DNA of 64,000 nucleotides, taken from positions 1 through 64,000 of IMG/VR virus record IMGVR_UViG_3300008266_000033. One strand, 5' to 3'. Numbering within the stretch: the stretch's first letter is position 1; each line of letters starts with the position of its first letter. The DNA is from a virus. This document shows positions 1 to 64,000 of this stretch, one piece after another. A model generated the notes under the pieces. It did no database searches, was not told the DNA's origin, and saw only the letters and a list, made by a program, of their open reading frames with translations. Position numbers and translations under genes: made by a program.

Positions 1-1801
1 TTATAGTAAAGTCAGCAGCTACTGCAAATGTACCATCCCCTTTAATTATTATAGCTCCTAAATAAATAGCATTTGCTGCTGTATTGGGGGCTTCAGAGAA
101 AGTTTCAATGTTTAGATCAGCAATAGCCTCTGATTCGGTTGAATATACTGCATTACCATAATAAACTACTATGGCTTTAGATACTGAGTTTGGATACCAG
201 AATACTCTTTGAGTTGACCAGCTATTATTAGCTACACCTGTTAAAGTACCATTAAGTGAATATTGAGTTGGATCTATTGTAGTATATCCTGCACCAGCAT
301 TAGTATCATAAACCCAATTAGATCCTGATTGTCTATATCTAAATATTTTAGAAACATTTGTTCCTGGGTCAGTTACATATGATGGATTTTCGGGATCTGT
401 TGGATAATTAGCTCCATCAGCAAATGAAGTACCACTTCCTACAGTTAATCCACGGGAAGAGCTTGTTAATAAAGCATGACCTGATAGTTTTAAAGGACCA
501 AAAGCAGATATAAATATATTTGATCTTTGTTTCCAACCATAGGCTAAAGAAGGTTGTGTTTTTACACCATTTATTGATGTACGGTTTTGATGTAAAACAA
601 TACCAATTGGGATATATGTATCTACTTCTCCATTAAAATATGGAGTACCTTGAGCGTGTATCTGATTGCTTGAGCTTATTGCTATAAACTGTTGATCAAA
701 TGAAGCACTTAAAGCATCAATAGTTTTAGTTAAATTGCCCCATTCTAAAAACTGTATTGTTGGATAAGGATCATCATTTAGTGATGCATTCAAATTAACA
801 ATTATACCACTTCCGCTGGCTACTTGATATGTATTTGAATTTATCTGAGATAATACTCCACCATGTAATAAACCGGTATATAAATTACCTTCTAACCAAC
901 GTAAACGAGTTGTGTTAGCATATCCACTACCATTTTGACTGAAGTATAAGTCTTGAGTAGAACCAGATACATAAATATAAGAGGCAGAAATTGATGTATC
1001 TATATTAGAGGTTACAGGATCAAATCTTAAATATCCATTTAAATCAACATTACCAACAATAGAAACAGAGGCTGATCCCGCCGATGGTGGGTATTCACCT
1101 TGAATCTGTAGAGTTCCTGATAGGATAGTATTTCCAACTAATTCATTTGAACCTGTTGTAAACAAACTACCAGTTACTGTTTGATTACCAATAAAGATAT
1201 TTGAACCTGTTGTTGCTAATGAAGCAGATTTGGCTACAAATACAGGATCTGTTTCTTGATAATATGATGCTGTTCCCAAAATACTACCAGTAAACGAACC
1301 AGTAAAACTACCTGTATTATATGAGGAAGTAAAACTGTTAAATGAACTAGTAAAAGAATTAAAGGAAGATGTAGTTACAAAAGAACTCGTATCTATTTGA
1401 GTGGCCGAACCAGTATCAACAGTTAGGTTAAAAGAAGTACCATTACCTTTAGTTAATGTTATTACATTACCCGTTATAGAGCCTGTTACAAGCGCGTTGG
1501 GAGTATTCGATGCAGTTGATGCAGTTCCGAGTAAACTGCCTGTAAAACCGTATACGGCGCTTATAGAACCAGTTAATGATACGACATTGGTGGTTTTATC
1601 AAATGTAAAATCTCCACTACCACTAGTGGCACCTGCATCGTTAAATTGAATTGATTGATTTGGACCAGCAGGGGCAGCTACAGCTGTAACTGTAAATGCG
1701 GAACCTGTTCCATCGTAAATGTTAACACCGTCTGGGGTTTGTAGAATTCGTTGGTAACTATCCTCTATGTTTACTCCCGTTAAATCAAATGGTCCTGCCA
1801 T
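1..1801 (-). CDS. Fibre-like virion protein, C-terminus beyond the window
   Basis: An open frame begins with ATG at 1801-1799, in the recurrent AGTTATG start context, and runs without a stop off the left edge, so about 600 residues are visible and the C-terminus is missing. The composition is very rich in Gly, Ser, Thr and Asn. Around residues 130-165 there are short tandem repeats such as SSFNSFTSSFNSFTSS and TGSFTGSFTGS, and TGS/GTAS motifs recur throughout. Such repeats are common in tail-fibre and appendage proteins of environmental phages. No enzyme motif is seen. Its place after the NEIK-motif genes fits a virion structural role, but the exact part is an inference. Confidence 0.75.
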   Translation of the reverse strand, partial: MAGPFDLTGVNIEDSYQRILQTPDGVNIYDGTGSAFTVTAVAAPAGPNQSIQFNDAGATSGSGDFTFDKTTNVVSLTGSISAVYGFTGSLLGTASTASNTPNALVTGSITGNVITLTKGNGTSFNLTVDTGSATQIDTSSFVTTSSFNSFTSSFNSFTSSYNTGSFTGSFTGSILGTASYYQETDPVFVAKSASLATTGSNIFIGNQTVTGSLFTTGSNELVGNTILSGTLQIQGEYPPSAGSASVSIVGNVDLNGYLRFDPVTSNIDTSISASYIYVSGSTQDLYFSQNGSGYANTTRLRWLEGNLYTGLLHGGVLSQINSNTYQVASGSGIIVNLNASLNDDPYPTIQFLEWGNLTKTIDALSASFDQQFIAISSSNQIHAQGTPYFNGEVDTYIPIGIVLHQNRTSINGVKTQPSLAYGWKQRSNIFISAFGPLKLSGHALLTSSSRGLTVGSGTSFADGANYPTDPENPSYVTDPGTNVSKIFRYRQSGSNWVYDTNAGAGYTTIDPTQYSLNGTLTGVANNSWSTQRVFWYPNSVSKAIVVYYGNAVYSTESEAIADLNIETFSEAPNTAANAIYLGAIIIKGDGTFAVAADFTI

Positions 1802-1816
1802 AACTGTTTATAATTA

Positions 1817-2392
1817 TTAAAGTTTTTTAATTAGTCCTTCAATAATTTGGTTTTTAGCTGATTCTGTTAGTGCAACTTGCTGAGAATTTAGGTAAGTTGA
1901 AATAATTGAATTTGCTTTGGTTTTCTTGAATACAATATTATCTATACTAATATCTTCTCTTAATAAAAGACGCATTAAATTAACAATGTGTTCTTTTAAA
2001 GTAGTGTTGATACTTGGTTCCTCGGATTGTTTTACTTCAGTTACTGAAACTTTAGGAGTGTTTTCGATAATTAAATCAGCATCTTGAGATTTAACCTCAA
2101 CAACTACCTTTTTAGAAACATCTACTGAAAAATCTGATTTCCAAGGGATAAAATACGTATCATCTGCGATAACCTCAAGCTTAATTTCACCTTTTATGCT
2201 TTCAGGGAGAATACCTTTTAGTTTTTTGATAGGAATTTTACAATTTCCATCATTATCGATCTTGCCTTTAAATAAGAGAGTAAGGTCTTCTGATTCTATA
2301 ATTAAACGAGCTTGAGAATTTGAAAGTGATGCACCATCTATTTTAACCTTACATTCAAATATCTCTGTTTTATCAGTATATAATTTATACAT
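1817..2392 (-). CDS. Hypothetical protein, probable beta-sandwich, virion region
   Basis: The 191-residue protein is not assigned to a family. The first 90 residues alternate hydrophobic and charged residues in short strands, for example EIFECKVKIDG and SIKGEIKLEVIAD, which looks like a beta-sandwich. A linker rich in Val, Glu and Ser follows at about residues 95-130, then a helical C-terminus. The start overlaps the stop of the upstream gene by one base, so translation is probably coupled. Its position between the NEIK proteins and the fibre-like gene suggests a virion or assembly role, which is inference only. Confidence 0.7.
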   Translation of the reverse strand: MYKLYTDKTEIFECKVKIDGASLSNSQARLIIESEDLTLLFKGKIDNDGNCKIPIKKLKGILPESIKGEIKLEVIADDTYFIPWKSDFSVDVSKKVVVEVKSQDADLIIENTPKVSVTEVKQSEEPSINTTLKEHIVNLMRLLLREDISIDNIVFKKTKANSIISTYLNSQQVALTESAKNQIIEGLIKKL

Positions 2393-2715
2393 TATAATTC
2401 AACTTTTATATTTATACCTAATACTTCTTTTATTACCATTTCAACATCTCGAGCAGTTATTTTAACATCTTTTACTTCTTTGGTTTGCTTGGTCTCGTCG
2501 TATCCTTTTACCTTACACCAAAGGGTAATAAAACGCTTTTTCTTCTCAGGATGTTTAAAAACATCTTCGGCACGTCCACCTGCTTGAATGATTTCTTGCA
2601 GTAAAGCTACATCATCCCAAGTAAAGGGATTTCTGCTTTGAAGTTCTCCAAACGGGTTTTGATTGTAAGCAAAATTTGCATTACCCCATTTGAAAGGAAC
2701 CCTGGCTAATGTCAT
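2392..2715 (-). CDS. Hypothetical 107-residue protein
   Basis: I do not recognise the family. The N-terminal half has aromatic, Asn-rich segments (FKWGNANFAYNQNPF). The C-terminal half is charged, with a predicted helix at ARDVEMVIKEVLG. The gene has its own promoter-like sequence just upstream and is translationally coupled to the next gene. A minor virion or assembly protein is plausible from position alone. Confidence 0.65.
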   Translation of the reverse strand: MTLARVPFKWGNANFAYNQNPFGELQSRNPFTWDDVALLQEIIQAGGRAEDVFKHPEKKKRFITLWCKVKGYDETKQTKEVKDVKITARDVEMVIKEVLGINIKVEL

Positions 2716-2717
2716 AT

Positions 2718-2751
2718 GTTATAAATATACAAAAATTATGGAGGTATCCAA
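2718..2751 (-). promoter_or_regulatory. Promoter with features of both classes
   Basis: On the minus strand a TTG at 2751-2749 is followed after 19 bp by TATATTTA (2729-2722). This matches the -33/-7 promoters seen elsewhere in the window. The same -7 region reads TATTTATAACAT, which also fits the candidate late element. It ends three bases before the start codon at 2715, so the message would be nearly leaderless. Confidence 0.55.
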
Positions 2752-2753
2752 AT

Positions 2754-4256
2754 TTAGTTTTTTTCACTAATGGCTACATCTTCTAGATTCTTTACATAAA
2801 GGGCATAAGAAGATATTGTAGACAAAGCACTTTTGGATAATTTATCTTTAATTCTAGAATCTAATTGATCGTATTCTTCATTATTCATGATGAAATTAAG
2901 ATGTGTTGGTATTCCTTCTTCAGAACGTTGTAACATAGCTCTATCGGCAACTAATTCGTTTGCCCAATAAAGTTTTCCCATAGAAGTAGTAGCACCTGCA
3001 ATATTCATTGCTCCATGTCTAGGTTTTTCTAAATTAGGAACAAATACAAAATTGGTAGGAGATTTTATTTTAATTTCAGTTATAACATCTGTGTTTTTAA
3101 ATTCTTTTTCCAAATATTGTTCCAATTCAACATCATTATCATCTACCACATCACTTGGCCACAAAGAATAATTTTCATCTTGCCATTCTTCTAAAGCATC
3201 CTCTGTAATACTAGTTAAAAACCACTCTATAATTCCTTCTGATGGATCCCAATGTTTTTTAACATGACCTAAACAAAAACTATATATTTTGTTAAAGTCT
3301 GAATTAATGGTATCAAAATAAAATGACCAGAATGTTTTTTCGAGGAATTTTTTTAGATTAGGGGTTTGCTCTAAATATTCAATTATATCCTTTATTTTGA
3401 TAAAATTTCTATTGTTAGGACTTAATAAAATCTCTTTACCATTTACTTGAATTTCTTGATTAGAAAAAATCATTTGATCCTTAATAAATTCTTGAACTAC
3501 ATCTAATTCAGCAAGATAAGGAATAACATTATATTTCCACTCTTCAGCTAAATCAATAATAGAATTTATAATTGAGGTTTCTACTATATCTCTTGCTGGA
3601 CCCAATGAATCTGTTGGGGTATTTATTTTTATTTCAAAAAGGGTAGATTTTATTTTGGTTAGTTCTTCAATAATATCAATAAGTTGTTCATTAGTTAATG
3701 ATTTTAAAAAATCTTCAATAGGAGTGGCTCTATTAGCAGTATTACTTAGCCAAGTATTATACCCATGTTTTTGTAAAATATTAACAATTTTGATTAATAT
3801 ATCGCCTTTAGTTGCAACATCAATTCCATTAGCATTATCATCTACAATTGAAACAATCTTTTTTATAATATCGTGGGCTTTTATATTAAAGGCAGAGGGA
3901 CGTTTAATTTCAATTTCTTTAATGGTTTTTATAGGGTATTCTCCTTCAACATACTTTTGATGAACCATAGGAAAATCACGAGGATCATCAGATCTATAGA
4001 TATATTTTTCAATTCTAGAATCATATCCCGGACTATCAAAGTAACTATCATCTATCATATAATAATTAGGATTTGTAGGAAAAAAAACAGTAGTTTGATC
4101 ATCAATTAGATTCCCATTAAAATATAATTTACCCCAATAATATTTGTATGGTTCACCTTCCCATTCTCCTGTCCCAGCAACATGAGTTTCATCTTTAACA
4201 AATTTAAATGGGGTAGCTGGATTATTTAGTGGTTTTAATATTTTTATTTCGTTCAT
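2754..4256 (-). CDS. NEIK-motif multi-module protein, 500 residues
   Basis: The protein carries four copies of the motif (x)E-I-[KE]-I-x-x-P, with the Glu at residues 3, 114, 208 and 394. Two modules are of the GKLYF...DD type that dominates the neighbouring 1795-residue protein (GKLYFNGNLIDD near 42; GKLYWANELVAD near 427). The module at 208-394 is helical and unlike the others. Three of the motifs are preceded by I/L-x-E (IKE, LFE, ITE), which resembles the T4 gp21 prohead-protease site. The start overlaps the stop of the previous gene by four bases. Function is unknown; an internal head protein or processed precursor is an inference. Confidence 0.75.
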   Translation of the reverse strand: MNEIKILKPLNNPATPFKFVKDETHVAGTGEWEGEPYKYYWGKLYFNGNLIDDQTTVFFPTNPNYYMIDDSYFDSPGYDSRIEKYIYRSDDPRDFPMVHQKYVEGEYPIKTIKEIEIKRPSAFNIKAHDIIKKIVSIVDDNANGIDVATKGDILIKIVNILQKHGYNTWLSNTANRATPIEDFLKSLTNEQLIDIIEELTKIKSTLFEIKINTPTDSLGPARDIVETSIINSIIDLAEEWKYNVIPYLAELDVVQEFIKDQMIFSNQEIQVNGKEILLSPNNRNFIKIKDIIEYLEQTPNLKKFLEKTFWSFYFDTINSDFNKIYSFCLGHVKKHWDPSEGIIEWFLTSITEDALEEWQDENYSLWPSDVVDDNDVELEQYLEKEFKNTDVITEIKIKSPTNFVFVPNLEKPRHGAMNIAGATTSMGKLYWANELVADRAMLQRSEEGIPTHLNFIMNNEEYDQLDSRIKDKLSKSALSTISSYALYVKNLEDVAISEKN

Positions 4257-4624
4257 AAATTAACTTTAGTTATAAAATCTAAATTTGAAAGATTTTTTAA
4301 TGTTGATTCTATACTTTCTTTTTCATATCCATCTTCTACTGCTATTTTGATAACCTCGGATATTCTATTAGGTTTTTCATCAGATATAGCCCCTATCATA
4401 ATTAATCTTCTAAGATAATATGAATTATCAAATACACTTTTAGGGGAATATTTCATACCTAAGTTATCAAATATTTCATTTTCTAAATCTCCTAATCTAA
4501 AAAAATAAAGTAAATCAAAAAACTCATCAAATTTTTTTATAGCTTCTTTTCCTGTTTCAGTTACTTCAAAAGTACTTGAAGGTGGTTGTATTTTTATTTC
4601 ACTTAATAAATTAATTAATTTCAT
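4253..4624 (-). CDS. Single-module NEIK-type protein, 123 residues
   Basis: The first nine residues, MKLINLLSE, are directly followed by IKIQPP, the same motif that opens each module of the two flanking large proteins. This N-terminus resembles a short capsid-targeting peptide ending in an L-x-E site. The rest is helical and charged with no recognised fold. The gene overlaps the upstream large gene by 14 bases and the downstream one by four, so the three form one translational unit. Function is not known from homology. Confidence 0.7.
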   Translation of the reverse strand: MKLINLLSEIKIQPPSSTFEVTETGKEAIKKFDEFFDLLYFFRLGDLENEIFDNLGMKYSPKSVFDNSYYLRRLIMIGAISDEKPNRISEVIKIAVEDGYEKESIESTLKNLSNLDFITKVNL

Positions 4625-7600
4625 AATTTGAAAAATATTTTTTATCTACTAGTATATTATTAACAAGACTTTCATAAGGAATACTTAACATATCTAATTT
4701 AGTTTTAATATCCCCAGCATATTGACCAGGATATAAATATACTACATCAGGTTCATCATCATGTATTGTTACTGATGTTTCAGGGAATCCTTCAATATCT
4801 ACAGAATATATTACCCCATCCCTCCATCCAGTATGATCCGTTAGTATTTTTTTAAATTTAAGTGGAATTATATTTTTAGGAGATTGTATTTTAATTTCAT
4901 TTGTATTTGATTGAGCTGATTCACCAATTTTATATCTAGAATCTAAATACCACTCCTCAATCATTCCATGTGTTTCTCCATTAGGATCATCGAAATTATA
5001 AGGATAAACATTGGTATATTCTTCTCTATATTTATCATATCGTTTTTCAGGGCTTCCTACAATATAAAAAGCATTATTTACCTTTTTATTTTTAGGAATT
5101 AAATACATTCCTTTTCTATACTTTGTAGGAGCTTGTACTTTAATTTCATTTAATTTTTTACAAGCAGAATATGGTATAGCATGTATTATTTCTGGCTTCC
5201 AATAATTAGTTTTAATACAAAAAGGAAATTTATCATCATCCGGTCCTACATAAGGCCATGCAATAGATGAAATATCATGAAGTGTTCCATCATAATTTTC
5301 AAACCATCGCTTACCAGATTTTAACAACTCATCAGTATAAAAATCGTATTCTTCTTGATTATTAACCATTAACGGAAATTCAAACTTAGTTTTAGGCTTA
5401 TTTATTTTAATTTCATTAACAGGTACATCAATTAAAGACAATGGAATTTTTATATATGAATCAGCAAAATCCTCATCAGGTCCAGCATCATTAACTATTT
5501 TATATGATTTACTATATTTATCTAATAAATTAGTTAACTCGGCTTTATGTCCTTCCTCTTCATCCCAATCATCAAAAGGCCAAATAATATAATCTTCATT
5601 TGTTTTATGATAACCAAAATAATTCAATTTTAATTCAGGGTGTTTTAAAGTTATATTATATGTAGGAACACCATTTCCATCAATATCAACAATGTTCATT
5701 AAATCTAAAGTGAAATTTTTCCAACCTGGAGTACTTATTTTAATTTCATCAATGTTTTCATCAATGACAGTAACAATGTTTTTTGGAATCTGAATCCAAA
5801 ACATTTCATCATCATGATCTATTCTTTTATATGATTTATTATATTTTGATAGTAAATCGGTTAATTTTTTAGCAAGATGTTCTTCATGAGCAGCCTCGTC
5901 ATCATCACCAAATTCTATATTAAAAACATCCGACCCCTGTTCCTTATGACCATACCAAAATATGTGACTTTCAGGATGTGCGAATTGGAAGATCTCAATA
6001 TCGTTATCTTCATCTACCAATTCAGCCTCAATATTTTTCCAATTTGGAGTACTTATTTTAATTTCATTTACATTATCATCCATAAACAATACACTATTTA
6101 AATCATCTATTATAAAAACAATATTAGGTTCATCTGTATCATAAGCTGAAACTTCAATAACATAAGGATCTATTTCATTTTTTAATGATTGATATACTGA
6201 CTCAGGTAAAATAAATCTTAATCTATTAACAAGACTTTTTTTATTATGAAAAGCATTAGAATCTATTATTTTATTTTTAAAATATAAATCCCCCATAAAC
6301 AAACCATCACCTAATGAGGCTCTAGTTTTAAATTTAAATACTTTATTAGGAACACCTACTTTAATTTCCCCAATAGGTTGAGATATATTAATTAAAGACA
6401 ACGGAATTTTTACAAACCCAAATTCAGGTATTAGTTCAAATGGTTTATCATATTTTGATAATAAATTAACCAATCTTTCCTTTTCATCAATATCTTGTCT
6501 ATACTCAATATCCCATACCCAAGTAACAAAATCTTCATTTGTTTTATAAAAAACAAAATAAGTTGATCTTAATTCAGGATGATCTAACGATAAAGTAAAT
6601 ATAGTACCATCAAATCTTACAACTTTTCTTAAATTAAAATTTTTCCAACCAGGAACACCTATTTTAATTTCATTAATAAAACTATTATGAGCTAATTCAT
6701 TAACTAAATCAGGCCATTCTTCTTGAATATATTCTAGTTGTTCTGAGGTTAATTCAGTACCATCTTCAAATTTAGCATATGAAATATACGCATCAGCAAA
6801 ATCAGGATAATCAGATTGAAATACATCTTCTAATTCTATTGATTTTAAGTCAACATATCTATTATCAATATAAGGTCGTCTTGAATCCATAGGAGCATTT
6901 ACTTTGATTTCATTCACCAACCCCTGTGTATCAACAATATCTACATTATTTAAATCTTTTATACCATAAAAAATTCTATCAGAATGTTGTATTGTAATTT
7001 TGGCTCCATTATCTAATAATGCCTGTTGAAGATCCTGATCTACAGGAAGGGGTAATTCAAAAACAATATATTGTTGCAAACGATGGGGTTCTAAACTTAC
7101 ATCATTCCTTTTATCAGGATAATATACAGTAGTATCATCTAAAAGTTTATTATTAAAATAAAGTTCCCCAAAATAACTCTCATTTGATTCTTCATAGCTA
7201 TCAACCTTAAGTTTAAATGGCTTTCCAGGTTTATTTATTTTAATTTCATCTAATTGTGAGGCTTGATCTGCTTCAACTGCTTTAATAGCATACGTGATAG
7301 AATTTAATGCATTTTTAATATTAGGATCATCAGTAACAACTGCCCAAACAACCGCATAAACAGCATTTAGAATTAATTTAGCGGCATCAGGATATCCTGG
7401 AGAATTAAGATTAACCTGAGAAATAGCTAATTTATTTTCCCGTGTAGGATTTAACAAATATACTTGAGCAGATTCTATGGCCTCATGTGGACTTTTATCA
7501 TTAGGTACTAATTTTTCAAATATAGGTAAAACAAGCTCGATGGCTTTAAGAGCTAATTCATTCTTTTCCTTTAGGTCATTGGTAAATTCTATTTGGCTTT

Positions 7601-9998
7601 TATAGGCTTTTAACCTACCTAAAATTCCAGGTGTTACTACTTTAATTTCATTAATAAATGGAGGTAAATTTTTTAAATTAACTTTACTAAGATCTTTTAT
7701 TATTAAAGTATGTTGGTAATTATCAGGATAATCAGTAATTTGAGCTAATGTTCTTTTTGTACTACCACCTATAATTCTATTATGAATGTATGGAGATAAT
7801 GAATCAAATAATCTTGCGTATGTGGGAGTATCTAAACTAAAAGCAATATAATATATCTTATCATCACCAGAAACTCCATAAGTATATACAGCATCACCAT
7901 CTAACAATTCACCATTAAAATACAATTCCCCCTCAGTTGAGTTATCATTTTCATCATAATAATAAGCATCATATGTAAATGGTTTGGGTGCGTTTACTTT
8001 AATTTCATTCAAATTATTAACAATTTTTACATTACTAACATCGTTTATTTTAATTACAAAATTATATCCACTATTAGAGGTACTCATTATATTATGTGAT
8101 GGTAATATATTTTCTATAGTATCATATATTTTTGATGGGATGTGAGTTACAATGAGCCCTCTATCTTTATGAAAAACAGCATAATCATCCAACAATGTAT
8201 CCTTAAAATACAATTTTCCTTTTTGTAATTGATCTCCTATACTTATTACCTCAAACCTAAAGGAGCTAGGGGCGTTTACTTTGATTTCGTTTAGCTTATT
8301 GATGATTTTAATATTGTTTAAATTTTTAAATGTTATACCAACTATATCATCCGGATGATTTTCTGCTTCATGTGGAGGTAATGAATTTTCTATTGTTTCA
8401 TATGTTTTTGAAGGTAACGAAAAATATATTATTGGGGAACCTTCCTCTCGCATCAAGTGGGCATAATCATTTAAAAGCGTATCATTTAAATAAATATTTC
8501 CATAAATCATATTAAAAAAGGGATTTTTTCTAGATGCTTCGAATCTAATAGATGAATTAGGAGTTTTTACTTTAATTTCATCAATAGAGGCTTCAACTGG
8601 ATTATCTTCCACATATTTCATTAAATTATTTATATGTTTGAATCTTCTACCTTTACTATCATCACCCAAATGAACTACTATTACTCCAGAGGGTTCTACA
8701 ATAATTGAATTTTTGTTTATAATTTTTGAACCAGGAAACAAGTAAATTATATGCCCGTATAATCTAGATTCAACCATTGTAGCCTCAGGATACAAAGATA
8801 AAATCCTTGAATATAATTGTTTTTCTATAATGTTTGGTGAATTTACTTTGATTTCATTCAAATTATTAACAATAGCAACCTTGTTAGGATCAATTACATA
8901 ATGAATACGTTTATCAGTAGAAAATGGCTCATATTCTTCTATATTATTGATCTTTAACAAATTTGTTAACTTTTCAAATTCAGGATTTTCTTTTTCTAAA
9001 TAAAACTGTACATGATTATATCTAGGATAAGTATTATATATAGCATTATCATCTACAAGATTACTGGATAAATAAAATTTTCCAAAATACACATCCCCGA
9101 GACCTTTTCTTTCAATTTCAAATCTAAATAATGAAGGTCTATTTACTGTGATTTCTTTTAATAATTTACCTGTTACAAGTATTGGGGTGTTGGGGGCAAT
9201 AAGATCTACCTCCTCAGGAGTTAAAGAATTTTTAATTTTTAGAGCAAACTCAGATACAATTTTTATTAAGTTTTTTTCCTCAATTACAGGAAGTAACTGT
9301 GATAATGTTGGATTTCCTTCAGAATCATCATATGTTGTGTTATTATAAGACCGCAAAATTAAAGCCTCACCAGAAACATTTTGAGGAATTAAAGCATTTC
9401 CTGTCCAAGGTTCTTTCCAAGTATCATCTGAGGGCTTTATTTGGATAGTAAGACTGGTTTGATTAGGAGGATAATAGTCAGGAGCCTGCCCATAATACAA
9501 TCCATCAAAAGAGGCTCTAAAATTAGATATATCGTAATTTAATTCTTGGGCTAATTTAGACAACAAAGAATATGTTTGGGTTGCTATTTTATCATACAAT
9601 AATTTCCTCTCAGGAGATGCTTCCCATGAATATATTTGGGCCTTTATTCCTGGTGTGTTTATTTTGATTTCATTTATCAAACCCAATTCATCAACAATTT
9701 TGATATCTTTTATATCATCAAACAAAACCTCTAAATAAGTACCAAAATAAGGTCCACCTAATTTACCCTCATATTCATCTAATATCTCGTGTGGGGGTAA
9801 TTGATCTTTAACTCTATCATATGTTTCTTTAGAAATTTCAGCAACCATTGATTTAGCTAAAGACAAAAAAGTACTATCATCTAAAAGCTCATCATAAAGG
9901 TACAAATTACCAAAGAATTCATTTGGTAGAAAACCTGTGCGTTTATTGGTTACTTCAAATCTAAGTGCGGATGGTCTTTTTACTTTAATCTCATTCAT
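4611..9998 (-). CDS. Giant modular NEIK-repeat protein, possible polyprotein, 1795 residues
   Basis: Seventeen modules of 80-172 residues each start with a motif NEIK[VI]xxP. The motif Glu residues are at 3, 110, 282, 382, 474, 571, 665, 784, 918, 1030, 1110, 1211, 1312, 1418, 1529, 1618 and 1701. Modules 1, 3, 5, 6, 7, 9 and 12 share a core like GxLYFxxxLLDD. Modules 11, 13 and 14 share WKN..., HPE and a YxxHK-type block. The other modules look unrelated. Fifteen of the 17 motifs have I, L or V two residues before the Glu, similar to the L/I-x-E sites cut by the T4 prohead protease. A TATTTATAATAA late-type element precedes the start. Cleavage into many small internal head proteins is an inference; an uncut multidomain virion protein is the alternative. 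Confidence 0.85.
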   Translation of the reverse strand: MNEIKVKRPSALRFEVTNKRTGFLPNEFFGNLYLYDELLDDSTFLSLAKSMVAEISKETYDRVKDQLPPHEILDEYEGKLGGPYFGTYLEVLFDDIKDIKIVDELGLINEIKINTPGIKAQIYSWEASPERKLLYDKIATQTYSLLSKLAQELNYDISNFRASFDGLYYGQAPDYYPPNQTSLTIQIKPSDDTWKEPWTGNALIPQNVSGEALILRSYNNTTYDDSEGNPTLSQLLPVIEEKNLIKIVSEFALKIKNSLTPEEVDLIAPNTPILVTGKLLKEITVNRPSLFRFEIERKGLGDVYFGKFYLSSNLVDDNAIYNTYPRYNHVQFYLEKENPEFEKLTNLLKINNIEEYEPFSTDKRIHYVIDPNKVAIVNNLNEIKVNSPNIIEKQLYSRILSLYPEATMVESRLYGHIIYLFPGSKIINKNSIIVEPSGVIVVHLGDDSKGRRFKHINNLMKYVEDNPVEASIDEIKVKTPNSSIRFEASRKNPFFNMIYGNIYLNDTLLNDYAHLMREEGSPIIYFSLPSKTYETIENSLPPHEAENHPDDIVGITFKNLNNIKIINKLNEIKVNAPSSFRFEVISIGDQLQKGKLYFKDTLLDDYAVFHKDRGLIVTHIPSKIYDTIENILPSHNIMSTSNSGYNFVIKINDVSNVKIVNNLNEIKVNAPKPFTYDAYYYDENDNSTEGELYFNGELLDGDAVYTYGVSGDDKIYYIAFSLDTPTYARLFDSLSPYIHNRIIGGSTKRTLAQITDYPDNYQHTLIIKDLSKVNLKNLPPFINEIKVVTPGILGRLKAYKSQIEFTNDLKEKNELALKAIELVLPIFEKLVPNDKSPHEAIESAQVYLLNPTRENKLAISQVNLNSPGYPDAAKLILNAVYAVVWAVVTDDPNIKNALNSITYAIKAVEADQASQLDEIKINKPGKPFKLKVDSYEESNESYFGELYFNNKLLDDTTVYYPDKRNDVSLEPHRLQQYIVFELPLPVDQDLQQALLDNGAKITIQHSDRIFYGIKDLNNVDIVDTQGLVNEIKVNAPMDSRRPYIDNRYVDLKSIELEDVFQSDYPDFADAYISYAKFEDGTELTSEQLEYIQEEWPDLVNELAHNSFINEIKIGVPGWKNFNLRKVVRFDGTIFTLSLDHPELRSTYFVFYKTNEDFVTWVWDIEYRQDIDEKERLVNLLSKYDKPFELIPEFGFVKIPLSLINISQPIGEIKVGVPNKVFKFKTRASLGDGLFMGDLYFKNKIIDSNAFHNKKSLVNRLRFILPESVYQSLKNEIDPYVIEVSAYDTDEPNIVFIIDDLNSVLFMDDNVNEIKISTPNWKNIEAELVDEDNDIEIFQFAHPESHIFWYGHKEQGSDVFNIEFGDDDEAAHEEHLAKKLTDLLSKYNKSYKRIDHDDEMFWIQIPKNIVTVIDENIDEIKISTPGWKNFTLDLMNIVDIDGNGVPTYNITLKHPELKLNYFGYHKTNEDYIIWPFDDWDEEEGHKAELTNLLDKYSKSYKIVNDAGPDEDFADSYIKIPLSLIDVPVNEIKINKPKTKFEFPLMVNNQEEYDFYTDELLKSGKRWFENYDGTLHDISSIAWPYVGPDDDKFPFCIKTNYWKPEIIHAIPYSACKKLNEIKVQAPTKYRKGMYLIPKNKKVNNAFYIVGSPEKRYDKYREEYTNVYPYNFDDPNGETHGMIEEWYLDSRYKIGESAQSNTNEIKIQSPKNIIPLKFKKILTDHTGWRDGVIYSVDIEGFPETSVTIHDDEPDVVYLYPGQYAGDIKTKLDMLSIPYESLVNNILVDKKYFSNYEIN
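4883..9998 (-). repeat. 17 copies of the coding repeat for NEIK[VI]xxP
   Basis: On the plus strand each copy reads roughly TTTACTTTAATTTCATT, with third-position changes, at about 9.97, 9.66, 9.15, 8.85, 8.57, 8.28, 8.00, 7.64, 7.24, 6.90, 6.66, 6.36, 6.06, 5.74, 5.40, 5.14 and 4.89 kb. The motif is kept while the DNA between copies differs widely in most cases. Conservation is therefore focused on about eight residues rather than on a whole domain. Further copies lie in genes at 4253, 2754 (four) and 61062. Confidence 0.85.
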
Positions 9999-10013
9999 GA
10001 AAAAAACAGTATT

Positions 10014-10027
10014 TTATTATAAATATA
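10014..10027 (-). promoter_or_regulatory. Candidate late promoter (TATTTATAATAA) of the NEIK gene
   Basis: The minus strand reads TATATTTATAATAA about 16 bases before the start codon at 9998. The same core TATTTATNATAA occurs before other virion-like, secreted and endonuclease genes in this window. No convincing -33 TTG is present at the right distance, although a GTG lies 20 bp upstream. Confidence 0.5.
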
Positions 10028-10060
10028 AGAAATTTTTAGGAGGAAAACACTGGATATCAA

Positions 10061-10260
10061 ATATGTATATACCTTTTCCCTATAAACTATATAGGTCTAG
10101 CTCTTAGAGTTGCGGGAAAGCCTATAGTTGGCAAAATCCCTATAGTGGAAATTGAGAGTGATTTTTTGGATGTGTGTGGTGTGTGTATGTGTGGTGAGGA
10201 ATGTATATACGTATATATGTATATACCTTTTTTTATAGACTATATAGGTATTAACTCTGA
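10061..10260 (-). repeat. Imperfect 46-bp direct repeat in a 465-bp gene-free region
   Basis: Between 9999 and 10463 I see no credible gene. Two copies of an imperfect repeat lie at 10061-10106 and 10215-10260, each with ATATGTATATACCTTTT followed by an ACTATATAGGT block. Copy 1 contains a small hairpin, CCTATA-TAGTT-TATAGG on the minus strand. Between 10203 and 10226 is an alternating TATAC/GTATA tract. Further CATATA/TATACG palindromes run to 10380. A regulatory or origin-like role is possible but unproven. Confidence 0.5.
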
Positions 10261-10403
10261 TAAGATATTGCCTTTCTTTATACGCCATATATGGGCGCAT
10301 ATGGACATTAACGCACGTGGGAGGTACCACCACCATACGCCATATATACGCCGTATATACCGCATATATATGCATGCCATAACACAAACATAGGCTGCCG
10401 TGC

Positions 10404-10449
10404 AGTAGAAATCCCGTACCTATAATAAAATATAGTACGGGACTCTACT
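10404..10449 (-). other. Long hairpin downstream of the RadA-like gene
   Basis: GTAGAGTCCCGTAC and GTACGGGATTTCTAC on the minus strand pair around a 15-base AT loop, with one mismatched or bulged region. It begins 15 bases after the stop of the RadA-like gene. No U-run follows, so it may be an RNA-stabilising or processing hairpin rather than a standard terminator. Confidence 0.6.
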
Positions 10450-10463
10450 AACACACAACTATT

Positions 10464-11306
10464 TTAATTTTCGTTCCTATTTGAGACCACCATATGTGCG
10501 AACTCAGTATAATTAATAAGGTTATTTGATAATACGAATCCCATTTTCTCACCTACTACTCCACGACGGTTTTTACTAAACTCCATGTATCGGTATCCTG
10601 ATTCTTTATCGAATCGCATGTGCATCATTCCTGTTGTCATGTGTTTCAATCGGTTTGAACCTACGAAATCACCGCCTTTGGTTACTTGCTGGATGATTAA
10701 AAAACATGTATATGATTGGTGGGTGTTATTGCCGTTGTTATGAGCCTCTAGTAAGTGTAGCATCCACTGTTCAGCACGACCGGCATTCCACTTATGGTAA
10801 TCTTTTACTGATTCGGTTACTTCGGCCCAACTATCAATTAATACTAAATCATAACCTGGTTCAAGAGCCTTTTCAATTACGGTTTTAGGATCATACTCAG
10901 CATAGTCACCCATAAACACTGTATCTACGAATGCAAATTGAGGGTAACGTTTACAGTAACCAACCATATCAATACGGTTCATTTCACCTGATATAAATAA
11001 TACTCGTTTACCGGCAGTCTTTTTAGCACGGCATAGAAAATCTAATAATACTGTTGATTTACCTACTCCAGGATCACCTACAGCAATTAAGTTAGTTGCA
11101 GGCATAAAACCTCCGTCGGCAGATATAAACTTATCAATTAATGGGTGGCCTGTTCTAACCGGTATAAAGATATTATCATCAAATTCAATATCATTTAAAC
11201 GAACAGGCTCAATAACTAAATTAGCATGTGTTGAGGCTGCTTTTGAGGCTGATGATGGACGTCCTCTTTTTTTCATTTCTACGTGTGGGAATGGTTGTGT
11301 GTTCAT
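10464..11306 (-). CDS. RadA/RecA-type ATPase
   Basis: This 280-residue P-loop ATPase has Walker A GDPGVGKST near residue 77, an FISGEM strand typical of RadA/DnaB-like proteins, and Walker B DLVLIDSW near 150. A QQVTKGGDFVGSNRLKHMTT block is followed by KNRRG near 243, close to the KNRFG motif of RadA. The zinc finger and Lon-like domain of bacterial RadA are absent. A role in recombination or replication, perhaps in place of UvsX, is likely. It has a -33/-7 promoter with three upstream GTCATAT boxes and a downstream hairpin, so it appears to be a single-gene transcription unit. Helicase-like KaiC relatives are an alternative. Confidence 0.8.
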   Translation of the reverse strand: MNTQPFPHVEMKKRGRPSSASKAASTHANLVIEPVRLNDIEFDDNIFIPVRTGHPLIDKFISADGGFMPATNLIAVGDPGVGKSTVLLDFLCRAKKTAGKRVLFISGEMNRIDMVGYCKRYPQFAFVDTVFMGDYAEYDPKTVIEKALEPGYDLVLIDSWAEVTESVKDYHKWNAGRAEQWMLHLLEAHNNGNNTHQSYTCFLIIQQVTKGGDFVGSNRLKHMTTGMMHMRFDKESGYRYMEFSKNRRGVVGEKMGFVLSNNLINYTEFAHMVVSNRNEN

Positions 11307-11346
11307 AGTGTGGGGTTTTAGGTGTGTGTTACGTTTTCTTATGATG

Positions 11347-11377
11347 TAAATATACGAACATTACTTTTGAAATCCAC
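11347..11377 (-). promoter_or_regulatory. Bacteroidota-type promoter of the RadA-like gene
   Basis: The -33 element is GTG (11377-11375), followed by a 20-bp spacer ending in TTCG and the -7 element TATATTTA (11354-11347). The leader to the start codon at 11306 would be about 35 bases. Confidence 0.75.
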
Positions 11378-11383
11378 ATTTTG

Positions 11384-11412
11384 ATATGACGCTAATATGA
11401 CTTTTATATGAC
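11384..11412 (-). promoter_or_regulatory. Three GTCATAT boxes with 11-bp period
   Basis: GTCATAT occurs on the minus strand at 11412-11406, 11401-11395 and 11390-11384, exactly 11 bp apart, so all boxes face the same side of the helix. The nearest box lies 30 bp upstream of the -7 element. Two further boxes with the same period stand at the same distance from the promoter at 12431. This looks like an activator or repressor site. Confidence 0.6.
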
Positions 11413-11417
11413 GTGTG

Positions 11418-11455
11418 AAAAAAATAGGGTAGGCGTTTTATATTACCTACCCTAT
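11418..11455 (-). terminator. Rho-independent terminator of the ncRNA
   Basis: A perfect 10-bp stem ATAGGGTAGG/CCTACCCTAT (11455-11446 with 11433-11424) encloses a 12-base AT loop and is followed by a run of Ts on the minus strand. It closes the transcript that starts near 11666. Confidence 0.85.
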
Positions 11456-11666
11456 CAAAAAACACACACACTTTCTAATTTAATAGGTAATGGGGGGGAA
11501 CCGGCCTCCCCCCCGTACCTGGTTTAAGTCCGGCTTACTATCTCTAGTTACCGGCTCTGCGCGTGGTGGACGGGTACACCTTATAATCCCGTCTTAATGG
11601 ACCCGATGGTCCTATATACCCCCCTATTTAACTAAATCCCCTATATAATTTCGGGGGGCGTTTTAT
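11418..11666 (-). ncRNA. Candidate structured non-coding RNA, about 250 nt
   Basis: A strong promoter at 11673-11703 and a strong terminator at 11418-11455 bracket about 250 bases with no credible reading frame and a clearly higher GC content than the genome. Stems visible in the minus-strand transcript include GGACC-ATCG-GGTCC (near 11607), GACGGG/CCCGTC (near 11582), a long AGGTA(C)GGGGGGG/CCCCCCC(AT)TACCT hairpin (11484-11522) and C-run/G-run pairing near the 5' end. It does not show the signatures I know for tmRNA, RNase P, 6S or group I introns. Large ornate phage RNAs such as GOLLD and ROOL are often found near tRNA genes as this one is, but they are longer. Function unknown. Confidence 0.7.
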
Positions 11667-11672
11667 ATAATA

Positions 11673-11703
11673 TAAATATAATAAAAATTTTTTTCTAATC
11701 CAA
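11673..11703 (-). promoter_or_regulatory. Promoter of the candidate ncRNA
   Basis: On the minus strand TTGG starts at 11703, and with a 20-bp spacer after TTG the -7 element TATATTTA follows at 11680-11673. This is one of the best matches to the window's promoter consensus. The predicted start is near 11666. Confidence 0.75.
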
Positions 11704-11724
11704 CCTTAATATAAAGAACTTTTG

Positions 11725-11809
11725 TACTCGGGACGGGAATCGAACCCGTACAATCTCAATGATCACAGGATTTTAAGTCCTGCGTGTCTACCAGTTCCAC
11801 CACCCGAGC
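11725..11809 (-). tRNA. tRNA-Leu (anticodon TAA)
   Basis: An 85-nt cloverleaf starts GCTCGGG and ends CCCGAGT plus discriminator A. The anticodon arm is CAGGA-CTTAAAA-TCCTG, giving anticodon TAA. A long variable arm typical of tRNA-Leu follows, and the T arm contains GGTTCGATTCC. CCA is not encoded. It reads UUA, the expected common Leu codon in an AT-rich phage. It has its own promoter immediately upstream. Confidence 0.95.
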
Positions 11810-11817
11810 AACTGGGG

Positions 11818-11848
11818 TAAATATACGAACGGTTTTATTTAATTCCAA
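11818..11848 (-). promoter_or_regulatory. Promoter of tRNA-Leu
   Basis: TTG (11848-11846), a 20-bp spacer ending TTCG, and TATATTTA (11825-11818) lie eight bases before the first tRNA base. The -33 region sits inside the end of the upstream gene. Confidence 0.75.
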
Positions 11849-12167
11849 GCTGAGTTATACCTTCTATGATTTCTTCTTCATTTTTAGCCTTTGCTATCAC
11901 AGCAATAATAGAGGCTACTTGATCAGTATTAATATAACCCAGCACATCATCGTATTCACCCAATCGAATAAAAAACCCATCCTCATTTTCATTCCAACAT
12001 GCCACCTCAATACGTTCAACCTCGTTTTGAGTCGGGTTAATAGTATCAAAAGGCTCATTTCTGTTATCGGAATAACTACCAGCTGTGGATGAGAGTGATA
12101 CGGTGAATCCATTTTCAAATGTCATCTGAAATACACAGTTGCGGTGAAATTTAAATTTGTTTTTCAT
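11835..12167 (-). CDS. Hypothetical 110-residue protein
   Basis: I do not recognise the family. The N-terminal half looks like beta strands around CVFQMTFENGFTVSLSSTAG. The C-terminal half has an acidic segment and a helix (QVASIIAVIAKAKNEEEIIE). No signal peptide or membrane segment is seen. It lies 13 bases downstream of the next small gene, so they may be co-transcribed from the promoter at 12431. Confidence 0.65.
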   Translation of the reverse strand: MKNKFKFHRNCVFQMTFENGFTVSLSSTAGSYSDNRNEPFDTINPTQNEVERIEVACWNENEDGFFIRLGEYDDVLGYINTDQVASIIAVIAKAKNEEEIIEGITQLGIK

Positions 12168-12180
12168 AGGTTAAAGGGGT

Positions 12181-12408
12181 TTATAAACATGAAACATGAA
12201 TTGAATTAACATTCTTATAGAATGATACTACTGAGCCACCTGGAGATATTAAATCCCACGTGTGAGTTTTTTCCTTAATCTGAGGGCTAAATACCCCAAA
12301 ATAATGTCCGTCGATGGAGATACTGTATAACATATTTCCAGGCGATTCAACACTATCAGTTACTCTAATTTTGTAACGATCGATAATTTCTTTTGGTAGT
12401 TCAGTCAT
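12181..12408 (-). CDS. Hypothetical 75-residue protein
   Basis: A small soluble protein with strand-like segments (GHYFGVFSP, GGSVVSFYKN) and no recognised motif. It is the first gene after a -33/-7 promoter with two phased GTCATAT boxes, an arrangement shared with the RadA-like gene. That suggests regulated, probably early expression. Confidence 0.6.
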   Translation of the reverse strand: MTELPKEIIDRYKIRVTDSVESPGNMLYSISIDGHYFGVFSPQIKEKTHTWDLISPGGSVVSFYKNVNSIHVSCL

Positions 12409-12430
12409 GTGTGTGCGTTTTAATTTGCCG

Positions 12431-12461
12431 TAAATATACGAACGGCAATCCTTAAATCCAA
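12431..12461 (-). promoter_or_regulatory. Bacteroidota-type promoter
   Basis: TTGG with the TTG at 12461-12459, a 20-bp spacer ending TTCG, and TATATTTA at 12438-12431 lie 22 bases before the start codon at 12408. The spacer also resembles the one at 11347-11377 (GGATTT followed by A-rich sequence). Confidence 0.8.
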
Positions 12462-12468
12462 CCTTTTA

Positions 12469-12486
12469 ATATGACTTTTATATGAC
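12469..12486 (-). promoter_or_regulatory. Two GTCATAT boxes with 11-bp period
   Basis: GTCATAT on the minus strand at 12486-12480 and 12475-12469. The repeat period and the distance to the -7 element (30-31 bp) match the set at 11384-11412, which supports a shared DNA-binding regulator. Confidence 0.6.
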
Positions 12487-12489
12487 GTT

Positions 12490-12806
12490 GATTTTGCGCG
12501 CGCTATGTCTCTTTCGTATATACTTTCGCGTAGGGTGAGAAGGGTTGGCGAGCGGGGAAAAAGGGTTGAATACCCCTTGACCCTACCACACACACCCTCA
12601 CACAGTTTTTCATATATACATATATACGTATATACATATATACTTTGACCCATTTTGCTTTCCACATACACCAACGGTTTATACACGGGTTTAATTTTCT
12701 ATAAACGCGTTAAAGTTATTGGCAGCGCGAGTGGTGAAATGTGAATTTAAATTTATATAACCCAGCATATGGTGGTGTAACACGGGTTCAACACGGGTTT
12801 AACATG
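12490..12806 (-). other. Gene-free region with TA tract and iteron-like repeats
   Basis: No credible gene is seen in about 320 bases. It holds a GCGCGCGC run near 12497 and a 33-base alternating CATATA/TATACG tract at 12611-12643 like that at 10203-10226. Three copies of an 11-bp repeat ACACGGGTTNA follow at 12683-12693, 12780-12790 and 12791-12801, the last two in tandem. Iteron-like repeats beside an easily melted tract are seen at some replication origins. That reading is only a suggestion here. Confidence 0.45.
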
Positions 12807-13025
12807 TCATTCGCCTACGCTATTCGCTTTAATCCCATCACCCTTATTCATCGATTCCATCGCTTCATTCCATGCAGCCATCCATCCCGCACGCGCTCCC
12901 ATTATAAACGTTTGTAAGTCACCACTGGTTGTATTAGGGTATTCGCGTTGGAATTCGTTTAATGCTTCGGTTAATTTATCGTCCATGTTATCGCTGGGAT
13001 TATGATTAGCCTTTTTATTTACCAT
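12807..13025 (-). CDS. Hypothetical 72-residue protein
   Basis: I place the start at the ATG at 13025 (MVNKKANH), which overlaps the end of the upstream gene by 11 bases, rather than nine codons further up. The protein is charged and helical, with aromatic residues in the middle (GARAGWMAAWNEAMESM). No family is recognised. It ends next to the iteron-like repeats. Confidence 0.6.
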   Translation of the reverse strand: MVNKKANHNPSDNMDDKLTEALNEFQREYPNTTSGDLQTFIMGARAGWMAAWNEAMESMNKGDGIKANSVGE

Positions 13026-13197
13026 ATGTTTTTTTATTAGGTTCGCTATCATATTTAGTTAATATCCAAGCACATTCAACATCAGTTTCTTTACTTTCTA
13101 ATCCAGCATCAACTACATCAGATTTCTTAAAACCTTGTTCAAATGCTAAACACATTAACATATGTACTTCATTCCTTGTATATTGTTTATTTTCCAT
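13015..13197 (-). CDS. Hypothetical 60-residue protein ending TYGK
   Basis: The start at 13197 (MENKQYTRNE) overlaps the stop of the upstream gene by 11 bases. The upstream gene's protein also ends in TYGK, and both junctions have the same form (ATGG, one A or T, AAATAA). The two proteins share a length near 60-70 residues and a helical, acidic character. They may be distant paralogues from a local duplication. Function unknown. Confidence 0.6.
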   Translation of the reverse strand: MENKQYTRNEVHMLMCLAFEQGFKKSDVVDAGLESKETDVECAWILTKYDSEPNKKTYGK

Positions 13198-13396
13198 AAG
13201 TTTCGTTGTAATATTGTTCTGCTCTACCCATATTAGGGTCAAAGTTAGTACCCATAGAATCATATACAGCCTTCATTATCTGCTCCTTCTCCATCATCTC
13301 TGCCTCATAGAAGAACTTGCCTACAAGCATCTTTTCTTCATGTGTAAGATATGGAAACACCACCTTCTTTAAGTATTGTACTGCTGTTTGTTTCAT
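13187..13396 (-). CDS. Small phage protein ending AEQYYNETYGK
   Basis: The start at 13396 (MKQTAVQYLKK) shares one base with the stop of the small membrane gene upstream, which favours it over the earlier ATG codons. The layout, MKQTAVxxL, a Met/Glu-rich helix and a C-terminal AEQYYNETYGK, matches a hypothetical family I associate with many phages. Its function is not known. About 69 residues, soluble and helical. Confidence 0.65.
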   Translation of the reverse strand: MKQTAVQYLKKVVFPYLTHEEKMLVGKFFYEAEMMEKEQIMKAVYDSMGTNFDPNMGRAEQYYNETYGK

Positions 13397-13536
13397 TATG
13401 CTTCCCATAATTGATGACATAATGGTGTTAATAATTTACCTGATACTATCCAATATATTAACATAACTGGTAGCATTATCATATCCAATACCATGAAAGG
13501 TGGAGTGAATATTACTTTAATTAGTCGCGTTTTCAT
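13396..13536 (-). CDS. Small membrane protein, 46 residues
   Basis: The frame begins MKTRLIKVIF and has a hydrophobic stretch of about 25 residues (FMVLDMIMLPVMLIYWIVSG), long enough for one membrane span. The stop TAA and the next start ATG share a base (TAATG), which supports real, coupled translation. A start three codons earlier at 13545 is possible. No homologue is recognised. Confidence 0.55.
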   Translation of the reverse strand: MKTRLIKVIFTPPFMVLDMIMLPVMLIYWIVSGKLLTPLCHQLWEA

Positions 13537-13552
13537 ACTAAACATTTATTTG

Positions 13553-13626
13553 TGATCCCGGTTGGACTCGAACCAACGACCCACAGCTTAGAAGGCTGTT
13601 GCTCTATCCAGCTGAGCTACGGGACC
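13553..13626 (-). tRNA. tRNA-Arg (anticodon TCT)
   Basis: A 74-nt cloverleaf begins GGTCCCG and ends CGGGATC plus discriminator A. The D arm is GCTC-AGCTGGATA-GAGC. The anticodon arm ACAGC-CTTCTAA-GCTGT gives TCT, and the T arm is GTTGG-TTCGAGT-CCAAC. CCA is not encoded. It decodes AGA, the Arg codon favoured in AT-rich genomes. Confidence 0.95.
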
Positions 13627-13633
13627 AATTTTA

Positions 13634-13831
13634 TTAAAAAATAGATAAAATGAATGTTAAAAATGTTATAAAACCAACCACTGTTATTAATGCTAAATAT
13701 GATGTAGTGTATTGGTCTTGTGAATAATATTTATAAAATTCTTTTAAGGTAACCCGAGATATTTTAGCTGTTACCCAATGTAATCCAAATGTTAGGATTA
13801 ATGATAGTATTATTGCAATTGTTAGTTTCAT
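13634..13831 (-). CDS. Small protein with two membrane spans
   Basis: I place the start at 13831 (MKLTIAII), which overlaps the previous stop by four bases (ATGA). There is a hydrophobic N-terminal segment (IAIILSLILTFGLHWV), a charged middle of about 25 residues, and a second span (YLALITVVGFITFLTFILSIF) at the C-terminus. The size and topology would suit a holin-like or membrane-modifying peptide, but nothing identifies it. A second holin-like gene is at 24732. Confidence 0.6.
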   Translation of the reverse strand: MKLTIAIILSLILTFGLHWVTAKISRVTLKEFYKYYSQDQYTTSYLALITVVGFITFLTFILSIF

Positions 13832-14196
13832 AACCACTCCTTATCTTTTAAAAATTGTAAAAACGCTTGTAAAAATAATATATTCTCACCACCCATATCA
13901 GGTAATTCCTTATGTGAATCTGGGTTATTATTTAATATTCCTAACATCCAACTATTGTTATCCCAATGGTCTTCTATCCAGTCTTTCCTATCACCCTTTT
14001 TGATAGTGCATTTTACATCAATATCATCATAATATCCATCTTCATCTTTTTTAATGCGAGTAGCTTCAAAGCAAACTTGACTATTTTCAACTACGTACCC
14101 TTCAAATCCAGTTGGATCTAATTCAACTTGATCAATTAATACTTGGTCTTCTCTAACGTACCAAACACCATTAATTTGTATTCTGTTCTTTTCCAT
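13828..14196 (-). CDS. Hypothetical 122-residue protein
   Basis: A soluble, acidic protein with strand-like segments at the start (RIQINGVWYVREDQVLID) and a helical C-terminus. No catalytic or metal-binding motif is evident and the family is not recognised. It overlaps the gene on each side (26 bases upstream, four downstream), so it is part of a coupled cassette running from 15125 to 13634. Confidence 0.6.
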   Translation of the reverse strand: MEKNRIQINGVWYVREDQVLIDQVELDPTGFEGYVVENSQVCFEATRIKKDEDGYYDDIDVKCTIKKGDRKDWIEDHWDNNSWMLGILNNNPDSHKELPDMGGENILFLQAFLQFLKDKEWL

Positions 14197-14785
14197 TGAG
14201 TTTATCTAAATATTGTTGTAATTCACTGTTGCTATAATATGTTTTATTGAATTCAGGTTCGATTTTTTTAATTTCACTAAGTAATTCTTTTTTATAACCG
14301 TCCCTATATGTATCTTTTTCAATTGCAATTGCTATATCTTGTAAATATTCAGGTGCTGAAATGCTAATTCTCAAATCATAATCAGTCCATTTATATTTGT
14401 AGTCCCACATTAATATACCTTTAGTGAGTTTTTGTTTTAAATTATATAAGGTTCTGTTTCTAACCCTTACAATAGAATTATCACTACCAAATAAATGTAA
14501 GAATCTCAAAAACCATCTTGGGCACCATTCAGGTCTAGCCTCAGCATCCATTACTAATACTAAAGCATGTAACATGTTTTTTTCATCTTTATAAGGAACA
14601 CTACCTAAATAACTATATTTTTCATGAAAGTTTTTAGGAAAAAACACTGCTCTAATATCATCAAATTTAATATTTCTAGTATGTATTATTCCTTTTTTTC
14701 TACCTTTCCAAAATAATAATCCTTTAGTAAAATCAATTACTTGTTCTTTAAATGGAGTTTTTCTATAGAATTTACTTTGTTTCAT
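14171..14785 (-). CDS. Hypothetical 204-residue protein
   Basis: The start at 14785 (MKQSKFYRK) follows the upstream stop by one base and is preferred over an in-frame ATG five codons earlier. The protein is basic at the N-terminus, with WKGRKKGIIHTRNIKFDD and a Trp-rich block (RPEWCPRWFLRFLHLF) around residues 88-103. I recognise no family, and no transmembrane span is clear. The aromatic block could lie at a membrane surface. Confidence 0.6.
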   Translation of the reverse strand: MKQSKFYRKTPFKEQVIDFTKGLLFWKGRKKGIIHTRNIKFDDIRAVFFPKNFHEKYSYLGSVPYKDEKNMLHALVLVMDAEARPEWCPRWFLRFLHLFGSDNSIVRVRNRTLYNLKQKLTKGILMWDYKYKWTDYDLRISISAPEYLQDIAIAIEKDTYRDGYKKELLSEIKKIEPEFNKTYYSNSELQQYLDKLNGKEQNTN

Positions 14786-14786
14786 A

Positions 14787-15125
14787 CTAACAACCTTCAA
14801 TTAAATCGTTATCATTACGTTTTTGTATAAGTGTACTAAAATATTCACTTAAATCCTCTGATAGTCTCTTGTGGAAAGTATCTTCTCCATCATCACCTGA
14901 TAATAACCAATCTATACGCTGGGTGAATATTTTAGCTTTATTCAAATAATATAATCCCTCTTTAAATTTAGCTATAGTTTCAGGTGAATAGTCATAATAG
15001 TAATCATTGTCAAATTGACTAGTTTTTTCAGATAATGGCTTACCATTAATCTCAATTACTTCATCAAGCTTTTCTATTATATCTTCAATATGACGTTGGT
15101 AATAGTTAAAGTGTCCTCCTGACAT
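14787..15125 (-). CDS. MSGGHFNY-type phage protein
   Basis: The 112-residue protein begins MSGGHFNYYQRHIEDI, an N-terminus I recognise from a widespread phage family of unknown function. The rest is helical and acidic, with DYYYDYSPETIAKF near the middle. The start follows the recurrent TAGTTATG context. It is the second gene of the cassette after the small peptide at 15128. Confidence 0.65.
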   Translation of the reverse strand: MSGGHFNYYQRHIEDIIEKLDEVIEINGKPLSEKTSQFDNDYYYDYSPETIAKFKEGLYYLNKAKIFTQRIDWLLSGDDGEDTFHKRLSEDLSEYFSTLIQKRNDNDLIEGC

Positions 15126-15127
15126 AA

Positions 15128-15223
15128 CTAAAATATTAAAGTGATTAGTTTTAGAATTATTACTGTAACTCCTAATACTACAGCAAATGCATAAAACGCA
15201 TCTTCAAAACTTATTTTTTTCAT
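15128..15223 (-). CDS. Membrane peptide, 31 residues
   Basis: A short frame, MKKISFEDAF followed by about 20 hydrophobic residues (AVVLGVTVIILKLITLIF), begins 17 bases after a -33/-7 promoter. It ends three bases before the next start, in the window's typical junction. Position and promoter support translation despite the small size. It would be a single-span membrane peptide of unknown function. Confidence 0.5.
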   Translation of the reverse strand: MKKISFEDAFYAFAVVLGVTVIILKLITLIF

Positions 15224-15240
15224 GTGCTTTTAATTTACCG

Positions 15241-15272
15241 TAAAGATACGAAAAGGATTTTATTTATCCCAA
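15241..15272 (-). promoter_or_regulatory. Bacteroidota-type promoter
   Basis: TTG (15272-15270), 21 bp ending TTCG, then TATCTTTA (15248-15241). It overlaps the 3' end of the upstream gene and serves the membrane-peptide cassette. Confidence 0.7.
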
Positions 15273-15625
15273 TTTATTTTAGAGGGAACTTCATAATTTC
15301 TTTGTAGGTACTCTACAAAACCCCATAAATCAGCAGCACCATTATATTCATCTACTATATCCATCCATCCATCAGCCTCATTTATGATGTCTATAGGAAT
15401 TAATATTGCAACATCAGTTGAACGTCGTGTTTCTGAATCATAATAGAAATCTTGCTCAAATTCTATTTCCTCACCTTCACCTTTATAATGCCTTAGGAAT
15501 CCAAAGTGAGTATCAGGGCTTAATGGTAGTTGATTTTCATATAGTTCTGCTCTATTATCAGCGGTCCAAACATCTTGAAATTTTACTATCCATTCATTAT
15601 TTACATAATATAACTTTCCTTTCAT
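15260..15625 (-). CDS. Hypothetical 121-residue protein
   Basis: A soluble acidic protein starting MKGKLYYVNNEWIVKF. It has a beta-rich N-terminal half and a helical end (GFVEYLQRNYEVPSK). I do not recognise it. The start context is TAGTTATG, nine bases after the stop of the lipoprotein-like gene. No signal peptide. Confidence 0.6.
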   Translation of the reverse strand: MKGKLYYVNNEWIVKFQDVWTADNRAELYENQLPLSPDTHFGFLRHYKGEGEEIEFEQDFYYDSETRRSTDVAILIPIDIINEADGWMDIVDEYNGAADLWGFVEYLQRNYEVPSKINWDK

Positions 15626-15634
15626 AACTATTTA

Positions 15635-15844
15635 TTATCTATCTAAATTTATTGTTTTAGGTACAAGCATTTCTCGCCTGATTTCTTTTTTGATCAAGGG
15701 GTTTCTGTAGGTACCAGTTTTAATTACAGGTACAGGTCTTCTTTTCCAAGTATGTCCTATGGATGGTCTCCTATATCTTGCATCTGAGAAATCATTAGTG
15801 CAAGATATTGAAAATAACAATAATATGGTTAAAAGATATCTCAT
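15635..15844 (-). CDS. Small predicted lipoprotein
   Basis: The 69-residue precursor begins MRYLLTILLLFSISC, a signal peptide ending in a lipobox-like FSISC with Cys15 as the likely lipidated residue. Asn and Asp follow (CTND). The mature part is short and basic (RYRRPSIGHTWKRRPVPVI). A TATTTATAATAA element lies upstream. Small phage lipoproteins are known to block superinfection or assist lysis as spanins; which applies here cannot be told. It neighbours a large secreted protein gene. Confidence 0.65.
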   Translation of the reverse strand: MRYLLTILLLFSISCTNDFSDARYRRPSIGHTWKRRPVPVIKTGTYRNPLIKKEIRREMLVPKTINLDR

Positions 15845-15870
15845 GGGTTGTGCATATTAATACAACCCGT

Positions 15871-15884
15871 TTATTATAAATATT
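15871..15884 (-). promoter_or_regulatory. Candidate late promoter of the lipoprotein gene
   Basis: AATATTTATAATAA on the minus strand, 27-40 bases before the start codon at 15844. It has the same core as the element before the NEIK gene and no -33 TTG at the right distance. Confidence 0.45.
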
Positions 15885-16143
15885 AGTCTTCCAAACTATA
15901 TAATTTGAACTTTTCCATATAAGAATACCTTAGATTTTCATGATATCCTATAGGATAAGTAACTATGTAATACCCCAAACATGGATCACCATATTCACTT
16001 TGATGATCTACTATATGGAACTCACTCATTTCACATGATTCAGGAGCTCCTACATATTTTGCTAATTGGCGTTTAGCCTCTGAAGGGTCAGTTCCAATTG
16101 CTACTGGAACTCCATCTTCATCTATGTAAATAAAATTTGTCAT
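15883..16143 (-). CDS. Hypothetical 86-residue protein
   Basis: A soluble protein, MTNFIYIDEDGVPVAIGTD at the start, with three cysteines but no clear metal motif. The family is not recognised. It begins in the AGTTATG context directly after the remnant of the secreted-protein C-terminus. Confidence 0.55.
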   Translation of the reverse strand: MTNFIYIDEDGVPVAIGTDPSEAKRQLAKYVGAPESCEMSEFHIVDHQSEYGDPCLGYYIVTYPIGYHENLRYSYMEKFKLYSLED

Positions 16144-16153
16144 AACTGTTTTT

Positions 16154-16339
16154 TTATCTTAATAAGGTTACTGTTCCGTTTTGTGTTTTATATTTCATAT
16201 TAATATCTCTATATTCAACTTGATAATAATATACACCATCAGGTGCTAAATTTCCCTGATATGTTCCATCCCATGCTTGGTTTAGTTGATTAGATTGAAA
16301 TATAAGTATTCCTGTTCTAGTATATACAACAAATCTTAA
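16154..16339 (-). pseudogene. Detached remnant of a T9SS type-B sorting domain
   Basis: In a different frame from the preceding gene, 61 codons encode the second half of a CHU_C/gliding-motility C-terminal domain. It runs from RFVVYTRTGILIF through WDGTYQGNLAPDGVYYYQVEY to NGTVTLLR and a stop. The usual first half (xxPNAFTPNxDGxND) is missing, so a deletion together with a frame change has separated this tail from the protein at 16336-18573. It has no start codon or ribosome-binding context of its own. An assembly error could give the same picture. Confidence 0.7.
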
Positions 16340-18573
16340 TCAATTCCCATAGTGTAAGTTGCTTCAGTAATTAATTCAACACAGTATCTTCCTGGTTGTA
16401 GATACCTATGAGTTGGTTCATAATCTGTAGATATTTCTGAATCATCAAAATTCCAATAATAATTATCTCCATCCTCAGATAAATTTATAAATTCAAATAC
16501 TGGGGATAATATGTCTATGGGATTAGATTGATTTGAATTAAATGCGGCTGATGGTGTTTTATTTATTAAAATATGGTTAGGTTTAACTAATGAATCAACA
16601 CATCCTTTATCAGTAATAGCTATTAGCCTTGCTGTAAATTGACCAGGTGAATCATAACATCGTTTAGTCTCTTCTCCAGTTTGAATTATACCAGGTTCTA
16701 AATTCCATTCATAAGTGTATAATGGATTAGGATCAATTACAAAAAAATTAATACAAGCAGGATGGCATTCACTGGTACTACTTTCGTCAAATAAAGCAGA
16801 TGGTAATGGGTTTACCACTACATTCAAAGTATGAGTTTGTTGGCATCCATTTGCATCAGTTAAAGTAGCAGTATACATTCCATCTGAGGGAGGATATACT
16901 ATTGAACCATTAACATCTTGATTAATATTATAGGTATTAGTCCAAACTATATTGTAAGGAGCAATTGCACTTTGTTGTGCCACTAACAGCTCTAACGGTT
17001 TACCAAAACATAATACCTCGTTATTATCTCCAGTTAATGTTATATTAAGAGGCTGATTTACATTTAAATCAAACATCTTAACACAACCATTATTATCAGT
17101 TACAATTAATTGATAGTATCCTGCACTCACATTAAATAAATCAGGGTTATTTATTAATGGGGCTGTGTTCCAAGAATAATCATATGGAGGAGTACCACCT
17201 AAAATATTAGCTGATATAGTTCCATCTGAGTATCCAAAGCAAGTTGGTTGAACTGAAACGAAAGTATTTTGAATATCTTGTAGTGGGCCTGTAATAGTTG
17301 CAATATTATCTAATATACATCCATTATCATCAATAATAGTAAGAGCATAATTATCTATAGCTAAATTATTAAATATTCCAGTAAGATTAGATAATGTATT
17401 GCAATGATATATGTAAGGGGGGGTTCCTCCAATTCCCTCTATTTGAATTTGACCATTATTTGCATTATAACAGTCTACATTTGTAACAGTTAATTGATTA
17501 TATTCTAATGGAGGTGGTTCTGTTATATTTACTCCAATGTTAGTAGTACATCCATTATCATCAGTTACTATTACATTATGTGCTCCAGCTGGTAAATTAT
17601 TAAATATTCCAGTTAAATTGATTACACCATTTAGGTTGTAGGTATAAGGTAAAGCACCATTAATTGAGTTAATAGTGAAGCTACCATTATTTTCTCCAAA
17701 GCATACATTGTCTTGTTGAGTTGTAATATTATTTACTACAGTTGTATTTTCTCCAACTACAACATTGATAGGATTTCCAACACATCCTTCATCATCCTCT
17801 ACTGTTACCACATAATTCCCAGCACCAATATTAGTTACTGGTATAGCAGAAGCAATTCCATTGACTGTATAGATGTAAGGTGCAGTACCTCCTACTGTTG
17901 TAATTGCAAAAGATCCATCATTAAATCCGCTACACGAGGCATCAATTATATTATTTGAACTAATAACAGGCAGCACATTACATCCTGTAACTGTACTTCC
18001 AGGTGATAATTCAGCAGGGTAAAGACCATTACATCCATTAGTACCCCAACTACCTGCAAATCCATCACTAACTGGAGATACTTGTATTGATAGTGAGTTA
18101 CCAACTGTAGGTCCTACTACTATAGTAAAGCATAAAGTCCAAGGTCCAGTTCCAAAGTCTCCCCAATCATCTGTAGTTTGGCCGTTAGTGTTTAAGTCAA
18201 AAAAGAAACCAGGCCCAAATTGATTTCCACCTCCACCTGAGGAAGCAGGATTACCATTAAATGTTCCTGGTATCCATAACCATTGGCCTCCTGATCCATT
18301 TCCTCCATTATTTGCTGGGTATGTTGTAGGAGTTAATGTTGTTAAATCCCAACCAGGTCCTAAATTAAGATCAAATCCTTCTAGCCAATTGGTACCTATT
18401 CCAGTATTCCAATTGTTATAGGTTATACAAAATTGGACTGTTGTTCCAGGAGCGTACCCCCCATTAACAGGGGCAGGATTAACATTGAAATTTTCTGTGC
18501 CCATGCAATCGTTTTGAGCACTTAAAACTAATGAGATTAATATTAACCCTATTAAAAGAAATAACCTTTTCAT
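16336..18573 (-). CDS. SprB-like secreted adhesin, C-terminus interrupted
   Basis: The 745-residue precursor has a signal peptide (MKRLFLLIGLILISLVLSAQ) and a Gly/Asn-rich N-terminal domain to about 200. Five SprB-type repeats follow (about 205-590), each with CFGxxDG, GGTxPYxYxxN and TDxxGC. Two PKD-like domains follow, the second with YYWNFDD and RYLQPGRYCVEL. SprB is the gliding adhesin of flavobacteria and such proteins leave the cell by T9SS. The frame stops at TYTMGID just where the sorting domain should begin, and a domain remnant follows in another frame. Without that domain the product might stay in the periplasm. The role in infection is unknown; host-surface alteration is inferred. 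Confidence 0.85.
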   Translation of the reverse strand: MKRLFLLIGLILISLVLSAQNDCMGTENFNVNPAPVNGGYAPGTTVQFCITYNNWNTGIGTNWLEGFDLNLGPGWDLTTLTPTTYPANNGGNGSGGQWLWIPGTFNGNPASSGGGGNQFGPGFFFDLNTNGQTTDDWGDFGTGPWTLCFTIVVGPTVGNSLSIQVSPVSDGFAGSWGTNGCNGLYPAELSPGSTVTGCNVLPVISSNNIIDASCSGFNDGSFAITTVGGTAPYIYTVNGIASAIPVTNIGAGNYVVTVEDDEGCVGNPINVVVGENTTVVNNITTQQDNVCFGENNGSFTINSINGALPYTYNLNGVINLTGIFNNLPAGAHNVIVTDDNGCTTNIGVNITEPPPLEYNQLTVTNVDCYNANNGQIQIEGIGGTPPYIYHCNTLSNLTGIFNNLAIDNYALTIIDDNGCILDNIATITGPLQDIQNTFVSVQPTCFGYSDGTISANILGGTPPYDYSWNTAPLINNPDLFNVSAGYYQLIVTDNNGCVKMFDLNVNQPLNITLTGDNNEVLCFGKPLELLVAQQSAIAPYNIVWTNTYNINQDVNGSIVYPPSDGMYTATLTDANGCQQTHTLNVVVNPLPSALFDESSTSECHPACINFFVIDPNPLYTYEWNLEPGIIQTGEETKRCYDSPGQFTARLIAITDKGCVDSLVKPNHILINKTPSAAFNSNQSNPIDILSPVFEFINLSEDGDNYYWNFDDSEISTDYEPTHRYLQPGRYCVELITEATYTMGID

Positions 18574-18582
18574 AAGCGGTTT

Positions 18583-18596
18583 TTATGATAAATATA
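18583..18596 (-). promoter_or_regulatory. Candidate late promoter of the SprB-like gene
   Basis: TATATTTATCATAA on the minus strand, ten bases before the start codon at 18573. It matches the TATTTATNATAA core with no -33 element. Confidence 0.5.
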
Positions 18597-18974
18597 CTAT
18601 TCTATAACACTTTTTCGTTTCAAACTTGATATAACTAGTTTTGCTGTATTGTAGTTTGTTGCTAATGGTATATCGTATACGTTACAAATCCTTAGTAACA
18701 TATTCACGTCTACTTGGTGTGGATGAACATCTAAAGGATCTATAAAAAATATAACACCATCAATCTTACCTTCAGTAATTAAAGTAGCTATTTGAGCATC
18801 ACCTCCTAAAGGACCTGATTTCATTTTTGTAACTTGTAAACCAGCGTGTTCAACGTGTGTACCTGTAGTTCCAGTTGCAACTATGTCTACTTTTTTAAAG
18901 AAATCTAGGCGCTTCATAACGAAAGCAACCATGTCTGCCTTTTTACCATCGTGGGCAATAAGTGCTATTGTCAT
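18597..18974 (-). CDS. mgsA: Methylglyoxal synthase
   Basis: The 125-residue protein has the complete MGS signature: MTIALIAHDGKKADM at the start, TGTTG near 46, SGPLGGDAQIA near 65 and DPLDVHPHQVDVNMLLRIC near 90. Known members turn dihydroxyacetone phosphate into methylglyoxal and phosphate, bypassing lower glycolysis. I start at 18974, where the family begins, rather than 15 codons upstream inside the promoter and terminator. It has its own -33/-7 promoter. The benefit to a phage is unknown; release of phosphate for DNA synthesis or control of host glycolysis are guesses. Confidence 0.92.
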   Translation of the reverse strand: MTIALIAHDGKKADMVAFVMKRLDFFKKVDIVATGTTGTHVEHAGLQVTKMKSGPLGGDAQIATLITEGKIDGVIFFIDPLDVHPHQVDVNMLLRICNVYDIPLATNYNTAKLVISSLKRKSVIE

Positions 18975-18989
18975 AACTTTTATTTGGGG

Positions 18990-19019
18990 TAAATATAAAA
19001 AAAAAGCTTGCATTTGCAA
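18990..19019 (-). promoter_or_regulatory. Promoter of mgsA overlapping a terminator
   Basis: TTG (19019-19017) inside the terminator stem, 19 bp, and TATATTTA (18997-18990) at the end of the terminator's T-run. The start codon is 16 bases further on. Confidence 0.6.
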
Positions 19020-19023
19020 GCTT
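18995..19023 (-). terminator. Rho-independent terminator upstream of mgsA
   Basis: A perfect 8-bp stem AAGCTTGC/GCAAGCTT with a four-base loop (19023-19004) is followed by nine Ts on the minus strand. It ends the transcript of the gene at 19051. Confidence 0.9.
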
Positions 19024-19050
19024 AATTTAAAATATATTTATAGAACTTAT

Positions 19051-19581
19051 TTAACTTCGTATTAAATTTAATTTTATTTGTTCATCACACCAAGATGAAA
19101 ATTCTTCTAATGTTTTTTGAATAAATTCTTGGAATTCTGATATATTGTCAGCGGTATAATATTTTTCTCTGCTATATGAGGTCTCACCAGGGCCAAGAAC
19201 TGTAATATAATATTTAGGTGTTTTAGATTCAGATCCATCTGGGAGTAGAGTTGATTTAAAAAATCTTATTATTCTTTTTTCCATTTTTTTATTTTCTAAA
19301 GATAAAACACACATAGGATCATCTGGGGGTGATAATTTTATATATGGGCGAAGTTTTTTAACATTTTCTTTTTCAGAAAAATCTTTAACAAGTTTACATT
19401 CTTCATCACTTAAAGGGGAAAGTTTTTCTCCATTAGCTAAAACAGCAGAGTTAGGTTCTTTTACACTATACATGTTTTGTTGGTTTATTTCTTTAACACC
19501 TTCATTTAACTGTGACTTAGTAATGATGCCCGCAAGTTTTTGCATTCTTCTGAATTCTTCAGATATAATTTGTTTTTTCAT
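19051..19581 (-). CDS. Hypothetical protein with capsid-targeting-like N-terminus
   Basis: I start at 19581 (MKKQIISEEFRRMQKLAGI), because SEExxRMQKLAGI followed by LNE is a recurrent N-terminus in environmental phage proteins. The LNE/G site near residue 27 fits the L/I-x-E sites of T4 prohead protease, so the N-terminus may be removed after packaging into the head. The rest (about 150 residues) is charged, with LSPPDDPMCVLSLENKK and a C-terminal helix. The fold is unknown. A TATTTATAACAA late-type element lies 16 bases upstream and a strong terminator downstream. Confidence 0.65.
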   Translation of the reverse strand: MKKQIISEEFRRMQKLAGIITKSQLNEGVKEINQQNMYSVKEPNSAVLANGEKLSPLSDEECKLVKDFSEKENVKKLRPYIKLSPPDDPMCVLSLENKKMEKRIIRFFKSTLLPDGSESKTPKYYITVLGPGETSYSREKYYTADNISEFQEFIQKTLEEFSSWCDEQIKLNLIRS

Positions 19582-19596
19582 TTTGTTAAGTATTTT

Positions 19597-19608
19597 GTTA
19601 TAAATATC
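19597..19608 (-). promoter_or_regulatory. Candidate late promoter
   Basis: GATATTTATAAC (followed by AAAA) on the minus strand, 16 bases before the chosen start at 19581. Its position before a gene with a capsid-targeting-like peptide parallels the NEIK genes. Confidence 0.4.
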
Positions 19609-19807
19609 ATTCATCTTCTAATCCATCCATCAAAGTAACATCCCAATCTTCATCATCAGTACGTTCAAATGCACCATCAGGTCCAATTTGAAAATCATCT
19701 GAAACATATATATCCCATAGCTTTTTATCCATCCATTCATCATAAGTTAATGTTGATGTTGGATTTTCTTTGAGGTAGTTTTGGTATTGGGTTTCGAGGG
19801 TTGCCAT
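19607..19807 (-). CDS. Small acidic phage protein
   Basis: The 66-residue protein has NPTSTLTYDEWMDKK in the middle and a very acidic C-terminus (ERTDDEDWDV). The NPxSxLTYxEW phrase recurs in small phage proteins of unknown function. The start context is TAGTTATG directly after thyA. No membrane segment. Confidence 0.6.
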   Translation of the reverse strand: MATLETQYQNYLKENPTSTLTYDEWMDKKLWDIYVSDDFQIGPDGAFERTDDEDWDVTLMDGLEDE

Positions 19808-19809
19808 AA

Positions 19810-21012
19810 CTAATTTGATAAAGGTGCTTTAATTGTTGGATGCGATTGATAGTTTTCTAAAATAACATCATTAACTGAGGAACAGAATATACCATCTCTA
19901 ACGTGTACTGTTGGTAGTGGATATGGTTCTCTTGTTCGTTTTGGAACATCTTGTTGGTCTAACTCAAAATCTTTCCAATCAGTTTTACAATCTCGTTTAT
20001 TTCCACCACAACGATTAATAAAATGCCATTCATTTCGTTCTTCAGTAGTCATCTCTCTACCAATCTGTTCTTTGGCTTGTTCAATGTGGTTTGAATATAA
20101 GTGTACATCACCTAAGTTTCCAATTAATTCATCAGGTACCATATTTACTTCATCTGCAATCATTGTAAGTAATAATCCATAACTAGCAATGTTGAATGGT
20201 AAACCTAAGAATGTATCTACTGAACGTTGATTCCACATTAAAGAGATTGCTCTGGTTGGGATTTTATATGGAGTGTTATCTATATTTGTTGGTACCATCA
20301 TATCCGCTAAAGGTCCATATTTTTCTTTCCAAATAGGTAAAGCTAATTTATGACGCTCTTCTAAACTCAACTCTCTTGTATAAACTTGAAATCCATAATG
20401 ACAAGGTGGAAGAACCATTTGGTCTAATTCTCCAACATTCCAAGCATTAACCATTAATCGTCTTGAGTCTGGGTTTGTTTTGAGGTCGTTGATTAGGTTT
20501 GCGATTTGGTCTATATACAATTCATCTTTATTAAAATCTTTTAACGAGCACCAACCTTCGTTATTTTTCCAAACATCATCTTCAACAATAAATGAATCGC
20601 TCTTTTTCCAACTTCTCCATTGCTTACCATAAATTGGACCTAATTCACCCCACTTCTCTTCCCATTCTTTATCGTTTTTAATATGTTCAATAAAATCCTC
20701 TTTACTCTTTGGCCATCTAACTTCATCACTATTTACATATCGCTTATAAGCATCTCCATCCCAAATATGACAATCATTATCAACAAGGTATTTGATGTTG
20801 GTATCACCTTTTAAAAACCATAGTAATTCAACTACCATAGTTTTCCAAGCCATTTTCTTGGTTGTAAGTAGTGGAAATCCATCAGACATTTTATGACGGA
20901 TTTGTCTACCAAACACACTTAGTGTACCTGTGCCTGTTCTGTCGGATTTTTCAACTCCATTGTCAAGTATGTCTTGTAAGAGTGCTTGATACCTATAATC
21001 AATTGTATTCAT
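19810..21012 (-). CDS. thyA: Thymidylate synthase, long form
   Basis: The protein carries RTGTGTLSVFG near 25, the catalytic PPCHYGFQVY with Cys204, LMWNQRSVD near 262, and the C-terminal DGIFCSSVN block. ThyA methylates dUMP with methylene-tetrahydrofolate to give dTMP. At 400 residues it is much longer than the bacterial enzyme (about 264). Extra segments lie near 135-165 and 220-260 and a divergent region near 325-365, all without a stop, so it should be functional. It belongs to the nucleotide supply set with RNR and the MazG-like enzyme. Confidence 0.95.
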   Translation of the reverse strand: MNTIDYRYQALLQDILDNGVEKSDRTGTGTLSVFGRQIRHKMSDGFPLLTTKKMAWKTMVVELLWFLKGDTNIKYLVDNDCHIWDGDAYKRYVNSDEVRWPKSKEDFIEHIKNDKEWEEKWGELGPIYGKQWRSWKKSDSFIVEDDVWKNNEGWCSLKDFNKDELYIDQIANLINDLKTNPDSRRLMVNAWNVGELDQMVLPPCHYGFQVYTRELSLEERHKLALPIWKEKYGPLADMMVPTNIDNTPYKIPTRAISLMWNQRSVDTFLGLPFNIASYGLLLTMIADEVNMVPDELIGNLGDVHLYSNHIEQAKEQIGREMTTEERNEWHFINRCGGNKRDCKTDWKDFELDQQDVPKRTREPYPLPTVHVRDGIFCSSVNDVILENYQSHPTIKAPLSN

Positions 21013-21013
21013 A

Positions 21014-21262
21014 TTAATCTTCTAAATTTAAACCATAACCATTAAGTATGTCTCGGATCTCTTCTCTAATCTTATCCGCAACATCCATTTCCTCACCACT
21101 AGCTTCTTTGCTTCGATTAGTGATACTGACACCATGTTTAACAGTACTGCGTAGAATCTGATCTAGATCCCACATAGCCATTTTCCACTTCATAGCATCT
21201 AATGCTACTCTTGCATCTTGTGATTCTTCAACTGAATCGAACTCTATTATAATTTTTCCCAT
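21014..21262 (-). CDS. Hypothetical 82-residue phage protein
   Basis: MGKIIIEFDSVEESQDARVA begins a small helical protein with the phrase WKMAMWDLDQILR, which I have seen in other phage small proteins without a known function. The C-terminus is acidic. It is one base from thyA's start and probably co-transcribed. Confidence 0.65.
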   Translation of the reverse strand: MGKIIIEFDSVEESQDARVALDAMKWKMAMWDLDQILRSTVKHGVSITNRSKEASGEEMDVADKIREEIRDILNGYGLNLED

Positions 21263-21263
21263 G

Positions 21264-21461
21264 TTAATAGTCTTGATATATTTTTATTCCAAAGTCCCAA
21301 AATAGAAAGTTTATATACACTCCCCACCAATCACCATGTACATCGCTAGTGATAAAATGATACTTATTTCGCTCAACACGTAGTGTAGGTATGATAGTAC
21401 AGTCCCAACACCAATTATCGTTGATAATTTTATTGAATAAAAAACCTATTTTATATTTCAT
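21264..21461 (-). CDS. Hypothetical 65-residue protein
   Basis: A Trp-rich small protein (NDNWCWDCTIIP, HGDWWGVYINFLFWDF) of unknown family. It begins four bases after a -7 element, so its message would be almost leaderless. It is the first gene of the thyA transcription unit. Confidence 0.6.
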   Translation of the reverse strand: MKYKIGFLFNKIINDNWCWDCTIIPTLRVERNKYHFITSDVHGDWWGVYINFLFWDFGIKIYQDY

Positions 21462-21465
21462 GATG

Positions 21466-21496
21466 TAAAGATACGAAAAAAATCCTATTTAAACCA
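21466..21496 (-). promoter_or_regulatory. Promoter of the thyA unit
   Basis: A weaker -33 (CTGG), 20 bp ending TTCG, and TATCTTTA at 21473-21466, four bases before the ATG at 21461. Transcription would begin at or inside the start codon. Confidence 0.6.
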
Positions 21497-21889
21497 GCTA
21501 AAATTAGCCATTTTGTTTCTTAATGGATAATACCACTCGTACCTAAAAAAGTTACCCCATTTAAAATGTTCATCAACATCTTCAATAAACCTAAGTAAAT
21601 AAGTACCCAATTCTGCTAATTCATCCTCAGTTGGGTTTTTAACATAAGGATGATCTGTAAATTTACTATGGTTTTGGTGATAATATTTTTTAACATCATC
21701 TAAAGTTTTAAATAACCCATTTTCCATTAATTCACCATAAGTAATATAGTATGATGGAAAATCACATATTTCAAATGTTTGGACATATTTTAGCTTTTTA
21801 GTGGGAAATTTAAACTCGCAAACTGTTTCTTCTTCTAAAGAAGACCAAAATGTATACCAGGTACTATAACTCCAACGTGAATAGCTCAT
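21485..21889 (-). CDS. MSYSRWS-type phage protein
   Basis: The 134-residue protein begins MSYSRWSYSTWYTFW, a start I associate with a family of phage proteins of unknown function. It is rich in aromatic and acidic residues, with TEDELAELGTYLLRFIEDV as a clear helix. No catalytic motif is seen. It overlaps the upstream gene by 26 bases. Confidence 0.65.
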   Translation of the reverse strand: MSYSRWSYSTWYTFWSSLEEETVCEFKFPTKKLKYVQTFEICDFPSYYITYGELMENGLFKTLDDVKKYYHQNHSKFTDHPYVKNPTEDELAELGTYLLRFIEDVDEHFKWGNFFRYEWYYPLRNKMANFSWFK

Positions 21890-22151
21890 AAACTGAATTT
21901 GTGGTTTTAAACTTTGTATAGTTTTCTTTTTGCTCTAAAATTTCAGTAATTATAGTTGTTAACCAAGTGTAGCTCATGTAGTGAGGATCTATAATTAATG
22001 ATCTCTCTACTTTAGGTTCATCGTGGGCTGAATTGAAGGTTCCGTTTTCATTCCAGTCAATCCACCTAATCTTTTCACCTTCTAAGGTTAAATTATCACG
22101 CTCACGAACTAACTTATACTTTTTAGGATTGGATTGTTCTTCTGCTATCAT
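21864..22151 (-). CDS. Hypothetical 95-residue protein
   Basis: A soluble protein with the phrase GEKIRWIDWNENGTFNSAHD and HYMSYTWLTTIITEIL near the C-terminus, probably a small alpha/beta fold. Function not known. The start context is AAGTTATG, right after the stop of the DUF6150-like gene. Confidence 0.6.
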   Translation of the reverse strand: MIAEEQSNPKKYKLVRERDNLTLEGEKIRWIDWNENGTFNSAHDEPKVERSLIIDPHYMSYTWLTTIITEILEQKENYTKFKTTNSVYELFTLEL

Positions 22152-22154
22152 AAC

Positions 22155-22469
22155 TTATTGTTGTTTCCAAATAACTTCATCTTTGTTTTTAGTCCAATAG
22201 ATTCTAAAATCAGCATCGTATCTGTCTTTGGTAAAATAAACCTTTGTTCCTCTAGAATACCATGGGGGAGCTAAATAAATAAAACCTGGTTTGGTGATTT
22301 CATACTCATATTCAACTGAATAGGCAATTATATCTGCTTCTGCTTTGTTGTTGGTTTCATATACTTTGTATAAAGCCTGATATTGATTTCGCACCGGCTT
22401 CCATATTTGCCCATTGACATTTAAATATAAAAATAATAAAACCGCTATACAAAGTAGTATTTTATTCAT
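22155..22469 (-). CDS. Secreted DUF6150-like protein
   Basis: I start at 22469 (MNKILLCIAVLLFLYLNVNG), which gives a clean signal peptide, instead of 11 codons earlier. The mature part repeats a pattern of KVYxTNNKAEADIIAY, TKPGFIYLAPP, KVYFTKDRYDADFRIYWT, which resembles the DUF6150 family of small Bacteroidota proteins. Export to periplasm or surface is expected. Its role is unknown. Confidence 0.6.
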   Translation of the reverse strand: MNKILLCIAVLLFLYLNVNGQIWKPVRNQYQALYKVYETNNKAEADIIAYSVEYEYEITKPGFIYLAPPWYSRGTKVYFTKDRYDADFRIYWTKNKDEVIWKQQ

Positions 22470-22647
22470 CCTCATTAACAGGTCTAAAATTAGTAAATCC
22501 ACCTAATTCTTTAATGTATTTTTTCTTTAATTTAGTATTAAACACTTCTGCTGAAGGGTTATTGAATTTTTGTTTCCTGGGTGTTTTAAGTGTTCTACGA
22601 TACACCTCTAGGCATTCTAGTTTTTGTAAATTTGTTGTTTTGCTCAT
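22462..22647 (-). CDS. Hypothetical 61-residue basic protein
   Basis: A small Lys-rich protein (RRTLKTPRKQKFNNPSAEVF) with no known domain. It starts in the TAGTTATG context and overlaps the next gene's start by eight bases. It could bind nucleic acid given its charge, but there is no motif. Confidence 0.55.
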   Translation of the reverse strand: MSKTTNLQKLECLEVYRRTLKTPRKQKFNNPSAEVFNTKLKKKYIKELGGFTNFRPVNEDE

Positions 22648-22649
22648 AA

Positions 22650-22946
22650 CTATTTTTTTAAGATTTCAATTGCTTCTGTTATTTCAGTACATTTTTCGTA
22701 CATTTCTTTTTCTACAAAATATTTTAAGTTAGTTTCTAATGTTTCAGCAAAGTATTTCCTATCCAAAGTCAAATCATACACTGATTCATCTTCTACAAAA
22801 TTAACAGATAGGATATGAACATTATTTTTTTTAGTGGTTAGGTTCTCCAAAATAGCATTAACTATTGCTTCTGCTATTTTAAAATCCTTTTTATCAAGCA
22901 TTTCTTGAAATTCATCACTATTATTTAGGGTTAATTCTAAGGCCAT
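22650..22946 (-). CDS. Hypothetical 98-residue phage protein
   Basis: I start at ATG 22946 (MALELTLNNSDEF) rather than at an upstream TTG. The helical protein, with FKIAEAIVNAILENL and YDLTLDRKYFAETLE, resembles a small family in T4-type environmental phages. Function unknown. Confidence 0.6.
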   Translation of the reverse strand: MALELTLNNSDEFQEMLDKKDFKIAEAIVNAILENLTTKKNNVHILSVNFVEDESVYDLTLDRKYFAETLETNLKYFVEKEMYEKCTEITEAIEILKK

Positions 22947-22948
22947 GA

Positions 22949-23107
22949 TCAAAATAAATTTAGATAATCTTTATTAATTGTTTTATTTTTTAGCTTCTGA
23001 TTTTTTTCATCTTTTTTCAATATATCATTAGCTAATTTTTCTAAATGTTTTTCCTTAGCTCTTTGAAAATCAGTTACTACTTCTGTATGTTTTTTATTCT
23101 TTTTCAT
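22949..23107 (-). CDS. Hypothetical 52-residue Lys-rich protein
   Basis: The frame MKKNKKHTEVVTDFQRAKEK fills the gap between its neighbours. It overlaps the upstream stop by four bases (ATGA), and its own stop lies three bases before the next start, so coupled translation is likely. It is strongly helical and highly charged. Not recognised. Confidence 0.55.
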   Translation of the reverse strand: MKKNKKHTEVVTDFQRAKEKHLEKLANDILKKDEKNQKLKNKTINKDYLNLF

Positions 23108-23751
23108 TTGGTATAGCTTACTAGATCATACGGGTCATCATCTACTTTTGGATCTTCATATAGTCCAATTTCTTTCAACCTAGATAAGTGATAATCATCT
23201 AACTGGAAATCAATTGCCTCTGTAGTTTTAGATACTGATTTAGTTTCCTCTAGTTGTTGCATATCTCTATCTGTAAACACATTCCCAACAGTTAAAAAGT
23301 AACAGTTATAACACAACAGTTGTAAGTTAGGTAATACCCAGTTTCGTTTATCCCCATTTTTAAAATGCATTAGTAGAGGCATCTTGTAATCTAATACTCT
23401 TCTTTCACCAAACCCACACATACTGCACTTTTCCTCCATTAACCCTCGCTCTAGTATTTTATCTTTCAATTTTTGAGGGTCAAACGATGAAGCATCAATT
23501 CTTCCAGCCACTATATCTTCAATAGCGTCTTCTTTTTGTGTTTTACCTAAAAACTTGGGGATACCTTTACCTTGTCGATTTTTATGTAGTTCAAATAAGG
23601 TTTTACCTGATTCTTCATCCACATAGAATTTCATCCATTTTTTTAAGTGAATATAAGAGCATCCCAAGTATCTAGCAGCAGCCCGCACCGATTTGGTTTG
23701 GGCCATTGCTGCTTGAACTTCTCCTTTACTTAAATCTAATCTTTTAGGCAT
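23104..23751 (-). CDS. HNH-like zinc-finger protein with HTH
   Basis: I start at 23751 (MPKRLDLSKGEV). Residues 10-45 look like a helix-turn-helix (VRAAARYLGCSYIHLKKWM). Further on are CSMCGF, PLLMHFKNGDKRNW and LPNLQLLCYNCYF, an HNH-like arrangement with two CxxC pairs that would bind zinc. Such proteins are common in large phages as endonucleases or DNA-binding regulators. The catalytic His is plausible in MHF but cannot be confirmed. Its start overlaps the upstream gene by eight bases. Confidence 0.65.
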   Translation of the reverse strand: MPKRLDLSKGEVQAAMAQTKSVRAAARYLGCSYIHLKKWMKFYVDEESGKTLFELHKNRQGKGIPKFLGKTQKEDAIEDIVAGRIDASSFDPQKLKDKILERGLMEEKCSMCGFGERRVLDYKMPLLMHFKNGDKRNWVLPNLQLLCYNCYFLTVGNVFTDRDMQQLEETKSVSKTTEAIDFQLDDYHLSRLKEIGLYEDPKVDDDPYDLVSYTK

Positions 23752-24118
23752 TTTCCTCGTCGTCTGAAAGTTCCCAATCTTGATCATCTAAATCATCAAC
23801 TAGGTCTTCTTCTCGCTCATAAATATCCTCTTCATCTTCCGAAGATTCAACCACTTCAGGGGTTTCAATGGATTCTTCAGGTTCTTCTTCAAATGGGTCA
23901 TTAATGCCAAAAGCACCCATTAGCTGGTTATATTGTTCAATTTGTTCAGGCTCCAAAATTACAATATCGTTGTAAGTGTGGTCTCCTTCACCAATTTGTA
24001 CAGTAACCGCTCCTTTTCTACCTGTTTCCGAATGGGCCATACAGGTAGTAGTATTGGGTAATGCTTTTAAACGACCTTCAGGGATCTCGGCCCCGCAATG
24101 ACAGAACTTTTTGCTCAT
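23744..24118 (-). CDS. DksA/TraR-like zinc-finger protein with acidic tail
   Basis: The first 35 residues (CHCGAEIPEGRLKALPNTTT followed by C) resemble the C-terminal zinc finger of DksA/TraR, CxxCG...RLxALPxxxxC. The last 50 residues are almost wholly acidic (about 30 Asp/Glu). The coiled-coil of DksA is missing. Binding to the host RNA polymerase is a possible role, by analogy with TraR; a DNA mimic from the acidic tail is another. Both are inference. Confidence 0.55.
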   Translation of the reverse strand: MSKKFCHCGAEIPEGRLKALPNTTTCMAHSETGRKGAVTVQIGEGDHTYNDIVILEPEQIEQYNQLMGAFGINDPFEEEPEESIETPEVVESSEDEEDIYEREEDLVDDLDDQDWELSDDEENA

Positions 24119-24119
24119 A

Positions 24120-24530
24120 TTATATAGGTTTATCGATTTTTACTACAAAGTCCCAAAGTTCTTTGGGAGTGGTTAAATAAAGATCCTCAACTGCTCCGGT
24201 CTCGTGATTCTCTAGTGTTAAAGGTAATACTGTAATTTTTCCTTCTTCATCTAAAATTTCTCTATCAAAAATATACCACATAATAATTTCTGAAACTACT
24301 GGACCATATTTTAATAAAAATAAATCCTCAATAACTTCTATAAAGTTAGTATTATAATCAAAAATATCTATGTGGTAGTGTGTGTATAGGTCAATAGACT
24401 TATTGATATTATCATTTAGGGAAGTTAAAATTTGTATAAAAACTTCTTCTTCCTTTTTAAATCGACTTTCTTTAGCCTCACTAAATTCTAATTTGGAACC
24501 AAAGTTTTTATTTAAAAGTATTTCAATCAT
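24120..24530 (-). CDS. Hypothetical 136-residue protein
   Basis: A soluble acidic protein, helical at the N-terminus (SRFKKEEEVFIQILTSLND) and with a conserved-looking block YGPVVSEIIMWYIFDRE in the middle. No family recognised. It overlaps the small upstream gene by eight bases (ATGATTGA). Confidence 0.6.
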   Translation of the reverse strand: MIEILLNKNFGSKLEFSEAKESRFKKEEEVFIQILTSLNDNINKSIDLYTHYHIDIFDYNTNFIEVIEDLFLLKYGPVVSEIIMWYIFDREILDEEGKITVLPLTLENHETGAVEDLYLTTPKELWDFVVKIDKPI

Positions 24531-24702
24531 GGGAATCTTTATTTAGTTTACCCACTCCGTATAAACTCATAAATTTATCCATAGATAATTGTTTTTTAAA
24601 AGCAAAATATTTGATTGCTTCAAAAATATCTTCCATTTCAATTTTATCTATAGGCTCATGTGTAGAGTCGACTCTTGAGTAAAAATAGTATGTTTGTTTC
24701 AT
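24523..24702 (-). CDS. Hypothetical 59-residue protein
   Basis: MKQTYYFYSRVDSTHEPIDK starts a short helical protein ending GKLNKDSHD. The gene begins ten bases after a -33/-7 promoter in the AAGTTATG context and overlaps the following start, so it is the first gene of this unit. Not recognised. Confidence 0.55.
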   Translation of the reverse strand: MKQTYYFYSRVDSTHEPIDKIEMEDIFEAIKYFAFKKQLSMDKFMSLYGVGKLNKDSHD

Positions 24703-24712
24703 AACTTTTCCG

Positions 24713-24743
24713 TAAATATACGAACTAATTTTTAAGAACCCAA
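24713..24743 (-). promoter_or_regulatory. Bacteroidota-type promoter
   Basis: TTGG with TTG at 24743-24741, 20 bp ending TTCG, and TATATTTA at 24720-24713. It overlaps the 3' end of the holin candidate gene. Confidence 0.8.
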
Positions 24744-24980
24744 GTTATCATTTGGGGAGGTTGCTTCTTTTCTTGAGAATTTTTCAAGTGTGGTAGCACC
24801 TAATCCTACCCAAATAATAGATTGTATTACATCTAATAAGCCTTGGGCAATAGTAATGTTAAAAGCCAAATCTAGTAAAAATGCTATTACTATAAGAGCA
24901 AATGCCCCAACTGTAATAAATCTTTTAGAGCTAACTTGGTTGTCTACATCTGAAAGTAGGTGTTGGAAAAAGGTTTTCAT
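24732..24980 (-). CDS. Holin candidate
   Basis: The 82-residue protein begins MKTFFQHLLSDVDNQVSSKR and has two hydrophobic segments, about 23-43 (TVGAFALIVIAFLLDLAF) and 50-66 (VIQSIIWVGLGATTLEKFS). This layout and the SSKR...TLEKF frame resemble holins of Bacteroidota phages. A holin would open the membrane for the endolysin at 52505, though the genes lie far apart. The short C-terminus is polar. A different small membrane protein cannot be excluded. Confidence 0.55.
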   Translation of the reverse strand: MKTFFQHLLSDVDNQVSSKRFITVGAFALIVIAFLLDLAFNITIAQGLLDVIQSIIWVGLGATTLEKFSRKEATSPNDNLGS

Positions 24981-25001
24981 AATATGCTTTTAATATACAT
25001 A

Positions 25002-25871
25002 TTAGAATATTTCATATTCTATTTCTGTATCCCCAAACCCCCATGATTCACTATTTTCTGTTTTTTGTTGATATATTATAGCTCTATATTGATCATTAGT
25101 TTTTTTATTAATTCCATCTAAAAATCCTCCTCCTCCACGACCATGTTCTATATGAAATAAAGCAGGGTGATATATTGCTTTTAAATCAAAACCATGCATT
25201 ACTGCTTTTTTCTGTACATTAGTATCAGCATAAAGAGAATATATTAATTCTTCTTCCATTCCTCTAATTTCATCCCATACATGTTTAGGAGCAATTTGGA
25301 AGTCCCCACAACAATTAATTATACTATAATTATCTCCACTAACTGTAGTTTCCTCAAAATGTCTTTCTTCAGAATTACTAATTAAATGTTCTCTTAATTC
25401 TTTCCAATTCTCAAATATAATTTCCCCACTATGGAAATTTTTAATCTGTTCCCAATCTGTATGTCTGCGACTAATAGTATAAAATGTATTTTGATTTGTA
25501 GAATTCAATAATTTTTCTAATTCATCCCGTTTAGGATGTATTATATCTATATTAGTTGAAATTATCCAATCCCCAGTAGCTCTTCTTAATCCAATATTAC
25601 GAGCTAATACTTCACAACACTTTTGAGCATATGGGTCATTATTAGTAAGATAAGAAGCAATTTCAGGTGTAATTACAATATGTTTAAAATTACCTTTAAA
25701 TTGAATATTATCTTTAATATCATAAAGTAAACTATGAGTAGGTGAGTTCCAATCTACATATATTACTTCATCATAGGTATCAATTGCTGAATTAAAACAA
25801 TAAGTTGCTCTTTCATTTAAATGTCCACCGTATCCATCATTTCTAGATACTATAACTGCTGATATTTTCAT
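25002..25871 (-). CDS. GT-A type glycosyltransferase
   Basis: The 289-residue protein starts MKISAVIVSRNDGYGG, the nucleotide-binding start of GT2-like enzymes. A VDWNSP strand follows near 39 and STNIDIIHP near 105 at the place of the DxD. LRRATGDWI before it is the typical helix that holds the ribose. The C-terminal half varies. It is the last gene of the sugar locus on this transcript. Substrate unknown. Confidence 0.75.
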   Translation of the reverse strand: MKISAVIVSRNDGYGGHLNERATYCFNSAIDTYDEVIYVDWNSPTHSLLYDIKDNIQFKGNFKHIVITPEIASYLTNNDPYAQKCCEVLARNIGLRRATGDWIISTNIDIIHPKRDELEKLLNSTNQNTFYTISRRHTDWEQIKNFHSGEIIFENWKELREHLISNSEERHFEETTVSGDNYSIINCCGDFQIAPKHVWDEIRGMEEELIYSLYADTNVQKKAVMHGFDLKAIYHPALFHIEHGRGGGGFLDGINKKTNDQYRAIIYQQKTENSESWGFGDTEIEYEIF

Positions 25872-25879
25872 ATTTTTTA

Positions 25880-26812
25880 TTAAAATTGTTTTCTATATAC
25901 ATTCCAAAATTCTTTTGCTTTTTCAGGTAAGTAATTTTCAAAATTTTCTAAATCACCTAATAATTTATAAGTATTTCTATACCCAATTACTTCATTTTCT
26001 AAATTCGTAACTAAATCTTGGACATTACGATCCTGATAAACAGTTGCTTGATTATAAATTACTGAATTAGGGAAATAATATTGTAAAATATAACTACCCC
26101 AAATATCATCCATTCTACCAGTATGAGGTAAAACTGTATAATACGGAATTACTTCCCTAGCTAAAAATGTATTTTGTGAATTAAAAGGTGCTAATTGATT
26201 TGAACAAAATGGTTCAAATTTATTGAATTTAACTATAGGTTTTTTACTCAAACGACATATAGCATCGATATCAGGATCTCCATCCCAAAAATCAGCTTGA
26301 ACTAATACTTTACGTTTAATTTTACCTTTATATTCAATATTATTTTTAAAAGGTAAATCTTCGATTGGATAGCCTCTATGCCATAAATCATTATGATTAG
26401 TAGGTGATATTGGATCAAAATATAATGATGAAATATTTTCATATAAGTTAATTTCAATTTCTTGACCTACATAAACATTATCTCCCCAATTATCATATGG
26501 GATATTATCATCATCTACTGTAGCAATTACATCAGCACCACCATTATAAGCAAACACGAATCCTATATTCCGACGCTGTATTGATTTCCAACCAATAGTA
26601 TCGGATAATTCTTTTAAAAGAAGTTCCTGAGATTCAGGTGAAAGGTAAACAATATTTTTAAATTGTTTTTCTAATTGTCTATATTCATCATGGGGTGTTT
26701 TTGTATCACCAACAATAATAAATGTCCAATTTTTTTCATCTGCTATTTTACAAAATTTTAAAGTAGCTATTGTAGGTTTGTTAATTGTTGTTGTAACTAT
26801 AAATTTTTTCAT
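25880..26812 (-). CDS. STELLO/DUF288-like glycosyltransferase
   Basis: I start at 26812 (MKKFIVTTTINKPT), which overlaps the upstream stop. The start, FIIVGDTKTPHD near 31, RRNIGFVFAY near 80 and VDDDNIPYDNW near 99 match my memory of DUF288/STELLO proteins. These are related to reversibly glycosylated polypeptides and are rare outside eukaryotes and a few bacteria. The VDDD site would hold the metal and sugar nucleotide. Acceptor unknown. Confidence 0.65.
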   Translation of the reverse strand: MKKFIVTTTINKPTIATLKFCKIADEKNWTFIIVGDTKTPHDEYRQLEKQFKNIVYLSPESQELLLKELSDTIGWKSIQRRNIGFVFAYNGGADVIATVDDDNIPYDNWGDNVYVGQEIEINLYENISSLYFDPISPTNHNDLWHRGYPIEDLPFKNNIEYKGKIKRKVLVQADFWDGDPDIDAICRLSKKPIVKFNKFEPFCSNQLAPFNSQNTFLAREVIPYYTVLPHTGRMDDIWGSYILQYYFPNSVIYNQATVYQDRNVQDLVTNLENEVIGYRNTYKLLGDLENFENYLPEKAKEFWNVYRKQF

Positions 26813-27603
26813 ATTTCTAATATTTGTTGTTCTGGGAATTGAAAGTGGCATATTCCATCTATCATTAGATTTTTATGTGATGGGTCTCCGATTTTATATG
26901 TTGTAACTATTTCACATAGTTGATCATGTTTATTTTTATCTAGTAAATAATGTTTTATTAAATTATTTCTTTTTGTGCATTTTTTTAAGAATTCTTCACA
27001 ACTCCATCCATTAATATATTCCCAAACTTTACCATTATAATTGGAAATATTTTTTATTTGTTCAAAGGTAGTATTAATATATTCTTTATTATTTAAATAA
27101 TCACACTTAGATACATTTATGAAATAAAAATTAGTTTGAGGATAAAAATGATCATTTAGTACCTTATCATAATTAAAATTAAATAAACATAAATCTTCAT
27201 ATGAAATACCATTTGTATAATAAAAATCAGCTTCTTCTATATGTTTATTTAAAATAGATTCTTGAAAAAGAACATCATTTGCAGATTTACATAACCATTC
27301 TTCCCTGTTTTCTTTACACCAATCAAATATTAAATTATCTAAATCTGCTGTTCCAAAATTATGCCCCCTATTTATTTTAGAATCTATTATAATACATTTA
27401 TTAAAATATTGTTTCCATAATTGTGTATTTTTTTCTACTAAACTTAAATCAGAATAATTTGTAGCAATAATTATTTGTTTAAATTCTTTTAGGACTGGGA
27501 GATTATATAGAATATATTGTTCTAATATATTTAAATCATTTTGAGATGAAATATAACCTACAGTTCCATAAATTGACTTATTAATAAGTTGTTTTAAATT
27601 CAT
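26809..27603 (-). CDS. Probable glycosyltransferase
   Basis: The 264-residue protein has the general layout of a GT-A fold (VGYISSQNDLNILEQYILYN; IIIATNYSD; KSANDVLF near 107). The last could stand in for DxD. Assignment rests partly on its place inside the sugar locus. The C-terminus ends with FPEQQILEI. It overlaps its neighbours on both sides. Confidence 0.5.
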   Translation of the reverse strand: MNLKQLINKSIYGTVGYISSQNDLNILEQYILYNLPVLKEFKQIIIATNYSDLSLVEKNTQLWKQYFNKCIIIDSKINRGHNFGTADLDNLIFDWCKENREEWLCKSANDVLFQESILNKHIEEADFYYTNGISYEDLCLFNFNYDKVLNDHFYPQTNFYFINVSKCDYLNNKEYINTTFEQIKNISNYNGKVWEYINGWSCEEFLKKCTKRNNLIKHYLLDKNKHDQLCEIVTTYKIGDPSHKNLMIDGICHFQFPEQQILEI

Positions 27604-28234
27604 CCCAAGTAAGTAAATTTAAGTAGGTTTTTCTATTAGTATCAAATGTTTGATAATCCATATCTATTAATGGTGTTGTATTAAAATATTTTTCATTATT
27701 TTTTATAAATCCAACTCCAAAATCTGTATCAATAACACAACATTCAAAATTAGTATTATTTTCTTTGAATTCAACAAACGCCTTCCATACATCTCCATTC
27801 CATGCTATTGTTTCTCTTTCAGGAATTTGGGCTTCGTAACTAACAGGATTACAATCATGCATTATAATAAACCCATTTGGTTGGAGATGATTTAGAGAAT
27901 TTTCAATATCTTTTTTTACCTGAGAGTATTCATGTAATCCGTCTATGAAAATTATATCATATTTGATTTCATCATGTCCTTTTATAAGGTTAAAAAAATC
28001 ATCTGATGTCATAGAATAAGTAACCTCAGGAACAACATATCCTTCTGCTCCAGGATCTATTCCATCTTTATGTAAAGCTTTTATTTTACGTATATTTTCT
28101 CCCTGAAATACTCCTATTTCAAGATAATTAATTAATTTATATTTTTCAATAAGATAATTTATTATATCATAGCGTTTTATATCACTATTTAAATTACGAA
28201 TAACTTCAGGTTCTTGTAAATTATTTTTATACAT
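27581..28234 (-). CDS. Class I SAM-dependent methyltransferase
   Basis: YLEIGVFQGENIRKI near 38 is the SAM-binding glycine loop. YDIIFIDGLHEYSQVKKD near 95 is the motif II/post-II region typical of the Methyltransf_24 group, and PNGFIIMHD follows. The 217-residue size is normal for the catalytic domain alone. It probably methylates a sugar made by the locus. It overlaps the gene on each side. Confidence 0.75.
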   Translation of the reverse strand: MYKNNLQEPEVIRNLNSDIKRYDIINYLIEKYKLINYLEIGVFQGENIRKIKALHKDGIDPGAEGYVVPEVTYSMTSDDFFNLIKGHDEIKYDIIFIDGLHEYSQVKKDIENSLNHLQPNGFIIMHDCNPVSYEAQIPERETIAWNGDVWKAFVEFKENNTNFECCVIDTDFGVGFIKNNEKYFNTTPLIDMDYQTFDTNRKTYLNLLTWDEFKTTY

Positions 28235-29090
28235 AGTTTAAAACATATTGTGCTAGCTGCTTTGTGGTTAAATTATTTTTAGTATAATTAAATAACTCGT
28301 CTAATATACTAAAATATTTTTGCTCTTCAAAGCTATTTGCTAATTCTTTTGCTTCTAATAATAATTCTTTAGGTAAGTTAGTTAATATTCTATCAGGACA
28401 TTCTTCTAAATCAGTAAAATATGGAACACAATTATTAGCTAATATTTCATAATGCCTCATACAATCCCATCCTGCTTTTTTCATAGTCACACCAAAATAA
28501 GATCTATTATAGTCATTATAATAATCTTGTTCTATATTAAATTTATATCCCCCTTGACCAGGTATTATAGAACCATATTCCTGGGTTTTGTTTAGTTTAT
28601 TTGAGGTGATTTTATATTCAGGAATAGCAAAATGAATAGGAATAAAAATATTAGAAATTAATTCTCTTTTAAAATAAGGATGTTTAGAACTCAATGAATG
28701 AACATCAGTAAAATCATCTCCATCTATTAAAAATATTTTATTTGGTGGATATATTTTTGATACTAAATCATAATAATCTAGACATCGTTTTACAGTACCA
28801 TATATTATTAAATCAAAATATTTATCTTTAATTTTATCTTCAATATTTGTTCTATCAATATTATCTTTATCTATTAAAAAAGTTGAAGTAAAACCCTTAC
28901 CCCATAAATATTGATTAGAAATTTTTGATTGATTTTCTTTATAGAGATGAATAATAGGAGTACTATCTATAACCTCAATGTTTTCTAATTCAGTTAATCC
29001 ATAAAATAAAAGATCATTTAAATAATCATTTAAATAACCCCCACTTTGTTGAAATATCTGATTATGATTAGTTATATAAAGTATTTTCAT
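28227..29090 (-). CDS. Exostosin-like glycosyltransferase
   Basis: I start at 29090 (MKILYITNHN), overlapping the previous stop by four bases. The C-terminal part has FGVTMKKAGWDCMRHYEIL and ANNCVPYFTDLEECPDRI, the pattern of a nucleotide-sugar site in exostosin-like/GT-B enzymes (G...R.yE.l...c.P). The N-terminal half is a Rossmann-like domain. Acceptor unknown. Confidence 0.6.
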   Translation of the reverse strand: MKILYITNHNQIFQQSGGYLNDYLNDLLFYGLTELENIEVIDSTPIIHLYKENQSKISNQYLWGKGFTSTFLIDKDNIDRTNIEDKIKDKYFDLIIYGTVKRCLDYYDLVSKIYPPNKIFLIDGDDFTDVHSLSSKHPYFKRELISNIFIPIHFAIPEYKITSNKLNKTQEYGSIIPGQGGYKFNIEQDYYNDYNRSYFGVTMKKAGWDCMRHYEILANNCVPYFTDLEECPDRILTNLPKELLLEAKELANSFEEQKYFSILDELFNYTKNNLTTKQLAQYVLNYV

Positions 29091-29899
29091 GTATTTACTA
29101 ATATCCATGTAGGATGATAAAAAATATCTAATTCTCTATCAGAACTATCAAAATGATTGGGAAATAAAACAACACTATTTTCTTTTTGACCTAGATAAGC
29201 ACCCCACCAACTAAATGTACTACCTGACATTATAAAATGATCACATAAAGACATTAAATATAAAGTTTCAGCCTCATTTAAATTTTCTGCAAAATATATA
29301 TTTTCTCCTTCAGGAAACCAATCTTTACAATATTCAAAATTATCTGATACTATAATAAAATTAAAATCATCTTGAGGTAGATAGCTAAAACATTTTTGAA
29401 TATATTCTGGGGAAAGTTTATGCATCCAAGGTTGAGCAAGTGTATCTCCTAATCTAACATGAATGCAAATAGTTGGTTTATCTGAGTAAGATTTAAATAT
29501 TAGATCTATTTTTTGTTTAATATTATCTTTAAATGATAACTCTTGTTTTAATTGTTTTTTAATATCATCAAAATATTTCCATGATTGAAAATAACCTTTT
29601 AAAGATACATCGTTCAAATCAAATACCTTAGAATAAAATCCTTGTTTTGGTTCTTCCCAAATTTGAGTAGGAATTATATCTGAGGGTTTTATAGATAAGT
29701 TAAAATAATCTTCTAAAACATACTTATAAGGTATCCATTTTTGATGGTATTGGTCTAAACATCCATCTTGTTTCCAATCATAATTTTTAGAAGGAATAAC
29801 TATTTCTTTTCCTTGGGTTTTTAATTTATAAAGTAAAGCATAAATAAATAACTGGTTTCCTAGTCTTCCATTATAACCTATATCAATATGTGATATCAT
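29087..29899 (-). CDS. Alpha-1,2-fucosyltransferase family (GT11)
   Basis: The 270-residue protein has the three hallmarks of GT11: GRLGNQLFIYALLY near 10, CIHVRLGD near 145 and SGSTFSWWGAYLG near 232. These enzymes move fucose from GDP-fucose to the 2-position of galactose. No GDP-fucose synthesis gene lies in this window apart from the GDP-mannose 3,5-epimerase-like gene, so the host or other phage genes may supply the donor. Confidence 0.85.
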   Translation of the reverse strand: MISHIDIGYNGRLGNQLFIYALLYKLKTQGKEIVIPSKNYDWKQDGCLDQYHQKWIPYKYVLEDYFNLSIKPSDIIPTQIWEEPKQGFYSKVFDLNDVSLKGYFQSWKYFDDIKKQLKQELSFKDNIKQKIDLIFKSYSDKPTICIHVRLGDTLAQPWMHKLSPEYIQKCFSYLPQDDFNFIIVSDNFEYCKDWFPEGENIYFAENLNEAETLYLMSLCDHFIMSGSTFSWWGAYLGQKENSVVLFPNHFDSSDRELDIFYHPTWILVNT

Positions 29900-30699
29900 A
29901 ATTTAATTGTATTATTTTTCCATTTGTGAAAAAAAGTATCTCTAACAAAACACTGTTTATGGTTACCTAATAAATGAGCTATATAACTTAAAGAACTATT
30001 AGCTGTGATAAAAATATCTGAGTTAATCATATGATAAAGAGATATTAATGGGTTTTCTTCAATATGTAAAAATATATTATCTTTTTTTAGAAAACTAAAA
30101 TCATCTTCATTGCCTTGAGAGTATATATGAAAATTAACTTTATCATTATCTAATTTATTTATTAGATCAATATAATAATCTTTTTTTGATTCTTCAAAGT
30201 ATTCTCTTCTAGGATTTAAATCACAATCAGTTTGAGTATATTTTCTTATATGGATAGCTATATTTTGTTTTTCTTTATCAAAATATTTTAAATTATTATC
30301 TAATATAATATTTTTTCCTAATTCTATCAATATATTTTGAATTTCATTATTATCAATATAATTATCTATAAAAGACATAAGATAGTGAGACTCAAAATTA
30401 ATAATAATATTATCATTATTGTTAATAAAATTTTCCAAATCAATATTTAGTTGATGAAAACCAACAATCGGTAAATTTAAATCTTTAGATATAGGTAAAT
30501 TAAAAAAATCAGTTATATTTTTACACCATTGTTCTTTAGTTATATCAAAATATTGGTAATGAGTTAAATTTTTGAATCCAGTAAAATAAAAATTTATATT
30601 ATATAATTTAGATAAAGCATAACATATTAATTGGTATTGAGCCATAGCTCCTATACCTTCTGTATCATTTCCATCTGAATTAGTAGTGAAATATATCAT
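29896..30699 (-). CDS. Probable glycosyltransferase
   Basis: A 267-residue protein with NIAIHIRKYTQTD near 165, FHIYSQGNEDDF near 200 and FITANSSLSYIAHLLG near 236, similar in layout to GT11/GT23-type enzymes (an HxR sugar-nucleotide loop and an SxSS site). Overall similarity to known members is weak to my eye. It overlaps the neighbouring fucosyltransferase by four bases. Confidence 0.6.
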   Translation of the reverse strand: MIYFTTNSDGNDTEGIGAMAQYQLICYALSKLYNINFYFTGFKNLTHYQYFDITKEQWCKNITDFFNLPISKDLNLPIVGFHQLNIDLENFINNNDNIIINFESHYLMSFIDNYIDNNEIQNILIELGKNIILDNNLKYFDKEKQNIAIHIRKYTQTDCDLNPRREYFEESKKDYYIDLINKLDNDKVNFHIYSQGNEDDFSFLKKDNIFLHIEENPLISLYHMINSDIFITANSSLSYIAHLLGNHKQCFVRDTFFHKWKNNTIKL

Positions 30700-31442
30700 T
30701 ATTTGTTTTCTATAAAAAAATTAATAGAATTAATTTTATCTAAATGAGAATTATTCAAATAAGTTGAATTTATTCCTTCTTCTGAGATTTTAGTGAAATT
30801 AAATTTTGATAAATAAAGGTCAAATTTATGGTAATCATCTTCTTTTTTATATTGGCCATGGGTTGAATTTTCCAAAGTCAAATAAACTATTTTATTTAAA
30901 TAATGATCAGCCCCTACCAATATATCAAAATCACTTCCTTGAGTATCTAATTTCATTTGATCAATATATGGAATTTTATCCCAAGGAAACAAATTAAAAA
31001 CATCAACTAATGAGATAACAGGTACTTCTTCAATTTCTAAAACAGGAAAGTAAGAAGGTTCATATAATGAAGAACAACCTAAAAGATTTTTATCTTCTTT
31101 ATTATTTGCAGTATTATAAAATTTTTGATATCTAGGTTCTCCTGAGGAAAGAGCACATTTGATAGGGAAAAAGGTTTTATTAATTCTTTCAGGATCAATA
31201 CAAACATATTGAGGATAATTAGTTCTGGTTTCTTTATTATATACAGTAAAACTATCAAAACATATTGAACTAGGTTCAAAACCTATCACCATTAAATCAG
31301 ACTCATTTTGAAGCCAAAATTCAGAATTAGGAGCGCTTATTGATAATCCTATATCTATTTTAATTTTTTTAAATTTTGAATCTATAAAAATTTTATCATT
31401 TTTTAAAATAGATTTTAAAGCATCTTTAACAATTTTATTCAT
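30699..31442 (-). CDS. FkbM-type methyltransferase
   Basis: The 247-residue protein has IDIGLSISAPNSEFWL, MVIGFEPSS near 72 and the FkbM signature MKLDTQGSDFDILVGA near 160, then YLTLENS. Such enzymes O-methylate sugars or other small substrates. A helix at the N-terminus precedes the domain. It is one of two FkbM genes here. Confidence 0.75.
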   Translation of the reverse strand: MNKIVKDALKSILKNDKIFIDSKFKKIKIDIGLSISAPNSEFWLQNESDLMVIGFEPSSICFDSFTVYNKETRTNYPQYVCIDPERINKTFFPIKCALSSGEPRYQKFYNTANNKEDKNLLGCSSLYEPSYFPVLEIEEVPVISLVDVFNLFPWDKIPYIDQMKLDTQGSDFDILVGADHYLNKIVYLTLENSTHGQYKKEDDYHKFDLYLSKFNFTKISEEGINSTYLNNSHLDKINSINFFIENK

Positions 31443-31444
31443 AA

Positions 31445-32008
31445 TTATTTATTTTTAGGATAGATATAAATTACTCCACTATTTGTAGTAGATGAATTAC
31501 TATATTGTATTTCAAAATTTTCACCATATATATTTTTTATAGAAGACTCAATATAATTAAAATCTAATGGTTGTCCTTGGTATGAATCAAAACCAAATCT
31601 AGCATTTCCATTTTCACTAGGAACATAAAAATCATGAATAGCAATAACTGGTTTTAAATTTTTTTCTTTGATAATTTTTAATTCATCTAAAATAGGCCAA
31701 TAATCTTCCCAATGGGCATCTAGAAAGAAAAATATAGAATTATCTTCTTTTTTTAATTCTTGTTCCATTATTTCAGAACTATTACCATGAATGAGAATAC
31801 AATTATTTATATCTTTAAGATTATCTAAGGATATATTATAAAAATTTTTATTATTTTCTATTGTTATTATTTTGTCAAAATATTTACTTATTATTTTGGA
31901 AGACAAACCATGATAAGTTCCTGTTTCAAAAAAAGTAGTTAAATTAAATTTTTTAGATAAATCTAATGTTATTTGTAATAATTCTGGATCTGAGTATGCT
32001 GGGTTCAT
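31445..32008 (-). CDS. Class I methyltransferase-like protein
   Basis: FFETGTYHGLSSKI near 26 is a SAM-binding loop. IENNKNFYNIS and FFFLDAHWEDYWPIL near 93 match the acidic loop and metal-binding region of the group. 187 residues. It shares one base with the next upstream gene and sits with two FkbM enzymes. Confidence 0.7.
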   Translation of the reverse strand: MNPAYSDPELLQITLDLSKKFNLTTFFETGTYHGLSSKIISKYFDKIITIENNKNFYNISLDNLKDINNCILIHGNSSEIMEQELKKEDNSIFFFLDAHWEDYWPILDELKIIKEKNLKPVIAIHDFYVPSENGNARFGFDSYQGQPLDFNYIESSIKNIYGENFEIQYSNSSTTNSGVIYIYPKNK

Positions 32009-32619
32009 TAGTTAGTATATTTAAATGTATAATTTTCGTTATTAGTTATATAGGTTTGTTTATATCCTATACTTTGAAGCCAATCTATAACTTCTTGTGG
32101 AGTTGTATTTCTTAAATGAAGAGCATGATTTAATTCTACAGTAACAATTGGTTTTAAAGTTTTTAAAGTATTTATAGCTCCTTTTAATAATTCAAAATCA
32201 TAAGAATCAACATCAATTTTCATTAGATTTAATTGTTGAATATTATTTTGTTCACAATAATCATCTATAGTGATAAAATCATATGTTTGTTTTTCAGAAT
32301 TTTGCCCCCAAATTCTATAAATATTATCTTCAATATTACCTGTTTTTTCTCCTAAAGCTTTTTTATTTAAGATAACATTATTAATACCATAATGACTAAC
32401 ATTTGAAGTTAACATATCAAAAGTACTAGTAGGTTCAAAAGAATGTATTACTCCTTGTTCACATAATTCTGCAAAAAGTAAAGTAAAATATCCTGTTTTA
32501 GCACCACAATCAAAAATAACCCAATCAGGTTGGATTAAATCTCTAAAAAGATTTACAGTTTCTTGTTCATAACCATTATAATTATCTCCTGGGTATAAAT
32601 GGTGTTGATGGTATTTCAT
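32008..32619 (-). CDS. FkbM-type methyltransferase
   Basis: VIFDCGAKTGYFTLLFAEL near 35 is the SAM loop, HSFEPTSTFDML near 60 the acidic loop, and MKIDVDSYDFELLKGA near 133 the FkbM signature. Length 203. Probably a sugar O-methyltransferase of the locus. Start confirmed by close spacing after nadE. Confidence 0.85.
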   Translation of the reverse strand: MKYHQHHLYPGDNYNGYEQETVNLFRDLIQPDWVIFDCGAKTGYFTLLFAELCEQGVIHSFEPTSTFDMLTSNVSHYGINNVILNKKALGEKTGNIEDNIYRIWGQNSEKQTYDFITIDDYCEQNNIQQLNLMKIDVDSYDFELLKGAINTLKTLKPIVTVELNHALHLRNTTPQEVIDWLQSIGYKQTYITNNENYTFKYTN

Positions 32620-32621
32620 TA

Positions 32622-33365
32622 TTATTTTGTTTTTTTAAAAATTGGTATTTCTACCATTTTATGTTTATTTTGATTATTTAGTTTAATAAAAATGGAATAT
32701 ATTTCTTTTTGCCTTCCAGATAATTTTTCAGGATCTTCTGTATATTCCATAATCCATTCTAATTCTTCATATGTAGCCCCAATCTGATCTTCATCAGAAC
32801 GATCATCTTCCCATAATCCATCTGTTGGTTTAGCTATAATAATTTCTTCAATCACATCTAATTCCTTAGCCATTTGTCTAACCTCAGTTTTAGTTAAATC
32901 AGCTATTGGAGAAATATCTACACCACCATCACCATATTTAGTAAAAAATCCAATCCCAAAATCCTCTATTTTATTACCTGTACCCACGACTAAACCTTTA
33001 TAAGTTCCTGCTATTTGATATAAGGTAACCATTCTTAAACGAGAACGAGAATTAGCTAAAGCTAATTTATTTTCTATAGGAAATAAAGATTTAAATGTTT
33101 CAAAAGTACTAGTTAAGTTAAATTCAAATGATTCAACATTAGAATATTTTTCTTTTAACCAGTTAATATGATTATGCGCTCTTTGTAATTGATCTTGAGC
33201 TTGGTGGATAGGCATACTCAAAACAATTGTTTTTTTACCTGTTTGAGCACATAATGTAGATACTAAAGCTGAGTCTATACCCCCACTAATTCCTATTATA
33301 AAGCAATTTAAATTATTAGATTCTAGATATTCTTTAAGCCAGTTTGATATTTGTTTATGAAGCAT
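32622..33365 (-). CDS. nadE: Ammonia-dependent NAD+ synthetase
   Basis: The 247-residue enzyme has the ATP pyrophosphatase loop GISGGIDSALVS near 24, SRSRLRMVTLYQ near 106, and GTGNKIEDFGIGFFTKYG followed by GVDISPIADL near 127-155, which together specify NadE. It adenylates and amidates deamido-NAD to NAD+. It lies between methyltransferase genes and a dehydrogenase that uses NAD+, so it may supply cofactor for sugar oxidation, DNA ligation or RNR-linked redox. It overlaps the dehydrogenase gene by one base. Confidence 0.9.
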   Translation of the reverse strand: MLHKQISNWLKEYLESNNLNCFIIGISGGIDSALVSTLCAQTGKKTIVLSMPIHQAQDQLQRAHNHINWLKEKYSNVESFEFNLTSTFETFKSLFPIENKLALANSRSRLRMVTLYQIAGTYKGLVVGTGNKIEDFGIGFFTKYGDGGVDISPIADLTKTEVRQMAKELDVIEEIIIAKPTDGLWEDDRSDEDQIGATYEELEWIMEYTEDPEKLSGRQKEIYSIFIKLNNQNKHKMVEIPIFKKTK

Positions 33366-34444
33366 TATAATATATTTTTTAATTGATTTAATACTTCTTC
33401 TCTTTGATCTAAAATTTCAATTTTATAACCTAATTCTTTTAATTTTAAAGCAAATTTAAGTTGTTGAGATTCTTCTATTAAGATACTATCTTTTTTATAA
33501 GTAACAAAATCTAATTTAATAACTTTTTCCTTATTTGGGTTTTGCTTTATAAAATCTTCTATTTGATATTGAAGATGCTTTTTATTCATTTCATCTGTTG
33601 CTTTGGAAATAATAGCATCAATCCCGACTTCTTCACCACATTTAGCTAAAGCTCTATTATCCCTAGGAAAACATGGGCCTCCAAAACCAAAACCAGGTTT
33701 AATATATTTATTACCTATTCTTGAATCAGTTCCTACAGCTCCTAATACTCTATCAGCATCACATCCTAATCTATTAGCAATATCACCAACCATATTAGCA
33801 TAACTAATTTTAGTTGTTAAAAAACAATTAACAGATAATTTGGTCAATTCAGCCTCAGTTCTAGACATTCTATTATATATAGGATTAGACTCAACCATTT
33901 GATGATATATTTTATTTATTAATTCACCTGCATATTCATCAGCTTCACCTATTAACACATTATCACACATTATTTGATCTCTAATAATAGTACCTTGAGC
34001 AATAAACTCAGGATTATATGACACATAATAGTTATATTCTTTTAATTTTTCTTGTAAAGTATCACAGTATCCTGGAAATGTAGTGCAATTAATTATTAGA
34101 TCTTTTCTGGTTGATTGTTTACCAAAACTAATTAATTGAGTAGCTATTTTTTCAATATCAGTATGATCGTATTTCCAGTCTGATGTAGACGGAGTTCTTA
34201 CTACTATAAATAAAACATCATTTTGTAAAGCTAATTCTAGATTAGTAGTAAATATAATATTTTGAGCTTCTTGTAAATATTCATCTACATAAGGTTCTGA
34301 AGTTGTAAATGTTTTATCATTTAATGAGTTAATATAGTCTTCATATAAATCAACTCCTATTATATTAAATCCTTTTCTTTCTAGATTAAGAGCTAAGCAT
34401 AAACCTAACTTTCCTACTCCTAAAATTGATATATTTTTAGTCAT
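33365..34444 (-). CDS. UDP-sugar 6-dehydrogenase family
   Basis: The N-terminal ISILGVGKLGLCLALNLERKG is a GxGxxG NAD site. NPEFIAQGT near 143, KLSVNCFLTTKISYANMVGD near 207 and GFGFGGPCFPRDNRAL near 252 (catalytic Cys) are typical of UDP-glucose/UDP-ManNAc dehydrogenases. The 359-residue length is slightly short of the bacterial enzyme. It would make a uronic acid donor. The exact sugar cannot be told. Confidence 0.85.
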   Translation of the reverse strand: MTKNISILGVGKLGLCLALNLERKGFNIIGVDLYEDYINSLNDKTFTTSEPYVDEYLQEAQNIIFTTNLELALQNDVLFIVVRTPSTSDWKYDHTDIEKIATQLISFGKQSTRKDLIINCTTFPGYCDTLQEKLKEYNYYVSYNPEFIAQGTIIRDQIMCDNVLIGEADEYAGELINKIYHQMVESNPIYNRMSRTEAELTKLSVNCFLTTKISYANMVGDIANRLGCDADRVLGAVGTDSRIGNKYIKPGFGFGGPCFPRDNRALAKCGEEVGIDAIISKATDEMNKKHLQYQIEDFIKQNPNKEKVIKLDFVTYKKDSILIEESQQLKFALKLKELGYKIEILDQREEVLNQLKNIL

Positions 34445-35468
34445 TTATTTGTTGATTAATCCAGTTAAATATTTTGGTTATACCTTCATAAAGTGGTTGG
34501 GTTGGTTCCCATCCAATCTTTTCTCTGTATAATGTATTATCAGAATTTCGTCCCCTCACGCCTACTGGACATTTAAAGCCATATTTTTGTTTAAATTCTT
34601 CTCCTTCAATATTTTTGATAGTAATATTTTTGCCTGAAGCATCAATAGCCATTTGAGCTAATTGATTAATGGTAACCATTTCTTCAGAACCAATATTCAC
34701 TGGACCTAAGAATTTATCTTGTCTCATAAAACGAAGAATCATTTCAACACATTCATCAATATATAAAAATGAACGTGTTTGTTGACCATCACCCCATACT
34801 TCAATTTCATTATTATTTTCAGCTGCTTTTCTACACATAGCAGCAGGTGCTTTTTCTTTACCACCTGTCCAGGTACCTTGAGGTCCAAATATATTATGGA
34901 AACGAGCTACTCTTACATCTAACTTATAATTTCGATTAAATGCTAAAAATAATCGTTCACTAAATAGTTTTTCCCAACCATATTCTGAATCAGGATTTGC
35001 TGGGTATGCTGATGATTCTTCACAATTTGGATTATTAGGATCTAATTGATTATGTTCAGGATACATACAGGCTGAAGAACTATAAAATACTCGTTTAACT
35101 GATTTTTTAGTTGCTTCATGAGTTACATTTAAATTAATTAGTGCTGAATTATGCATTACATTAGCATCATTCTCGCCTGTAAAAATATATCCTGCTCCTC
35201 CCATATCAGCTGCTAATTGATAAACTTCATCAAATGAGTTTGTCTTATCATCTTCTGATTCTTGGTTTGGGGCAAACATTATTTTGCTTACTAATAAAGG
35301 ATCTCTTAAATCACCTTGAATATATTCATCACATATATCTTCATGATTCCAATACTCATGTTTTTCTTTAATATCTACTATACGGACCCAAAATCCTTCA
35401 TTTTTTAATTTTTTTGCTAGGTGGCCCCCAATAAAACCTCCACCTCCTAGTACTAGTGCTGTTTTCAT
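34437..35468 (-). CDS. GDP-mannose 3,5-epimerase-like SDR
   Basis: The 343-residue protein has GGGGFIGGHLA at the start, AADMGGAGYI near 88, SSSACMYPE near 130, the catalytic YGWEK near 163, and RVARFHNIFGPQGTW near 187. GGKEKAPAAMCRK and VRGRNSDN near 303 follow. This set matches plant-type GDP-mannose 3,5-epimerase, which makes GDP-L-galactose and GDP-L-gulose. Other GDP-sugar epimerases are possible but the MGG, REKAPAA-like and RGRNSDN signs are specific. It pairs with the GT11-like enzyme. Confidence 0.85.
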   Translation of the reverse strand: MKTALVLGGGGFIGGHLAKKLKNEGFWVRIVDIKEKHEYWNHEDICDEYIQGDLRDPLLVSKIMFAPNQESEDDKTNSFDEVYQLAADMGGAGYIFTGENDANVMHNSALINLNVTHEATKKSVKRVFYSSSACMYPEHNQLDPNNPNCEESSAYPANPDSEYGWEKLFSERLFLAFNRNYKLDVRVARFHNIFGPQGTWTGGKEKAPAAMCRKAAENNNEIEVWGDGQQTRSFLYIDECVEMILRFMRQDKFLGPVNIGSEEMVTINQLAQMAIDASGKNITIKNIEGEEFKQKYGFKCPVGVRGRNSDNTLYREKIGWEPTQPLYEGITKIFNWINQQIND

Positions 35469-36091
35469 AAAGTATTGTAATAATTATTTTGTTTTTCTTG
35501 ACGTTCTATTGTTTTTGGATGATATAAAGCAAAACTTTCATCTGATGGAAGATATGAATAATGTTTAAATCCATCAAGTCTTTCATGAACTTTATTTATC
35601 CATTTTATTTCAGGGATATTTTTATAAATCCGCCATTGCATATCAGGCCAGTTAACCCAACCATTTTCATCAACTCTCCACCCCCATTTATTAATATGAT
35701 CTTGGGTTAAACCCTTAACTGTATTAACTCTTGATATAGTATAAACTTCAATACTAGAATTAAATTCTATAATTTGAGGTAAACTATTTATTAAATCTTC
35801 ATGAGGAATTTCATCAGCATCAATTTGAAAAATATAGTCTCCTGAACATAGAGTAGTTAATTTGTTTTTCCAATCAGCAAAATGACCTTCAAATTTACCT
35901 TTATGCCAATTAAATTCTCCATTAATTGAATGAGATCTTATATAATCTTCTACAGCAGTACTGTTTTTTGATTCATCAAATAACACTACAATTTCATCAT
36001 TCGCGCGTTTATGTTTTAATAAATGCGTAATAAGTCGTTGTAATTCAACTGCCTCGTCGCAGACAGTGATCGCATAACTAATTTTTATCAT
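35465..36091 (-). CDS. GT2-type glycosyltransferase
   Basis: ISYAITVCDEAVELQRLI at the start and CSGDYIFQIDADEIPHEDL near 84 (DxD-like IDADE) define a GT2 catalytic domain. WRVDENGWVNWPDMQWRIYK later is typical of the WaaE/KdtX group. 208 residues. It overlaps the epimerase start by four bases. Acceptor unknown. Confidence 0.8.
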   Translation of the reverse strand: MIKISYAITVCDEAVELQRLITHLLKHKRANDEIVVLFDESKNSTAVEDYIRSHSINGEFNWHKGKFEGHFADWKNKLTTLCSGDYIFQIDADEIPHEDLINSLPQIIEFNSSIEVYTISRVNTVKGLTQDHINKWGWRVDENGWVNWPDMQWRIYKNIPEIKWINKVHERLDGFKHYSYLPSDESFALYHPKTIERQEKQNNYYNTL

Positions 36092-36543
36092 TGTGGTAAA
36101 ACGCCTATATAAGATAATGCCTCGATAAAATCATACTTATCAAAATTTTTCAAAGTTGACATATCCATCCGATATTGGTAATATTCATTTTCTTTACCTG
36201 GAATTGGATATTTTTCTTTATCTTTCTCAGTTACTTGGGTAGCTAATACTGCAGACCAAATAGCATTATCAACTGAAGTTCCATTCATAAACACCATCCC
36301 CTTATCATGGACATTTACAGTACACGGCATCCATTTTTGTTCTTTGTCATCTTTCCAAATTAAATCTTTATGAAGCTCTGGGAGTAATTCAAGTTGTTCT
36401 TCAAAAAATGCTTCTCCTGTTTTCATTAGGGTATTAGAAATAAAACCACACCCATAACACATTGAATTTGTAATTTGTTCTGTTTCCATATGGAAACAAG
36501 CATCTGATTTATCGCAAGGGCATTGAACTAAATTTTCAGTCAT
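36088..36543 (-). CDS. Hypothetical Cys-rich phage protein
   Basis: The N-terminus has five cysteines (CPCDKSDAC and CYGCGF), which may bind zinc. The rest is soluble, with DDKEQKWMPCTVNVHDKGMV and a C-terminal helix. The family is unknown to me but appears phage-like. It lies in the sugar locus, yet nothing links it to sugar chemistry. Confidence 0.6.
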   Translation of the reverse strand: MTENLVQCPCDKSDACFHMETEQITNSMCYGCGFISNTLMKTGEAFFEEQLELLPELHKDLIWKDDKEQKWMPCTVNVHDKGMVFMNGTSVDNAIWSAVLATQVTEKDKEKYPIPGKENEYYQYRMDMSTLKNFDKYDFIEALSYIGVLPQ

Positions 36544-36545
36544 AA

Positions 36546-36773
36546 TTAAGTAGTAGTAGTTATATTAATATTAGGGTTAGTACCTGATGATGTAGATTCC
36601 CAACTTTTATAAGGAGGGGTCCATTGTGTAGATGGGGTTTCAGTGTCTTTAACTGAATGGGCTTTGGTTTGAATTTTTTCCCAACATTTTTCAAATTCAC
36701 TAGGTGTTAAAGTTAAATCTTGTGTTGCATCTAAAAATCCTTCTAACCAAATTACAAATTCTTTTGATGTCAT
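36546..36773 (-). CDS. Hypothetical 75-residue protein
   Basis: MTSKEFVIWLEGFLDATQDL is a helix seen in many small phage proteins (KEFxxWLxGF). A Thr/Ser/Pro-rich disordered tail follows. Function unknown. It overlaps the start of the next glycosyltransferase's coding end by four bases. Confidence 0.6.
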   Translation of the reverse strand: MTSKEFVIWLEGFLDATQDLTLTPSEFEKCWEKIQTKAHSVKDTETPSTQWTPPYKSWESTSSGTNPNINITTTT

Positions 36774-38089
36774 GCTTCTACTGTTTTAAGTTTTGGTAAT
36801 TCTATTTTTTTCAATTTAGGTAATTGTAATTGTACTTGTTTTGGAAACTCAGGTACATGTTTATCTAATGTTAAGATAAGAAGCTCTTTCATCTTATCAA
36901 AATTAAATTGAGATTTACTTTTAAAAGCTTGACGTTTAGCACCATCAAGATACTTATCATAATTATTAAATACATCAATTAAATAATGACCTACATGTCC
37001 TAAATCAACTGAAAACCAAGATGATTCTTTTAATAACATATTGTTAGCTACTTGAGGATGTACCGGAGTTAATTGGCCTGGTAATAGAACTGTAAATTCT
37101 TTATCTAAGAAATCAATATGCCCACTCCATCCTGAAACTATAATTGGTTTTTTAGTTAAAGAAAACTCAAGTAATGGTCTTCCAAATCCTTCACCTTTGG
37201 TTAGATTAACCATAGCTTTTACTTTGGGGTGGTTGTATAGATTATTCATTTCTTCATCAGTAAATTCACCATGAAGTAAATAAATATTTGGTAAATCAGT
37301 TGAGTTAATAGTTTTCTTAATTTGTTTAATTTTCTTTAAGATTTCTTCTCTATCAACATATGAAGCACCAATTTGAGAGGTTTTCAAAATAAGAGCTGGT
37401 TTATTTTTCTTATTTTTGAATGTTTCATAAAATGATTTAACCAATAACCCAGTATTTTTTCTATCTTCAGATATAGGTCCATGAAGCCACATTCCTGTAT
37501 AAAGATAACAGAATTTTTCAGGAATATTGGATAATTTAAAATCTGTTTCAATTCCTTCTCCTGTAGTTTGGTGAGATAAATAAGTTCCAATATCTGCTCC
37601 TTCAAATAATACTTCAATAGGTCTACTCAAAACAATATGTCCTTCAACAGCCCCAGTTTGTTGATTACGTCTTTCAAATTTAGAATTTTCAAATACTTGT
37701 TTAGCGTGATTTGAAGATACTAAAGTTAAATTCATTCTATTTATACCTTCAACCCATTCAGCAGAAGCAATAGTAGTTTCAATACCTGCTGTAACTCCTA
37801 AATTAAATTTTCCAATAGGTTGAAATTCATTAGGAACAGTAATTTGAATCCAAACTTCAGGTTGTTTTGGTAGTTGAGGAACATTCCATATATGTTGAGA
37901 TAAAAAACCCCATTTTTCTTTATGATTTTCAATAAAACCCCAATTAGTTTCTCCCCAACGTTGAGGTAAAACTTTAATATCCCATTCTTCACCTTTGGCT
38001 TCAATTAAGGCTTTTACAAAATCACGAGATCTAGAACCATACCCACTATAGGTATCGATAGGACAACTAATTACACACAAATGTTTCAT
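36770..38089 (-). CDS. GT4-like glycosyltransferase
   Basis: The 439-residue GT-B enzyme starts with CPIDTYSGYGSRSRDFVKAL (a glycine-rich N-terminal loop). GMWLHGPISEDRKNTGLLVK near 200 and ALILKTSQIG precede the C-terminal KGEGFGRPLLEFSLTKKPII near 300, where E-G-F-G-x-P-x-x-E is the GT4 nucleotide-sugar site. GWSGHIDFL follows. It is next to another GT4-like gene. Donor and acceptor unknown. Confidence 0.8.
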   Translation of the reverse strand: MKHLCVISCPIDTYSGYGSRSRDFVKALIEAKGEEWDIKVLPQRWGETNWGFIENHKEKWGFLSQHIWNVPQLPKQPEVWIQITVPNEFQPIGKFNLGVTAGIETTIASAEWVEGINRMNLTLVSSNHAKQVFENSKFERRNQQTGAVEGHIVLSRPIEVLFEGADIGTYLSHQTTGEGIETDFKLSNIPEKFCYLYTGMWLHGPISEDRKNTGLLVKSFYETFKNKKNKPALILKTSQIGASYVDREEILKKIKQIKKTINSTDLPNIYLLHGEFTDEEMNNLYNHPKVKAMVNLTKGEGFGRPLLEFSLTKKPIIVSGWSGHIDFLDKEFTVLLPGQLTPVHPQVANNMLLKESSWFSVDLGHVGHYLIDVFNNYDKYLDGAKRQAFKSKSQFNFDKMKELLILTLDKHVPEFPKQVQLQLPKLKKIELPKLKTVEA

Positions 38090-38090
38090 A

Positions 38091-39578
38091 TTAATATACT
38101 AATTTATGATTTATTGATTTAGGTTTAACTTCATTTACATTGATAAGTTCAAATTTTTCTCTAGGTTTCCAAGTTTTAAATAACTCATTAATATTTTCAA
38201 GCATTTTCTGAGTCATTTGTGATGATGTAAATTTGGCTTCTTCACTAGTAGCCCATTCACGTCCTGCTAAACCTCTTTCTTCACGTTCTGCTTTAGATAA
38301 ATCATAAGCCTCTTTAATACGTGTTGCTGCATCTTCAGCAGTACACCTATCATCCCAAATATATGGTGTTTTAGGAGAACCTTGAATTGAACGATTTGTT
38401 GGATATACTGGTAAAGCCCATTTACCGTGTTTCTTTATAGTTCCATTATGATTTGAAGGAAAATCTTCATTAAATTCAATCCAACTTCCGTCTTCATTTT
38501 CAAATCTCATTTGATCTTGCATACCCCCAGTGACATTAGCAATAATCATATTACCCGCTAATAATGATTCTGTTAATGATAGGCCCCAACCTTCATTATT
38601 AGTTAATAAAATCTGACAGTCAGAACTATTATATAATAAATTCATTTGTTCAGGTGTAGAAACACTTTCATGGAATATAATATTATATTTTTCATCATCT
38701 CCAAATAATAAATCAGATACAGCATCTAAATCAGTACCATTTTCATCTATTATTTGAGTATGAAGCACAAAAGCACATTTTTTAGCCTTTTCTTCAGGTA
38801 ATGAATCAATAAATAACTTATATGCTAAAAGAGTATCCGGGATTTGTTTACGACGGATATTTCTTGAATTAAAAAATAATACAAAATCATATTCTTTTCC
38901 TTTGAATAATGTTTTCTTGAATTCTTTTAACTCAGGATCTTCAGATTTTAAAGGTCTAAATATTTTTTCATTTAATCCATGAGGAGTATAAGTAACTAAC
39001 CTAGGATTAGAATTTTTTCCAAAATTTTGTTCTCCTGTATCTAAATCTTTATAAGATACATAACCTTGTTTTAAAACTAATTTATTGATATTTACTGTTT
39101 GTTTTGAAATACCCATTAATAAATCACATGCCTCATAGAATGGTAAATTATAATATGGTGCAGGATAATCATCCCAAATATTCAAATAAATAATAGGAAT
39201 TTGTTTCCTAACCTCATTTTCAATCATGAAAAGCCATTCAAAATATCTTGGATCAGTGATTAAAAATATAGCATCTGGTTTTTCAATTTGTATTAATTGT
39301 CTAATAAGAGTAGGATTTCCATAACCATTAAATGGGTATAAAACTACTGATGAATCTGTTAAACCTGTAATTCGGTTAGTTTCATCAGAAATATCAAGTT
39401 TTTTACCAACATCAGGATGGTTAATAGCTGCTGCTATATTTACCCAATTAAAATGATGACTTGTATTTAAGACAGTTTCACGAGCCACAGTAGCGATTCC
39501 ACTATGTACTCGGATATCATCACATAATAATAAGATTTTTTTCCTTTGATCCTTAGGGATATAATTTTCTTTTTGCAT
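38091..39578 (-). CDS. GT4-like glycosyltransferase
   Basis: The 495-residue enzyme has ILLLCDDIRVHSGIATVARE at the start (HSGIA loop), LFFNSRNIRRKQIPDTLLAY near 255 and NNEGWGLSLTESLLAGNMII near 330. NVTGGMQDQM follows, all typical of the GT4 fold. It lies one base upstream of the other large GT4-like gene. It is the first gene of the sugar locus. Confidence 0.8.
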   Translation of the reverse strand: MQKENYIPKDQRKKILLLCDDIRVHSGIATVARETVLNTSHHFNWVNIAAAINHPDVGKKLDISDETNRITGLTDSSVVLYPFNGYGNPTLIRQLIQIEKPDAIFLITDPRYFEWLFMIENEVRKQIPIIYLNIWDDYPAPYYNLPFYEACDLLMGISKQTVNINKLVLKQGYVSYKDLDTGEQNFGKNSNPRLVTYTPHGLNEKIFRPLKSEDPELKEFKKTLFKGKEYDFVLFFNSRNIRRKQIPDTLLAYKLFIDSLPEEKAKKCAFVLHTQIIDENGTDLDAVSDLLFGDDEKYNIIFHESVSTPEQMNLLYNSSDCQILLTNNEGWGLSLTESLLAGNMIIANVTGGMQDQMRFENEDGSWIEFNEDFPSNHNGTIKKHGKWALPVYPTNRSIQGSPKTPYIWDDRCTAEDAATRIKEAYDLSKAEREERGLAGREWATSEEAKFTSSQMTQKMLENINELFKTWKPREKFELINVNEVKPKSINHKLVY

Positions 39579-39627
39579 AGTAACTTTTATTTTTATAAAA
39601 CAATATAATAAAAACTCTTTAAATAAC

Positions 39628-39810
39628 CTAACTTACTTTATGACCTTGAATTTTTCTTTTAAACTCTTCGTCTTTTAAGTATAAATCAATAGCATTATTA
39701 ACTAGTTTCGTAAACGAGAATTTACGTTTAGCGCATTCAATTTTTAAAGTCTCTAATTGTTCAGGAGAAACTTTAACGCTAGTTAAAACTGTTGATTTTT
39801 CTTTAGGCAT
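39628..39810 (-). CDS. Ribbon-helix-helix type DNA-binding protein
   Basis: The 60-residue protein has a short strand (TVLTSVKVSPEQL) followed by two helices (ETLKIECAKRKFSFTKLVNN, then AIDLYLKDEEF), the layout of Arc/MetJ-type regulators. It has its own TATTTATGATAA promoter-like element and precedes the sugar locus, so it might control that locus. That is inferred from position. Confidence 0.65.
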   Translation of the reverse strand: MPKEKSTVLTSVKVSPEQLETLKIECAKRKFSFTKLVNNAIDLYLKDEEFKRKIQGHKVS

Positions 39811-39820
39811 AACTATTCTC

Positions 39821-39834
39821 TTATCATAAATATT
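39821..39834 (-). promoter_or_regulatory. Candidate late promoter of the RHH gene
   Basis: AATATTTATGATAA on the minus strand, ten bases before the start codon at 39810. It shares the TATTTATNATAA core. Confidence 0.45.
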
Positions 39835-40788
39835 TTACCCTTCTAAAGACTCGCTACAGTATTCTTTTTTCTTATAAAAAGGACAGTATTTACAACTTTT
39901 GGTAACATTAGCAGGATGTGATTTGGGTTTTAAACTTCCATTATTTTCAAATATATCTTCTATAAATTGATTTAATAATGTAGTAGCCCGTTTAGTTTTT
40001 ATTTTTCCACTTGCTGGGGAAAATGTTTGGATTCGATTTAATGTAGCGTCGAATTTAGACTCGTATATTTTTCGTTTCAATATTATAAATTCTACCTCAA
40101 TATTATCCTCAGGAACACCATATTGTTCTGAAAAATATTTTTTGTATAAAATTAATTGGAATTGTTTTAATTCATCAGACTTATTGTCTTGGCTCCAACC
40201 TCTAGTAGATGTTTTTAAATCGATTATACGAAATATATTAGCTGATTCATCATACAGCACAACATCTAAATATCCTTTATATATGACATTATTAAATGCA
40301 CTATTGGGGATTATATGGATTGGAATCTCACATCCTACTAAATATTGATCTTTTTTATCAAAATAATCTCTTCTATGATCTTTGAAATATTTAATTATTT
40401 CTACTCCATCTTCATAAAACTCAGTTAATTCTCCAGGAGAACTAAAATGGATTTTATTATTTTGTTCGTATGATTTTTTATATTCTGAGGATAGTTTTTC
40501 TTCAAAAAATGATTCTAAATCAATGTCATCAGCCTCAGGGGCAGATTGATTATAAAGAACATCTAAATAATGTTGTAAAGTCTCATGTAATGCTGTTCCA
40601 AATGAAAAATTTATCGAAACATTTGGTACAGGAACCTTTTGCTTATATTGAAGTTCCCATTTTTTGGGACAGGCTAAGTAAGTAGAAAATTGAGAATAGG
40701 AAATAGATTTTTGATAAGAATAATCTACAGATAACTTTTCAAAATTTTGTATTTGCTCAACTATTAATGGTATCTGCTTTACCCCCAT
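39835..40788 (-). CDS. PD-(D/E)XK nuclease, RecB/Cas4-like
   Basis: The 317-residue protein has ISYSQFSTYLACPKKWELQY near 28, GTALHETLQHYLD near 65, KGYLDVVLYD near 171 and IIDLKTSTRGW near 187 (D...DxK active site). The C-terminal CKYCPFYKKKEYC, with the early Cys, can hold a 4Fe-4S cluster as in AddB and Cas4. It probably trims DNA ends in replication or recombination. It follows the replisome genes on the transcript. Confidence 0.85.
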   Translation of the reverse strand: MGVKQIPLIVEQIQNFEKLSVDYSYQKSISYSQFSTYLACPKKWELQYKQKVPVPNVSINFSFGTALHETLQHYLDVLYNQSAPEADDIDLESFFEEKLSSEYKKSYEQNNKIHFSSPGELTEFYEDGVEIIKYFKDHRRDYFDKKDQYLVGCEIPIHIIPNSAFNNVIYKGYLDVVLYDESANIFRIIDLKTSTRGWSQDNKSDELKQFQLILYKKYFSEQYGVPEDNIEVEFIILKRKIYESKFDATLNRIQTFSPASGKIKTKRATTLLNQFIEDIFENNGSLKPKSHPANVTKSCKYCPFYKKKEYCSESLEG

Positions 40789-41045
40789 ACTTTTCTATCT
40801 GAAGAATGTATTAGATCATATTTAAGTTTTTCTAAATAAAGAATACCATCCATGAGTTCATCTTGTGAATGTTCAATCCATTGTGAAATACCTAAATCTT
40901 GTCTATCTAAAGTAGTATTATATTTTTTTTCTCCTTTTTTAGCCCGTTCAACAAACTTTTCAATAATAGATTGTACTATAGAATCAGGGGTATAATCATT
41001 ATATGATATTGAGGATGATGGTTTATAATCTTTTCTTAAATGCAT
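40779..41045 (-). CDS. Small all-alpha phage protein, possible NTP-PPase relative
   Basis: The 88-residue protein has VERAKKGEKKYNTTLDRQDL and QWIEHSQDELMDGILYLEKL, a pattern found in many phages. It resembles one part of the all-alpha NTP pyrophosphohydrolase (MazG-like) fold through its ExxD-type helix. It lacks clear evidence for a full active site. It overlaps the nuclease gene by ten bases. Confidence 0.55.
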   Translation of the reverse strand: MHLRKDYKPSSSISYNDYTPDSIVQSIIEKFVERAKKGEKKYNTTLDRQDLGISQWIEHSQDELMDGILYLEKLKYDLIHSSDRKVWG

Positions 41046-41050
41046 TGGAT

Positions 41051-41464
41051 TTATTTTAATAATTTTTTAAGTTCTTTTTCTTCAGTTCCTAAAGATTCTA
41101 ATATTTCTTTAATTTCACCCTTAGAAAGTACATCCAAATAATCTCCTATTTCTCGTTTTGAACTTTCAAAATAAAGAGCTAATTTTTCTAAAAGATCATT
41201 GGATGTACTTTTATTGGAAGATTTTATGTATTTTAAATAAACATTTCTTTTAGGAATTAAGTCCAAATATACTCTATATATTTTTTCTTTTTCAGTTGAA
41301 GGAATTTGTTGAATCAAATTAACTAACTCAATATAATCAGGACACATAGAAATATATCTATGTAACATATATGGGTTAATTGCTTCCTTTTCAACCTCAG
41401 TTAATTTACTCCAAGGTTTTTTCTCCCAAGTTAAATATTTTAAAATACTAAAAAATTCTTTCAT
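41051..41464 (-). CDS. Clamp loader small subunit, gp62-like
   Basis: The 137-residue helical protein resembles T4 gp62 in two places: HRYISMCPDYIELVNLIQ and YLDLIPKRNVYLKYIK (compare PRGKRYGKWAK in T4). It lies close to the gp44-like gene, as in T4. gp62 joins four gp44 subunits to load the clamp. The match is by eye and distant, and the protein is shorter than T4 gp62 (187 residues). Confidence 0.6.
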   Translation of the reverse strand: MKEFFSILKYLTWEKKPWSKLTEVEKEAINPYMLHRYISMCPDYIELVNLIQQIPSTEKEKIYRVYLDLIPKRNVYLKYIKSSNKSTSNDLLEKLALYFESSKREIGDYLDVLSKGEIKEILESLGTEEKELKKLLK

Positions 41465-41718
41465 TATTTTTCTAAGGTAAAACTAATATCCTTATAATCC
41501 TCTCTAATTTCTACAGGAATTGAATCAATTAAAATCTTTCCAGTTTCAGGATTATAAAATACTGGAAGTGGGATAATTCCATCTTCAGCACTTCCTAAAA
41601 CGAATTTAGACATTTTTCTTAAAATAATTCCTTCAGCAAAGAGATGATCTCCATTAGGACTAGTTACTGCTGTCGTCAACGCTAGGTCGATCTTCGGTTG
41701 TTGTTGTAGTTTCTCCAT
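41464..41718 (-). CDS. Hypothetical 84-residue protein
   Basis: From the ATG at 41613 the protein reads MSKFVLGSAEDGIIPLPVFY, followed by NPETGKILIDSIPVEIREDY, which looks like a complete small domain. The longer start at 41718 would overlap the upstream gene by 59 bases. The true start is undecided. Family and function are unknown; its place inside the clamp-loader cluster hints at a DNA-replication link. Confidence 0.55.
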   Translation of the reverse strand: MEKLQQQPKIDLALTTAVTSPNGDHLFAEGIILRKMSKFVLGSAEDGIIPLPVFYNPETGKILIDSIPVEIREDYKDISFTLEK

Positions 41719-41905
41719 AATTTTCTAAAATTGGTTCTTCTATTTGAGTTACAAAATAATATTTATTTTCTTTTTTAAGTACTTTATTTGAGTGATAATA
41801 GTGTTGTAATTCTTCTACTAAATCAAACGGGGGATCTTTTTTTATAGTTAAAACTTTATTGATAATGTATAATTTATCTTCAAAATTGACTATTGGTTTA
41901 TTCAT
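41660..41905 (-). CDS. Hypothetical 81-residue protein
   Basis: A small protein of strand-like and helical segments (KLYIINKVLTIKKDPPFDLV; YHSNKVLKKENKYYFVTQIE) with a Thr/Ser/Asp-rich tail. Not recognised. It follows the gp44-like gene by one base and its end overlaps the next gene's longer start. Confidence 0.55.
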   Translation of the reverse strand: MNKPIVNFEDKLYIINKVLTIKKDPPFDLVEELQHYYHSNKVLKKENKYYFVTQIEEPILENYGETTTTTEDRPSVDDSSN

Positions 41906-41906
41906 A

Positions 41907-42821
41907 TCAGCAAATTAATAATAAAATTTTATAAATCAAAGCTAAAAGGTTAATTTCTTTATCTATTTTAAAATTAGCATGAAATAAATATTCCTCTAAT
42001 AATACAATGATTTCTCCTACATGGTTTTTAGCAAATTCATCTATATTTTCAAATAAAAACTTATATATTTCATCAAATTCAGTTAATTGAGAATCAGCTA
42101 TAATTTGTCGGATATGATTAAATGATTTATTTGAGGGTGATTTTAATTCTTTTAAGATTAATTCTTTATAATTTCCAGATATAAGAACTTTCTCATCAAG
42201 AATTAATTTAGAATCTTTAGACAAAATTTGGCATGTACTTAAAGTTTTTCTTAAATCAGGATAAAACTTATTAACTATTTTTACCAAATCTTCAGCTTCA
42301 TACTCGATTTGTTCTTTTTCTAAAATAATAGCAACATGAGTAGCAATATCCTTTTTAGAAGGAGGAACTATATTTAAAACTTGACACCTAGATTGAATAG
42401 GGTCTATAATCCTTTCAACATAATTACATGTAAGAATAAATCTAGTGTTCAGTGAAAATGTCTCAATAACATTCCTTAATAAAGCTTGAGAATCTATTCG
42501 AATGAAATCAGCTTCATCTAAAATAACTACTTTTAATGGTTTAAATGAGGCTGAGGAAGCAAATCCTTTAACTTTATCCCTCATTACATCCATTGAACGT
42601 TCATCTGTAGCATTTATATAAAGATAATCACATTCAATACTATTTACTATGAGTTTAGCTAAAGTAGTTTTTCCAGTTCCTGGGGGTCCTGAGAAAATCA
42701 TATGAGGTATATCATTTTTATCTATACAATCTTGGATAAGATCTTTTATAGATTCATTACCTACATAGTCTTCTAAAATTTGACTTCTGTATTTTTCAAC
42801 CCAAAGAGTATGTTGTTTCAT
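41907..42821 (-). CDS. Clamp loader ATPase, gp44/RFC-like
   Basis: The 304-residue AAA+ protein has LWVEKYR at the start, Walker A FSGPPGTGKTTLAK near 43, Walker B KVVILDEAD near 95, sensor ILTCNYVERI near 128 and the arginine finger QSRCQ near 144. This is the RFC-small/T4 gp44 arrangement. It would load the clamp at 45264 for the polymerase at 46035. Confidence 0.92.
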   Translation of the reverse strand: MKQHTLWVEKYRSQILEDYVGNESIKDLIQDCIDKNDIPHMIFSGPPGTGKTTLAKLIVNSIECDYLYINATDERSMDVMRDKVKGFASSASFKPLKVVILDEADFIRIDSQALLRNVIETFSLNTRFILTCNYVERIIDPIQSRCQVLNIVPPSKKDIATHVAIILEKEQIEYEAEDLVKIVNKFYPDLRKTLSTCQILSKDSKLILDEKVLISGNYKELILKELKSPSNKSFNHIRQIIADSQLTEFDEIYKFLFENIDEFAKNHVGEIIVLLEEYLFHANFKIDKEINLLALIYKILLLIC

Positions 42822-43006
42822 TGATTAAATTTATTTCTTAAAAAAGGAATAATATCGTTTATAGGATAATTTTTATTACAGCCATCTTCATCTGTTAATG
42901 TTACAAAAAATGCTTCAAATTCTACAACATAATGTAACTCACTGATAGTATAGGGCCGTTCATTTATATAAACTACTAGGCCCATTAATTTTTCAGCTCC
43001 TCTCAT
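42818..43006 (-). CDS. Hypothetical 62-residue protein
   Basis: A small protein with YINERPYTISELHYVVEFEA and DEDGCNKNYPINDIIPFL, probably a small beta-rich fold. A GGAG sits before an internal ATG at 42985, which may be the real start. Function unknown. It overlaps the clamp loader start by four bases and follows groEL by three. Confidence 0.55.
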   Translation of the reverse strand: MRGAEKLMGLVVYINERPYTISELHYVVEFEAFFVTLTDEDGCNKNYPINDIIPFLRNKFNQ

Positions 43007-43009
43007 TGA

Positions 43010-44659
43010 TTAAAACATGTCGTTATATTGAGGAACAGCATTATTTTGTTTTGATTCCTCTTTTTTATCTACTATAACACATTCAGTCAATAATACAGTA
43101 CCAGCTACTGAAGCAGCATTTTCTAAAGCAGTTCGAGTAACTTTAGTAGGATCAATAATTCCTTGCTCAATCATATTAATAACGATTTCTTCTTTAATGT
43201 TGTATCCAAAATATGGTTTTTCACCTGCTTCTCCTAATTCAAGAATTAAATTACATGTTTCATATTGTTCTCGTTCTGAAATTCCAGCATTAGATACGAT
43301 TTTACTAAAAGGAGCAAAACATGCATCATGAACTATTTGCTTTCCAATATTAAAATCCTCACTATCAGATTTAGAATATGTAATAGCTTGACTAGCATAG
43401 ATTAGAGCTGAACCACCACCTGGAACAATACCTTCTTCAATTGCAGCTTTAGCAGCATGTAATGCATCATCAACCCTATCTTTCTTTTCTTTCATTTCAG
43501 TTTCAGTATTACCACCAACATGGATAATAGCTACACCTCCAATGAATTTAGCTAAACGTTCTTGTAATTTTTCTTGCTCATAAGGAGTAGCAGCTTTTTC
43601 AATTTGAGCTTGAAGTTCTTCCATTCGTTGTTTAATACTTTCTTCAGAACCTTTACCATCAACAATTGTAGTTTTATCTCGATCAACAGTAGCTACTCGT
43701 GCTTCACCAAACCAATTTGAATCAAAACGCTCAAACTTCATTCCTTTTTCACTACTGAATACTGTACCACCAGTTAAAATAGCCATATCTTCTAAAAGAA
43801 GTTTTCTACGCTCACCAAAATCAGGAGCTTTAACTGCTGCTACTCTTAGAATACCTCTCATTTTATTTACGATAAGAGTTGCTAATGCTTCACCATCAAT
43901 ATCTTCTGCTACAATAAGTAAAGATCGATTTTGGTTTGAAACACTTTCTAATAGTGGAAGTAATTCTTTTACTTGAGTGATTTTTCTATCAACTATTAAA
44001 ACCAATGGTTTATCTAGAGTACAGGACATGTTATTATTATCAGTAACAAAATAATGTGATTTATAACCACGATCAAATTGCATACCTTCTACTGTTTCAA
44101 GATATGTTTCACCTGAACGTGATTCTTCAATATGAACTACACCTTCACGTCCTACTTTTTCTAAAGCAGTAGCAATAATTTTACCAGTTTCAGTATCGTT
44201 ATTAGAAGAAATAATAGCTACTTGCTCTAATTGTTCTTCTGAAGCAATATCTGAGGAGATTTGGGTTTTTAAGCAGTCAACTATTTGTTTTACTCCAGCA
44301 TCAATACCTCGTTTAATTTCTACTGCATTATGTCCATTATTTAGATATTTAATACCTTTTTGAATAATTTTTTGGGCTAATAAGGTTGAGGTTGTTGTTC
44401 CATCTCCTGCTCGATCAGCTGTTTTAATAGATGCTTGTTTAACCATTTGTGCTCCCAATTCTTCAATAGGATCTTCAAATGAATCTACTCGTTTAGCTAC
44501 TGATACACCATCTTTAGTAGAAACTACATTTTCACCATCATTAAAAATTACATTTCGGCCATTAGGACCTAAAGTAGATGTCACAGCATCACTTAACCTA
44601 TTAATACCTTTAATTAGTTTTTCTCTCGCAACTGCGCCTGTTTCAATAACTTTACTCAT
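43010..44659 (-). CDS. groEL: Chaperonin GroEL
   Basis: The 549-residue protein has all GroEL hallmarks, including GRNVIFND and KDGVSVAKRVD early, AGDGTTTSTLLAQKI near 85, IVPGGGSALIYA near 410 and a full apical domain. The usual GGM tail is replaced by AVPQYNDMF. It lies 15 bases after groES. The pair would make a phage folding chamber, perhaps for capsid or large phage proteins. It is placed within the replication gene block. Confidence 0.95.
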   Translation of the reverse strand: MSKVIETGAVAREKLIKGINRLSDAVTSTLGPNGRNVIFNDGENVVSTKDGVSVAKRVDSFEDPIEELGAQMVKQASIKTADRAGDGTTTSTLLAQKIIQKGIKYLNNGHNAVEIKRGIDAGVKQIVDCLKTQISSDIASEEQLEQVAIISSNNDTETGKIIATALEKVGREGVVHIEESRSGETYLETVEGMQFDRGYKSHYFVTDNNNMSCTLDKPLVLIVDRKITQVKELLPLLESVSNQNRSLLIVAEDIDGEALATLIVNKMRGILRVAAVKAPDFGERRKLLLEDMAILTGGTVFSSEKGMKFERFDSNWFGEARVATVDRDKTTIVDGKGSEESIKQRMEELQAQIEKAATPYEQEKLQERLAKFIGGVAIIHVGGNTETEMKEKKDRVDDALHAAKAAIEEGIVPGGGSALIYASQAITYSKSDSEDFNIGKQIVHDACFAPFSKIVSNAGISEREQYETCNLILELGEAGEKPYFGYNIKEEIVINMIEQGIIDPTKVTRTALENAASVAGTVLLTECVIVDKKEESKQNNAVPQYNDMF

Positions 44660-44673
44660 GTTTTTTATAGTTT

Positions 44674-44964
44674 TTAATCATTAATAATTGCTAATAACTG
44701 TTTTTCAGGGCAAATATAATATTCTTCCCCCTCAAAGTCAAATTTAGTTGGACCCATTTGTGGGAGAATTACTTTATCTCCTACTTTTACAATAGTACTT
44801 AAAAATTCTCCTGTAATAGTATGACTACCAGGACCGATTGCTACTACTGTACCTGAAAGATTTTTTTCTTTCCCCATATCAGGAACGATAATAGATCCAT
44901 AACTCATTTCTTCTTGTGAAAATGGTTTAATAATAACTGCGTCGAATAATGCTTGTAATTTCAT
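44674..44964 (-). CDS. groES: Co-chaperonin GroES
   Basis: The 96-residue protein has the GroES domain: FDAVIIKPFSQEE at the start (in place of DRVLIKP), a mobile loop MSYGSIIVPDMGKEK, GTVVAIGPG near 38 and VGDKVILPQMGPTKFDFEGE. It shares an ATGA junction with the gene upstream and precedes groEL. The mobile loop ends IVP, close to the IVL/IVP hydrophobic triplet needed to bind GroEL. Confidence 0.92.
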   Translation of the reverse strand: MKLQALFDAVIIKPFSQEEMSYGSIIVPDMGKEKNLSGTVVAIGPGSHTITGEFLSTIVKVGDKVILPQMGPTKFDFEGEEYYICPEKQLLAIIND

Positions 44965-45251
44965 AAATCTTCAAATTGTTTAGTAATTAATTGTTGTATT
45001 TGTTTATATTCAGTTACAAATTCTTTAAGTGAATCATATGATTTAGTATTTACTTTTAGTTTCATAACTTTTTTTACAGCAGAATCAATATTAGAATAAT
45101 GACCTACATCTTGAACATACTCCTTACCACTATCAGTGTATGTTGGAGTAATTTTTTGTTTTAAAGTGTAGCAATAATCGTCTACTGAAATGAAATAGGG
45201 TTCCATAGACGGGTCTGAGATTGTTCTTGCTGATGTGATTTCAGTTTTCAT
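44961..45251 (-). CDS. Hypothetical 96-residue protein
   Basis: A soluble protein with ISDPSMEPYFISVDDYCYTL and a Lys-rich C-terminus. It overlaps groES by four bases and begins in the AAGTTATG context 12 bases after the clamp gene. No family recognised. Confidence 0.55.
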   Translation of the reverse strand: MKTEITSARTISDPSMEPYFISVDDYCYTLKQKITPTYTDSGKEYVQDVGHYSNIDSAVKKVMKLKVNTKSYDSLKEFVTEYKQIQQLITKQFEDL

Positions 45252-45263
45252 AACTTATATTTT

Positions 45264-45998
45264 TTAATATGTTTCTTTTTGGACTAGATAGTAATAACTT
45301 TCAATATCACCATCGGTAAAAACTAATTTCATTAAACCTTCTCTACTAATTAAGGCTTTAGCTTGGTCTGTTTTATTAGAGCTAAAAATTTCTTTTAAAA
45401 CATTAGCATCAAAACATAATTCAGAACCTCCTGATGAATTTATAACTATATCAGAAAATTTAAAATTAATTTTATTTGAAAAATCTGTTTGATCACCAAT
45501 AGTTAACATTACTTCATTTCCTCCTTCAAACCCCATAATATCTCTAATTGTAACCATATCAGCATCAGGAAGAGCATTTTTTGCTTTAATGAAAGAATTA
45601 ATATTATCTAATGTTAAATTAACTTCAATATCGTATTGGCCAGGATCATTAATAGATGGGATTTTAGGAATAAGCATTAAATCAGCTAAAGAATATTCCA
45701 AAGTATATTTTCCATCATAAATAGTTAATTTATTATAGACTTTATTACTTTTAAGAAAATCTAAATATAAAGTACCATCAGTAATATTAACTAATTTATT
45801 TAATTGAGCTGTATTAAATATAGCTATAGTAGCAGGTATTGTAGGAAAATTAGTAGTAATTCCTCCAACCATATCTTTGTTAGGAGTTATAAATTCTATA
45901 TTTAGTTTACTATTTTCAATTTTCCATTTAACAGAATCAATAAGTCCATTTAAATGGTATTTAGATATAATTGATTGAAATTTCTGTTTTTGAATCAT
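45264..45998 (-). CDS. DNA sliding clamp, gp45-like
   Basis: The 244-residue protein aligns with T4-type clamps by layout: a first domain with FNTAQLNKLVNITDGTLYLD and a second with IMGFEGGNEVMLTIGDQTD and FDANVLKEIF. It ends SYYYLVQKE. It would form a trimeric ring that ties the polymerase to DNA. It has a well matched -33/-7 promoter directly upstream, separate from the polymerase's own message. Confidence 0.8.
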   Translation of the reverse strand: MIQKQKFQSIISKYHLNGLIDSVKWKIENSKLNIEFITPNKDMVGGITTNFPTIPATIAIFNTAQLNKLVNITDGTLYLDFLKSNKVYNKLTIYDGKYTLEYSLADLMLIPKIPSINDPGQYDIEVNLTLDNINSFIKAKNALPDADMVTIRDIMGFEGGNEVMLTIGDQTDFSNKINFKFSDIVINSSGGSELCFDANVLKEIFSSNKTDQAKALISREGLMKLVFTDGDIESYYYLVQKETY

Positions 45999-46001
45999 AC
46001 G

Positions 46002-46032
46002 GAAATATAATAAATTTTTTGTGAATAACCAA
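46002..46032 (-). promoter_or_regulatory. Promoter of the clamp gene
   Basis: TTGG with TTG at 46032-46030, 20 bp, then TATATTTC at 46009-46002. Only three bases separate it from the ATG at 45998, so a leaderless or nearly leaderless message is expected. Confidence 0.6.
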
Positions 46033-46034
46033 GC

Positions 46035-48764
46035 TTAAAAAAAATTAAAGAATTTAGATACATTTTTATTAAAAACTGGCATTTCCCATTTAATATCTGA
46101 ATATAAACTCTCTAATTTATTTTTCATAACTGAATCAAATACTAAAGCCCTATCAATAAATTGTTCAATAAAATCTATAATTTCAGGGGGATCTGAGTAT
46201 CCATTAAATCCTAATACCTCTATTTTATAAGGATTATTTTTAAGATAAGCAATATACATTTTATCTCCAATTTGAAAAGTAGGATATTTTTTATCTAATT
46301 TTTTAAATCTTAATAAGTCATTATAATAGATAGCACTTTTGGTATTAATTGGACATTTTTTTCTTAATCTTGAAAATATTTCTCCTGATAATGGAGGATT
46401 TTCTATATATTCTCCTACTTTTTTAAGACCTGTAGGTTTTAGTAATTTTCTCCAGTTAATTGTAGATAAACTATCTCTAAATTCAGTAATAAATTTATCA
46501 ATATCTTTTTTATTTTCTCCGAATATAACCTTTTCAATTAATGTTTTTCCAAAATCTCTAAATAATGGAGGGAAATTTGATTTCATCAAATCTAACCCCT
46601 TCATCTCTAACTCTTCAACATCAATCCCTTCTTTATTTACTACATACATAGCATATCTTCTTTTACCAGCCCAATATGCTTTTTCTACAATTACTTCTTG
46701 CTTTAATTCAAAATAATGTTTTCCATGTATGTTGAATAGATTAGAACACATTTGATTTAAATTATCATTTGCCTTTACCTGCAATTCAGCAGTCAATTCA
46801 AGTAATTTAGCAATTTTATTCTTTCTATCAGATAAATCAATGTTAGGGTATTTATGTAATAATAAATCTGTTAATTCTATATATAAACTATCGGTATCAC
46901 TCGCACGAACATATTGATTATCTTTGTTTTTACCATGTATTATATTGTCTATAAATGAATTTACAAATGTAATCGATTCCTGCGTTAATCTTTGACCACT
47001 GTTTGTAATAGATGCTGAACAAACTTTATACCCATCAGTAAATCTCCAACCATTAATTGCATAAGTACCATATAAAGCATTTTGCAAGATTTTAAAGGCC
47101 ATTTGATACAAATCATATAATTTATATTTTTCCCAATCTTCTGCTTTACCTGCTTTTTTCTTTAATGCTCGATAGTGTTCTCGTTTATCAAACCAATCCT
47201 CTAATACCTCGCAAGCTATACTTTTGTTATCATTATTATAAAAAGCACCGCTAGCTGAGATACTCCAATCATTATCTTCAATTAGATTAATTAGTTGACC
47301 TAATTTTATTTTAGCTGATTTTAATTGGTAGGTTTTATTATTTAGTTTTTCAATAATAATTTCTTCTTCTGGGTTTTTGAGTTTTAGTTTCTCTAATGAA
47401 AAATTCTGCTCATAGTTATCCTTAGTTACAATTCTTCCAATTAATGTTTCAACTCCTAAATTAAGTGATTTAATAATTGAAGGGTATAGTGATGTAAAAT
47501 CTAGGTCACTTAAATTAGAATATAAACCAGGTACAGGATCTAAAAGATACCCTCCAGCATATGAATCTTTTTTCTTTAAAGTATTAGATGAACGAGTAAT
47601 AATAGCTCCTGATGAATTCTTTACTTGAATTTGATCCTTATTTATATAATGGATAATTCCTTCAATAGTAGGGGTACCTCTTTGATTTACTACTATGTCT
47701 CCAATATTAAATTCTTTGATTGAAGGGTTAGTTGTAGTAGGTTTATTAGGTGCTATTACACCTTTTCGTTTTAAATAAGTTAATATAGCTCCTTCATTCA
47801 ATACTGTATTATAATAGATAGATTCATAAGGAGTATGACATAAGTGAGAAATTAAAACTGTTAATTGAATAAACTTTAATTTTTCCTCTAATGCTTCAAT
47901 AATTTCAACATCTCGAAGGTTATATTCAATAAATTTATTTTTATCTTCTTTAAATAACTTATCTAATGAACCATTATACTCAATCTTACCTAATTTTACA
48001 TACTTAGTTCCAATATCACCTAATTTATATGATGGTTCTTCCTTTGCTATATATTTTTTAAGCAAATGCATAAAATCTAAGCAATTAACCCCACCAATTC
48101 GAATAGGTGAATCTGCTGAGTATGGGTTTTCGCTTATTTTTTCAATAGGTGAAAGTCTTAGAGCTTTATTTTCTCCTAAAATTCTTTTAATTCTATAATA
48201 AAGATAAGGAATATCAAAAAAATCACCATTGTAATGAACACAGATAGTAGGATCAAGCTCTTGCCATGTTTTTAGAAATTTAGTTAGCAATTCAGTTTCT
48301 GAGGAGCAAGATATAATTTCCTTAGTATCTTCTATAAATGATTTTATTTCTTGTTTTTTATCAAGAATAAAACATATTTTTCTTTTAGAAGTTACATCTA
48401 TTAAAGCGATAGCTGTTACTTCAGCGTTAGCTTCTCTAATGGTTTGGGGTGTTAGAGCCCCTAACATTTCAATCTCAATATCTAAATAAACTATATCATG
48501 AGATGAAGGCATATCATCTGTTTCATAATATAAATCTCTTAATATCAATAATTCTTTATCAATATCTTTTTCTAAAATATTAGGATCATTCCAATCAAAT
48601 TTACCTTTGAATGGAGAACATCTATCCCCAAATAAGGTAAAATGTTCTCCATAAGGATCTAAACGATAATAGGTAGGGCGATATTGAAAAACCGACCACC
48701 CTTCTACATCATCTTTTAAATAATATTGTTTTTCGGGTCTATCGTAATAAATTGCTTGGTACAT
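46035..48764 (-). CDS. Family B DNA polymerase, gp43-like
   Basis: The 909-residue protein has exonuclease motifs VYLDIEIE near 87, HYNGDFFDIPYL near 178 and YNLRDVEII near 282. The polymerase motifs are DLDFTSLYPSIIKSLNLG near 425, KILQNALYGTYAING near 565 and ASDTDSLYIEL near 625. The C-terminus VSKFFNFF fits a clamp-binding peptide. It would be the replicative enzyme with proofreading. It heads the replication block together with the clamp and loader. Confidence 0.95.
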   Translation of the reverse strand: MYQAIYYDRPEKQYYLKDDVEGWSVFQYRPTYYRLDPYGEHFTLFGDRCSPFKGKFDWNDPNILEKDIDKELLILRDLYYETDDMPSSHDIVYLDIEIEMLGALTPQTIREANAEVTAIALIDVTSKRKICFILDKKQEIKSFIEDTKEIISCSSETELLTKFLKTWQELDPTICVHYNGDFFDIPYLYYRIKRILGENKALRLSPIEKISENPYSADSPIRIGGVNCLDFMHLLKKYIAKEEPSYKLGDIGTKYVKLGKIEYNGSLDKLFKEDKNKFIEYNLRDVEIIEALEEKLKFIQLTVLISHLCHTPYESIYYNTVLNEGAILTYLKRKGVIAPNKPTTTNPSIKEFNIGDIVVNQRGTPTIEGIIHYINKDQIQVKNSSGAIITRSSNTLKKKDSYAGGYLLDPVPGLYSNLSDLDFTSLYPSIIKSLNLGVETLIGRIVTKDNYEQNFSLEKLKLKNPEEEIIIEKLNNKTYQLKSAKIKLGQLINLIEDNDWSISASGAFYNNDNKSIACEVLEDWFDKREHYRALKKKAGKAEDWEKYKLYDLYQMAFKILQNALYGTYAINGWRFTDGYKVCSASITNSGQRLTQESITFVNSFIDNIIHGKNKDNQYVRASDTDSLYIELTDLLLHKYPNIDLSDRKNKIAKLLELTAELQVKANDNLNQMCSNLFNIHGKHYFELKQEVIVEKAYWAGKRRYAMYVVNKEGIDVEELEMKGLDLMKSNFPPLFRDFGKTLIEKVIFGENKKDIDKFITEFRDSLSTINWRKLLKPTGLKKVGEYIENPPLSGEIFSRLRKKCPINTKSAIYYNDLLRFKKLDKKYPTFQIGDKMYIAYLKNNPYKIEVLGFNGYSDPPEIIDFIEQFIDRALVFDSVMKNKLESLYSDIKWEMPVFNKNVSKFFNFF

Positions 48765-49069
48765 TAAACTAGCTCTTCTTCAGGAATTAATAATTCTTTA
48801 ACTAATTCGTCGGCTTGTTGCCATTCATCTAAAGGTACGAACCTATTTACGTTAAACCACCAGATATCATCAAATGTTTTAAATCTATCTTTACATTTAG
48901 GACAATACTGGGCACGTCTAATACTATCTTTAGCAAAACCCACATCTATTAAAATGTAATTACATGAACATAACCCATACTTAATAGATTTAATTACATA
49001 ATTTTTATTTTCAACTAAAGGAGTATTTTTACTATTGACGCAAACTAGTTTTTGTCCTATATCAACCAT
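48764..49069 (-). CDS. Zinc-ribbon-like hypothetical protein
   Basis: The 101-residue protein has CSC near 33 and CPKC near 58, which could form a zinc site, with KDRFKTFDDIWWFNVNRF after it. Its stop shares a base with the polymerase start. No family recognised. Confidence 0.6.
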   Translation of the reverse strand: MVDIGQKLVCVNSKNTPLVENKNYVIKSIKYGLCSCNYILIDVGFAKDSIRRAQYCPKCKDRFKTFDDIWWFNVNRFVPLDEWQQADELVKELLIPEEELV

Positions 49070-49071
49070 GA

Positions 49072-49551
49072 TTATTTATGAAAAAATTGTTCTAAATTAG
49101 GTGAAAAATAATTTATTGATTTTTGAGCTTTTCTGTCACTTGAACGATAAACAATCCATAGATTTCCCACTTTTTCATAGTGGCATTCATAACCCTTTTC
49201 TTTAGATCTTACCTCAACTGTTTTTTGAGCCTCTTCTTCAGTTTGACATGCTTTAGATAAGTTTGAGGCCTGAATTTCATTATAGATAAATCTGAATTTA
49301 TCTTTTAATCCATAAGCTAAAATACCTGCTGATAAAACATACATGATATCTCCAAAAGCATCAGCAATTCCTACAATATCGTCGGCTTCATAAGCCTCTT
49401 TATATTCATTTAATTCCTCTAAAATAAAATCATAAATGAATTTTTTCTCAAATTCAGGAATATCTGTGGTAGGTTCGGTATTATTTAATTTTCCAAATAC
49501 TTCATTAAAAAGTTGTACTTCTGAAATAAATGGTACATATTTATCTTCCAT
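49072..49551 (-). CDS. MazG-like nucleotide pyrophosphohydrolase
   Basis: The 159-residue protein has FILEELNEYKEAYEADD near 49 and IADAFGDIMYVLSAGILAYG near 67, the EExxE...ExxD arrangement of the all-alpha NTP-PPase fold. SNLSK follows, typical of phage members. These enzymes hydrolyse certain (d)NTPs. A role in clearing unwanted nucleotides, or in lowering ppGpp-like signals as suggested for MazG of cyanophages, is possible. Confidence 0.8.
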   Translation of the reverse strand: MEDKYVPFISEVQLFNEVFGKLNNTEPTTDIPEFEKKFIYDFILEELNEYKEAYEADDIVGIADAFGDIMYVLSAGILAYGLKDKFRFIYNEIQASNLSKACQTEEEAQKTVEVRSKEKGYECHYEKVGNLWIVYRSSDRKAQKSINYFSPNLEQFFHK

Positions 49552-49576
49552 TATTTATATTTTTTTATTAAGTTAA

Positions 49577-50212
49577 TTATATTATTTTAAATTTCCAAAT
49601 AAACCCATTTGAAGTATTCTGTTTACCATTACAACAAAAAGAAATACCATCTTTACTACTATTAGTTTGCCTAGCAGCTTCATTTATACTATTAAATTCA
49701 GCTAATTTGATTCCATCTAATGAATATTGTTCAACCATTTTTTTATTAGGAGCACTTTCTCTATATTTTAAAATCATTTCTTCAGTAGTAATACGAGGAT
49801 TATTTTGTTTAGTTTGTTTTATTTTATCTATCACCTCTTGTGATCTTGATTTTTTATTCATACTCCACCATTGTTTCATTTTATTAATAGTATCAGGGGT
49901 GTGTTTTTTACCTTTATTTAATAATCCATTCCCACCACTTCCCCCTAAACCAACATTTAATCCTTGTTTAACACTATTATAATGATTTATCCAATATATT
50001 TCACGTTCATCTAATTGTTCAATATTACATTCTTCAATAACTTCAAATTTATGATTTTCAACTCCATATTTTAAAATACTACGATGTAGTTTAATATGTT
50101 GTTTTATTGTTATTATATTAGAATGATAATATCTCCATCTATGTTTAATATTTCTGGATTGGCCAATATATATTTTACCAGTTGGGTTTGTTATTTTATA
50201 AATTCCTATCAT
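49577..50212 (-). CDS. GIY-YIG homing endonuclease with NUMOD domains
   Basis: GIYKITNPTGKIYIGQS at the start is the GIY-YIG core, followed by HRSILKYG and QLDEREIYWI with the catalytic Glu. GKKHTPDTINKMKQWWSMN is a NUMOD3 motif. QYSLDGIKLAEFNSINEAAR is NUMOD1-like, for DNA binding. A stand-alone homing enzyme inserted between mazG-like and folE genes. It has a TATTTATTGATA element upstream; T4 I-TevI is likewise late-expressed. Confidence 0.9.
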   Translation of the reverse strand: MIGIYKITNPTGKIYIGQSRNIKHRWRYYHSNIITIKQHIKLHRSILKYGVENHKFEVIEECNIEQLDEREIYWINHYNSVKQGLNVGLGGSGGNGLLNKGKKHTPDTINKMKQWWSMNKKSRSQEVIDKIKQTKQNNPRITTEEMILKYRESAPNKKMVEQYSLDGIKLAEFNSINEAARQTNSSKDGISFCCNGKQNTSNGFIWKFKII

Positions 50213-50214
50213 AT

Positions 50215-50226
50215 ATCAATAAATAT
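50215..50226 (-). promoter_or_regulatory. Candidate late promoter of the GIY-YIG gene
   Basis: CATATTTATTGA on the minus strand, next to the start at 50212. It resembles TATTTATNATAA less closely than the others. Confidence 0.35.
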
Positions 50227-50247
50227 GCGTTCCTTGCAGAGGAACGC
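50227..50247 (-). terminator. Hairpin after folE
   Basis: A 7-bp perfect stem GCGTTCC/GGAACGC with a 7-base loop follows the folE stop by six bases. The sequence after it is AT-rich but without a full T-run, so it may end or stabilise the folE message. Confidence 0.6.
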
Positions 50248-50253
50248 AATCTA

Positions 50254-50979
50254 TTAACAATATGTTTGCATATGGAGTGTAAGCATACTCATTACTTCTT
50301 GTTTAGCTGTTCTGTTGTGATCAGCAAATACACCACTTACTTCACTTGTAACCATACTAGCACCCCAATGTTTAACACCCCTACAGGAAACACAATTGTG
50401 TGTGCTATGTACTACTACCATTACATTTTCAGTTTCAGCTACTGCTTGAATAGCATTATGAACAGCAACTGTAAGTTGTTCCTGAATAGCACCTCTACGA
50501 GCAAAGTGTTCTACTATACGATTAAGTTTAGATAATCCTACTACTTTACCATCTTCTCCAGGAATATAAGCAATATGTGCTTTACCTAAAATAGCTTGAT
50601 GATGATGTGAACACATACTAACAATTGGAATATCTCGTTCTAATACAATTCCATTATAACCATCACTAGGAAAAGCAGTAATATCTGTAGGTAACTCATA
50701 TCTACCCCTCCATAGATCTTTTACATAAGCTTTAGCTACTCGAGTAGGTGTTTCCATAGAATTAGGATCATTTTCCCAATCAACACCTAATGAGGTTAAA
50801 AACTTACCATAATAAAAAGAAGCATTTTTAATAATTTTTTCTTTTTCTTTTTCATTAAGTGAGCGATGCTCTCCTTTATCTAAAATTTCTTTTAATTGCA
50901 GTGAAATACCATTAGCATAACCTGCTTGAGCCGTTTCTAGATTTTCTACATCAATTACTTGTCTTCGTTTATTTTCCAT
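50254..50979 (-). CDS. folE: GTP cyclohydrolase I
   Basis: The 241-residue protein has VSMCSHHHQAILGKAHIAYI near 127, KVVGLSKLNRIVEHFARRG near 152 and HNCVSCRGVKHWGASMVTSE near 202, which carry the zinc and active-site residues of FolE. It converts GTP to dihydroneopterin triphosphate, the first step of 7-deazaguanine synthesis. It belongs functionally to QueD, QueE, QueC and the DpdA-like gene at 55585-59872. It overlaps the thioredoxin-like gene by 11 bases. Confidence 0.95.
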   Translation of the reverse strand: MENKRRQVIDVENLETAQAGYANGISLQLKEILDKGEHRSLNEKEKEKIIKNASFYYGKFLTSLGVDWENDPNSMETPTRVAKAYVKDLWRGRYELPTDITAFPSDGYNGIVLERDIPIVSMCSHHHQAILGKAHIAYIPGEDGKVVGLSKLNRIVEHFARRGAIQEQLTVAVHNAIQAVAETENVMVVVHSTHNCVSCRGVKHWGASMVTSEVSGVFADHNRTAKQEVMSMLTLHMQTYC

Positions 50980-51256
50980 AATTTTTAATAAAAGTTTTAA
51001 TTTTTTGTGGACCTTCTAAAACACTAACACCTCCATTATTTATATGAAGAATAGTAGGTATATACATTATATTAAAATATTCTTGTATTTCAGTTTCAGA
51101 ATCTGAATCTATTTCAATATATGAAATTTCATTTATATTTGCAAATTTTTTTATTAAAGGTTTGAGTTCTTTACAATGTCCACACCAATCAGTATGAATT
51201 AATATTATAGCCTCGTCATTGTTTAATTGAAGTTGTTTTAAAGTTTGTTTATCCAT
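50969..51256 (-). CDS. Thioredoxin-like protein
   Basis: The 95-residue protein has IILIHTDWCGHCKELKPLIK near 19, with the WCGHC active site, and YIPTILHI with the cis-proline near 70. This is a thioredoxin fold. It may reduce ribonucleotide reductase or other phage enzymes. A second thioredoxin is at 57289. Confidence 0.9.
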   Translation of the reverse strand: MDKQTLKQLQLNNDEAIILIHTDWCGHCKELKPLIKKFANINEISYIEIDSDSETEIQEYFNIMYIPTILHINNGGVSVLEGPQKIKTFIKNYGK

Positions 51257-51274
51257 ATAAAATTTTATTAATTA

Positions 51275-52249
51275 TTATTTCCAATTACCATTCTGTAAAA
51301 ATTGAGAAATTTTATCTTTTGTATTTGCTGGTTCATAACCTGTTGTATATCCTATTCGTCTTCTAGATTCACCCTTTTCATTTATGAAAAATATTTGTGG
51401 TAGAGCCATAACTTCAGAAATTTCAACAAGTTCTTGAGATTTTGTTTTAGGTTGTATAATTTCTTTATTATTAATAAATTTTTTAACAGGTGGATCAACA
51501 AGAATAAACTTAAATGAAACTAAATTTGTATCATAAGTTGTTTTAAATTTATCAAAATGTTTTTTCATTTCAATAGCTAACCCACAACTATTATCATAAA
51601 ATAAACATATTGTTTTTTTATTTCTAAAACTCAATAATTCTTTTTGTCTTTTACTTAATGGTAAAAACTTTGATTCATGAATTTTAATTCTAGCTTCTCT
51701 TTCATTATGTTCTTTTTTTACTTTTTCAAAAATTTTTCGTTCTTCTTCACTAAGAGTTTGTGAATAAACTGTTTGGGAAAAAGAAAATATAAAACTTACT
51801 AAAAAAAATAATGTTAAAGTTTTATTGAAAATAGAATTATTAAAACTAGTCATAAAATTACGTTTAAATTTTATCCAATTGTATTTAGTTGAACGTTTAA
51901 ATCTTTCTATATCAATATCAAATCTCATACGTCTTCCTATAGGATAAGAAACTTTAAGTAGTTCACGTTTTAATTTAGGGTATTTTTTGAATAAAGTAAT
52001 AAATTTTAGTTGACTTGGGTAACTACAAAAATCAAATTTACCATCTTCAAAATGAGCTAATTCTTGAGTTGAAGGAGTAAATTTATCTAAAAACTTAATA
52101 TCTACACCTCCTTCCAATAAATTACGTTTTAAAACTACCCAATTATCTGAACCTACGTTAACTGCACTTTCATAGAAATTATCCATTGCGGTATTAAGTT
52201 TAATCGAAACTTTTACCTTACTTTCATAAAGAAAATTTAGTGTTTTCAT
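51275..52249 (-). CDS. Fusion of an unknown domain and a membrane-anchored thioredoxin fold
   Basis: The 324-residue protein has three parts. Residues 1-130 form a basic domain of unknown family beginning MKTLNFLYESKVKV, which resembles a capsid-targeting peptide (MKT..F(x)E). Residues 133-165 look like a complete signal peptide (TLTLFFLVSFIFSFSQTVYS). Residues 165-324 are a thioredoxin fold with CLFYDNSCGLAIEM near 215 (one Cys only) and LPQIFFINEKGE. A signal peptide in the middle suggests two fused genes or an internal start at Met133. Confidence 0.65.
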   Translation of the reverse strand: MKTLNFLYESKVKVSIKLNTAMDNFYESAVNVGSDNWVVLKRNLLEGGVDIKFLDKFTPSTQELAHFEDGKFDFCSYPSQLKFITLFKKYPKLKRELLKVSYPIGRRMRFDIDIERFKRSTKYNWIKFKRNFMTSFNNSIFNKTLTLFFLVSFIFSFSQTVYSQTLSEEERKIFEKVKKEHNEREARIKIHESKFLPLSKRQKELLSFRNKKTICLFYDNSCGLAIEMKKHFDKFKTTYDTNLVSFKFILVDPPVKKFINNKEIIQPKTKSQELVEISEVMALPQIFFINEKGESRRRIGYTTGYEPANTKDKISQFLQNGNWK

Positions 52250-52254
52250 AGTTT

Positions 52255-52419
52255 TTATTTTTTAGGGATTTTGTATGCAAGTATTGTTGCGATTGTAAGT
52301 TTTAAAACAATGCATGTAAAAATTACTAACACACATATAGGAAAAAATTCACCTAATAATGTATCGAAATGTGAATGTTCACTTATATAATCAATATTAC
52401 TTAAATTTGAAGATTTCAT
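52255..52419 (-). CDS. Small membrane protein, 54 residues
   Basis: The frame MKSSNLSNIDYISEHSHFDT is followed by one membrane span (FPICVLVIFTCIVLKLTIAT). It is the first gene after the promoter at 52449 and ends six bases before the next start. Unknown function. Confidence 0.55.
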   Translation of the reverse strand: MKSSNLSNIDYISEHSHFDTLLGEFFPICVLVIFTCIVLKLTIATILAYKIPKK

Positions 52420-52448
52420 ATAAGTATTTTTTATTAATTATCTTGACA

Positions 52449-52479
52449 TAAAGATACGAAAGGCCTCTTGCGAGGCCAA
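52449..52479 (-). promoter_or_regulatory. Promoter overlapping a hairpin
   Basis: TTTGG with TTG at 52479-52477, 20 bp and TATCTTTA at 52456-52449. The spacer is the hairpin listed next, an unusual overlap of terminator and promoter. Confidence 0.7.
52462..52477 (-). terminator. Hairpin after the endolysin gene
   Basis: A 6-bp GC-rich stem GGCCTC/GAGGCC with a four-base loop and TTT after it on the minus strand, 27 bases after the endolysin stop. A weak terminator or a supercoil-sensitive promoter spacer. Confidence 0.6.
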
Positions 52480-52504
52480 ACTATAATACACGATATGTAA
52501 TTTT

Positions 52505-53041
52505 TTATAAATTTACATATGTAGTTCCTGGGATAAAGTTTTTTGCTTGATGTTTTGGTAATAAAGTTCTCCAAGTATGACCAAATGTTTTTTCAAAATG
52601 AGGTCTATCTTTAAAAGATTTCCAATCTCCCCCCCAAACCCAGTTATGTTTTTTAAAAATATTTACTACTTCCATCCAATCTGCTTTTCCATCTTTATCA
52701 AAATCAACATTAGTTTCCCAAGACACTGATTCAAAAGTTCCATCACTATTAGTATCTTTAAGTAATACTATATCAAGTGCTAAACCATAATTGTGTATAG
52801 ATTGACCTCCTTTAGCTTTAGTTACTATACCTAACTTATTTCCTTTAGAATCATATAGTTTAGTTCTTCCTCTTGAATATATTTCATTTTGTTCTTCAAA
52901 AGTTCTTAATGTATAAGCAAATCGACATATTGCTTTGCCTGATAAAGCAGGAACTATTTCATTTTCATAAATGTTTTTTACTTCTTGTCTTACTGCTGGG
53001 TGTAAGGTTTCGATTCTTTGTAATGTAATTTGGTCTTTCAT
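52505..53041 (-). CDS. Endolysin, M15-type D,D/L,D-peptidase
   Basis: The 178-residue protein has RFAYTLRTFEEQNEIYSRGR near 41, QSIHNYGLALDIVLL near 80 (S-x-H-x-x-G-x-A-x-D zinc site) and WGGDWKSFKDRPHFEK near 136 with the last His. This is the VanY/Ply500-type peptidase M15 used by phages to cut peptidoglycan stems. It has no signal peptide, so a holin is needed. Its start overlaps the end of the T9SS-like gene by four bases. Confidence 0.9.
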   Translation of the reverse strand: MKDQITLQRIETLHPAVRQEVKNIYENEIVPALSGKAICRFAYTLRTFEEQNEIYSRGRTKLYDSKGNKLGIVTKAKGGQSIHNYGLALDIVLLKDTNSDGTFESVSWETNVDFDKDGKADWMEVVNIFKKHNWVWGGDWKSFKDRPHFEKTFGHTWRTLLPKHQAKNFIPGTTYVNL

Positions 53042-53613
53042 AAGTTAACTAGTGTTACTCGTCCTATGACTTGTTTAAATATATTTTTATGGTCTTTATA
53101 ATTGAATTTATACACATAAACCCCTTCCATAATCATTTCATTATTTTTGGTTCTTCCGTTCCATAAATATGTAGAGTCAAAACTTTCAAATATTAATTCA
53201 CCCCACCTATTAAAAATCATTAAATGATAATCTGTTATGTTTAGTGTTTTTATATGAAAATAATCATTTAAATTATCTTCATTTGGAGTAAAAGCATTAG
53301 GAATCCAAACATAACTATCTAAACATAAGATTACTTTTATTACGACTGAAGTATTATCTGTTTTGCAATTATCATTAGAGTAATAAACTGATAGATTATA
53401 TAATCCTTCTTTATTTAATAATAATATTATTTGAGATTCATCTTGATATAATATTGCAGATGAAGGATCTACATTCCATACTGTAGTAAAATATTCAAAA
53501 TTTTCAACATAAAACTTTTTTATAGTATCTCCTTTACATAATTCTATCACATAGTTTTGTGAAAACAAAACATTAGATAGAAAAATTAGAAATACTAATA
53601 AAAATTGTTTCAT
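53038..53613 (-). CDS. Secreted protein with a complete T9SS type-B sorting domain
   Basis: The 191-residue precursor has a signal peptide (MKQFLLVFLIFLSNVLFS), a small Ig-like part, then a full CHU_C/gliding-motility C-terminal domain from about 105. That domain contains WIPNAFTPNEDNLNDYF, MIFNRWGELIFES and GRVTLVNL at the end. Such domains direct secretion and surface attachment through the type IX system found in Bacteroidota. It overlaps the endolysin gene by four bases and the upstream secreted-protein gene by one, so it belongs to the phage operon. Surface display on the infected host is inferred. Confidence 0.88.
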   Translation of the reverse strand: MKQFLLVFLIFLSNVLFSQNYVIELCKGDTIKKFYVENFEYFTTVWNVDPSSAILYQDESQIILLLNKEGLYNLSVYYSNDNCKTDNTSVVIKVILCLDSYVWIPNAFTPNEDNLNDYFHIKTLNITDYHLMIFNRWGELIFESFDSTYLWNGRTKNNEMIMEGVYVYKFNYKDHKNIFKQVIGRVTLVNL

Positions 53614-54182
53614 TAGTTATCACTGTTGAGTGTAGGAGGAGGTGGTAAGGGAGTAATAGTAATAGTTCCGTTTCCTGATCCTTGACACCCATTAACATCT
53701 ATAAAAGTAGCAGTTATAGGATAAACCCCAGGAGCTAATCCTGCAGGATTAAATGTATTACCTACCACACCAACTCCAGCCCAGGTAACTCCTGTTGGAT
53801 TAGAAATTAAAACAAATGGGTCTGAGTTTTGGCATACTACTTGATCTGTAACCACTATATTAAGTAGAGGAACTATAGTAATAGTACTAATACTAGATGA
53901 AGTACATCCGTCTGCATTAGTTACTGTTGTTTCTATATTATATACTCCAGGAGTATTCCAAGTTACTTGAATTTGATCCCCTCCTGAAATAGAGGTAAAA
54001 GGTTGAGCAGGTGTTATGGTAAATGAATATGTAAAAGTAGGATCAATTACTGATGGCCCGTAAATTACAGTAGAACCTACACATTTTTGCTGTCCATCAG
54101 CTACAAATGGAGTAGGAACTTGGGAAAAACCACTTACAGTAAATAGTATTAATGTAGATAATAACAGGAGAAGTTTTTTCAT
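53613..54182 (-). CDS. Secreted protein with PKD/Ig-like domains
   Basis: The 189-residue precursor has a signal peptide (MKKLLLLLSTLILFTVSG) and two Ig/PKD-like domains of the kind found in Bacteroidota surface proteins (QIQVTWNTPGVYNIETTVTN; GLAPGVYPITATFIDVNG). It ends PPPPTLNSDN without a sorting domain. The stop overlaps the start of the T9SS-domain gene, and together they look like one larger protein cut in two. A late-type element lies upstream. Confidence 0.8.
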   Translation of the reverse strand: MKKLLLLLSTLILFTVSGFSQVPTPFVADGQQKCVGSTVIYGPSVIDPTFTYSFTITPAQPFTSISGGDQIQVTWNTPGVYNIETTVTNADGCTSSSISTITIVPLLNIVVTDQVVCQNSDPFVLISNPTGVTWAGVGVVGNTFNPAGLAPGVYPITATFIDVNGCQGSGNGTITITPLPPPPTLNSDN

Positions 54183-54206
54183 AAATTTAATTTTGGTTAA
54201 TATTAT

Positions 54207-54220
54207 ATTGATAAATATAT
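54207..54220 (-). promoter_or_regulatory. Candidate late promoter
   Basis: ATATATTTATCAAT on the minus strand, 25 bases before the start codon at 54182. It matches the TATTTATNATAA core with one change. Confidence 0.4.
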
Positions 54221-54227
54221 GTTGATT

Positions 54228-55592
54228 TTAATTCTGATCAGAATAAAGTATAACTGAAGGAAATGGTGTAACTATAATAGGTAATGGGACTGTTCTTGTA
54301 CAACCATTAAATGAAACTAAACTCAATTGGTATGTAGTATTACTTGATGGGGAAACAGTAATACTTTGTGTAGTTTGATTTCCTGGCATCCATAAATAAG
54401 ATTGATAACCATTAGGTGCAGTTAATGTTACAGTTTCTCCTACACATATAGTATCAGGATATGCATCTAAAAATGATTGTGAACATACAGCATCTATATA
54501 AGCATAACCATAGTGTGCACTTTGAGTACAATCTCCTGTAGTAAATTCAGCAGTAACTGCTTGTCCTATATAGTTATCTAAATCTACATTTACTGTACTC
54601 CAAGGTTTATATCTAACACCTGTACATGTAGTTGAGTTAAAAAATCCAGGTAAATTACCTGCTGCAGATACTACAAATTCTGAACATGGAATAACATTAC
54701 CATTTTGATCTCTTAGTAATGCTCTAAAAAAAGGTTGTTCATTAGATGTATGACCAGGATCTTCAAAAACTACAGCATAGCGATAGGTAAAACTATTGTT
54801 GCTTGGAGATACTATAAATGTTTGTGTTAATTGTTCTGCTTGAGAATTAACATTAGCGTCACCTAATCTAACAGAAAATGGTCCTCCTAATGGATCTACT
54901 CTTGGAAAACCACCACATGGATCATTTCCACCTGACATTATAGTATGTCTTCCATTAACTATACCTATTGCTGTTGCATCATAGTTTGGTGTTGGAGCAC
55001 CAATATATGCTCTTGTAGCTAAACCTGTTGTACCAAACCAACCATTAAAATTGTTACTACTAAAACCTATGTTAGTACAACTAGGTTGAGGTATTACTGG
55101 TGTAAACTGTATTCTTAAATCAAATTGAGAGCAGTTAGCAAAATAATTACCCCAAACATAGTTGTCTACTAACACATAGTAAGTTTGACCTGCTTGTAAA
55201 TATTCTACTATTGATGCATTAGCTGTTGATGGATTATATAATGCAAAACCCATACATGCTCCAAATGTTCCTGGACACGCATTAGATAATGTTATTACTG
55301 GATATGCAGTTCCTGTAGCTACTACATCATTTAGTAAGATACTTACATAACCATTTTGTGTAGGAGTGAAACTATATAACCAATCCTGACCTCCATAATA
55401 ATTACCTGTAGCTGTAAATATACAAGGATTAGCTCCTGTATAATCATTTCCGTCTCCACAAGTAGATTGATTATTACCAAAGAATGGTAGAGTTATAGGA
55501 TTAGCAGCTGCTCCAGCGCAAGTATTTGATCCCTGCGCTGAGAGCTTTGAGTAAGCAAATAGTGTAATAAATAGTAAAAGATACTTAAACAT
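54228..55592 (-). CDS. Large secreted Bacteroidota-type surface protein
   Basis: The 454-residue precursor has a signal peptide (MFKYLLLFITLFAYSKLSAQ) and an N-terminal domain with CAGAAANPITLPFFG and GGQDWLYSFTPTQNGYVSI. A jelly-roll-like middle follows (near 175-375), then an Ig-like end with DTICVGETVTLTAPNG and FNGCTRTVPLPIIV. The last residues (PFPSVILYSDQN) parallel the end of the gene downstream. No sorting domain is present here. Its start overlaps the queE fragment by eight bases. Role in infection unknown. Confidence 0.82.
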   Translation of the reverse strand: MFKYLLLFITLFAYSKLSAQGSNTCAGAAANPITLPFFGNNQSTCGDGNDYTGANPCIFTATGNYYGGQDWLYSFTPTQNGYVSILLNDVVATGTAYPVITLSNACPGTFGACMGFALYNPSTANASIVEYLQAGQTYYVLVDNYVWGNYFANCSQFDLRIQFTPVIPQPSCTNIGFSSNNFNGWFGTTGLATRAYIGAPTPNYDATAIGIVNGRHTIMSGGNDPCGGFPRVDPLGGPFSVRLGDANVNSQAEQLTQTFIVSPSNNSFTYRYAVVFEDPGHTSNEQPFFRALLRDQNGNVIPCSEFVVSAAGNLPGFFNSTTCTGVRYKPWSTVNVDLDNYIGQAVTAEFTTGDCTQSAHYGYAYIDAVCSQSFLDAYPDTICVGETVTLTAPNGYQSYLWMPGNQTTQSITVSPSSNTTYQLSLVSFNGCTRTVPLPIIVTPFPSVILYSDQN

Positions 55593-56303
55593 TTAATGTC
55601 TTATCCCAAGCTGAGATATGTAATCTTGTTAATCCTCTAAATTTATATTTTTTAGCCATCTCCAATGTAAACTGAGTACGCTCATGGAAATCTGTTTGAC
55701 TATCTAAACCAGGCATGCAAACTACATTTTTAAGTGGAATATTAAATGGCTCAATAAAGTCACGGAATATTTCCTTAACATCATCTTCAGTTGAAATAAC
55801 GAACTTAAATTGATAGTTTGAGTGTTCCATGATGCGTTTGATAGCATCAGGATTGATACGTTGTTTTTCAGCTAGACCTGAGTTGGATAGTTTAGGTGAG
55901 CAGTTGATTTGATGGCTTCTTGGTGTCCTTTAATTGTAGGTTCACCACCAGTCCAAATAATGTGGATAGTACCATTTTTAACATCCTCATAAATGCCTTG
56001 TTCTTTCCATTGATCGATTAGATATTGGAAGTCTTTTTCTTCACCTCTCCATAACCATTGAGATGTACTATCGCAGGTCCATGTGGCTTTACCTTCTAGC
56101 TCTAAATCACCTTTGAATATCTCCCCATCTTCTAATGATTTATCTTTCATTAGTTGATTGGCAAACTTACGAGACATACCGCAGGTTAAGTTACAGATTC
56201 CTAAGCGAACAAAGTATGAAGGAATACCCGTAGATATTCCCTCACCTTGTACACTATAAAAGTCTGAGCTTATTAATAGTTTATTTGGATTAATTGCGCT
56301 CAT
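55585..56303 (-). pseudogene. queE: QueE (7-carboxy-7-deazaguanine synthase), split by frameshift and deletion
   Basis: The first frame (55872-56303, 143 codons) has SDFYSVQGEGISTGIPSYFV and CNLTC near 37-41, a second Cys site TCDST near 77 and IIWTGGEPTIKGHQEAI near 115. It then runs into a stop. The second frame (to 55585, from about 55908) continues with INCSPKLSNSGLAEKQRINP and the normal QueE C-terminus LTRLHISAWDKTLNV. About 40 codons expected between GHQEAI and INCSPK, including the ETNG motif, are missing. As read the gene cannot give an active radical-SAM enzyme; a true deletion or an assembly error are both possible. Confidence 0.8.
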
Positions 56304-56995
56304 TAGAATACTAATTCAGGAGTTACTGTTTTTGGTTTAAAGTATGATTCTAAAAAACTTTTAGGGTAAAGTAAAACTTGACCTTTATATGTTTTAGTTT
56401 GAACTTCACGTACATTTATAGATACTTTAAGTTTAGTTGCTACTTCAGCAACCTTTTTACCTAGTTCACTACCTGCAGGACGTCCTAAATAATCATACAG
56501 TGATAACATTTCTTCTTTTTTTGTTGTATTTTGAGTTTCCATATAACTTGCTGAGTTTCTATCGTGTTCGTAAACTTCTACTTTTATGGCTCGTACACGG
56601 CCTTTTGTTTCTTCTTTTAAAAATCTATTAATTTGTCTATAAAGATATTCTGCAAAACGTTCACATCCTGTAGCAGGAAGTACTCGTAATTGAATAATAC
56701 CATCTTTATCCATTTGCACAAATTTATCTAGATATGGATCATCTGATGCTACAATTGTGGTATGATCAAGTAGATATGTAAAGAAATCTTTAGGTGATTT
56801 ACCTCCAATTTTATGTTTAGCACGCTTCATACCTCCAAAATCCCATACCCAGTTACGTTCATCTAGATCTCCTTCGAACCATACTCTAAAAGATACAGCA
56901 TATCCATGAAGATATTTACAATGAGTACTATCTGCTTTCCATTGACGAAAACATGTACTGAATCCATCAAATAATTTGGTTGATTGGAATTTCAT
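56303..56995 (-). CDS. queD: QueD, 6-carboxytetrahydropterin synthase, with C-terminal extension
   Basis: Residues 1-150 carry the QueD fold: FSTCFRQWKADSTHCKYLHG with the zinc His and catalytic Cys region, WVWDFGGMKRAK near 49, LLDHTTIV near 75 and VEVYEHDRNSA near 139. It makes 6-carboxytetrahydropterin from the FolE product. At 230 residues it is about 80 longer than usual. The extra C-terminus (LGKKVAEVATKLKVSINVRE; GQVLLYPKSFLESYF) is unknown and may be specific to phages. It overlaps queE by one base. Confidence 0.9.
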   Translation of the reverse strand: MKFQSTKLFDGFSTCFRQWKADSTHCKYLHGYAVSFRVWFEGDLDERNWVWDFGGMKRAKHKIGGKSPKDFFTYLLDHTTIVASDDPYLDKFVQMDKDGIIQLRVLPATGCERFAEYLYRQINRFLKEETKGRVRAIKVEVYEHDRNSASYMETQNTTKKEEMLSLYDYLGRPAGSELGKKVAEVATKLKVSINVREVQTKTYKGQVLLYPKSFLESYFKPKTVTPELVF

Positions 56996-56996
56996 A

Positions 56997-57275
56997 TTAG
57001 GAATTTCTTTGTTTTACGATATCAACAAATTCATCTAATGTTCTCCATTGAACTAGTTGATGATCAGCATCCATATCCTCAGGTTGATCTCGTACAACTT
57101 CTGCCAAAAGCATTTCGCCATTAGATGATTTACCAATTGCTACGAATCCAAAACCTTCACAAATGGTATTAACCATTGAATCAGGTTCAAGATTAGCAAA
57201 TTCTTCCAAAATGTCGAAATCCCAAGGGAGTTCAGAATCAAATGCTTCGCAGTACTGTCTTGAAAATTCTGCCAT
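56997..57275 (-). CDS. Hypothetical 92-residue phage protein
   Basis: A small acidic protein with FSRQYCEAFDSELPWDFDIL and FGFVAIGKSSNGEMLLAEVV. I do not know the family. It lies between thioredoxin and queD in one transcript. No sign of QueF motifs. Confidence 0.6.
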   Translation of the reverse strand: MAEFSRQYCEAFDSELPWDFDILEEFANLEPDSMVNTICEGFGFVAIGKSSNGEMLLAEVVRDQPEDMDADHQLVQWRTLDEFVDIVKQRNS

Positions 57276-57288
57276 AATTTTTAGTTGT

Positions 57289-57534
57289 TTAGTTTATAAA
57301 ATTGATTATTTCGTTTAACGTTTTAACTCCTGTAAATCTACGAATCTCTTGTTGATTATCCCCGACTAATACTACTGTAGGAATATTTCTTACTCCAAAT
57401 CTTTGAACCATTTCTGGTGATGAATCAACATCAATTTTGTTAATATTGATATGTTGTCCTACTTGTTCCATAATTGGACCTAGTGTTCTACATGGTCCAC
57501 ACCATCCTGCTGAAAAATATAATAATTGTTTCAT
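57289..57534 (-). CDS. Thioredoxin
   Basis: The 81-residue protein has the complete small thioredoxin: LLYFSAGWCGPCRTLGPIM with WCGPC, and VRNIPTVVLVGD with the cis-proline. It is shorter than E. coli thioredoxin (108). It probably reduces the phage ribonucleotide reductase whose NrdA ends in a CxxC-type tail. It precedes the queD-containing genes. Confidence 0.93.
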   Translation of the reverse strand: MKQLLYFSAGWCGPCRTLGPIMEQVGQHININKIDVDSSPEMVQRFGVRNIPTVVLVGDNQQEIRRFTGVKTLNEIINFIN

Positions 57535-57539
57535 TATGT

Positions 57540-57995
57540 TTAGTTTTTTATTTTTAAATAATCTTCTATGGTAATTTTAGTATTTCTTTCCAAATAATGA
57601 AATTCTCTATGACAATTTGAGCAGAGAGGAATACATTTTTCAATTTCTTTAAAAGTATCTTCTATAGATTTATATTGCCAAGCATTACCTATTGCTATAG
57701 ATTTGGTGGTAGGATCAATATGATGAAAATCTAAAAGATAATATCTAGTTTCTTTACATTTAGAACAGCATAATGTTTGTTTATATTCATTTACTGTTTC
57801 TTTATATTTTCGTTTAAATTCTTTTTGATATTCTCTCCATTGATCCTTATTCTTATTATAATTAGCTTTAGTAGTTTCTCTTACACATGCTTTACAATAA
57901 TATTCCCACCCATCTTTTTTACTTTTTCTATGATGCCAAAATTCTTCAGTTAATGGTTTATCACTATTACACTTAGTACAATGTTTTATCTCCAT
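57540..57995 (-). CDS. HNH endonuclease
   Basis: I choose the start at 57995 (MEIKHCTKCNSDKPL), ten bases after the late-type element; the longer start at 58004 is possible. CTKC and CKAC near the N-terminus form one zinc knuckle. YLLDFHHIDPTTK near 100 and CIPLCSNCHREFHY near 127 form the HNH site. It looks like a stand-alone homing endonuclease. Confidence 0.88.
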   Translation of the reverse strand: MEIKHCTKCNSDKPLTEEFWHHRKSKKDGWEYYCKACVRETTKANYNKNKDQWREYQKEFKRKYKETVNEYKQTLCCSKCKETRYYLLDFHHIDPTTKSIAIGNAWQYKSIEDTFKEIEKCIPLCSNCHREFHYLERNTKITIEDYLKIKN

Positions 57996-58004
57996 AATTG
58001 TCAT

Positions 58005-58018
58005 TTATAATAAATATG
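58005..58018 (-). promoter_or_regulatory. Candidate late promoter of the HNH gene
   Basis: CATATTTATTATAA on the minus strand, ten bases before the preferred start at 57995. A GTGAC/GTCAC inverted repeat lies just upstream. Confidence 0.45.
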
Positions 58019-58047
58019 TGACAATCCCTTAGAAATAATGGTCACTA

Positions 58048-58857
58048 CTATTTATTTTTCCATTTTTCTAAAATACTTTTAACATAAGTTTTAACAACAT
58101 CCCAACTTACTTCACCATTTTCATCTTCATATTGAATAGGGTCAGGATGACCTAGTTGAATAAATGCTTCGATACGTTCTACTGAAGATGCTGATTTATA
58201 GTCACTATTACCTGATGGGTATGGTTTATAACTTGTGTTAGTACGCCGGTATATTTCATTAAAATCTAATTCCAATTCTTGACATATTTCATACCCAGCT
58301 TCTAAGATAGAAGCTTTATCAATAAGTAAATAAGGAGTATAATAATTTACTTTCTCAGAACCCCAATTACCTAATTTAAATGCTTCTAAATCTGCATCTC
58401 TAAATTCAGGTCTACAGTCGGGGTAAACACTTTCGTCTCCTTTATGTATTCCCATTGCAACATCTACAAAGCAATTATGTTTTTCAGCAATAGATAAAGC
58501 AATAGCTTGAGTAATTGAACTAAAAATTTTATTGCGATTAGGTACTACTGTTGCTTTCATATTATCATCAGCATAGTGACCTTCAGGTACTTCATCACCT
58601 CCAGTTACTAATGTTGAATTTAATAATTGTGATAAACCATCTAGTTTAATTACTTGATATGTAATATCATTTTCAAAACCTTGAGATGTCAAATAATCTA
58701 TTAAAGATTGAGCTCGTTCTAACTCAACTTTATGTTTTTGACCATAGTCAAATGATACACACGTTACTTGATAATCATAATTTAATAGATGTAGCAATAA
58801 AGTGCTACTATCCATTCCACCTGAGAGTGATAGTACTGCTTGTTTCTTCATAGTCAT
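58048..58857 (-). CDS. queC: QueC, 7-cyano-7-deazaguanine synthase, zinc ligands lost
   Basis: The 269-residue protein has LSLSGGMDSSTLLL near 9, VSFDYGQKHKVE near 33, ATVVPNRNKIFSS near 104 and GIHKGDESVYPDCRPEF near 136. These identify QueC, which makes preQ0 from 7-carboxy-deazaguanine. The C-terminal block where the bacterial enzyme has four zinc Cys reads TSYKPYPSGNSDYKSASSVE, with none of them. The fold may be kept without zinc, or activity changed. It overlaps the upstream gene by four bases. Confidence 0.9.
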   Translation of the reverse strand: MTMKKQAVLSLSGGMDSSTLLLHLLNYDYQVTCVSFDYGQKHKVELERAQSLIDYLTSQGFENDITYQVIKLDGLSQLLNSTLVTGGDEVPEGHYADDNMKATVVPNRNKIFSSITQAIALSIAEKHNCFVDVAMGIHKGDESVYPDCRPEFRDADLEAFKLGNWGSEKVNYYTPYLLIDKASILEAGYEICQELELDFNEIYRRTNTSYKPYPSGNSDYKSASSVERIEAFIQLGHPDPIQYEDENGEVSWDVVKTYVKSILEKWKNK

Positions 58858-59048
58858 TGTTTAATCAATTTATATTCATCAAGATACGATTTTTTTGCAA
58901 AGAATCCAAGATTAATTAAATCTTCCTGTGTAATAAAATCTCTATTATCCCATATTGTTTTTAGTATCTCAGCCAATTCAGTGTCATAAGGACGATTAAA
59001 TTCTGCTCGGGCTTTATTTCCTAAATAAATTGTTTTAACAGTATGCAT
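58854..59048 (-). CDS. Hypothetical 64-residue protein
   Basis: A small helical protein (LAEILKTIWDNRDFITQEDL) between queC and the DpdA-like gene, sharing overlaps with both. Not recognised; its position suggests a role in the deazaguanine pathway. Confidence 0.55.
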   Translation of the reverse strand: MHTVKTIYLGNKARAEFNRPYDTELAEILKTIWDNRDFITQEDLINLGFFAKKSYLDEYKLIKQ

Positions 59049-59872
59049 TATAAGTTATTTAAGGTTTTAAAATAGAGTACATTTTGGTTTAAAAGATCAA
59101 GATTAATTAGAGATAAATCTATTTCCATAACATCATCAATTCTAGTTACTGGTTTAGTTTCTAATCCAAATTTAGTATATTCTAGTCCTTCAATTGAAGC
59201 CATGATAGGATTAGAAGTATCGATAGTACTAATAATATTTCTAATTTCTTTTTCATAAAACGAAAATTCTTGAGGTAATTGACATCCTAATAAATGAATA
59301 TTATCGTGTTCATCTAAAAATCCTAATTCAAATAACCAAGTTATAAATTCAATCCTTCCTAACATAGTTCTAACATGAGTATTTCTTTCACTATGAGGAG
59401 TACTATAATTAACCATATCTTTATACCAAGAAGCACCATAAGAGAAAGCAATCTTTTTGTATCCTAAATGGTTTTTATAAATAGAAAAACACTCTAATGC
59501 TTCTTCTTTACTATTACCTTGTACTACAGGAATAAAAACTGTATCAGGAAATTGTTCTTGATATTGAGACCAAGCTTTAGCTGATACTAATGATTGATTT
59601 TTATCTTGCCAGTAATCTGGGATAAAGAATTCTTGTGGTTTTAATTCTTCTAGCCAATATAATAATCGGTCTTTTGAATAGGGAGTTCCTAACTCGTGTA
59701 GTGAATTATCCATCATAATATGAATACCTTCATCTCTACATTTCAGAAAAAAATTTTTATATTCCTCATACTTATCCATTAAGTGAGGTAAGCAATATTG
59801 ATAATCGTTGTATTGTCTGCTATGTTCTAGCAAACACAGGGGTACTTCATGTGATGATTTAATTTTCTTCAT
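59048..59872 (-). CDS. DpdA-like tRNA-guanine-transglycosylase paralogue
   Basis: The 274-residue protein has IHIMMDNSLHELGTPYSKDR near 50, FFIPDYW, VFIPVVQGNSKEEALECF near 121 and IHLLGCQLPQEFSFY near 207. This matches my memory of phage DpdA proteins of the TGT family, which exchange guanine in DNA for a 7-deazaguanine base. The Asp in MMDNS and the glycine in LLGC fit the TGT substrate pocket. With FolE, QueD, QueE and QueC it completes a preQ0-DNA pathway. RNA as the substrate is less likely given the synteny. Confidence 0.75.
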   Translation of the reverse strand: MKKIKSSHEVPLCLLEHSRQYNDYQYCLPHLMDKYEEYKNFFLKCRDEGIHIMMDNSLHELGTPYSKDRLLYWLEELKPQEFFIPDYWQDKNQSLVSAKAWSQYQEQFPDTVFIPVVQGNSKEEALECFSIYKNHLGYKKIAFSYGASWYKDMVNYSTPHSERNTHVRTMLGRIEFITWLFELGFLDEHDNIHLLGCQLPQEFSFYEKEIRNIISTIDTSNPIMASIEGLEYTKFGLETKPVTRIDDVMEIDLSLINLDLLNQNVLYFKTLNNL

Positions 59873-59876
59873 ATTA

Positions 59877-60377
59877 TTATTTATTATTTAACCATTTTGG
59901 ATATTCACTAAACATTTCTTCTATTGTACCTTCAAATGTATCAATAAAATAATCAGTATCATACTTATTTCCACCAAAACTTCTCCTTAATTCTTTTTTT
60001 ATATCGTCTATACGAGCGGCTTCATCCAACTGCGCATCTTCGTATAATTTTTTCAAACGGCGATTATATGACGTTATAATGTCGCGTTCTTGTTGGTATA
60101 AGCTGTCACGGCCACCAGTATGTTGTTCTCTAAGTTTTAAAACATCCTCCATCATCCAATAATATTCATATTGAATTTGTTTCCAATATGGAGAATAATC
60201 AAAATCTCCATTTTTCATTTTATCTCTATATGAGGTAGAAACAGGGAGATTTTTATGTGTAGGATACCTACGCCACCAAATATAAACATTTGAGTTCCTG
60301 TTTGTTGGTTTTAAAGGAACTTTAACTGTAATAGTTTGGTTAAACTCAGTTTTTAGGGCTTCTATAACCTTATTCAT
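59877..60377 (-). CDS. Hypothetical 166-residue protein
   Basis: A charged protein with KPTNRNSNVYIWWRRYPTHK near 23 and a coiled-coil-like region (QQERDIITSYNRRLKKLYED). Not recognised. Preceded by a -33/-7 promoter and followed by the DpdA-like gene, it may begin that operon. Confidence 0.6.
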   Translation of the reverse strand: MNKVIEALKTEFNQTITVKVPLKPTNRNSNVYIWWRRYPTHKNLPVSTSYRDKMKNGDFDYSPYWKQIQYEYYWMMEDVLKLREQHTGGRDSLYQQERDIITSYNRRLKKLYEDAQLDEAARIDDIKKELRRSFGGNKYDTDYFIDTFEGTIEEMFSEYPKWLNNK

Positions 60378-60381
60378 GATG

Positions 60382-60412
60382 TAAAGATAATAACTTGTTT
60401 TTATTAAAACCA
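60382..60412 (-). promoter_or_regulatory. Promoter of the deazaguanine operon
   Basis: A weaker -33 (CTGG), 20 bp and TATCTTTA at 60389-60382, four bases before the ATG at 60377. It would drive the genes at 60377 down to at least queC. Confidence 0.6.
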
Positions 60413-60414
60413 GC

Positions 60415-61053
60415 TTAAGTATTTTTCCAGTTCATTTTTTGCTCATGTTCTCCAAAATAACCATTATTGTCTAGTAAAGTCATTTGGTGAAATCCTGCAA
60501 ACTTAATATTATTTTTATATAACCATTCTGTTAAACCAAATGGACCTATAGGTTCTGTTTTATGTATTTTTAATTCCTGAGTATGTGTATAGATTTCTCC
60601 ATCATACTTTAGGTCTGTTCTATTTTTACAGAAATTAATACATGATCCTAGTATATTAGGTTTACTTATTATAAAGGGGTCATCCATTAATTCTACTAAT
60701 TTACCATTTATTTGAATAGGATTATTATCTAAAATAGTTAGTATTAAATCATGATGCCCAAATTCAAAATCATTTAGTATTTTGATAAAAGGTATTTTCC
60801 ATTTTATATCAAAATCAGTATAAATTCCCCCAAACTTATGTAGAACTAAATATTTTAATAAATTACATCTACAAGCAAATGTTAAAGTTGACCAATATTC
60901 TAATAACTCGTATTCCTTTAATAAATCAAAACAGTCTTGATTTTTCCAAATTTGAAATTGAAAACTTGGATTTAAAGCAACACATTTTCGAAAATTGTTC
61001 AAATAAGGGATAGGTACTTCATCAGTACCTACCCAAATATAATGAACTATCAT
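60415..61053 (-). CDS. GT32-type glycosyltransferase
   Basis: The 212-residue protein has IVHYIWVGTDEVP at the start and LKYLVLHKFGGIYTDFDIKW near 65-88, in which GGIYTDFD is the DxD metal site of sugar-binding GT32 enzymes. It lies apart from the main sugar locus. It could act on modified DNA bases or on surface glycans; neither is shown. Confidence 0.85.
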   Translation of the reverse strand: MIVHYIWVGTDEVPIPYLNNFRKCVALNPSFQFQIWKNQDCFDLLKEYELLEYWSTLTFACRCNLLKYLVLHKFGGIYTDFDIKWKIPFIKILNDFEFGHHDLILTILDNNPIQINGKLVELMDDPFIISKPNILGSCINFCKNRTDLKYDGEIYTHTQELKIHKTEPIGPFGLTEWLYKNNIKFAGFHQMTLLDNNGYFGEHEQKMNWKNT

Positions 61054-61061
61054 AAAACTTA

Positions 61062-61412
61062 TTATGAATGTTCTCTTAGTTTATCCATTAATTGTTCAAT
61101 TTCGCCTTTATCTAAACCAAAATTATCTTTTATTGTTTCTATATCTTCTTTAGAAACAATACATTGTTCTGGGGTCCAGTTTTCTGAAAGAGCAGTAGTA
61201 TAAAGTGCATAGAAAAAATAAAAATTATTTAAAGGACTAAAATGAACATCTCCATTTGGATTTACATCAACATTCCAATAATCACATAACTCTACTAATT
61301 GATAAAATTTTTTATATTCATCAGAGTTAACAATATAATTTATTGGTCTATTAATCTTAATCTCTTTTTGTAGTTCTTCTTTAATGATTTTTTGAAGTTC
61401 AGATTTTTTCAT
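61062..61412 (-). CDS. Distant NEIK-motif protein, 116 residues
   Basis: The N-terminus MKKSELQKIIKEELQKE is followed by IKINRP, the same motif that starts modules of the 1795-residue protein more than 50 kb away. The lead peptide looks like a capsid-targeting sequence. The remainder is helical (KEDIETIKDNFGLDKGEIEQ). A TATTTATGATAA element lies upstream, as for the large NEIK gene. Confidence 0.65.
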   Translation of the reverse strand: MKKSELQKIIKEELQKEIKINRPINYIVNSDEYKKFYQLVELCDYWNVDVNPNGDVHFSPLNNFYFFYALYTTALSENWTPEQCIVSKEDIETIKDNFGLDKGEIEQLMDKLREHS

Positions 61413-61418
61413 ACTATT

Positions 61419-61432
61419 TTATCATAAATACT
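61419..61432 (-). promoter_or_regulatory. Candidate late promoter
   Basis: AGTATTTATGATAA on the minus strand, six bases before the start codon at 61412 and overlapping the nrdA stop. Same core as the element of the large NEIK gene. Confidence 0.5.
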
Positions 61433-63155
61433 AACTTTCACATGCGACACAATCAGCCAATCTATCTAAATTATCCCCTCTTAATACACTTTCAGTACGT
61501 AAATAATATAGAGTTTTGATTCCTAAATTATGTGCTTCTTTATGTACTTGTGAAATCCATTTTGGTGTATCATTGGGATCAAAGCATAAATTCAATGAAA
61601 TAGCTTGATCAACATATTTTTGTCTAATAGCATTTTGACGAACTATTTCTAACTGATTAATTTCTTTAAATGTTTTAAAAATTTCTTTTTCTTCATCACT
61701 TAAAATATAATCAGGTAACCCGTACACTGAACCTTGATCTTTTAATATTTGACTCCAAACACTTTCAATATTATAACCTTTTTCTTCCAATAATTTTTCT
61801 AAAATAGGGTTTTTCTTAATGAATACCCCTTTTGCTGTTTTTAAATTATAAACATTAGCTGGAATAGGTTCAATTGAAGGCGAAACACCACCTGAAATAT
61901 GAGCATTTGATACTGTTGGGGCAATTGCTAAATGGTGAGTATGTCTTAAACCAGTACCTTTACACCATTCAGGTTCTCCATATTGTTCTGCTTGAGCACG
62001 AGATGCTTTAAGTGCTTCAGTATGGATAAATTCTGAGATGATTCTAGTTTGGGCACTTGCTTGAATACCTACAAATGGTAAGCCTTTTGATTGTAGGTAA
62101 GTATGCCATCCTAAAACACCAATTCCAATTGCTCTTCCTTTAATAGCAGAACGAACTGTGTTTTCCATGAATTTAATATTTTTAGCTCTGTCAATAAATT
62201 CTTGTAATACACCTTCCAAAAACCAACATGTTAGTTCAGGTAATGTCATTCCATTTTCAAACTTATAATCTTTCCATTCATCCCAACGAGCCAAATTTAA
62301 TGAAGATAAACAGCAAATAAATGAGTGTAATTCATCTGTGTAAAGTGAAATTTCACTACAAATATTAGTCATTGAAACTTTTAAATTGTTTTTCTTATAT
62401 GCTTCAGGATTGTTATTATTTACATTATCCTCAAACATAATATAAGGTTCACCTGTTTCAAGACGAGTTTTAAGTATTTCACCCCAAAGTCGTAAAGCTT
62501 TAGGATCTTTATCTTCTAATTTTTGCATAAATTCATCATCAATTACTACACACTGATGTAGATTTAAACATTGACGATTTACATCTCCTTTAGGACGACG
62601 AATCATTAAAAATTCTTCAATGTCTTGGTGATTGATATTTAAATTTACGGATGCTGCTCCTCTACGTACTGAACCTTGGTTAGTAGCAATAATTGTAGAA
62701 TCATAAATTTTAGCCCATGGAACTACCCCTTCACTTATACCATTATCTTTAATAGATTTACCTCTACCTCTAATACGAGATAATCCAATACCAACACCAC
62801 CACCTTGAGATGATAAACGCATTAATTCTGAATTAGCATCAGCAATACCTTCAATACTATCTCCAACATCAATCCCGAAGCATGAGATAGGCATTCCACG
62901 TTCAGTACCTAGATTTGATAGTACTGGAGATGCTAGACATAGCCAGTTTTTAACCATTGCTTCAAAGAAAAATGGTTGTAAATCTTTACGTCTTAAACGA
63001 CGTGCTGCTGCTTTACTTACTCGATTGAAAGCTCTAAACATATCTTCATCAGGGAGTAAATACCCTTTTGAAACCATAGAGATTCCTATTTCATCTAGCC
63101 ATTCAGGGTAATTCTTACCCTTGACCCATTTACTTGTGTCTATTTGTATACTCAT
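61431..63155 (-). CDS. nrdA: Ribonucleoside-diphosphate reductase large subunit
   Basis: I start at 63155 (MSIQIDTSKWVKG); an ATG ten codons earlier is possible. The protein has SPVLSNLGTERGMPISCFGI near 86 with the active-site Cys, SSQGGGVGIGLSRIRGRG, NICSEISLYTDE near 264 with the partner Cys, and SPSIEPIPANVYN. It ends in CVACES, a redox Cys pair. About 574 residues, with no ATP-cone, so no dATP overall control. It works with NrdB at 63170 and a thioredoxin at 57289. Confidence 0.95.
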   Translation of the reverse strand: MSIQIDTSKWVKGKNYPEWLDEIGISMVSKGYLLPDEDMFRAFNRVSKAAARRLRRKDLQPFFFEAMVKNWLCLASPVLSNLGTERGMPISCFGIDVGDSIEGIADANSELMRLSSQGGGVGIGLSRIRGRGKSIKDNGISEGVVPWAKIYDSTIIATNQGSVRRGAASVNLNINHQDIEEFLMIRRPKGDVNRQCLNLHQCVVIDDEFMQKLEDKDPKALRLWGEILKTRLETGEPYIMFEDNVNNNNPEAYKKNNLKVSMTNICSEISLYTDELHSFICCLSSLNLARWDEWKDYKFENGMTLPELTCWFLEGVLQEFIDRAKNIKFMENTVRSAIKGRAIGIGVLGWHTYLQSKGLPFVGIQASAQTRIISEFIHTEALKASRAQAEQYGEPEWCKGTGLRHTHHLAIAPTVSNAHISGGVSPSIEPIPANVYNLKTAKGVFIKKNPILEKLLEEKGYNIESVWSQILKDQGSVYGLPDYILSDEEKEIFKTFKEINQLEIVRQNAIRQKYVDQAISLNLCFDPNDTPKWISQVHKEAHNLGIKTLYYLRTESVLRGDNLDRLADCVACES

Positions 63156-63169
63156 AATGTTTAAATGTT

Positions 63170-64000
63170 TTATAAATCTGTCCAATCTGCTGTTGATTTA
63201 GAGTAACTTGTTACTCTCCCAGCAAAGAAATCTTGATGTGTTTTACCACTTGTTAAATGACCAAACCATTCCATTTGTTTTAATAAATTGGGATCAATAT
63301 CATTATACAAAGGATTTAGTCCTAACTCAACCATTTTTTCATTAGCTCTTGCTTTAATGAAATTTTTTAACTGTTCTTTAGTTAAACCCTCAATATTACC
63401 CATTTCAAAAGCTTTATCAATAAAATCAAATTCTAGTTTTACTGATAGCTCACAGGCTTCATTGACTGATTTAATTAATTTCCAAGCATTTAATTCTGGT
63501 TTTTCTTCTAATAACTTTTTAAATAACCAGCAACCTGCTTTTGAATGTAAACTTTCATCTCTTACAGACCATTCAACTATTTGACCCATACCTTTCATTA
63601 AATTTCTAAGCTGAAATGACATTAAAATAGCAAATGAGGAAAATAGGTTTACTCCTTCTGTAAATGCTGAAAATACTGCTAATGAAATTGCTTTTTCTTC
63701 TAGTGTGTTTCCTGGGGTACTGATTAGTCGTTCTATTTTATTTTTAGAAACTTCATCTTCCATAAAGGCTTCAAAATTATCTAATCCTAAAGCCTCATTT
63801 AATAAGGAATATGCTTCTGCATGGATAGATTCAAATGAACCAAAAGTAACAGCCATGTGTTGAATTTCTGGTTTAGGAAACCAATGACTAACTTTAGAGC
63901 TCCAATAATCTTCTACATAGGTTTCAGTTTGAGCAAATGCTCTTAAAATATTACCTATTAGATTCTTTTCAGACTCATTTAATTTAAGTTTCCAATCATT
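63170..64000 (-). CDS. nrdB: Ribonucleoside-diphosphate reductase small subunit, 5' end beyond the window
   Basis: The frame is open to the right edge, so the N-terminus is missing. The visible part has FAQTETYVEDYW at its start, FESIHAEAYSLL with the metal Glu, His and a Tyr four residues after the His at the radical position, and ESLHSKAGCWLF with metal ligands. This is a class Ia iron-tyrosyl protein. It ends 14 bases before the nrdA start. Confidence 0.93.
   Translation of the reverse strand, partial: NDWKLKLNESEKNLIGNILRAFAQTETYVEDYWSSKVSHWFPKPEIQHMAVTFGSFESIHAEAYSLLNEALGLDNFEAFMEDEVSKNKIERLISTPGNTLEEKAISLAVFSAFTEGVNLFSSFAILMSFQLRNLMKGMGQIVEWSVRDESLHSKAGCWLFKKLLEEKPELNAWKLIKSVNEACELSVKLEFDFIDKAFEMGNIEGLTKEQLKNFIKARANEKMVELGLNPLYNDIDPNLLKQMEWFGHLTSGKTHQDFFAGRVTSYSKSTADWTDL

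Follow-up and report, generated by a model that had tools for sequence, protein, structure and literature searches.

Candidate cargo polyproteins of a T4-like phage with modules joined at putative prohead-protease sites

Polyproteins that are cut into working parts are typical of eukaryotic RNA viruses and retroviruses. Among DNA phages, the internal head proteins IPI, IPII, IPIII and Alt of T4 carry capsid targeting sequences and are processed by the gp21 protease (PMC9026906, PMC3012670). T4 gp21 cuts after L/I-x-E; the targeting peptides are 10-19 residues long, and Alt is trimmed at its C-terminus as well (PMC9026906). In the giant phage SPN3US the prohead protease gp245 cuts ejection proteins according to the rule A-x-E (PMC10052503). 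Polyvalent proteins of phages and conjugative elements combine several domains and are considered to move with the genome; their authors compare them with viral polyproteins (PMC5512222).

We analysed a window of 64,000 nucleotides at the start of an IMG/VR virus record of 128,411 bases (G000; L-numbers below denote contigs and G-numbers records that were compared in the analysis). The record encodes gp23 (PF07068, E=1e-77) and, at 101202-101846, a gp21-type S77 prohead protease (PF03420, E=5e-24; phrog_207, E=7e-46), which scores 85.2 bits against a curated S77 family cut-off of 27 and whose ELDHP and SSRG blocks, the conserved His and Ser blocks, align with T4-like gp21. The initial annotation of the window had proposed that such a protease be sought in the rest of the genome, and it is found beside scaffold and gp23. 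Since a scaffold gene lies between the protease and gp23 genes, and since Flavobacterium phage immuto ranks among the closest named phages when protease and thymidylate synthase are compared, we assign the virus to the T4-like myoviruses; its host group is probably the Bacteroidota. Seven records with leader or chain genes of the kind described below were tested for an S77 protease as well: five have it (G006, G011, G012, G015 and G016), and it was not found in G013 and G018, which are pieces of 85 and 51 kb. The T4 gp23 site ..FLTE/A (here and below the slash marks a known or putative cut) aligns with ..LVTE, ..IVSE, ..LVVE and ..LVLE of this record and related phages.

Several other observations concern these genomes. 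In two records, G017 (108864-110534; source of L083) and G021 (102959-104629; source of L094), the S77 match falls into two parts within one 651-aa open frame, as if the head protease held a large in-frame insert, for example an intein. The window has GroEL-like (549 aa) and GroES-like (96 aa) genes at 43010-44964, identified from their sequence and from the annotated gene pair of immuto and possibly linked to capsid protein folding. QueE-like and QueC-like genes of the queuosine pathway (55872-58857), whose annotated homologues in immuto occur with DpdA, suggest 7-deazaguanine DNA modification. A secreted-looking protein of 745 aa (16336-18573) weakly matches a Hoc-like head decoration family (E=2e-4).

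The genes of interest are listed below, with module families as obtained by blastp/phmmer comparison between modules.

4611..9998, minus strand: proposed cargo polyprotein of 1795 aa (207 kDa), 17 modules, begins MNEIK
9669..9989, minus strand: module 1, aa 4-110, family A
9153..9668, minus strand: module 2, aa 111-282, singleton
8853..9152, minus strand: module 3, aa 283-382, family A, after LKE/ITVNRP
8577..8852, minus strand: module 4, aa 383-474, homologous to a module exchanged between polyproteins L091 and L096
8286..8576, minus strand: module 5, aa 475-571, family A
8004..8285, minus strand: module 6, aa 572-665, family A, modelled with AlphaFold
7647..8003, minus strand: module 7, aa 666-784, family A
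7245..7646, minus strand: module 8, aa 785-918, Imm5-like
6909..7244, minus strand: module 9, aa 919-1030, family A
6669..6908, minus strand: module 10, aa 1031-1110, homologous to an internal module of L076
6366..6668, minus strand: module 11, aa 1111-1211, family B
6063..6365, minus strand: module 12, aa 1212-1312, family A
5745..6062, minus strand: module 13, aa 1313-1418, family B
5412..5744, minus strand: module 14, aa 1419-1529, family B
5145..5411, minus strand: module 15, aa 1530-1618, singleton
4896..5144, minus strand: module 16, aa 1619-1701, singleton
4614..4895, minus strand: module 17, aa 1702-1795, singleton
2754..4256, minus strand: second proposed polyprotein of 500 aa, four modules, starts MNEIK
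4253..4624, minus strand: stand-alone cargo gene of 123 aa, leader MKLINLLSE followed by IKIQPP
61062..61412, minus strand: stand-alone cargo gene of 116 aa, leader MKKSELQKIIKEELQKE followed by IKINRP
19051..19614, minus strand: protein of 187 aa with an RMQKLAGI leader peptide resembling the scaffold tail, without IK[VI]xxP

Each module of the 1795-aa protein begins with IK[VI]xxP, with ITVNRP as the one exception. Family A takes in modules 1, 3, 5, 6, 7, 9 and 12 (7 of 17) and, from the 500-aa protein, the modules at aa 4-116 and aa 395-500; family B takes in modules 11, 13 and 14 (3 of 17), and the other seven of the 17 are singletons. The initial annotation had described most modules as unrelated in appearance; for the 1795-aa protein this does not hold, as 10 of its 17 modules fall into two families. 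The further modules of the 500-aa protein span aa 117-208 and aa 209-394, the latter homologous to a module of L051. The 123-aa gene overlaps the 3′ end of the 1795-aa gene.

The 17 motif copies reported earlier for the 1795-aa protein were recovered at the same coordinates, as 16 copies of E-I-K-[VI]-x-x-P and one E-I-T-V-N-R-P, as were the single copies after the leader of the 123-aa protein (residue 9) and in the gene at 61062 (residue 17 of 116 aa). Of the four copies ascribed to the 500-aa protein, three are strict and the fourth is degenerate (IKEIEIKRP). Beyond the window the record holds three more, at 121057 (a 94-aa leader gene), 117339 (a 1213-aa protein) and 127582 (an ORF). A tblastn search of named phages with the 1795-aa protein gave no match, a single-protein scan of viral contigs found nothing, and a scan with the family-A alignment showed the family to be insufficiently conserved; a gapped DNA pattern of two motifs was dropped after matching only the unrelated contigs L013-L018. 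Scanning for NEIK[VI]N also brought up three clusters (MSIFNEIKINKPN, MNEIKINQPL and MNEIKINAPE) that look unrelated and were excluded from site statistics.

In the record and related contigs we collected 99 distinct sites with the consensus [ILV]-x-E/[IV]-[KR]-[VI]-x-x-P. P2 is mostly N, and P3 is I, L or V in 84 of the 99 (background 22%), figures to be read with the knowledge that the search pattern fixed E, P1′-P3′ and P and that one scan also favoured hydrophobic P3 codons. P3 was free in the window set, where 18 of 22 strict copies have I, L or V and two of the four others are the start Met of MNEIK. Both the earlier remark that I, L or V mostly stands two residues before the Glu and the likeness drawn to the L/I-x-E of T4 gp21 are thus borne out. 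The few sites with T, Q or W at P3 count against T4-type cutting, as does the conservation of IK[VI]xxP after the putative cut, for which the T4 rule has no requirement; this element may be a docking signal. Elsewhere in the 1795-aa protein [ILV]-x-E occurs at about chance level (37 over the whole protein versus 33 in shuffles), so that the site definition needs more than L/I-x-E.

Three leader types, MIKLINILxE, MKKSxLxxIIK.. and ..EFxRMQKLAGIxE, head many small genes of related contigs; immuto too has leader genes of the RMQKLAGI kind. The same site Glu ends all three types, often with IK[VI]xxP directly after it. Many leader proteins keep [ILV]-x-E without IK[VI]xxP, which makes the Glu, and not IK[VI]xxP, the common element. 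The third leader type looks like the sequence at the very C-terminal end of the scaffold protein. That end reads FSRMQKLAGLK in this record, VSRWQKLAGIIK in immuto and VARMQKLAGIK in L099 and L100, and is more diverged in G006 and G016. In the seven genomes and contigs first scanned, all matches to the scaffold-tail peptide lie near an N- or C-terminus, and [ILVM]-x-E stands within 14 residues before each of the 10 C-terminal tails found (background 21%). Thus, one candidate cut site is common to the leaders and to the docking tails at C-termini. From their position on the scaffold protein, we infer that such leader and tail peptides dock to the shell or core.

Other leader-like sequences were noted alongside. 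Three consecutive small genes of L026 (5581-6726; G008) share the near-identical leader MKKQ.LSEEF.RMQK.AGI ahead of different bodies and appear to be a tandem array of leader-tagged genes. A ferritin-like protein of G000 (121590-122138; PF00210, E=1e-17) starts with MNNKLNLLNE, which resembles the leaders, and a packaged ferritin is possible. The very large virus record G016 (record of L088, 527 kb) has S77 and a scaffold ending in DLAAIKKLAGVK; judging by it, the docking tail may reach past this phage group.

Comparison of relatives revealed insertion, fusion and exchange of modules at the Glu. One small, conserved head gene, located between those for portal and protease, has the sequence DLWKEESLNEVRYSQFK in L103, without a module, and DLWKE/IKINQP..module..KLNE/SRYTQFK in L100; in L099 (7908-9830; G011) it is enlarged to 640 aa by six motif modules, three at the place of the L100 insertion and three beyond the end of the gene. 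A 638-aa protein of G006 has two motif modules inside an insert of ~340 aa. Its homologues of 286-300 aa, among them one encoded in the same record as the window, lack this insert. For the first part of the 1213-aa protein of the window's record, the homologues are separate genes ending in TGLNENFDRMKKLAGLK or TGLGEQFIRMQKLAGLK; in place of their docking tail the 1213-aa protein continues with TGLDE/IRVKAP and further domains. In L022, modules are added after a part shared with an NadR-like protein of immuto; in L062, a pair of genes that elsewhere stand apart are fused, and two modules lie at the junction. The polyproteins L091 and L096 share 77% identity overall; what sets them apart is one module bounded by two NE/IK seams, and the exchanged L096 module is a homologue of window module 4. 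Homologues of module 8 occur as a stand-alone leader gene (L020) and as an N-terminal or internal module (G006). The proposal that gene borders and module borders are interchangeable is therefore upheld in the relatives by the head gene, the fusions, the L091/L096 pair and module 8. The modules behave as cassettes, and their border is the Glu.

Module 6 was modelled with AlphaFold from ten sequences, together with the motifs that flank it. The prediction is a compact domain spanning residues 17-98, and on either side of it the motif lies in coil of low confidence. The family-B model is weak (mean pLDDT 60), and its flanks are disordered too. Predicted to lie outside the fold, the motif would be a linker, as a protease site needs, which does not by itself prove cutting. 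The initial annotation had suggested a search of the modules for effector folds; Foldseek gave no fold match at E <= 0.001 for family A against the PDB or for family B against viral models. Functional matches are few. In the window there is only module 8, Imm5-like but below the curated cut-off; two of its G006 homologues clear a cut-off of this group. Among leader or chain proteins elsewhere, L054 weakly matches ART-PolyVal, L092 matches a nucleotidyltransferase domain, and L051 (1304) weakly matches a T7-0.7-kinase-like family. This diversity of putative cargo resembles that of T4-type internal proteins and does not establish effector function. Family searches gave no match to a peptidase domain within the 1795-aa or 500-aa proteins.

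We consider the 1795-aa and 500-aa proteins to be probably cargo polyproteins of a T4-like phage processed by its head protease, because insertions and exchange are bounded by the Glu, the record has an S77 protease, one leader type shares its peptide with the scaffold tail, and modules occur in head genes of relatives. We infer that the 1795-aa chain is packaged in the head, cleaved and injected, and that its parts act as effectors. Each module would be a small independent protein within the chain. At head maturation the gp21-type S77 protease would cut the joint [ILV]-x-E/IK[VI]xxP after the Glu, which would separate the chained cassettes besides removing targeting peptides in T4 style; the freed modules would remain in the head and probably enter the host along with the DNA. 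We lean, if narrowly, towards a more general formulation, in which this one site serves as leader end, module border and insertion seam of a phage polyprotein that is processed in trans by the capsid maturation protease and delivered with the DNA. With all these roles in one site, any small protein could be added to a leader gene, to a head-core gene or to a chain, with as many as 17 modules in a row. The reading of the initial annotation is partly supported and is the best supported of those considered here: the protease, the L/I-x-E likeness, the interchangeable borders, the linker model and the modules in head genes of relatives speak for it, and its effectors are left with one weak match (Imm5-like).

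Some observations count against head packaging of the T4 type. No docking tail is recognisable in the 1795-aa or 500-aa proteins, and an N-terminal capsid targeting sequence is absent from both, as they start with MNEIK; leaders of the targeting type are present on the 123-aa and 116-aa genes. In-frame upstream extension of the 1795-aa gene met stops and yielded no leader, which excludes a longer, leader-bearing form. In addition, most modules are acidic, and the three IP proteins of T4 are basic.

That the 1795-aa chain is without any other targeting peptide, and that IK[VI]xxP is conserved past the Glu for no known protease reason, would suit a motif that is never cut and acts as a docking or targeting peptide, binding scaffold or shell and repeated for avidity, with the chain packaged whole or serving as an assembly core. 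We regard this as unlikely, since many leader proteins keep [ILV]-x-E but not IK[VI]xxP and since modules inserted into a conserved head gene exactly at the Glu are easier to tolerate if the joints are cut. The DNA of the motif brings in a further reading. In the 1795-aa gene the third codon base of the P3′ V/I is A in 17 of 17 copies (expected 37-46%), the P1′ Ile codon is never ATA (expected 37%), and effects of neighbouring codons, when tested, did not account for the P3′ bias. The motif DNA is thus more alike than the protein sequence demands, and the seam may therefore also spread by recombination; one DNA version is repeated in G006, and modules are exchanged at seams. A recombination seam or inert linker within an unprocessed tandem-domain protein is nevertheless quite unlikely to be the whole account: conservation is at the amino-acid level across phages with differing codons, [ILV]-x-E also occurs in leaders and scaffold tails, where no two modules meet, and recombination is compatible with cutting.

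Tandem small beta domains in two repeated families could also belong to an external virion protein, a fibre or adhesin with the motif as interdomain linker. This is very improbable, as the motif is found behind the leaders of unrelated small genes and between modules within head-morphogenesis genes, and no match to fibre or adhesin families was seen. Chance or simple internal duplication has a negligible claim, although 10 of 17 modules belong to two families and some short NEIK matches elsewhere are coincidental. It is already refuted by 5,000 shuffles of the 1795-aa protein, which gave a mean of 0.014 motif copies (maximum 2), and by independent multi-copy proteins in other contigs; moreover, family A, family B and the unrelated singleton modules all share the motif.

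If the favoured reading of cleaved cargo polyproteins is true, a DNA phage chains its internal head proteins and uses its capsid maturation protease to cut them apart, a way of expressing and delivering proteins that would be new and would help to explain how phages carry many anti-host and anti-defence proteins. The signature of a leader, tail or seam at [ILV]-x-E could be used to find head cargo in uncultured phages, a protein set almost without annotation, and the claim is directly testable by virion proteomics. Our search for literature on phage polyproteins cut by a prohead protease, or on these peptides, found nothing similar among sources that included few subscription papers and preprints, so the novelty is provisional.

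The proposed system is probably a new variant of T4-type internal-protein packaging with its targeting peptides. As in T4, an S77 protease adjoins scaffold and gp23, short N-terminal leaders end in [ILV]-x-E, a conserved leader is followed by hypervariable small proteins, and terminal peptides are possible at both ends, as in Alt. Unlike in T4, many modules share one reading frame and are joined by the site itself, the residues past the Glu are conserved (IK[VI]xxP), and the scaffold C-terminus is echoed in one leader type; cleavage, established in T4, is here predicted from sequence. With SPN3US the system shares a prohead protease with x-E sites at several places and head proteins that would enter the host, but in SPN3US the protease, with its A-x-E rule, trims off long propeptides that are then discarded, and here what lies between the sites looks like folded cargo. 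Like polyvalent proteins, the chains are multidomain, and ART-type domains occur in both (a weak match, in L054); however, polyvalent proteins are proposed to be released by peptidase domains of their own, whereas the candidate protease of the present phage would act in trans.

Follow-up and report, generated by a model that had tools for sequence, protein, structure and literature searches.

A candidate gene for a structured non-coding RNA beside tRNA-Leu in a large phage

Results

The minus-strand segment between the tRNA-Leu(UAA) and a KaiC/DnaB-like ATPase gene probably constitutes an independent phage gene whose product would be a structured non-coding RNA of about 245 nt. The best reading of the sequence is that this RNA would be of the same broad kind as the T4 RNAs C and D, GOLLD and ROOL, being a member of none of them. 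The segment shows a promoter motif, an intrinsic terminator, absence of ORFs and a strand-specific fold. A structured RNA gene had already been proposed here by a sequence-only reading, and the agreement of the promoter with the phage's own motif, the strand specificity of the fold, the lack of an ORF and the orientation of the terminator bear that proposal out.

Locus and gene order

The window (the whole stretch of 64,000 nt that was analysed) is the first part of a 128,411-bp virus record, the size of a large phage. The presence of a B-family DNA polymerase, a tail sheath, a portal and a terminase would indicate a contractile-tailed phage, and a protein with SprB and PKD repeats at 16336-18573 of the window, together with the promoter type, suggests a Bacteroidetes host. 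The 156 non-overlapping ORFs in the set used here are all on the minus strand, like the RNA unit, which runs from about 11668 to 11418. Read 5' to 3' on this strand, the order is ORF 12167-11835, tRNA-Leu(UAA), RNA promoter, RNA, terminator, ATPase promoter and ATPase (Table 1). The ORF-free unit that had been described as bracketed by a promoter and a terminator beside tRNA-Leu has all of its elements on one strand. Also, the intergenic stretches at 12400-12700 and 10100-10460 of the window are rich in TATATATG, CA and GT runs and contain further hairpins, their folds being among the most stable of the record.

Table 1. Features of the RNA locus, in window coordinates.
Feature	Position	Strand	Details
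tRNA-Leu promoter	~11847-11817	-	promoter motif of the phage
tRNA-Leu(UAA)	11724..11809	-	upstream neighbour of the RNA; ARAGORN, Rfam
RNA promoter	11672..11703	-	-33 box TTGGATT 11703-11697, -7 box TATATTTAT 11680-11672
Structured non-coding RNA body (candidate)	11457..11668	-	start near 11665 +/- 5; fold, no ORF, GC
5' hairpin GCCCCCC/GGGGGGU, long AU-rich loop	11618..11659	-	pair probability 0.99; weak alone, z -1.3
Hairpin GGACC-AUCG-GGUCC	11599..11612	-	pair probability 1.00
Hairpin GACGGG/CCCGUC	11569..11593	-	pair probability 1.00
Core domain, closing helix CACGCGC/GUGUGUG around two hairpins	11465..11565	-	z -5.41 (plus strand, -1.96)
Intrinsic terminator	11423..11456	-	12-bp stem, then T7; z -6.1 against shuffles
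ATPase's own promoter	~11377-11346	-	promoter-motif scoring
KaiC/DnaB-like ATPase	10464..11306	-	downstream neighbour; PHROG 19 E 1.3e-9, Pfam KaiC E 5e-8

Promoter and terminator

A generic sigma-70 scan returned the RNA promoter among 12 matches, fewer than in shuffled sequence, because the phage uses a Bacteroidetes-type promoter, and the phage's own motif was used instead. This motif was built from ten other sites and reads TTGGatt, then TTCGTATMTTTAC, with 22-24 nt between the start of the first box and TATM in the ten defining sites; its -7 box resembles the flavobacterial TAnnTTTG -7 box (PMC9723704). The RNA promoter, left out of the scoring matrix (which was trained on the ten other promoters), comes 9th among 33,814 scored sites when only the core motif counts, with eight sites scoring better, and 15th when the TTCG extension is included, with 14 sites ahead of it. 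Its spacing from box start to box start is 23 nt, the modal value of the motif, and it is a variant without the TTCG extension seen in the best promoters of the phage. The earlier description as a "strong -33/-7 promoter" is therefore right in motif and spacing and overstated in strength, and high expression, which had been suggested from that strength and from the place beside a tRNA, is not supported by a mid-ranking variant. Moreover, among the 18 motif sites examined, an ORF starts 12-123 nt downstream in all but two, those of the tRNA-Leu and of the RNA, and a site at the RNA with no ORF downstream is good evidence for a non-coding transcription unit. A separate observation concerns the promoters at window position 52456 and record position 109829, which carry an identical hairpin, GGCCTCGCAAGAGGCC, between their -33 and -7 boxes, probably a terminator overlapping the promoter.

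At the other end of the unit, the terminator has the perfect 10-bp stem that had been reported (arms 11424-11433/11446-11455), or 12 bp counting the flanking pairs, and a run of seven T comes after it, on the minus strand only. The stretch between the tRNA-Leu and the RNA unit showed no terminator, so read-through from the tRNA-Leu promoter may add transcript.

Composition and fold of the RNA

Inside the unit, the transcribed strand has no ORF of at least 20 aa, except for one whose start lies in the terminator region and which extends beyond the unit. The enrichment in G and C noticed previously is confirmed, being 49% for the core 11457-11660 and 29.5% for the window as a whole, and the unit holds the highest-GC 150-nt stretch of the window. 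Together with its terminator, the unit folds at -98 kcal/mol (z -5.26). In a fold scan of the 128-kb record, with 3408 windows of 150 nt taken from both strands, the two minus-strand windows over the RNA are the first and second by energy; after a composition correction by regression on dinucleotide content, they are the first and sixth.

The core domain was also scored without the terminator, and its z on the minus strand (Table 1) indicates that the terminator alone does not account for the strong fold. The difference between strands in this domain arises because some G-U pairs, such as those of the closing helix, can form in the minus-strand RNA alone, and this asymmetry is expected of an RNA and not of a DNA palindrome. 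Within the core, the first hairpin pairs CCGGU with GCCGG around a GAGA loop and the second is formed by AGGUA-GGGGGGGAG and UUCCCCCCC-UACCU. The latter is the 7-bp G/C stem with its AGGTA/TACCT extension singled out among the convincing stems by the sequence-only reading, and it is located at 11520-11485, the GGGGGGG/CCCCCCC part at 11514-11508/11498-11492 and the extension at 11520-11516/11489-11485. By eye, the hairpin at 11557-11526 (GAGCCGG..., GAGA loop, 2-nt bulge) is like domain V of group II introns; the group II intron model (domain V/VI, RF00029) gave no match at E <= 10. Also, the 9-mer GGACTTAAA at 11524-11532 of the window is common to the RNA and the anticodon arm of the adjacent tRNA-Leu (11724-11809), possibly by chance.

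Search for known families and relatives

At the gathering score, Rfam finds two tRNAs only in the whole window, in agreement with the remark that the RNA fits none known. With Rfam 15 at E <= 10, the RNA unit has chance matches only; the best non-tRNA match is L20_leader (E 0.8; 17.3 bits, the cut-off being 58.7), which falls mainly on the terminator. Neither the GOLLD nor the ROOL model matches the RNA at E <= 10.

A search with blastn of 50,697 phage records gave nothing above chance for the RNA, its exact pattern has no match in IMG/VR, and two bacterial genome scans found nothing. A hairpin pattern gave 16 matches in IMG/VR, none of which fits the model past a 32-nt local hairpin, and they were judged chance. 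The covariance model of the RNA, built from a single sequence, recovers itself at 190 bits and has no other match in 150 phage records encoding relatives of three proteins of this phage, the match in L117 (E 8) being a terminator. The covariance search that had been proposed as a check was carried out on both sides, with no family found in Rfam and no second copy among the 150 records. Since a single-sequence model finds only fairly close relatives, the absence of homologues is weak evidence.

Relatives reached through the DNA polymerase, the thymidylate synthase and the ATPase alignment comprise many loci, none with the RNA; the ATPase alignment alone covers 80 loci with identity up to 55%. 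Single-query searches with the ATPase, the 110-aa neighbour and the 500-aa ORF found no relatives. By DNA polymerase, the nearest phages are G002 (92%, 14 kb) and G005 (68%, 99 kb), plus short near-identical fragments. G005, the closest long phage record, is collinear over about 35-111 kb of the virus record, ending before the RNA locus. In L056, whose ATPase is about 40% identical, a tRNA-Leu(UAA) lies nearby, and the segment after the tRNA holds a small ORF and has a weak fold. In the collections searched, no relative spanning the RNA locus was found, and the RNA is known from one contig only.

Other non-coding segments were seen in these records. L112 has a GC-rich non-coding segment of 350 nt between tRNA-Ile and tRNA-Lys (1696-2046) with a good fold (z -3.5) and no Rfam match, unrelated in sequence to the RNA of the window. 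GC-rich non-coding stretches with no Rfam match lie directly 3' of the homologous ATPase in L111 (3910-4306), L140 (3886-4140) and L163 (3889-4437). Also, there is a tmRNA gene at 4995-5432 of L098, a 181-kb phage contig with an ATPase 55% identical to that of the window.

Discussion

From the features described above, we infer that the RNA would be transcribed, stable and active in trans. A host-type RNA polymerase would initiate on the minus strand near 11665, at the phage promoter, and transcription would end at the intrinsic terminator at 11424, with extra transcript possibly arriving by read-through from the tRNA-Leu promoter. The product would then fold into three 5' hairpins, a closed core of two hairpins and the terminator stem, and it may act in trans through binding to a protein or to the translation machinery, as supposed for other phage RNAs adjacent to tRNAs.

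Although a trans role of another type could be considered, in which the RNA is an antisense regulator whose GUGUGUGUGUUUU tract near the 3' end pairs with CACACAC in the neighbouring mRNA leaders, blocking or stabilising them, this appears unlikely. One CACACAC tract (12414) closely precedes the start codon of ORF 12181-12408 and the other (11329) is in the ATPase leader; outside called ORFs, the coding strand of the 128-kb record has no others. Also, the GU tract is weakly paired in the predicted fold (p 0.70), and other phage RNAs with complementarity to gene leaders are known (PMC7567579). However, CA, GT and TA runs abound in the neighbourhood, and hairpins at the 3' end of the ATPase, here and in L056, also follow a GT tract like this one, so the CACACAC match may be incidental and is given low weight. 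Moreover, such pairing leaves the large structured body unexplained.

The RNA unit immediately precedes the ATPase, shares its strand and ends in a terminator, an arrangement that would also suit a cis-acting leader of the ATPase mRNA, that is, a 5' UTR whose terminator acts as an attenuator allowing read-through. Nonetheless, the ATPase has its own promoter downstream of the terminator, among the best motif matches of the genome, no riboswitch family of Rfam matches, and the predicted fold contains no competing anti-terminator helix; a leader is accordingly quite improbable.

A DNA-level element, such as an origin or a packaging or recombination site, is very unlikely. GC-rich inverted repeats in an AT-rich genome could merely resemble RNA stems, but an element of this type should fold about equally on both strands, whereas the core has a z of -5.41 on one and -1.96 on the other, and the promoter and the terminator flank the unit in the same orientation. 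Finally, there is next to no chance of an HDV-like theta ribozyme trimming the 3' end of the tRNA-Leu: these ribozymes of gut phages sit directly after phage tRNAs, within 5 nt of their ends and often at tRNA-Leu (PMC10879173), but here the distance to the tRNA is too large, the sequence 3' of it is AT-rich and unfolded, and the nested double-pseudoknot descriptor, which that fold should satisfy, has no match, giving no more hits than shuffles when one mismatch is allowed.

A free-standing RNA gene therefore remains the preferred reading, and the question is what it resembles. Non-coding, structured and beside a phage tRNA, the unit belongs to a loose kind of tRNA-adjacent phage ncRNA, and its likeness to GOLLD, ROOL and the T4 RNAs C and D would be in placement at most. 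The stable RNAs C and D of T4 (species 1 and 2) are likewise small and come from a large tailed phage, in which they are encoded next to the tRNA genes, but they are cut from a tRNA precursor, whereas the present RNA has its own promoter, and no sequence similarity to them was found in a phage collection that includes T4-like phages. GOLLD and ROOL are structured RNAs of phages and prophages, often near tRNA islands, and the expression of GOLLD rises in lysis (PMC12286853). Like the present RNA, they are structured and found near tRNAs; however, they have defined consensus folds and about 600-800 nt or more, and membership fails both by covariance model and by length (at least about 600 nt versus about 245 nt). 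In ICP1, an abundant orphan ncRNA of about 800 nt was seen in RNA-seq, with no function assigned (PMC7567579). It is also a non-coding phage transcript, differing in its length and in that ICP1 has no tRNA, whereas the RNA described here is known from its sequence alone.

In summary, the locus is a real and well-delimited candidate RNA gene of no known family, and the class in which it falls, that of orphan phage RNAs beside tRNAs, is a recognised one. Conceivably, though this is rather doubtful, it represents a class of small, tightly folded phage RNAs not described before, expressed from a separate transcription unit while Bacteroidetes are being infected and targeting host or phage machinery by a novel mechanism. 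RNAs beside phage tRNAs can be very abundant, and a function is known for almost none. A compact RNA of 245 nt with clear ends would be easier to test than the 600-800 nt of GOLLD or ROOL, and the promoter motif obtained in this analysis would be usable for this phage group.

Follow-up and report, generated by a model that had tools for sequence, protein, structure and literature searches.

A QueC-family protein without the four zinc cysteines in a phage genome, and its place in a putative zinc-free branch common to phages and cells

Can a QueC-family protein that lacks all four zinc-binding cysteines still be a working enzyme, and is such a form peculiar to phages? This question is raised by one gene in the window, a stretch of 64,000 nucleotides that makes up the first 64 kb of the IMG/VR virus record IMGVR_UViG_3300008266_000033 (128,411 bases). 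Two hallmarks of QueC, the SGGxDS ATP loop and the zinc motif C(x)8CxxCxxC, are named in parts of Libby et al. 2026 (PMC13329287), which also describe Y189 of E. coli QueC, located in the Cys4-zinc region, as essential. Absence of the zinc motif is stated there for the LarE and GMP synthase clusters, in which function has changed too (PMC13329287, in part). A literature search by title and start of abstract, with supplements and subscription papers outside its scope, returned no paper on zinc-free QueC.

The gene lies on the minus strand at 58048-58857, starts with ATG and encodes 269 amino acids. Its product matches the Pfam QueC domain (PF06508) over residues 6-234 with 130.5 bits, above the gathering cut-off of 22, and the 'QueC-like' family PHROG 1550 with 154 bits; against the NCBIfam QueC equivalog TIGR00364 it scores 127.5 bits, below the cut-off of 150.3. 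Compared with the QueC motifs as defined in parts of Libby et al. 2026 (PMC13329287), the protein carries SGGxDS at residues 12-17, YxQxHxxE as Y38-G-Q40-K-H42-K-V-E45, VPxRN as V105-P-N-R-N109 and YPDC as Y145-P-D-C148. The zinc motif C(x)8CxxCxxC is absent: position-by-position alignment with cysteine-bearing QueCs places Ser209, Asp219, Ser222 and Ser225 in the four Cys columns. The former zinc block spans residues 206-228, TNTSYKPYPSGNSDYKSASSVER, which a hand count puts at 58174-58242 (minus strand). The tyrosine after the first zinc Cys position is kept as Y210 (the equivalent of E. coli Y189), as it is in 192 of 192 aligned rows. The initial annotation, which quoted residues 208-227, had held that all four zinc cysteines were gone from the block and that the remaining active-site motifs were intact, and it was right on both points.

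Four other cysteines remain in the phage protein, at positions 33, 129, 148 and 192, and the YPDC cysteine persists in 40 of 41 Ser-Asp-Ser-Ser rows, in 40 of 40 other zinc-free rows of the same lineage (lineage 1; both zinc-free sets clustered below 80% identity) and in 20 of 21 zinc-bearing rows; the absence of the zinc cysteines is therefore not a general shortage of cysteine. The alignment does not place the cysteines elsewhere, and no relocated Cys/His metal site is found in the sequence: the only columns that gain Cys or His are those of residues 94, 142 and 192, which are unclustered along the chain, residue 142 being Glu in the window protein. A cysteine-bearing relative occurs in a Pseudomonadota MAG, whose protein (L142) is 50% identical to the phage QueC and has all four cysteines in a 23-residue block, TLTCYKPNSQGQSCGRCGSCNER; the blocks are of equal length, so the two match without a gap.

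The substitution is widespread among viral relatives. A scan of IMG/VR with the phage QueC gave 14 loci, six with Ser-Asp-Ser-Ser, four with four cysteines and four outside the alignment. A profile built from eight zinc-free rows, with search patterns outside the zinc block, gave at least 80 further viral loci, and all 80 of those listed have Ser-Asp-Ser-Ser. Since the viral and cellular profile scans list the best matches to a zinc-free profile, such counts are not population frequencies. After clustering at 80% identity, with rows picked by locus and not by state, 33 of 33 lineage-1 viral rows among the matches listed show Ser-Asp-Ser-Ser; Flavobacterium phage immuto, an isolate, carries it too. 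Across 234 viral pairs with an estimate (of 236; 80-97% identical, overlapping and not independent), dN/dS has a median of 0.121 and a maximum of 0.316. In the aligned zinc-block stretch, which takes in a variable loop, the sums over pairs are 1318 nonsynonymous and 2549 synonymous differences; tight conservation is therefore confined to parts of the stretch.

The cysteines are present or absent as a set. Among 192 QueC rows, 21 have four cysteines, 171 have none and none has one to three; these rows leave out L010 and L011 (frame of 8 aa from the match start), L014, L015 and L182 (below 200 aa) and L117 (a run of unknown bases), and they count both L002 and L060, which are one contig. The Cys block is present in L014 and L015. 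Among 75 loci sampled later, one protein has a single cysteine: L221, a QueC from the class of the Poseidoniales, retains only the first zinc Cys (TNTCYNPDKEGRSSGKSGADIER) and is the sole partial state seen. Of the 171 zero-Cys rows, 168 match every one of the patterns SGG.DS, [YF].Q.H..E, VP.RN and Y.DC, against 13 of 21 zinc-bearing rows, so the zinc-free form is if anything nearer the consensus; the three exceptions are L101 (YPNC), L110 (YPDT) and L205, which carries unknown residues.

Cells carry the zinc-free form as well. A scan of bacterial and archaeal genomes gave at least 80 loci; among the 78 aligned of those listed, 77 have no cysteine at the four columns and L142 has all four. 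By record title, the listed sources are Poseidoniales and related archaea, Pirellulaceae and other planctomycetes, Marinimicrobia, one verrucomicrobial MAG, and Cysteiniphilum, Facilibium and two Thiotrichales bacteria, the last four being termed the Cysteiniphilum group because all belong to one order. Because their genomes contain a DpdA-like match, at least four cellular loci (L104-L107) are likely to be phage contigs that were sorted into MAGs. The Cysteiniphilum group carries the phage form, Ser-Asp-Ser-Ser, and a sister form, mostly Ser-x-Ser/Thr-Asp, is the sole strong QueC match in the sampled Poseidoniales-type archaea and planctomycetes. The acid thus stands second in the phage form and fourth in most cellular forms, Asp being at the fourth position in 40 of 41 other cellular rows (L114-L183, 80% clustering, among the matches listed), with L142 as the exception.

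Thirty genomes were sampled for the wider pathway. No PF06508 match other than the zinc-free protein exceeds 100 bits in any of the nine Poseidoniales-type (G021-G028, G041), eight planctomycete (G029, G030, G034-G038, G040) and five Cysteiniphilum-group genomes (G016-G020), the remaining matches there staying below 30 bits; many of the sampled cellular genomes are MAGs of unstated completeness. All nine Poseidoniales-type and all five Cysteiniphilum-group genomes have a QueD-family (PTPS) gene no more than about 1.5 kb from the zinc-free gene; none of the eight planctomycetes does. TGT is present in 8 of 9, 7 of 8 and 5 of 5 Poseidoniales-type, planctomycete and Cysteiniphilum-group genomes, respectively, the Poseidoniales-type TGT in open frames of 709-772 aa, a length expected for the archaeal enzyme. 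QueF scores above its cut-off in all eight planctomycete and all five Cysteiniphilum-group genomes and in no Poseidoniales-type genome. At nine cellular loci, with ORFs judged by eye, the gene order is folE-queE-queC-queD in Poseidoniales L119 and L131, queF-queC-queE in L140 and queD-queC in L138; queC is divergent from queD-queE in L108, L110 and L112, and no pathway neighbours were recognised by eye at the planctomycete locus L135 or at L142. In 30 archaeal loci (including L114, L119, L131 and L137), zinc-free QueC is fused C-terminally to an apparent MsrB-type methionine sulfoxide reductase domain, a by-eye call from Cys motifs in four loci, with the count of 30 resting on a YCIN pattern.

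Broader taxon scans show how far the form extends. Among 33 genomes from the order of Cysteiniphilum, 15 give a match, and 13 of these 15 QueCs are zinc-free; five of these genomes and L236 repeat genomes already counted. In the class of the Poseidoniales, 42 of 60 genomes have a match, and the best 30 comprise 28 without cysteines, the canonical L220 and the one-cysteine L221. In Planctomycetota, 68 of 79 genomes have a match and the best 30 of 69 matches all have four cysteines, so zinc-free QueC is not general there. A search of 229 genomes of the class of L142 at E 1e-40 for similar four-Cys relatives returned, besides L142, only G228, which is zinc-free and belongs to the order of Cysteiniphilum, and G179, which has four cysteines. 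The zinc-free branch is common to phages and cells and wider than first proposed: the suggestion of a phage-specific subgroup does not hold, the clade being the sole strong QueC match in the sampled Poseidoniales-type archaea, planctomycetes and Cysteiniphilum-group bacteria.

Built without the zinc block, a tree of 66 sequences unites the lineage-1 zinc-free rows and L142 in one clade with support 100/100. The free tree puts the cysteine-bearing L142 inside this clade with weak support (88/65), and the AU test does not reject a single loss in lineage 1 with L142 outside (p = 0.496). A single origin of all zinc-free forms is rejected (AU test, p = 0.0015), and the trees hence indicate that zinc was lost at least twice in QueC. 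A conserved Lys-to-Tyr gap of 28 residues is found in 168 of 168 lineage-1 rows and in L142; in the other 20 zinc-bearing rows it is 20 (16 rows) or 23 residues (four rows). If L142 is the sister, the longer segment arose before zinc was lost and may have had an enabling role.

The second zinc-free group stands near E. coli QueC and is represented in the tree by RHEph06, PaP007 and R5C (support 100/98). Nine of ten representatives examined, these three and six of seven further ones, have no zinc cysteines; the zinc-free members recognised are RHEph06, PaP007, R5C, Iggy, Me-ZS1, MMDA13, 83AMN, ART and HD01, three of these nine members being placed by the tree. Vibrio phage GR7B keeps all four cysteines; in its record (MT366760.1, 100500-102090, L216) two adjoining genes are annotated 7-cyano-7-deazaguanine synthase. 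Like the window QueC, lineage 2 has no zinc cysteines and keeps the tyrosine, and most of its records have neighbours annotated queD and/or queE, Iggy also folE and DpdA. It differs in its separate origin, in a block that reads like HTAYDG-YPPTG-DHA and in the DpdA of Iggy, which by eye has another look. In parts of one report, Iggyvirus AA17 has a folE/queD/queE/queC/dpdA cluster and DNA that resists 8 of 16 restriction enzymes, Pbunavirus AA20 resisting ten in the same test (PMC11945000). The resistance of AA17, a presumed lineage-2 member, fits a working pathway without proving it.

The neighbours of the phage gene point to a 7-deazaguanine pathway, all on the minus strand. A folE-like GTP cyclohydrolase I gene lies at 50254-50979 (PF01227 match at 50284-50805, 158.9 bits), and FolE is found in 15 of 16 records searched. 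A queD-like gene (PTPS) of the FRQW type occupies 56303-56995; this type accounts for 58 of 72 viral QueD ORFs and occurs in the Cysteiniphilum group. In the window QueD, the position of E. coli H33 is taken by Tyr, and the alignment does not fix that of H16 with certainty; we take E. coli H16 and H33 to be zinc histidines. The queE-like gene is split into an N-terminal part whose frame stops early (55872-56303) and a C-terminal part in another frame (55585-55830); at 55585-56303 the middle segment found in relatives such as L002, L041 and L059 is missing. This gap is either a real deletion or an assembly fault, and with queE broken the pathway may not run in this one assembly, or the assembly is wrong. 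In some phage QueEs (window 55872-56303; L002, L041, L043, L059, L085, L097), about 35 additional residues stand between the second and the third radical-SAM Cys; seven ORFs with a TWTCDS pattern were counted, and L002 and L060 are one contig. An HNH endonuclease-like gene (57540-58004, minus strand) lies directly downstream of queC.

The gene at 59048-59872 (minus strand, 274 aa) belongs to phrog_19058, labelled 'function unknown', and is predicted from its model to encode a DpdA-like DNA guanine transglycosylase; homologues in immuto phages carry that annotation. The model (pLDDT 96.1) has the TGT TIM-barrel fold, with DpdA 7ui4 as best match (Z 17.2, 232 residues, rmsd 3.1) and TGTs at Z 16-17. 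It is distant from the DpdA/TGT family in sequence: identity is 15% to 7ui4 and 11-13% to TGT rows, no Pfam family, TGT PF01702 included, matches the protein at E 0.001, and CxCxxC, presumably the TGT zinc motif, is absent in 50 of 50 members of the DpdA-like family. The three best Foldseek matches of the model among viral structures are unnamed phage proteins. A DpdA-like match occurs in 7 of 8 lineage-1 records, the window's among them; only L003, a record of 18 kb, lacks one. It is absent from all five other QueC records, four of which have a four-Cys QueC, the fifth being L010. In the flanks of viral loci it appears in 57 of 87, many flanks being cut and L002 and L060 being one contig. The best GenBank phage matches are Campylobacter phages of the CP220 group, at 38-39% identity, and a CP220 hypothetical protein (FN667788.1, 54684-55448) is homologous to the window's DpdA-like family at 38%. 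A later paper may already name this CP220 protein. Campylobacter phages are placed in a group without DpdA in parts of Hutinet et al. 2019. It had been asked whether loss of the cysteines tracks DpdA type; this link fails, as CP220, whose DpdA-like protein is of the window's family, has a QueC with all four cysteines, and the DpdA of Iggy, from the second zinc-free lineage, looks different by eye.

Taken together, the product of the gene is probably a functional QueC-type enzyme that has given up its structural zinc. We infer its activity, the absence of metal, the stabilisation of the block and the exact phage product from comparison and gene context. As in canonical QueC, ATP would be bound by SGGxDS, and 7-carboxy-7-deazaguanine (CDG) would be stacked and read by the Tyr and Asp of YPDC. 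The carboxylate would be activated with ATP and take up ammonia to give the amide (ADG), which a second ATP-dependent round would convert to preQ0. The block keeps its place and Y210, with three Ser and one Asp for the four Cys, and Ser/Asp hydrogen bonds, together with packing of the eight-residue-longer segment, could stand in for zinc. In the phage, FolE, QueD, QueE and QueC would feed the DpdA-like enzyme, which may exchange DNA guanines for a 7-deazaguanine and shield the DNA from host nucleases. For the zinc-free clade as a whole, a working CDG-to-preQ0 enzyme without zinc is most likely and the simplest reading, since queD and other pathway genes stand beside zinc-free queC in archaea and the Cysteiniphilum group. 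Against a working enzyme stand the missed NCBIfam QueC cut-off, the planctomycete copies without an adjoining QueD and the broken queE of this record.

A changed product had also been proposed, and for the clade overall it is not favoured: most cellular genomes carry TGT, the bacterial ones also QueF, and both use preQ0 or its product, though they could run on imported precursors. For the phage itself, the sequence evidence appears to fit ADG as well as preQ0. In one such scheme the zinc-free phage QueC would stop at ADG and the DpdA-like enzyme would insert ADG into DNA. The affinity of that enzyme to the CP220 group, its best-scoring partners among GenBank phage records (38-39%), is of interest here, Campylobacter phages being described as carrying dADG in parts of PMC6884629, which cites Crippen et al. 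However, CP220 QueC has four cysteines, so ADG in DNA needs no loss of them; the CDG-recognition residues, Tyr and Asp of YPDC, are unchanged in the window protein, and cellular zinc-free forms occur with QueF and TGT. We consider this scheme unlikely.

The Ser/Asp set might instead bind another ion, such as Mg, Ca or K. Three hydroxyls and one carboxylate do lie in a tight block, and Asp is found at the second or fourth position in 168 of 168 lineage-1 zinc-free rows, but the acid changes place between phages and most cellular forms, which is easier to reconcile with a hydrogen-bond network than with a metal site of fixed geometry, and the proposal seems very improbable. Still smaller is the chance of a protein-modifying enzyme like Cap9 or QatC that makes no base: Cap9 heads the structural matches, with a lead over QueC that lies within noise (Z 19.2 versus 18.8), but Cap9 and QatC keep Cys zinc motifs in the descriptions given in parts of PMC13329287 and PMC13279940, phage queC has folE, queD, queE and dpdA as neighbours, and the PADLOC QueC profile reaches only 47 bits, with its best stretch at residues 3-85. 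Decay or a sequencing artefact in one phage, which the broken queE of the same record might suggest, has next to no probability left: it is refuted by the relatives with the same substitution, 80 of 80 viral loci among the matches listed and the isolated phage immuto, and dN/dS is low. The initial annotation had preferred an evolved zinc-free form over decay, and these loci, the median dN/dS of 0.121 and the all-or-none state of the 192 rows uphold it. The reading as a working zinc-free QueC is accordingly retained as probable.

A wider proposal is tentative, and we give it somewhat less than an even chance. Zinc in QueC may be a dispensable scaffold outside the chemistry, with a metal-free polar block taking its place on at least two occasions, one of them in the lineage common to marine phages, Poseidoniales, planctomycetes and the Cysteiniphilum group. 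The entire phage pathway would have shifted to zinc economy, with QueC lacking Cys4, QueD having at least one canonical zinc His changed, DpdA lacking CxCxxC and only FolE looking unchanged. Zinc has known roles in QueD, TGT and FolE, and loss of a zinc site with function kept has precedents among zinc-economy paralogues. In one review, seen in part, queC is listed in the Neisseria meningitidis Zur regulon (PMC6103462). The zinc hallmark of QueC misses likely members, given a large clade that keeps the other catalytic residues without the zinc ligands. This clade offers a natural experiment on the role of QueC zinc, with L142 as a four-Cys relative on a similar backbone for a clean comparison, and it predicts preQ0 synthesis without zinc, perhaps useful in zinc-poor seawater.

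Among known systems, the closest folds are those of Cap9 and QueC. The AlphaFold2 model of the phage protein (84-row alignment) has pLDDT 92.9, with 91-94 in the former zinc block; it was modelled without zinc, and such a model says little about a metal-free state. It matches Cap9 9nto with Z 19.2 over 178 residues and B. subtilis QueC 3bl5 with Z 18.8 over 190 residues; the matches span residues 4-239, a range that does not prove that zinc-block residues align. Cap9 (type IV CBASS) and QatC (Qat) share the fold of the phage QueC and keep the zinc cysteines, and modification of a partner protein is reported or proposed for both in parts of PMC13329287 and PMC13279940. Cap9 is defined by CE(x)6CxxCxxCxD and about 185 residues (PMC13329287, in part); the phage protein has no such cysteines and 269 residues. 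In QatC the CDG-recognition Tyr and Asp, a role reported for those residues of YPDC in parts of PMC13279940, are replaced by two Thr and the zinc motif is C(x)19CGxCxxRR (PMC13329287, PMC13279940, in part), whereas the phage protein has YPDC and no Cys block. Canonical QueC (B. subtilis 3BL5, E. carotovora 2PG3) has the same fold, at 28% identity to 3bl5, and shares SGGxDS, YxQxHxxE, VPxRN, YPDC, the Tyr after the first Cys and the conserved Lys, as well as folE, queD and queE as neighbours; the phage protein differs in having no zinc Cys, eight more residues before the block than most, about 35 residues beyond the Pfam match and a score below the TIGR00364 cut-off. The QueC of phage immuto (NC_055915) is 57.6% identical and has the same Ser-Asp-Ser-Ser block, with a DpdA-like gene in the same genome; it differs in a longer loop within the block and in the distance of about 15 kb between its dpdA-like gene and queC.
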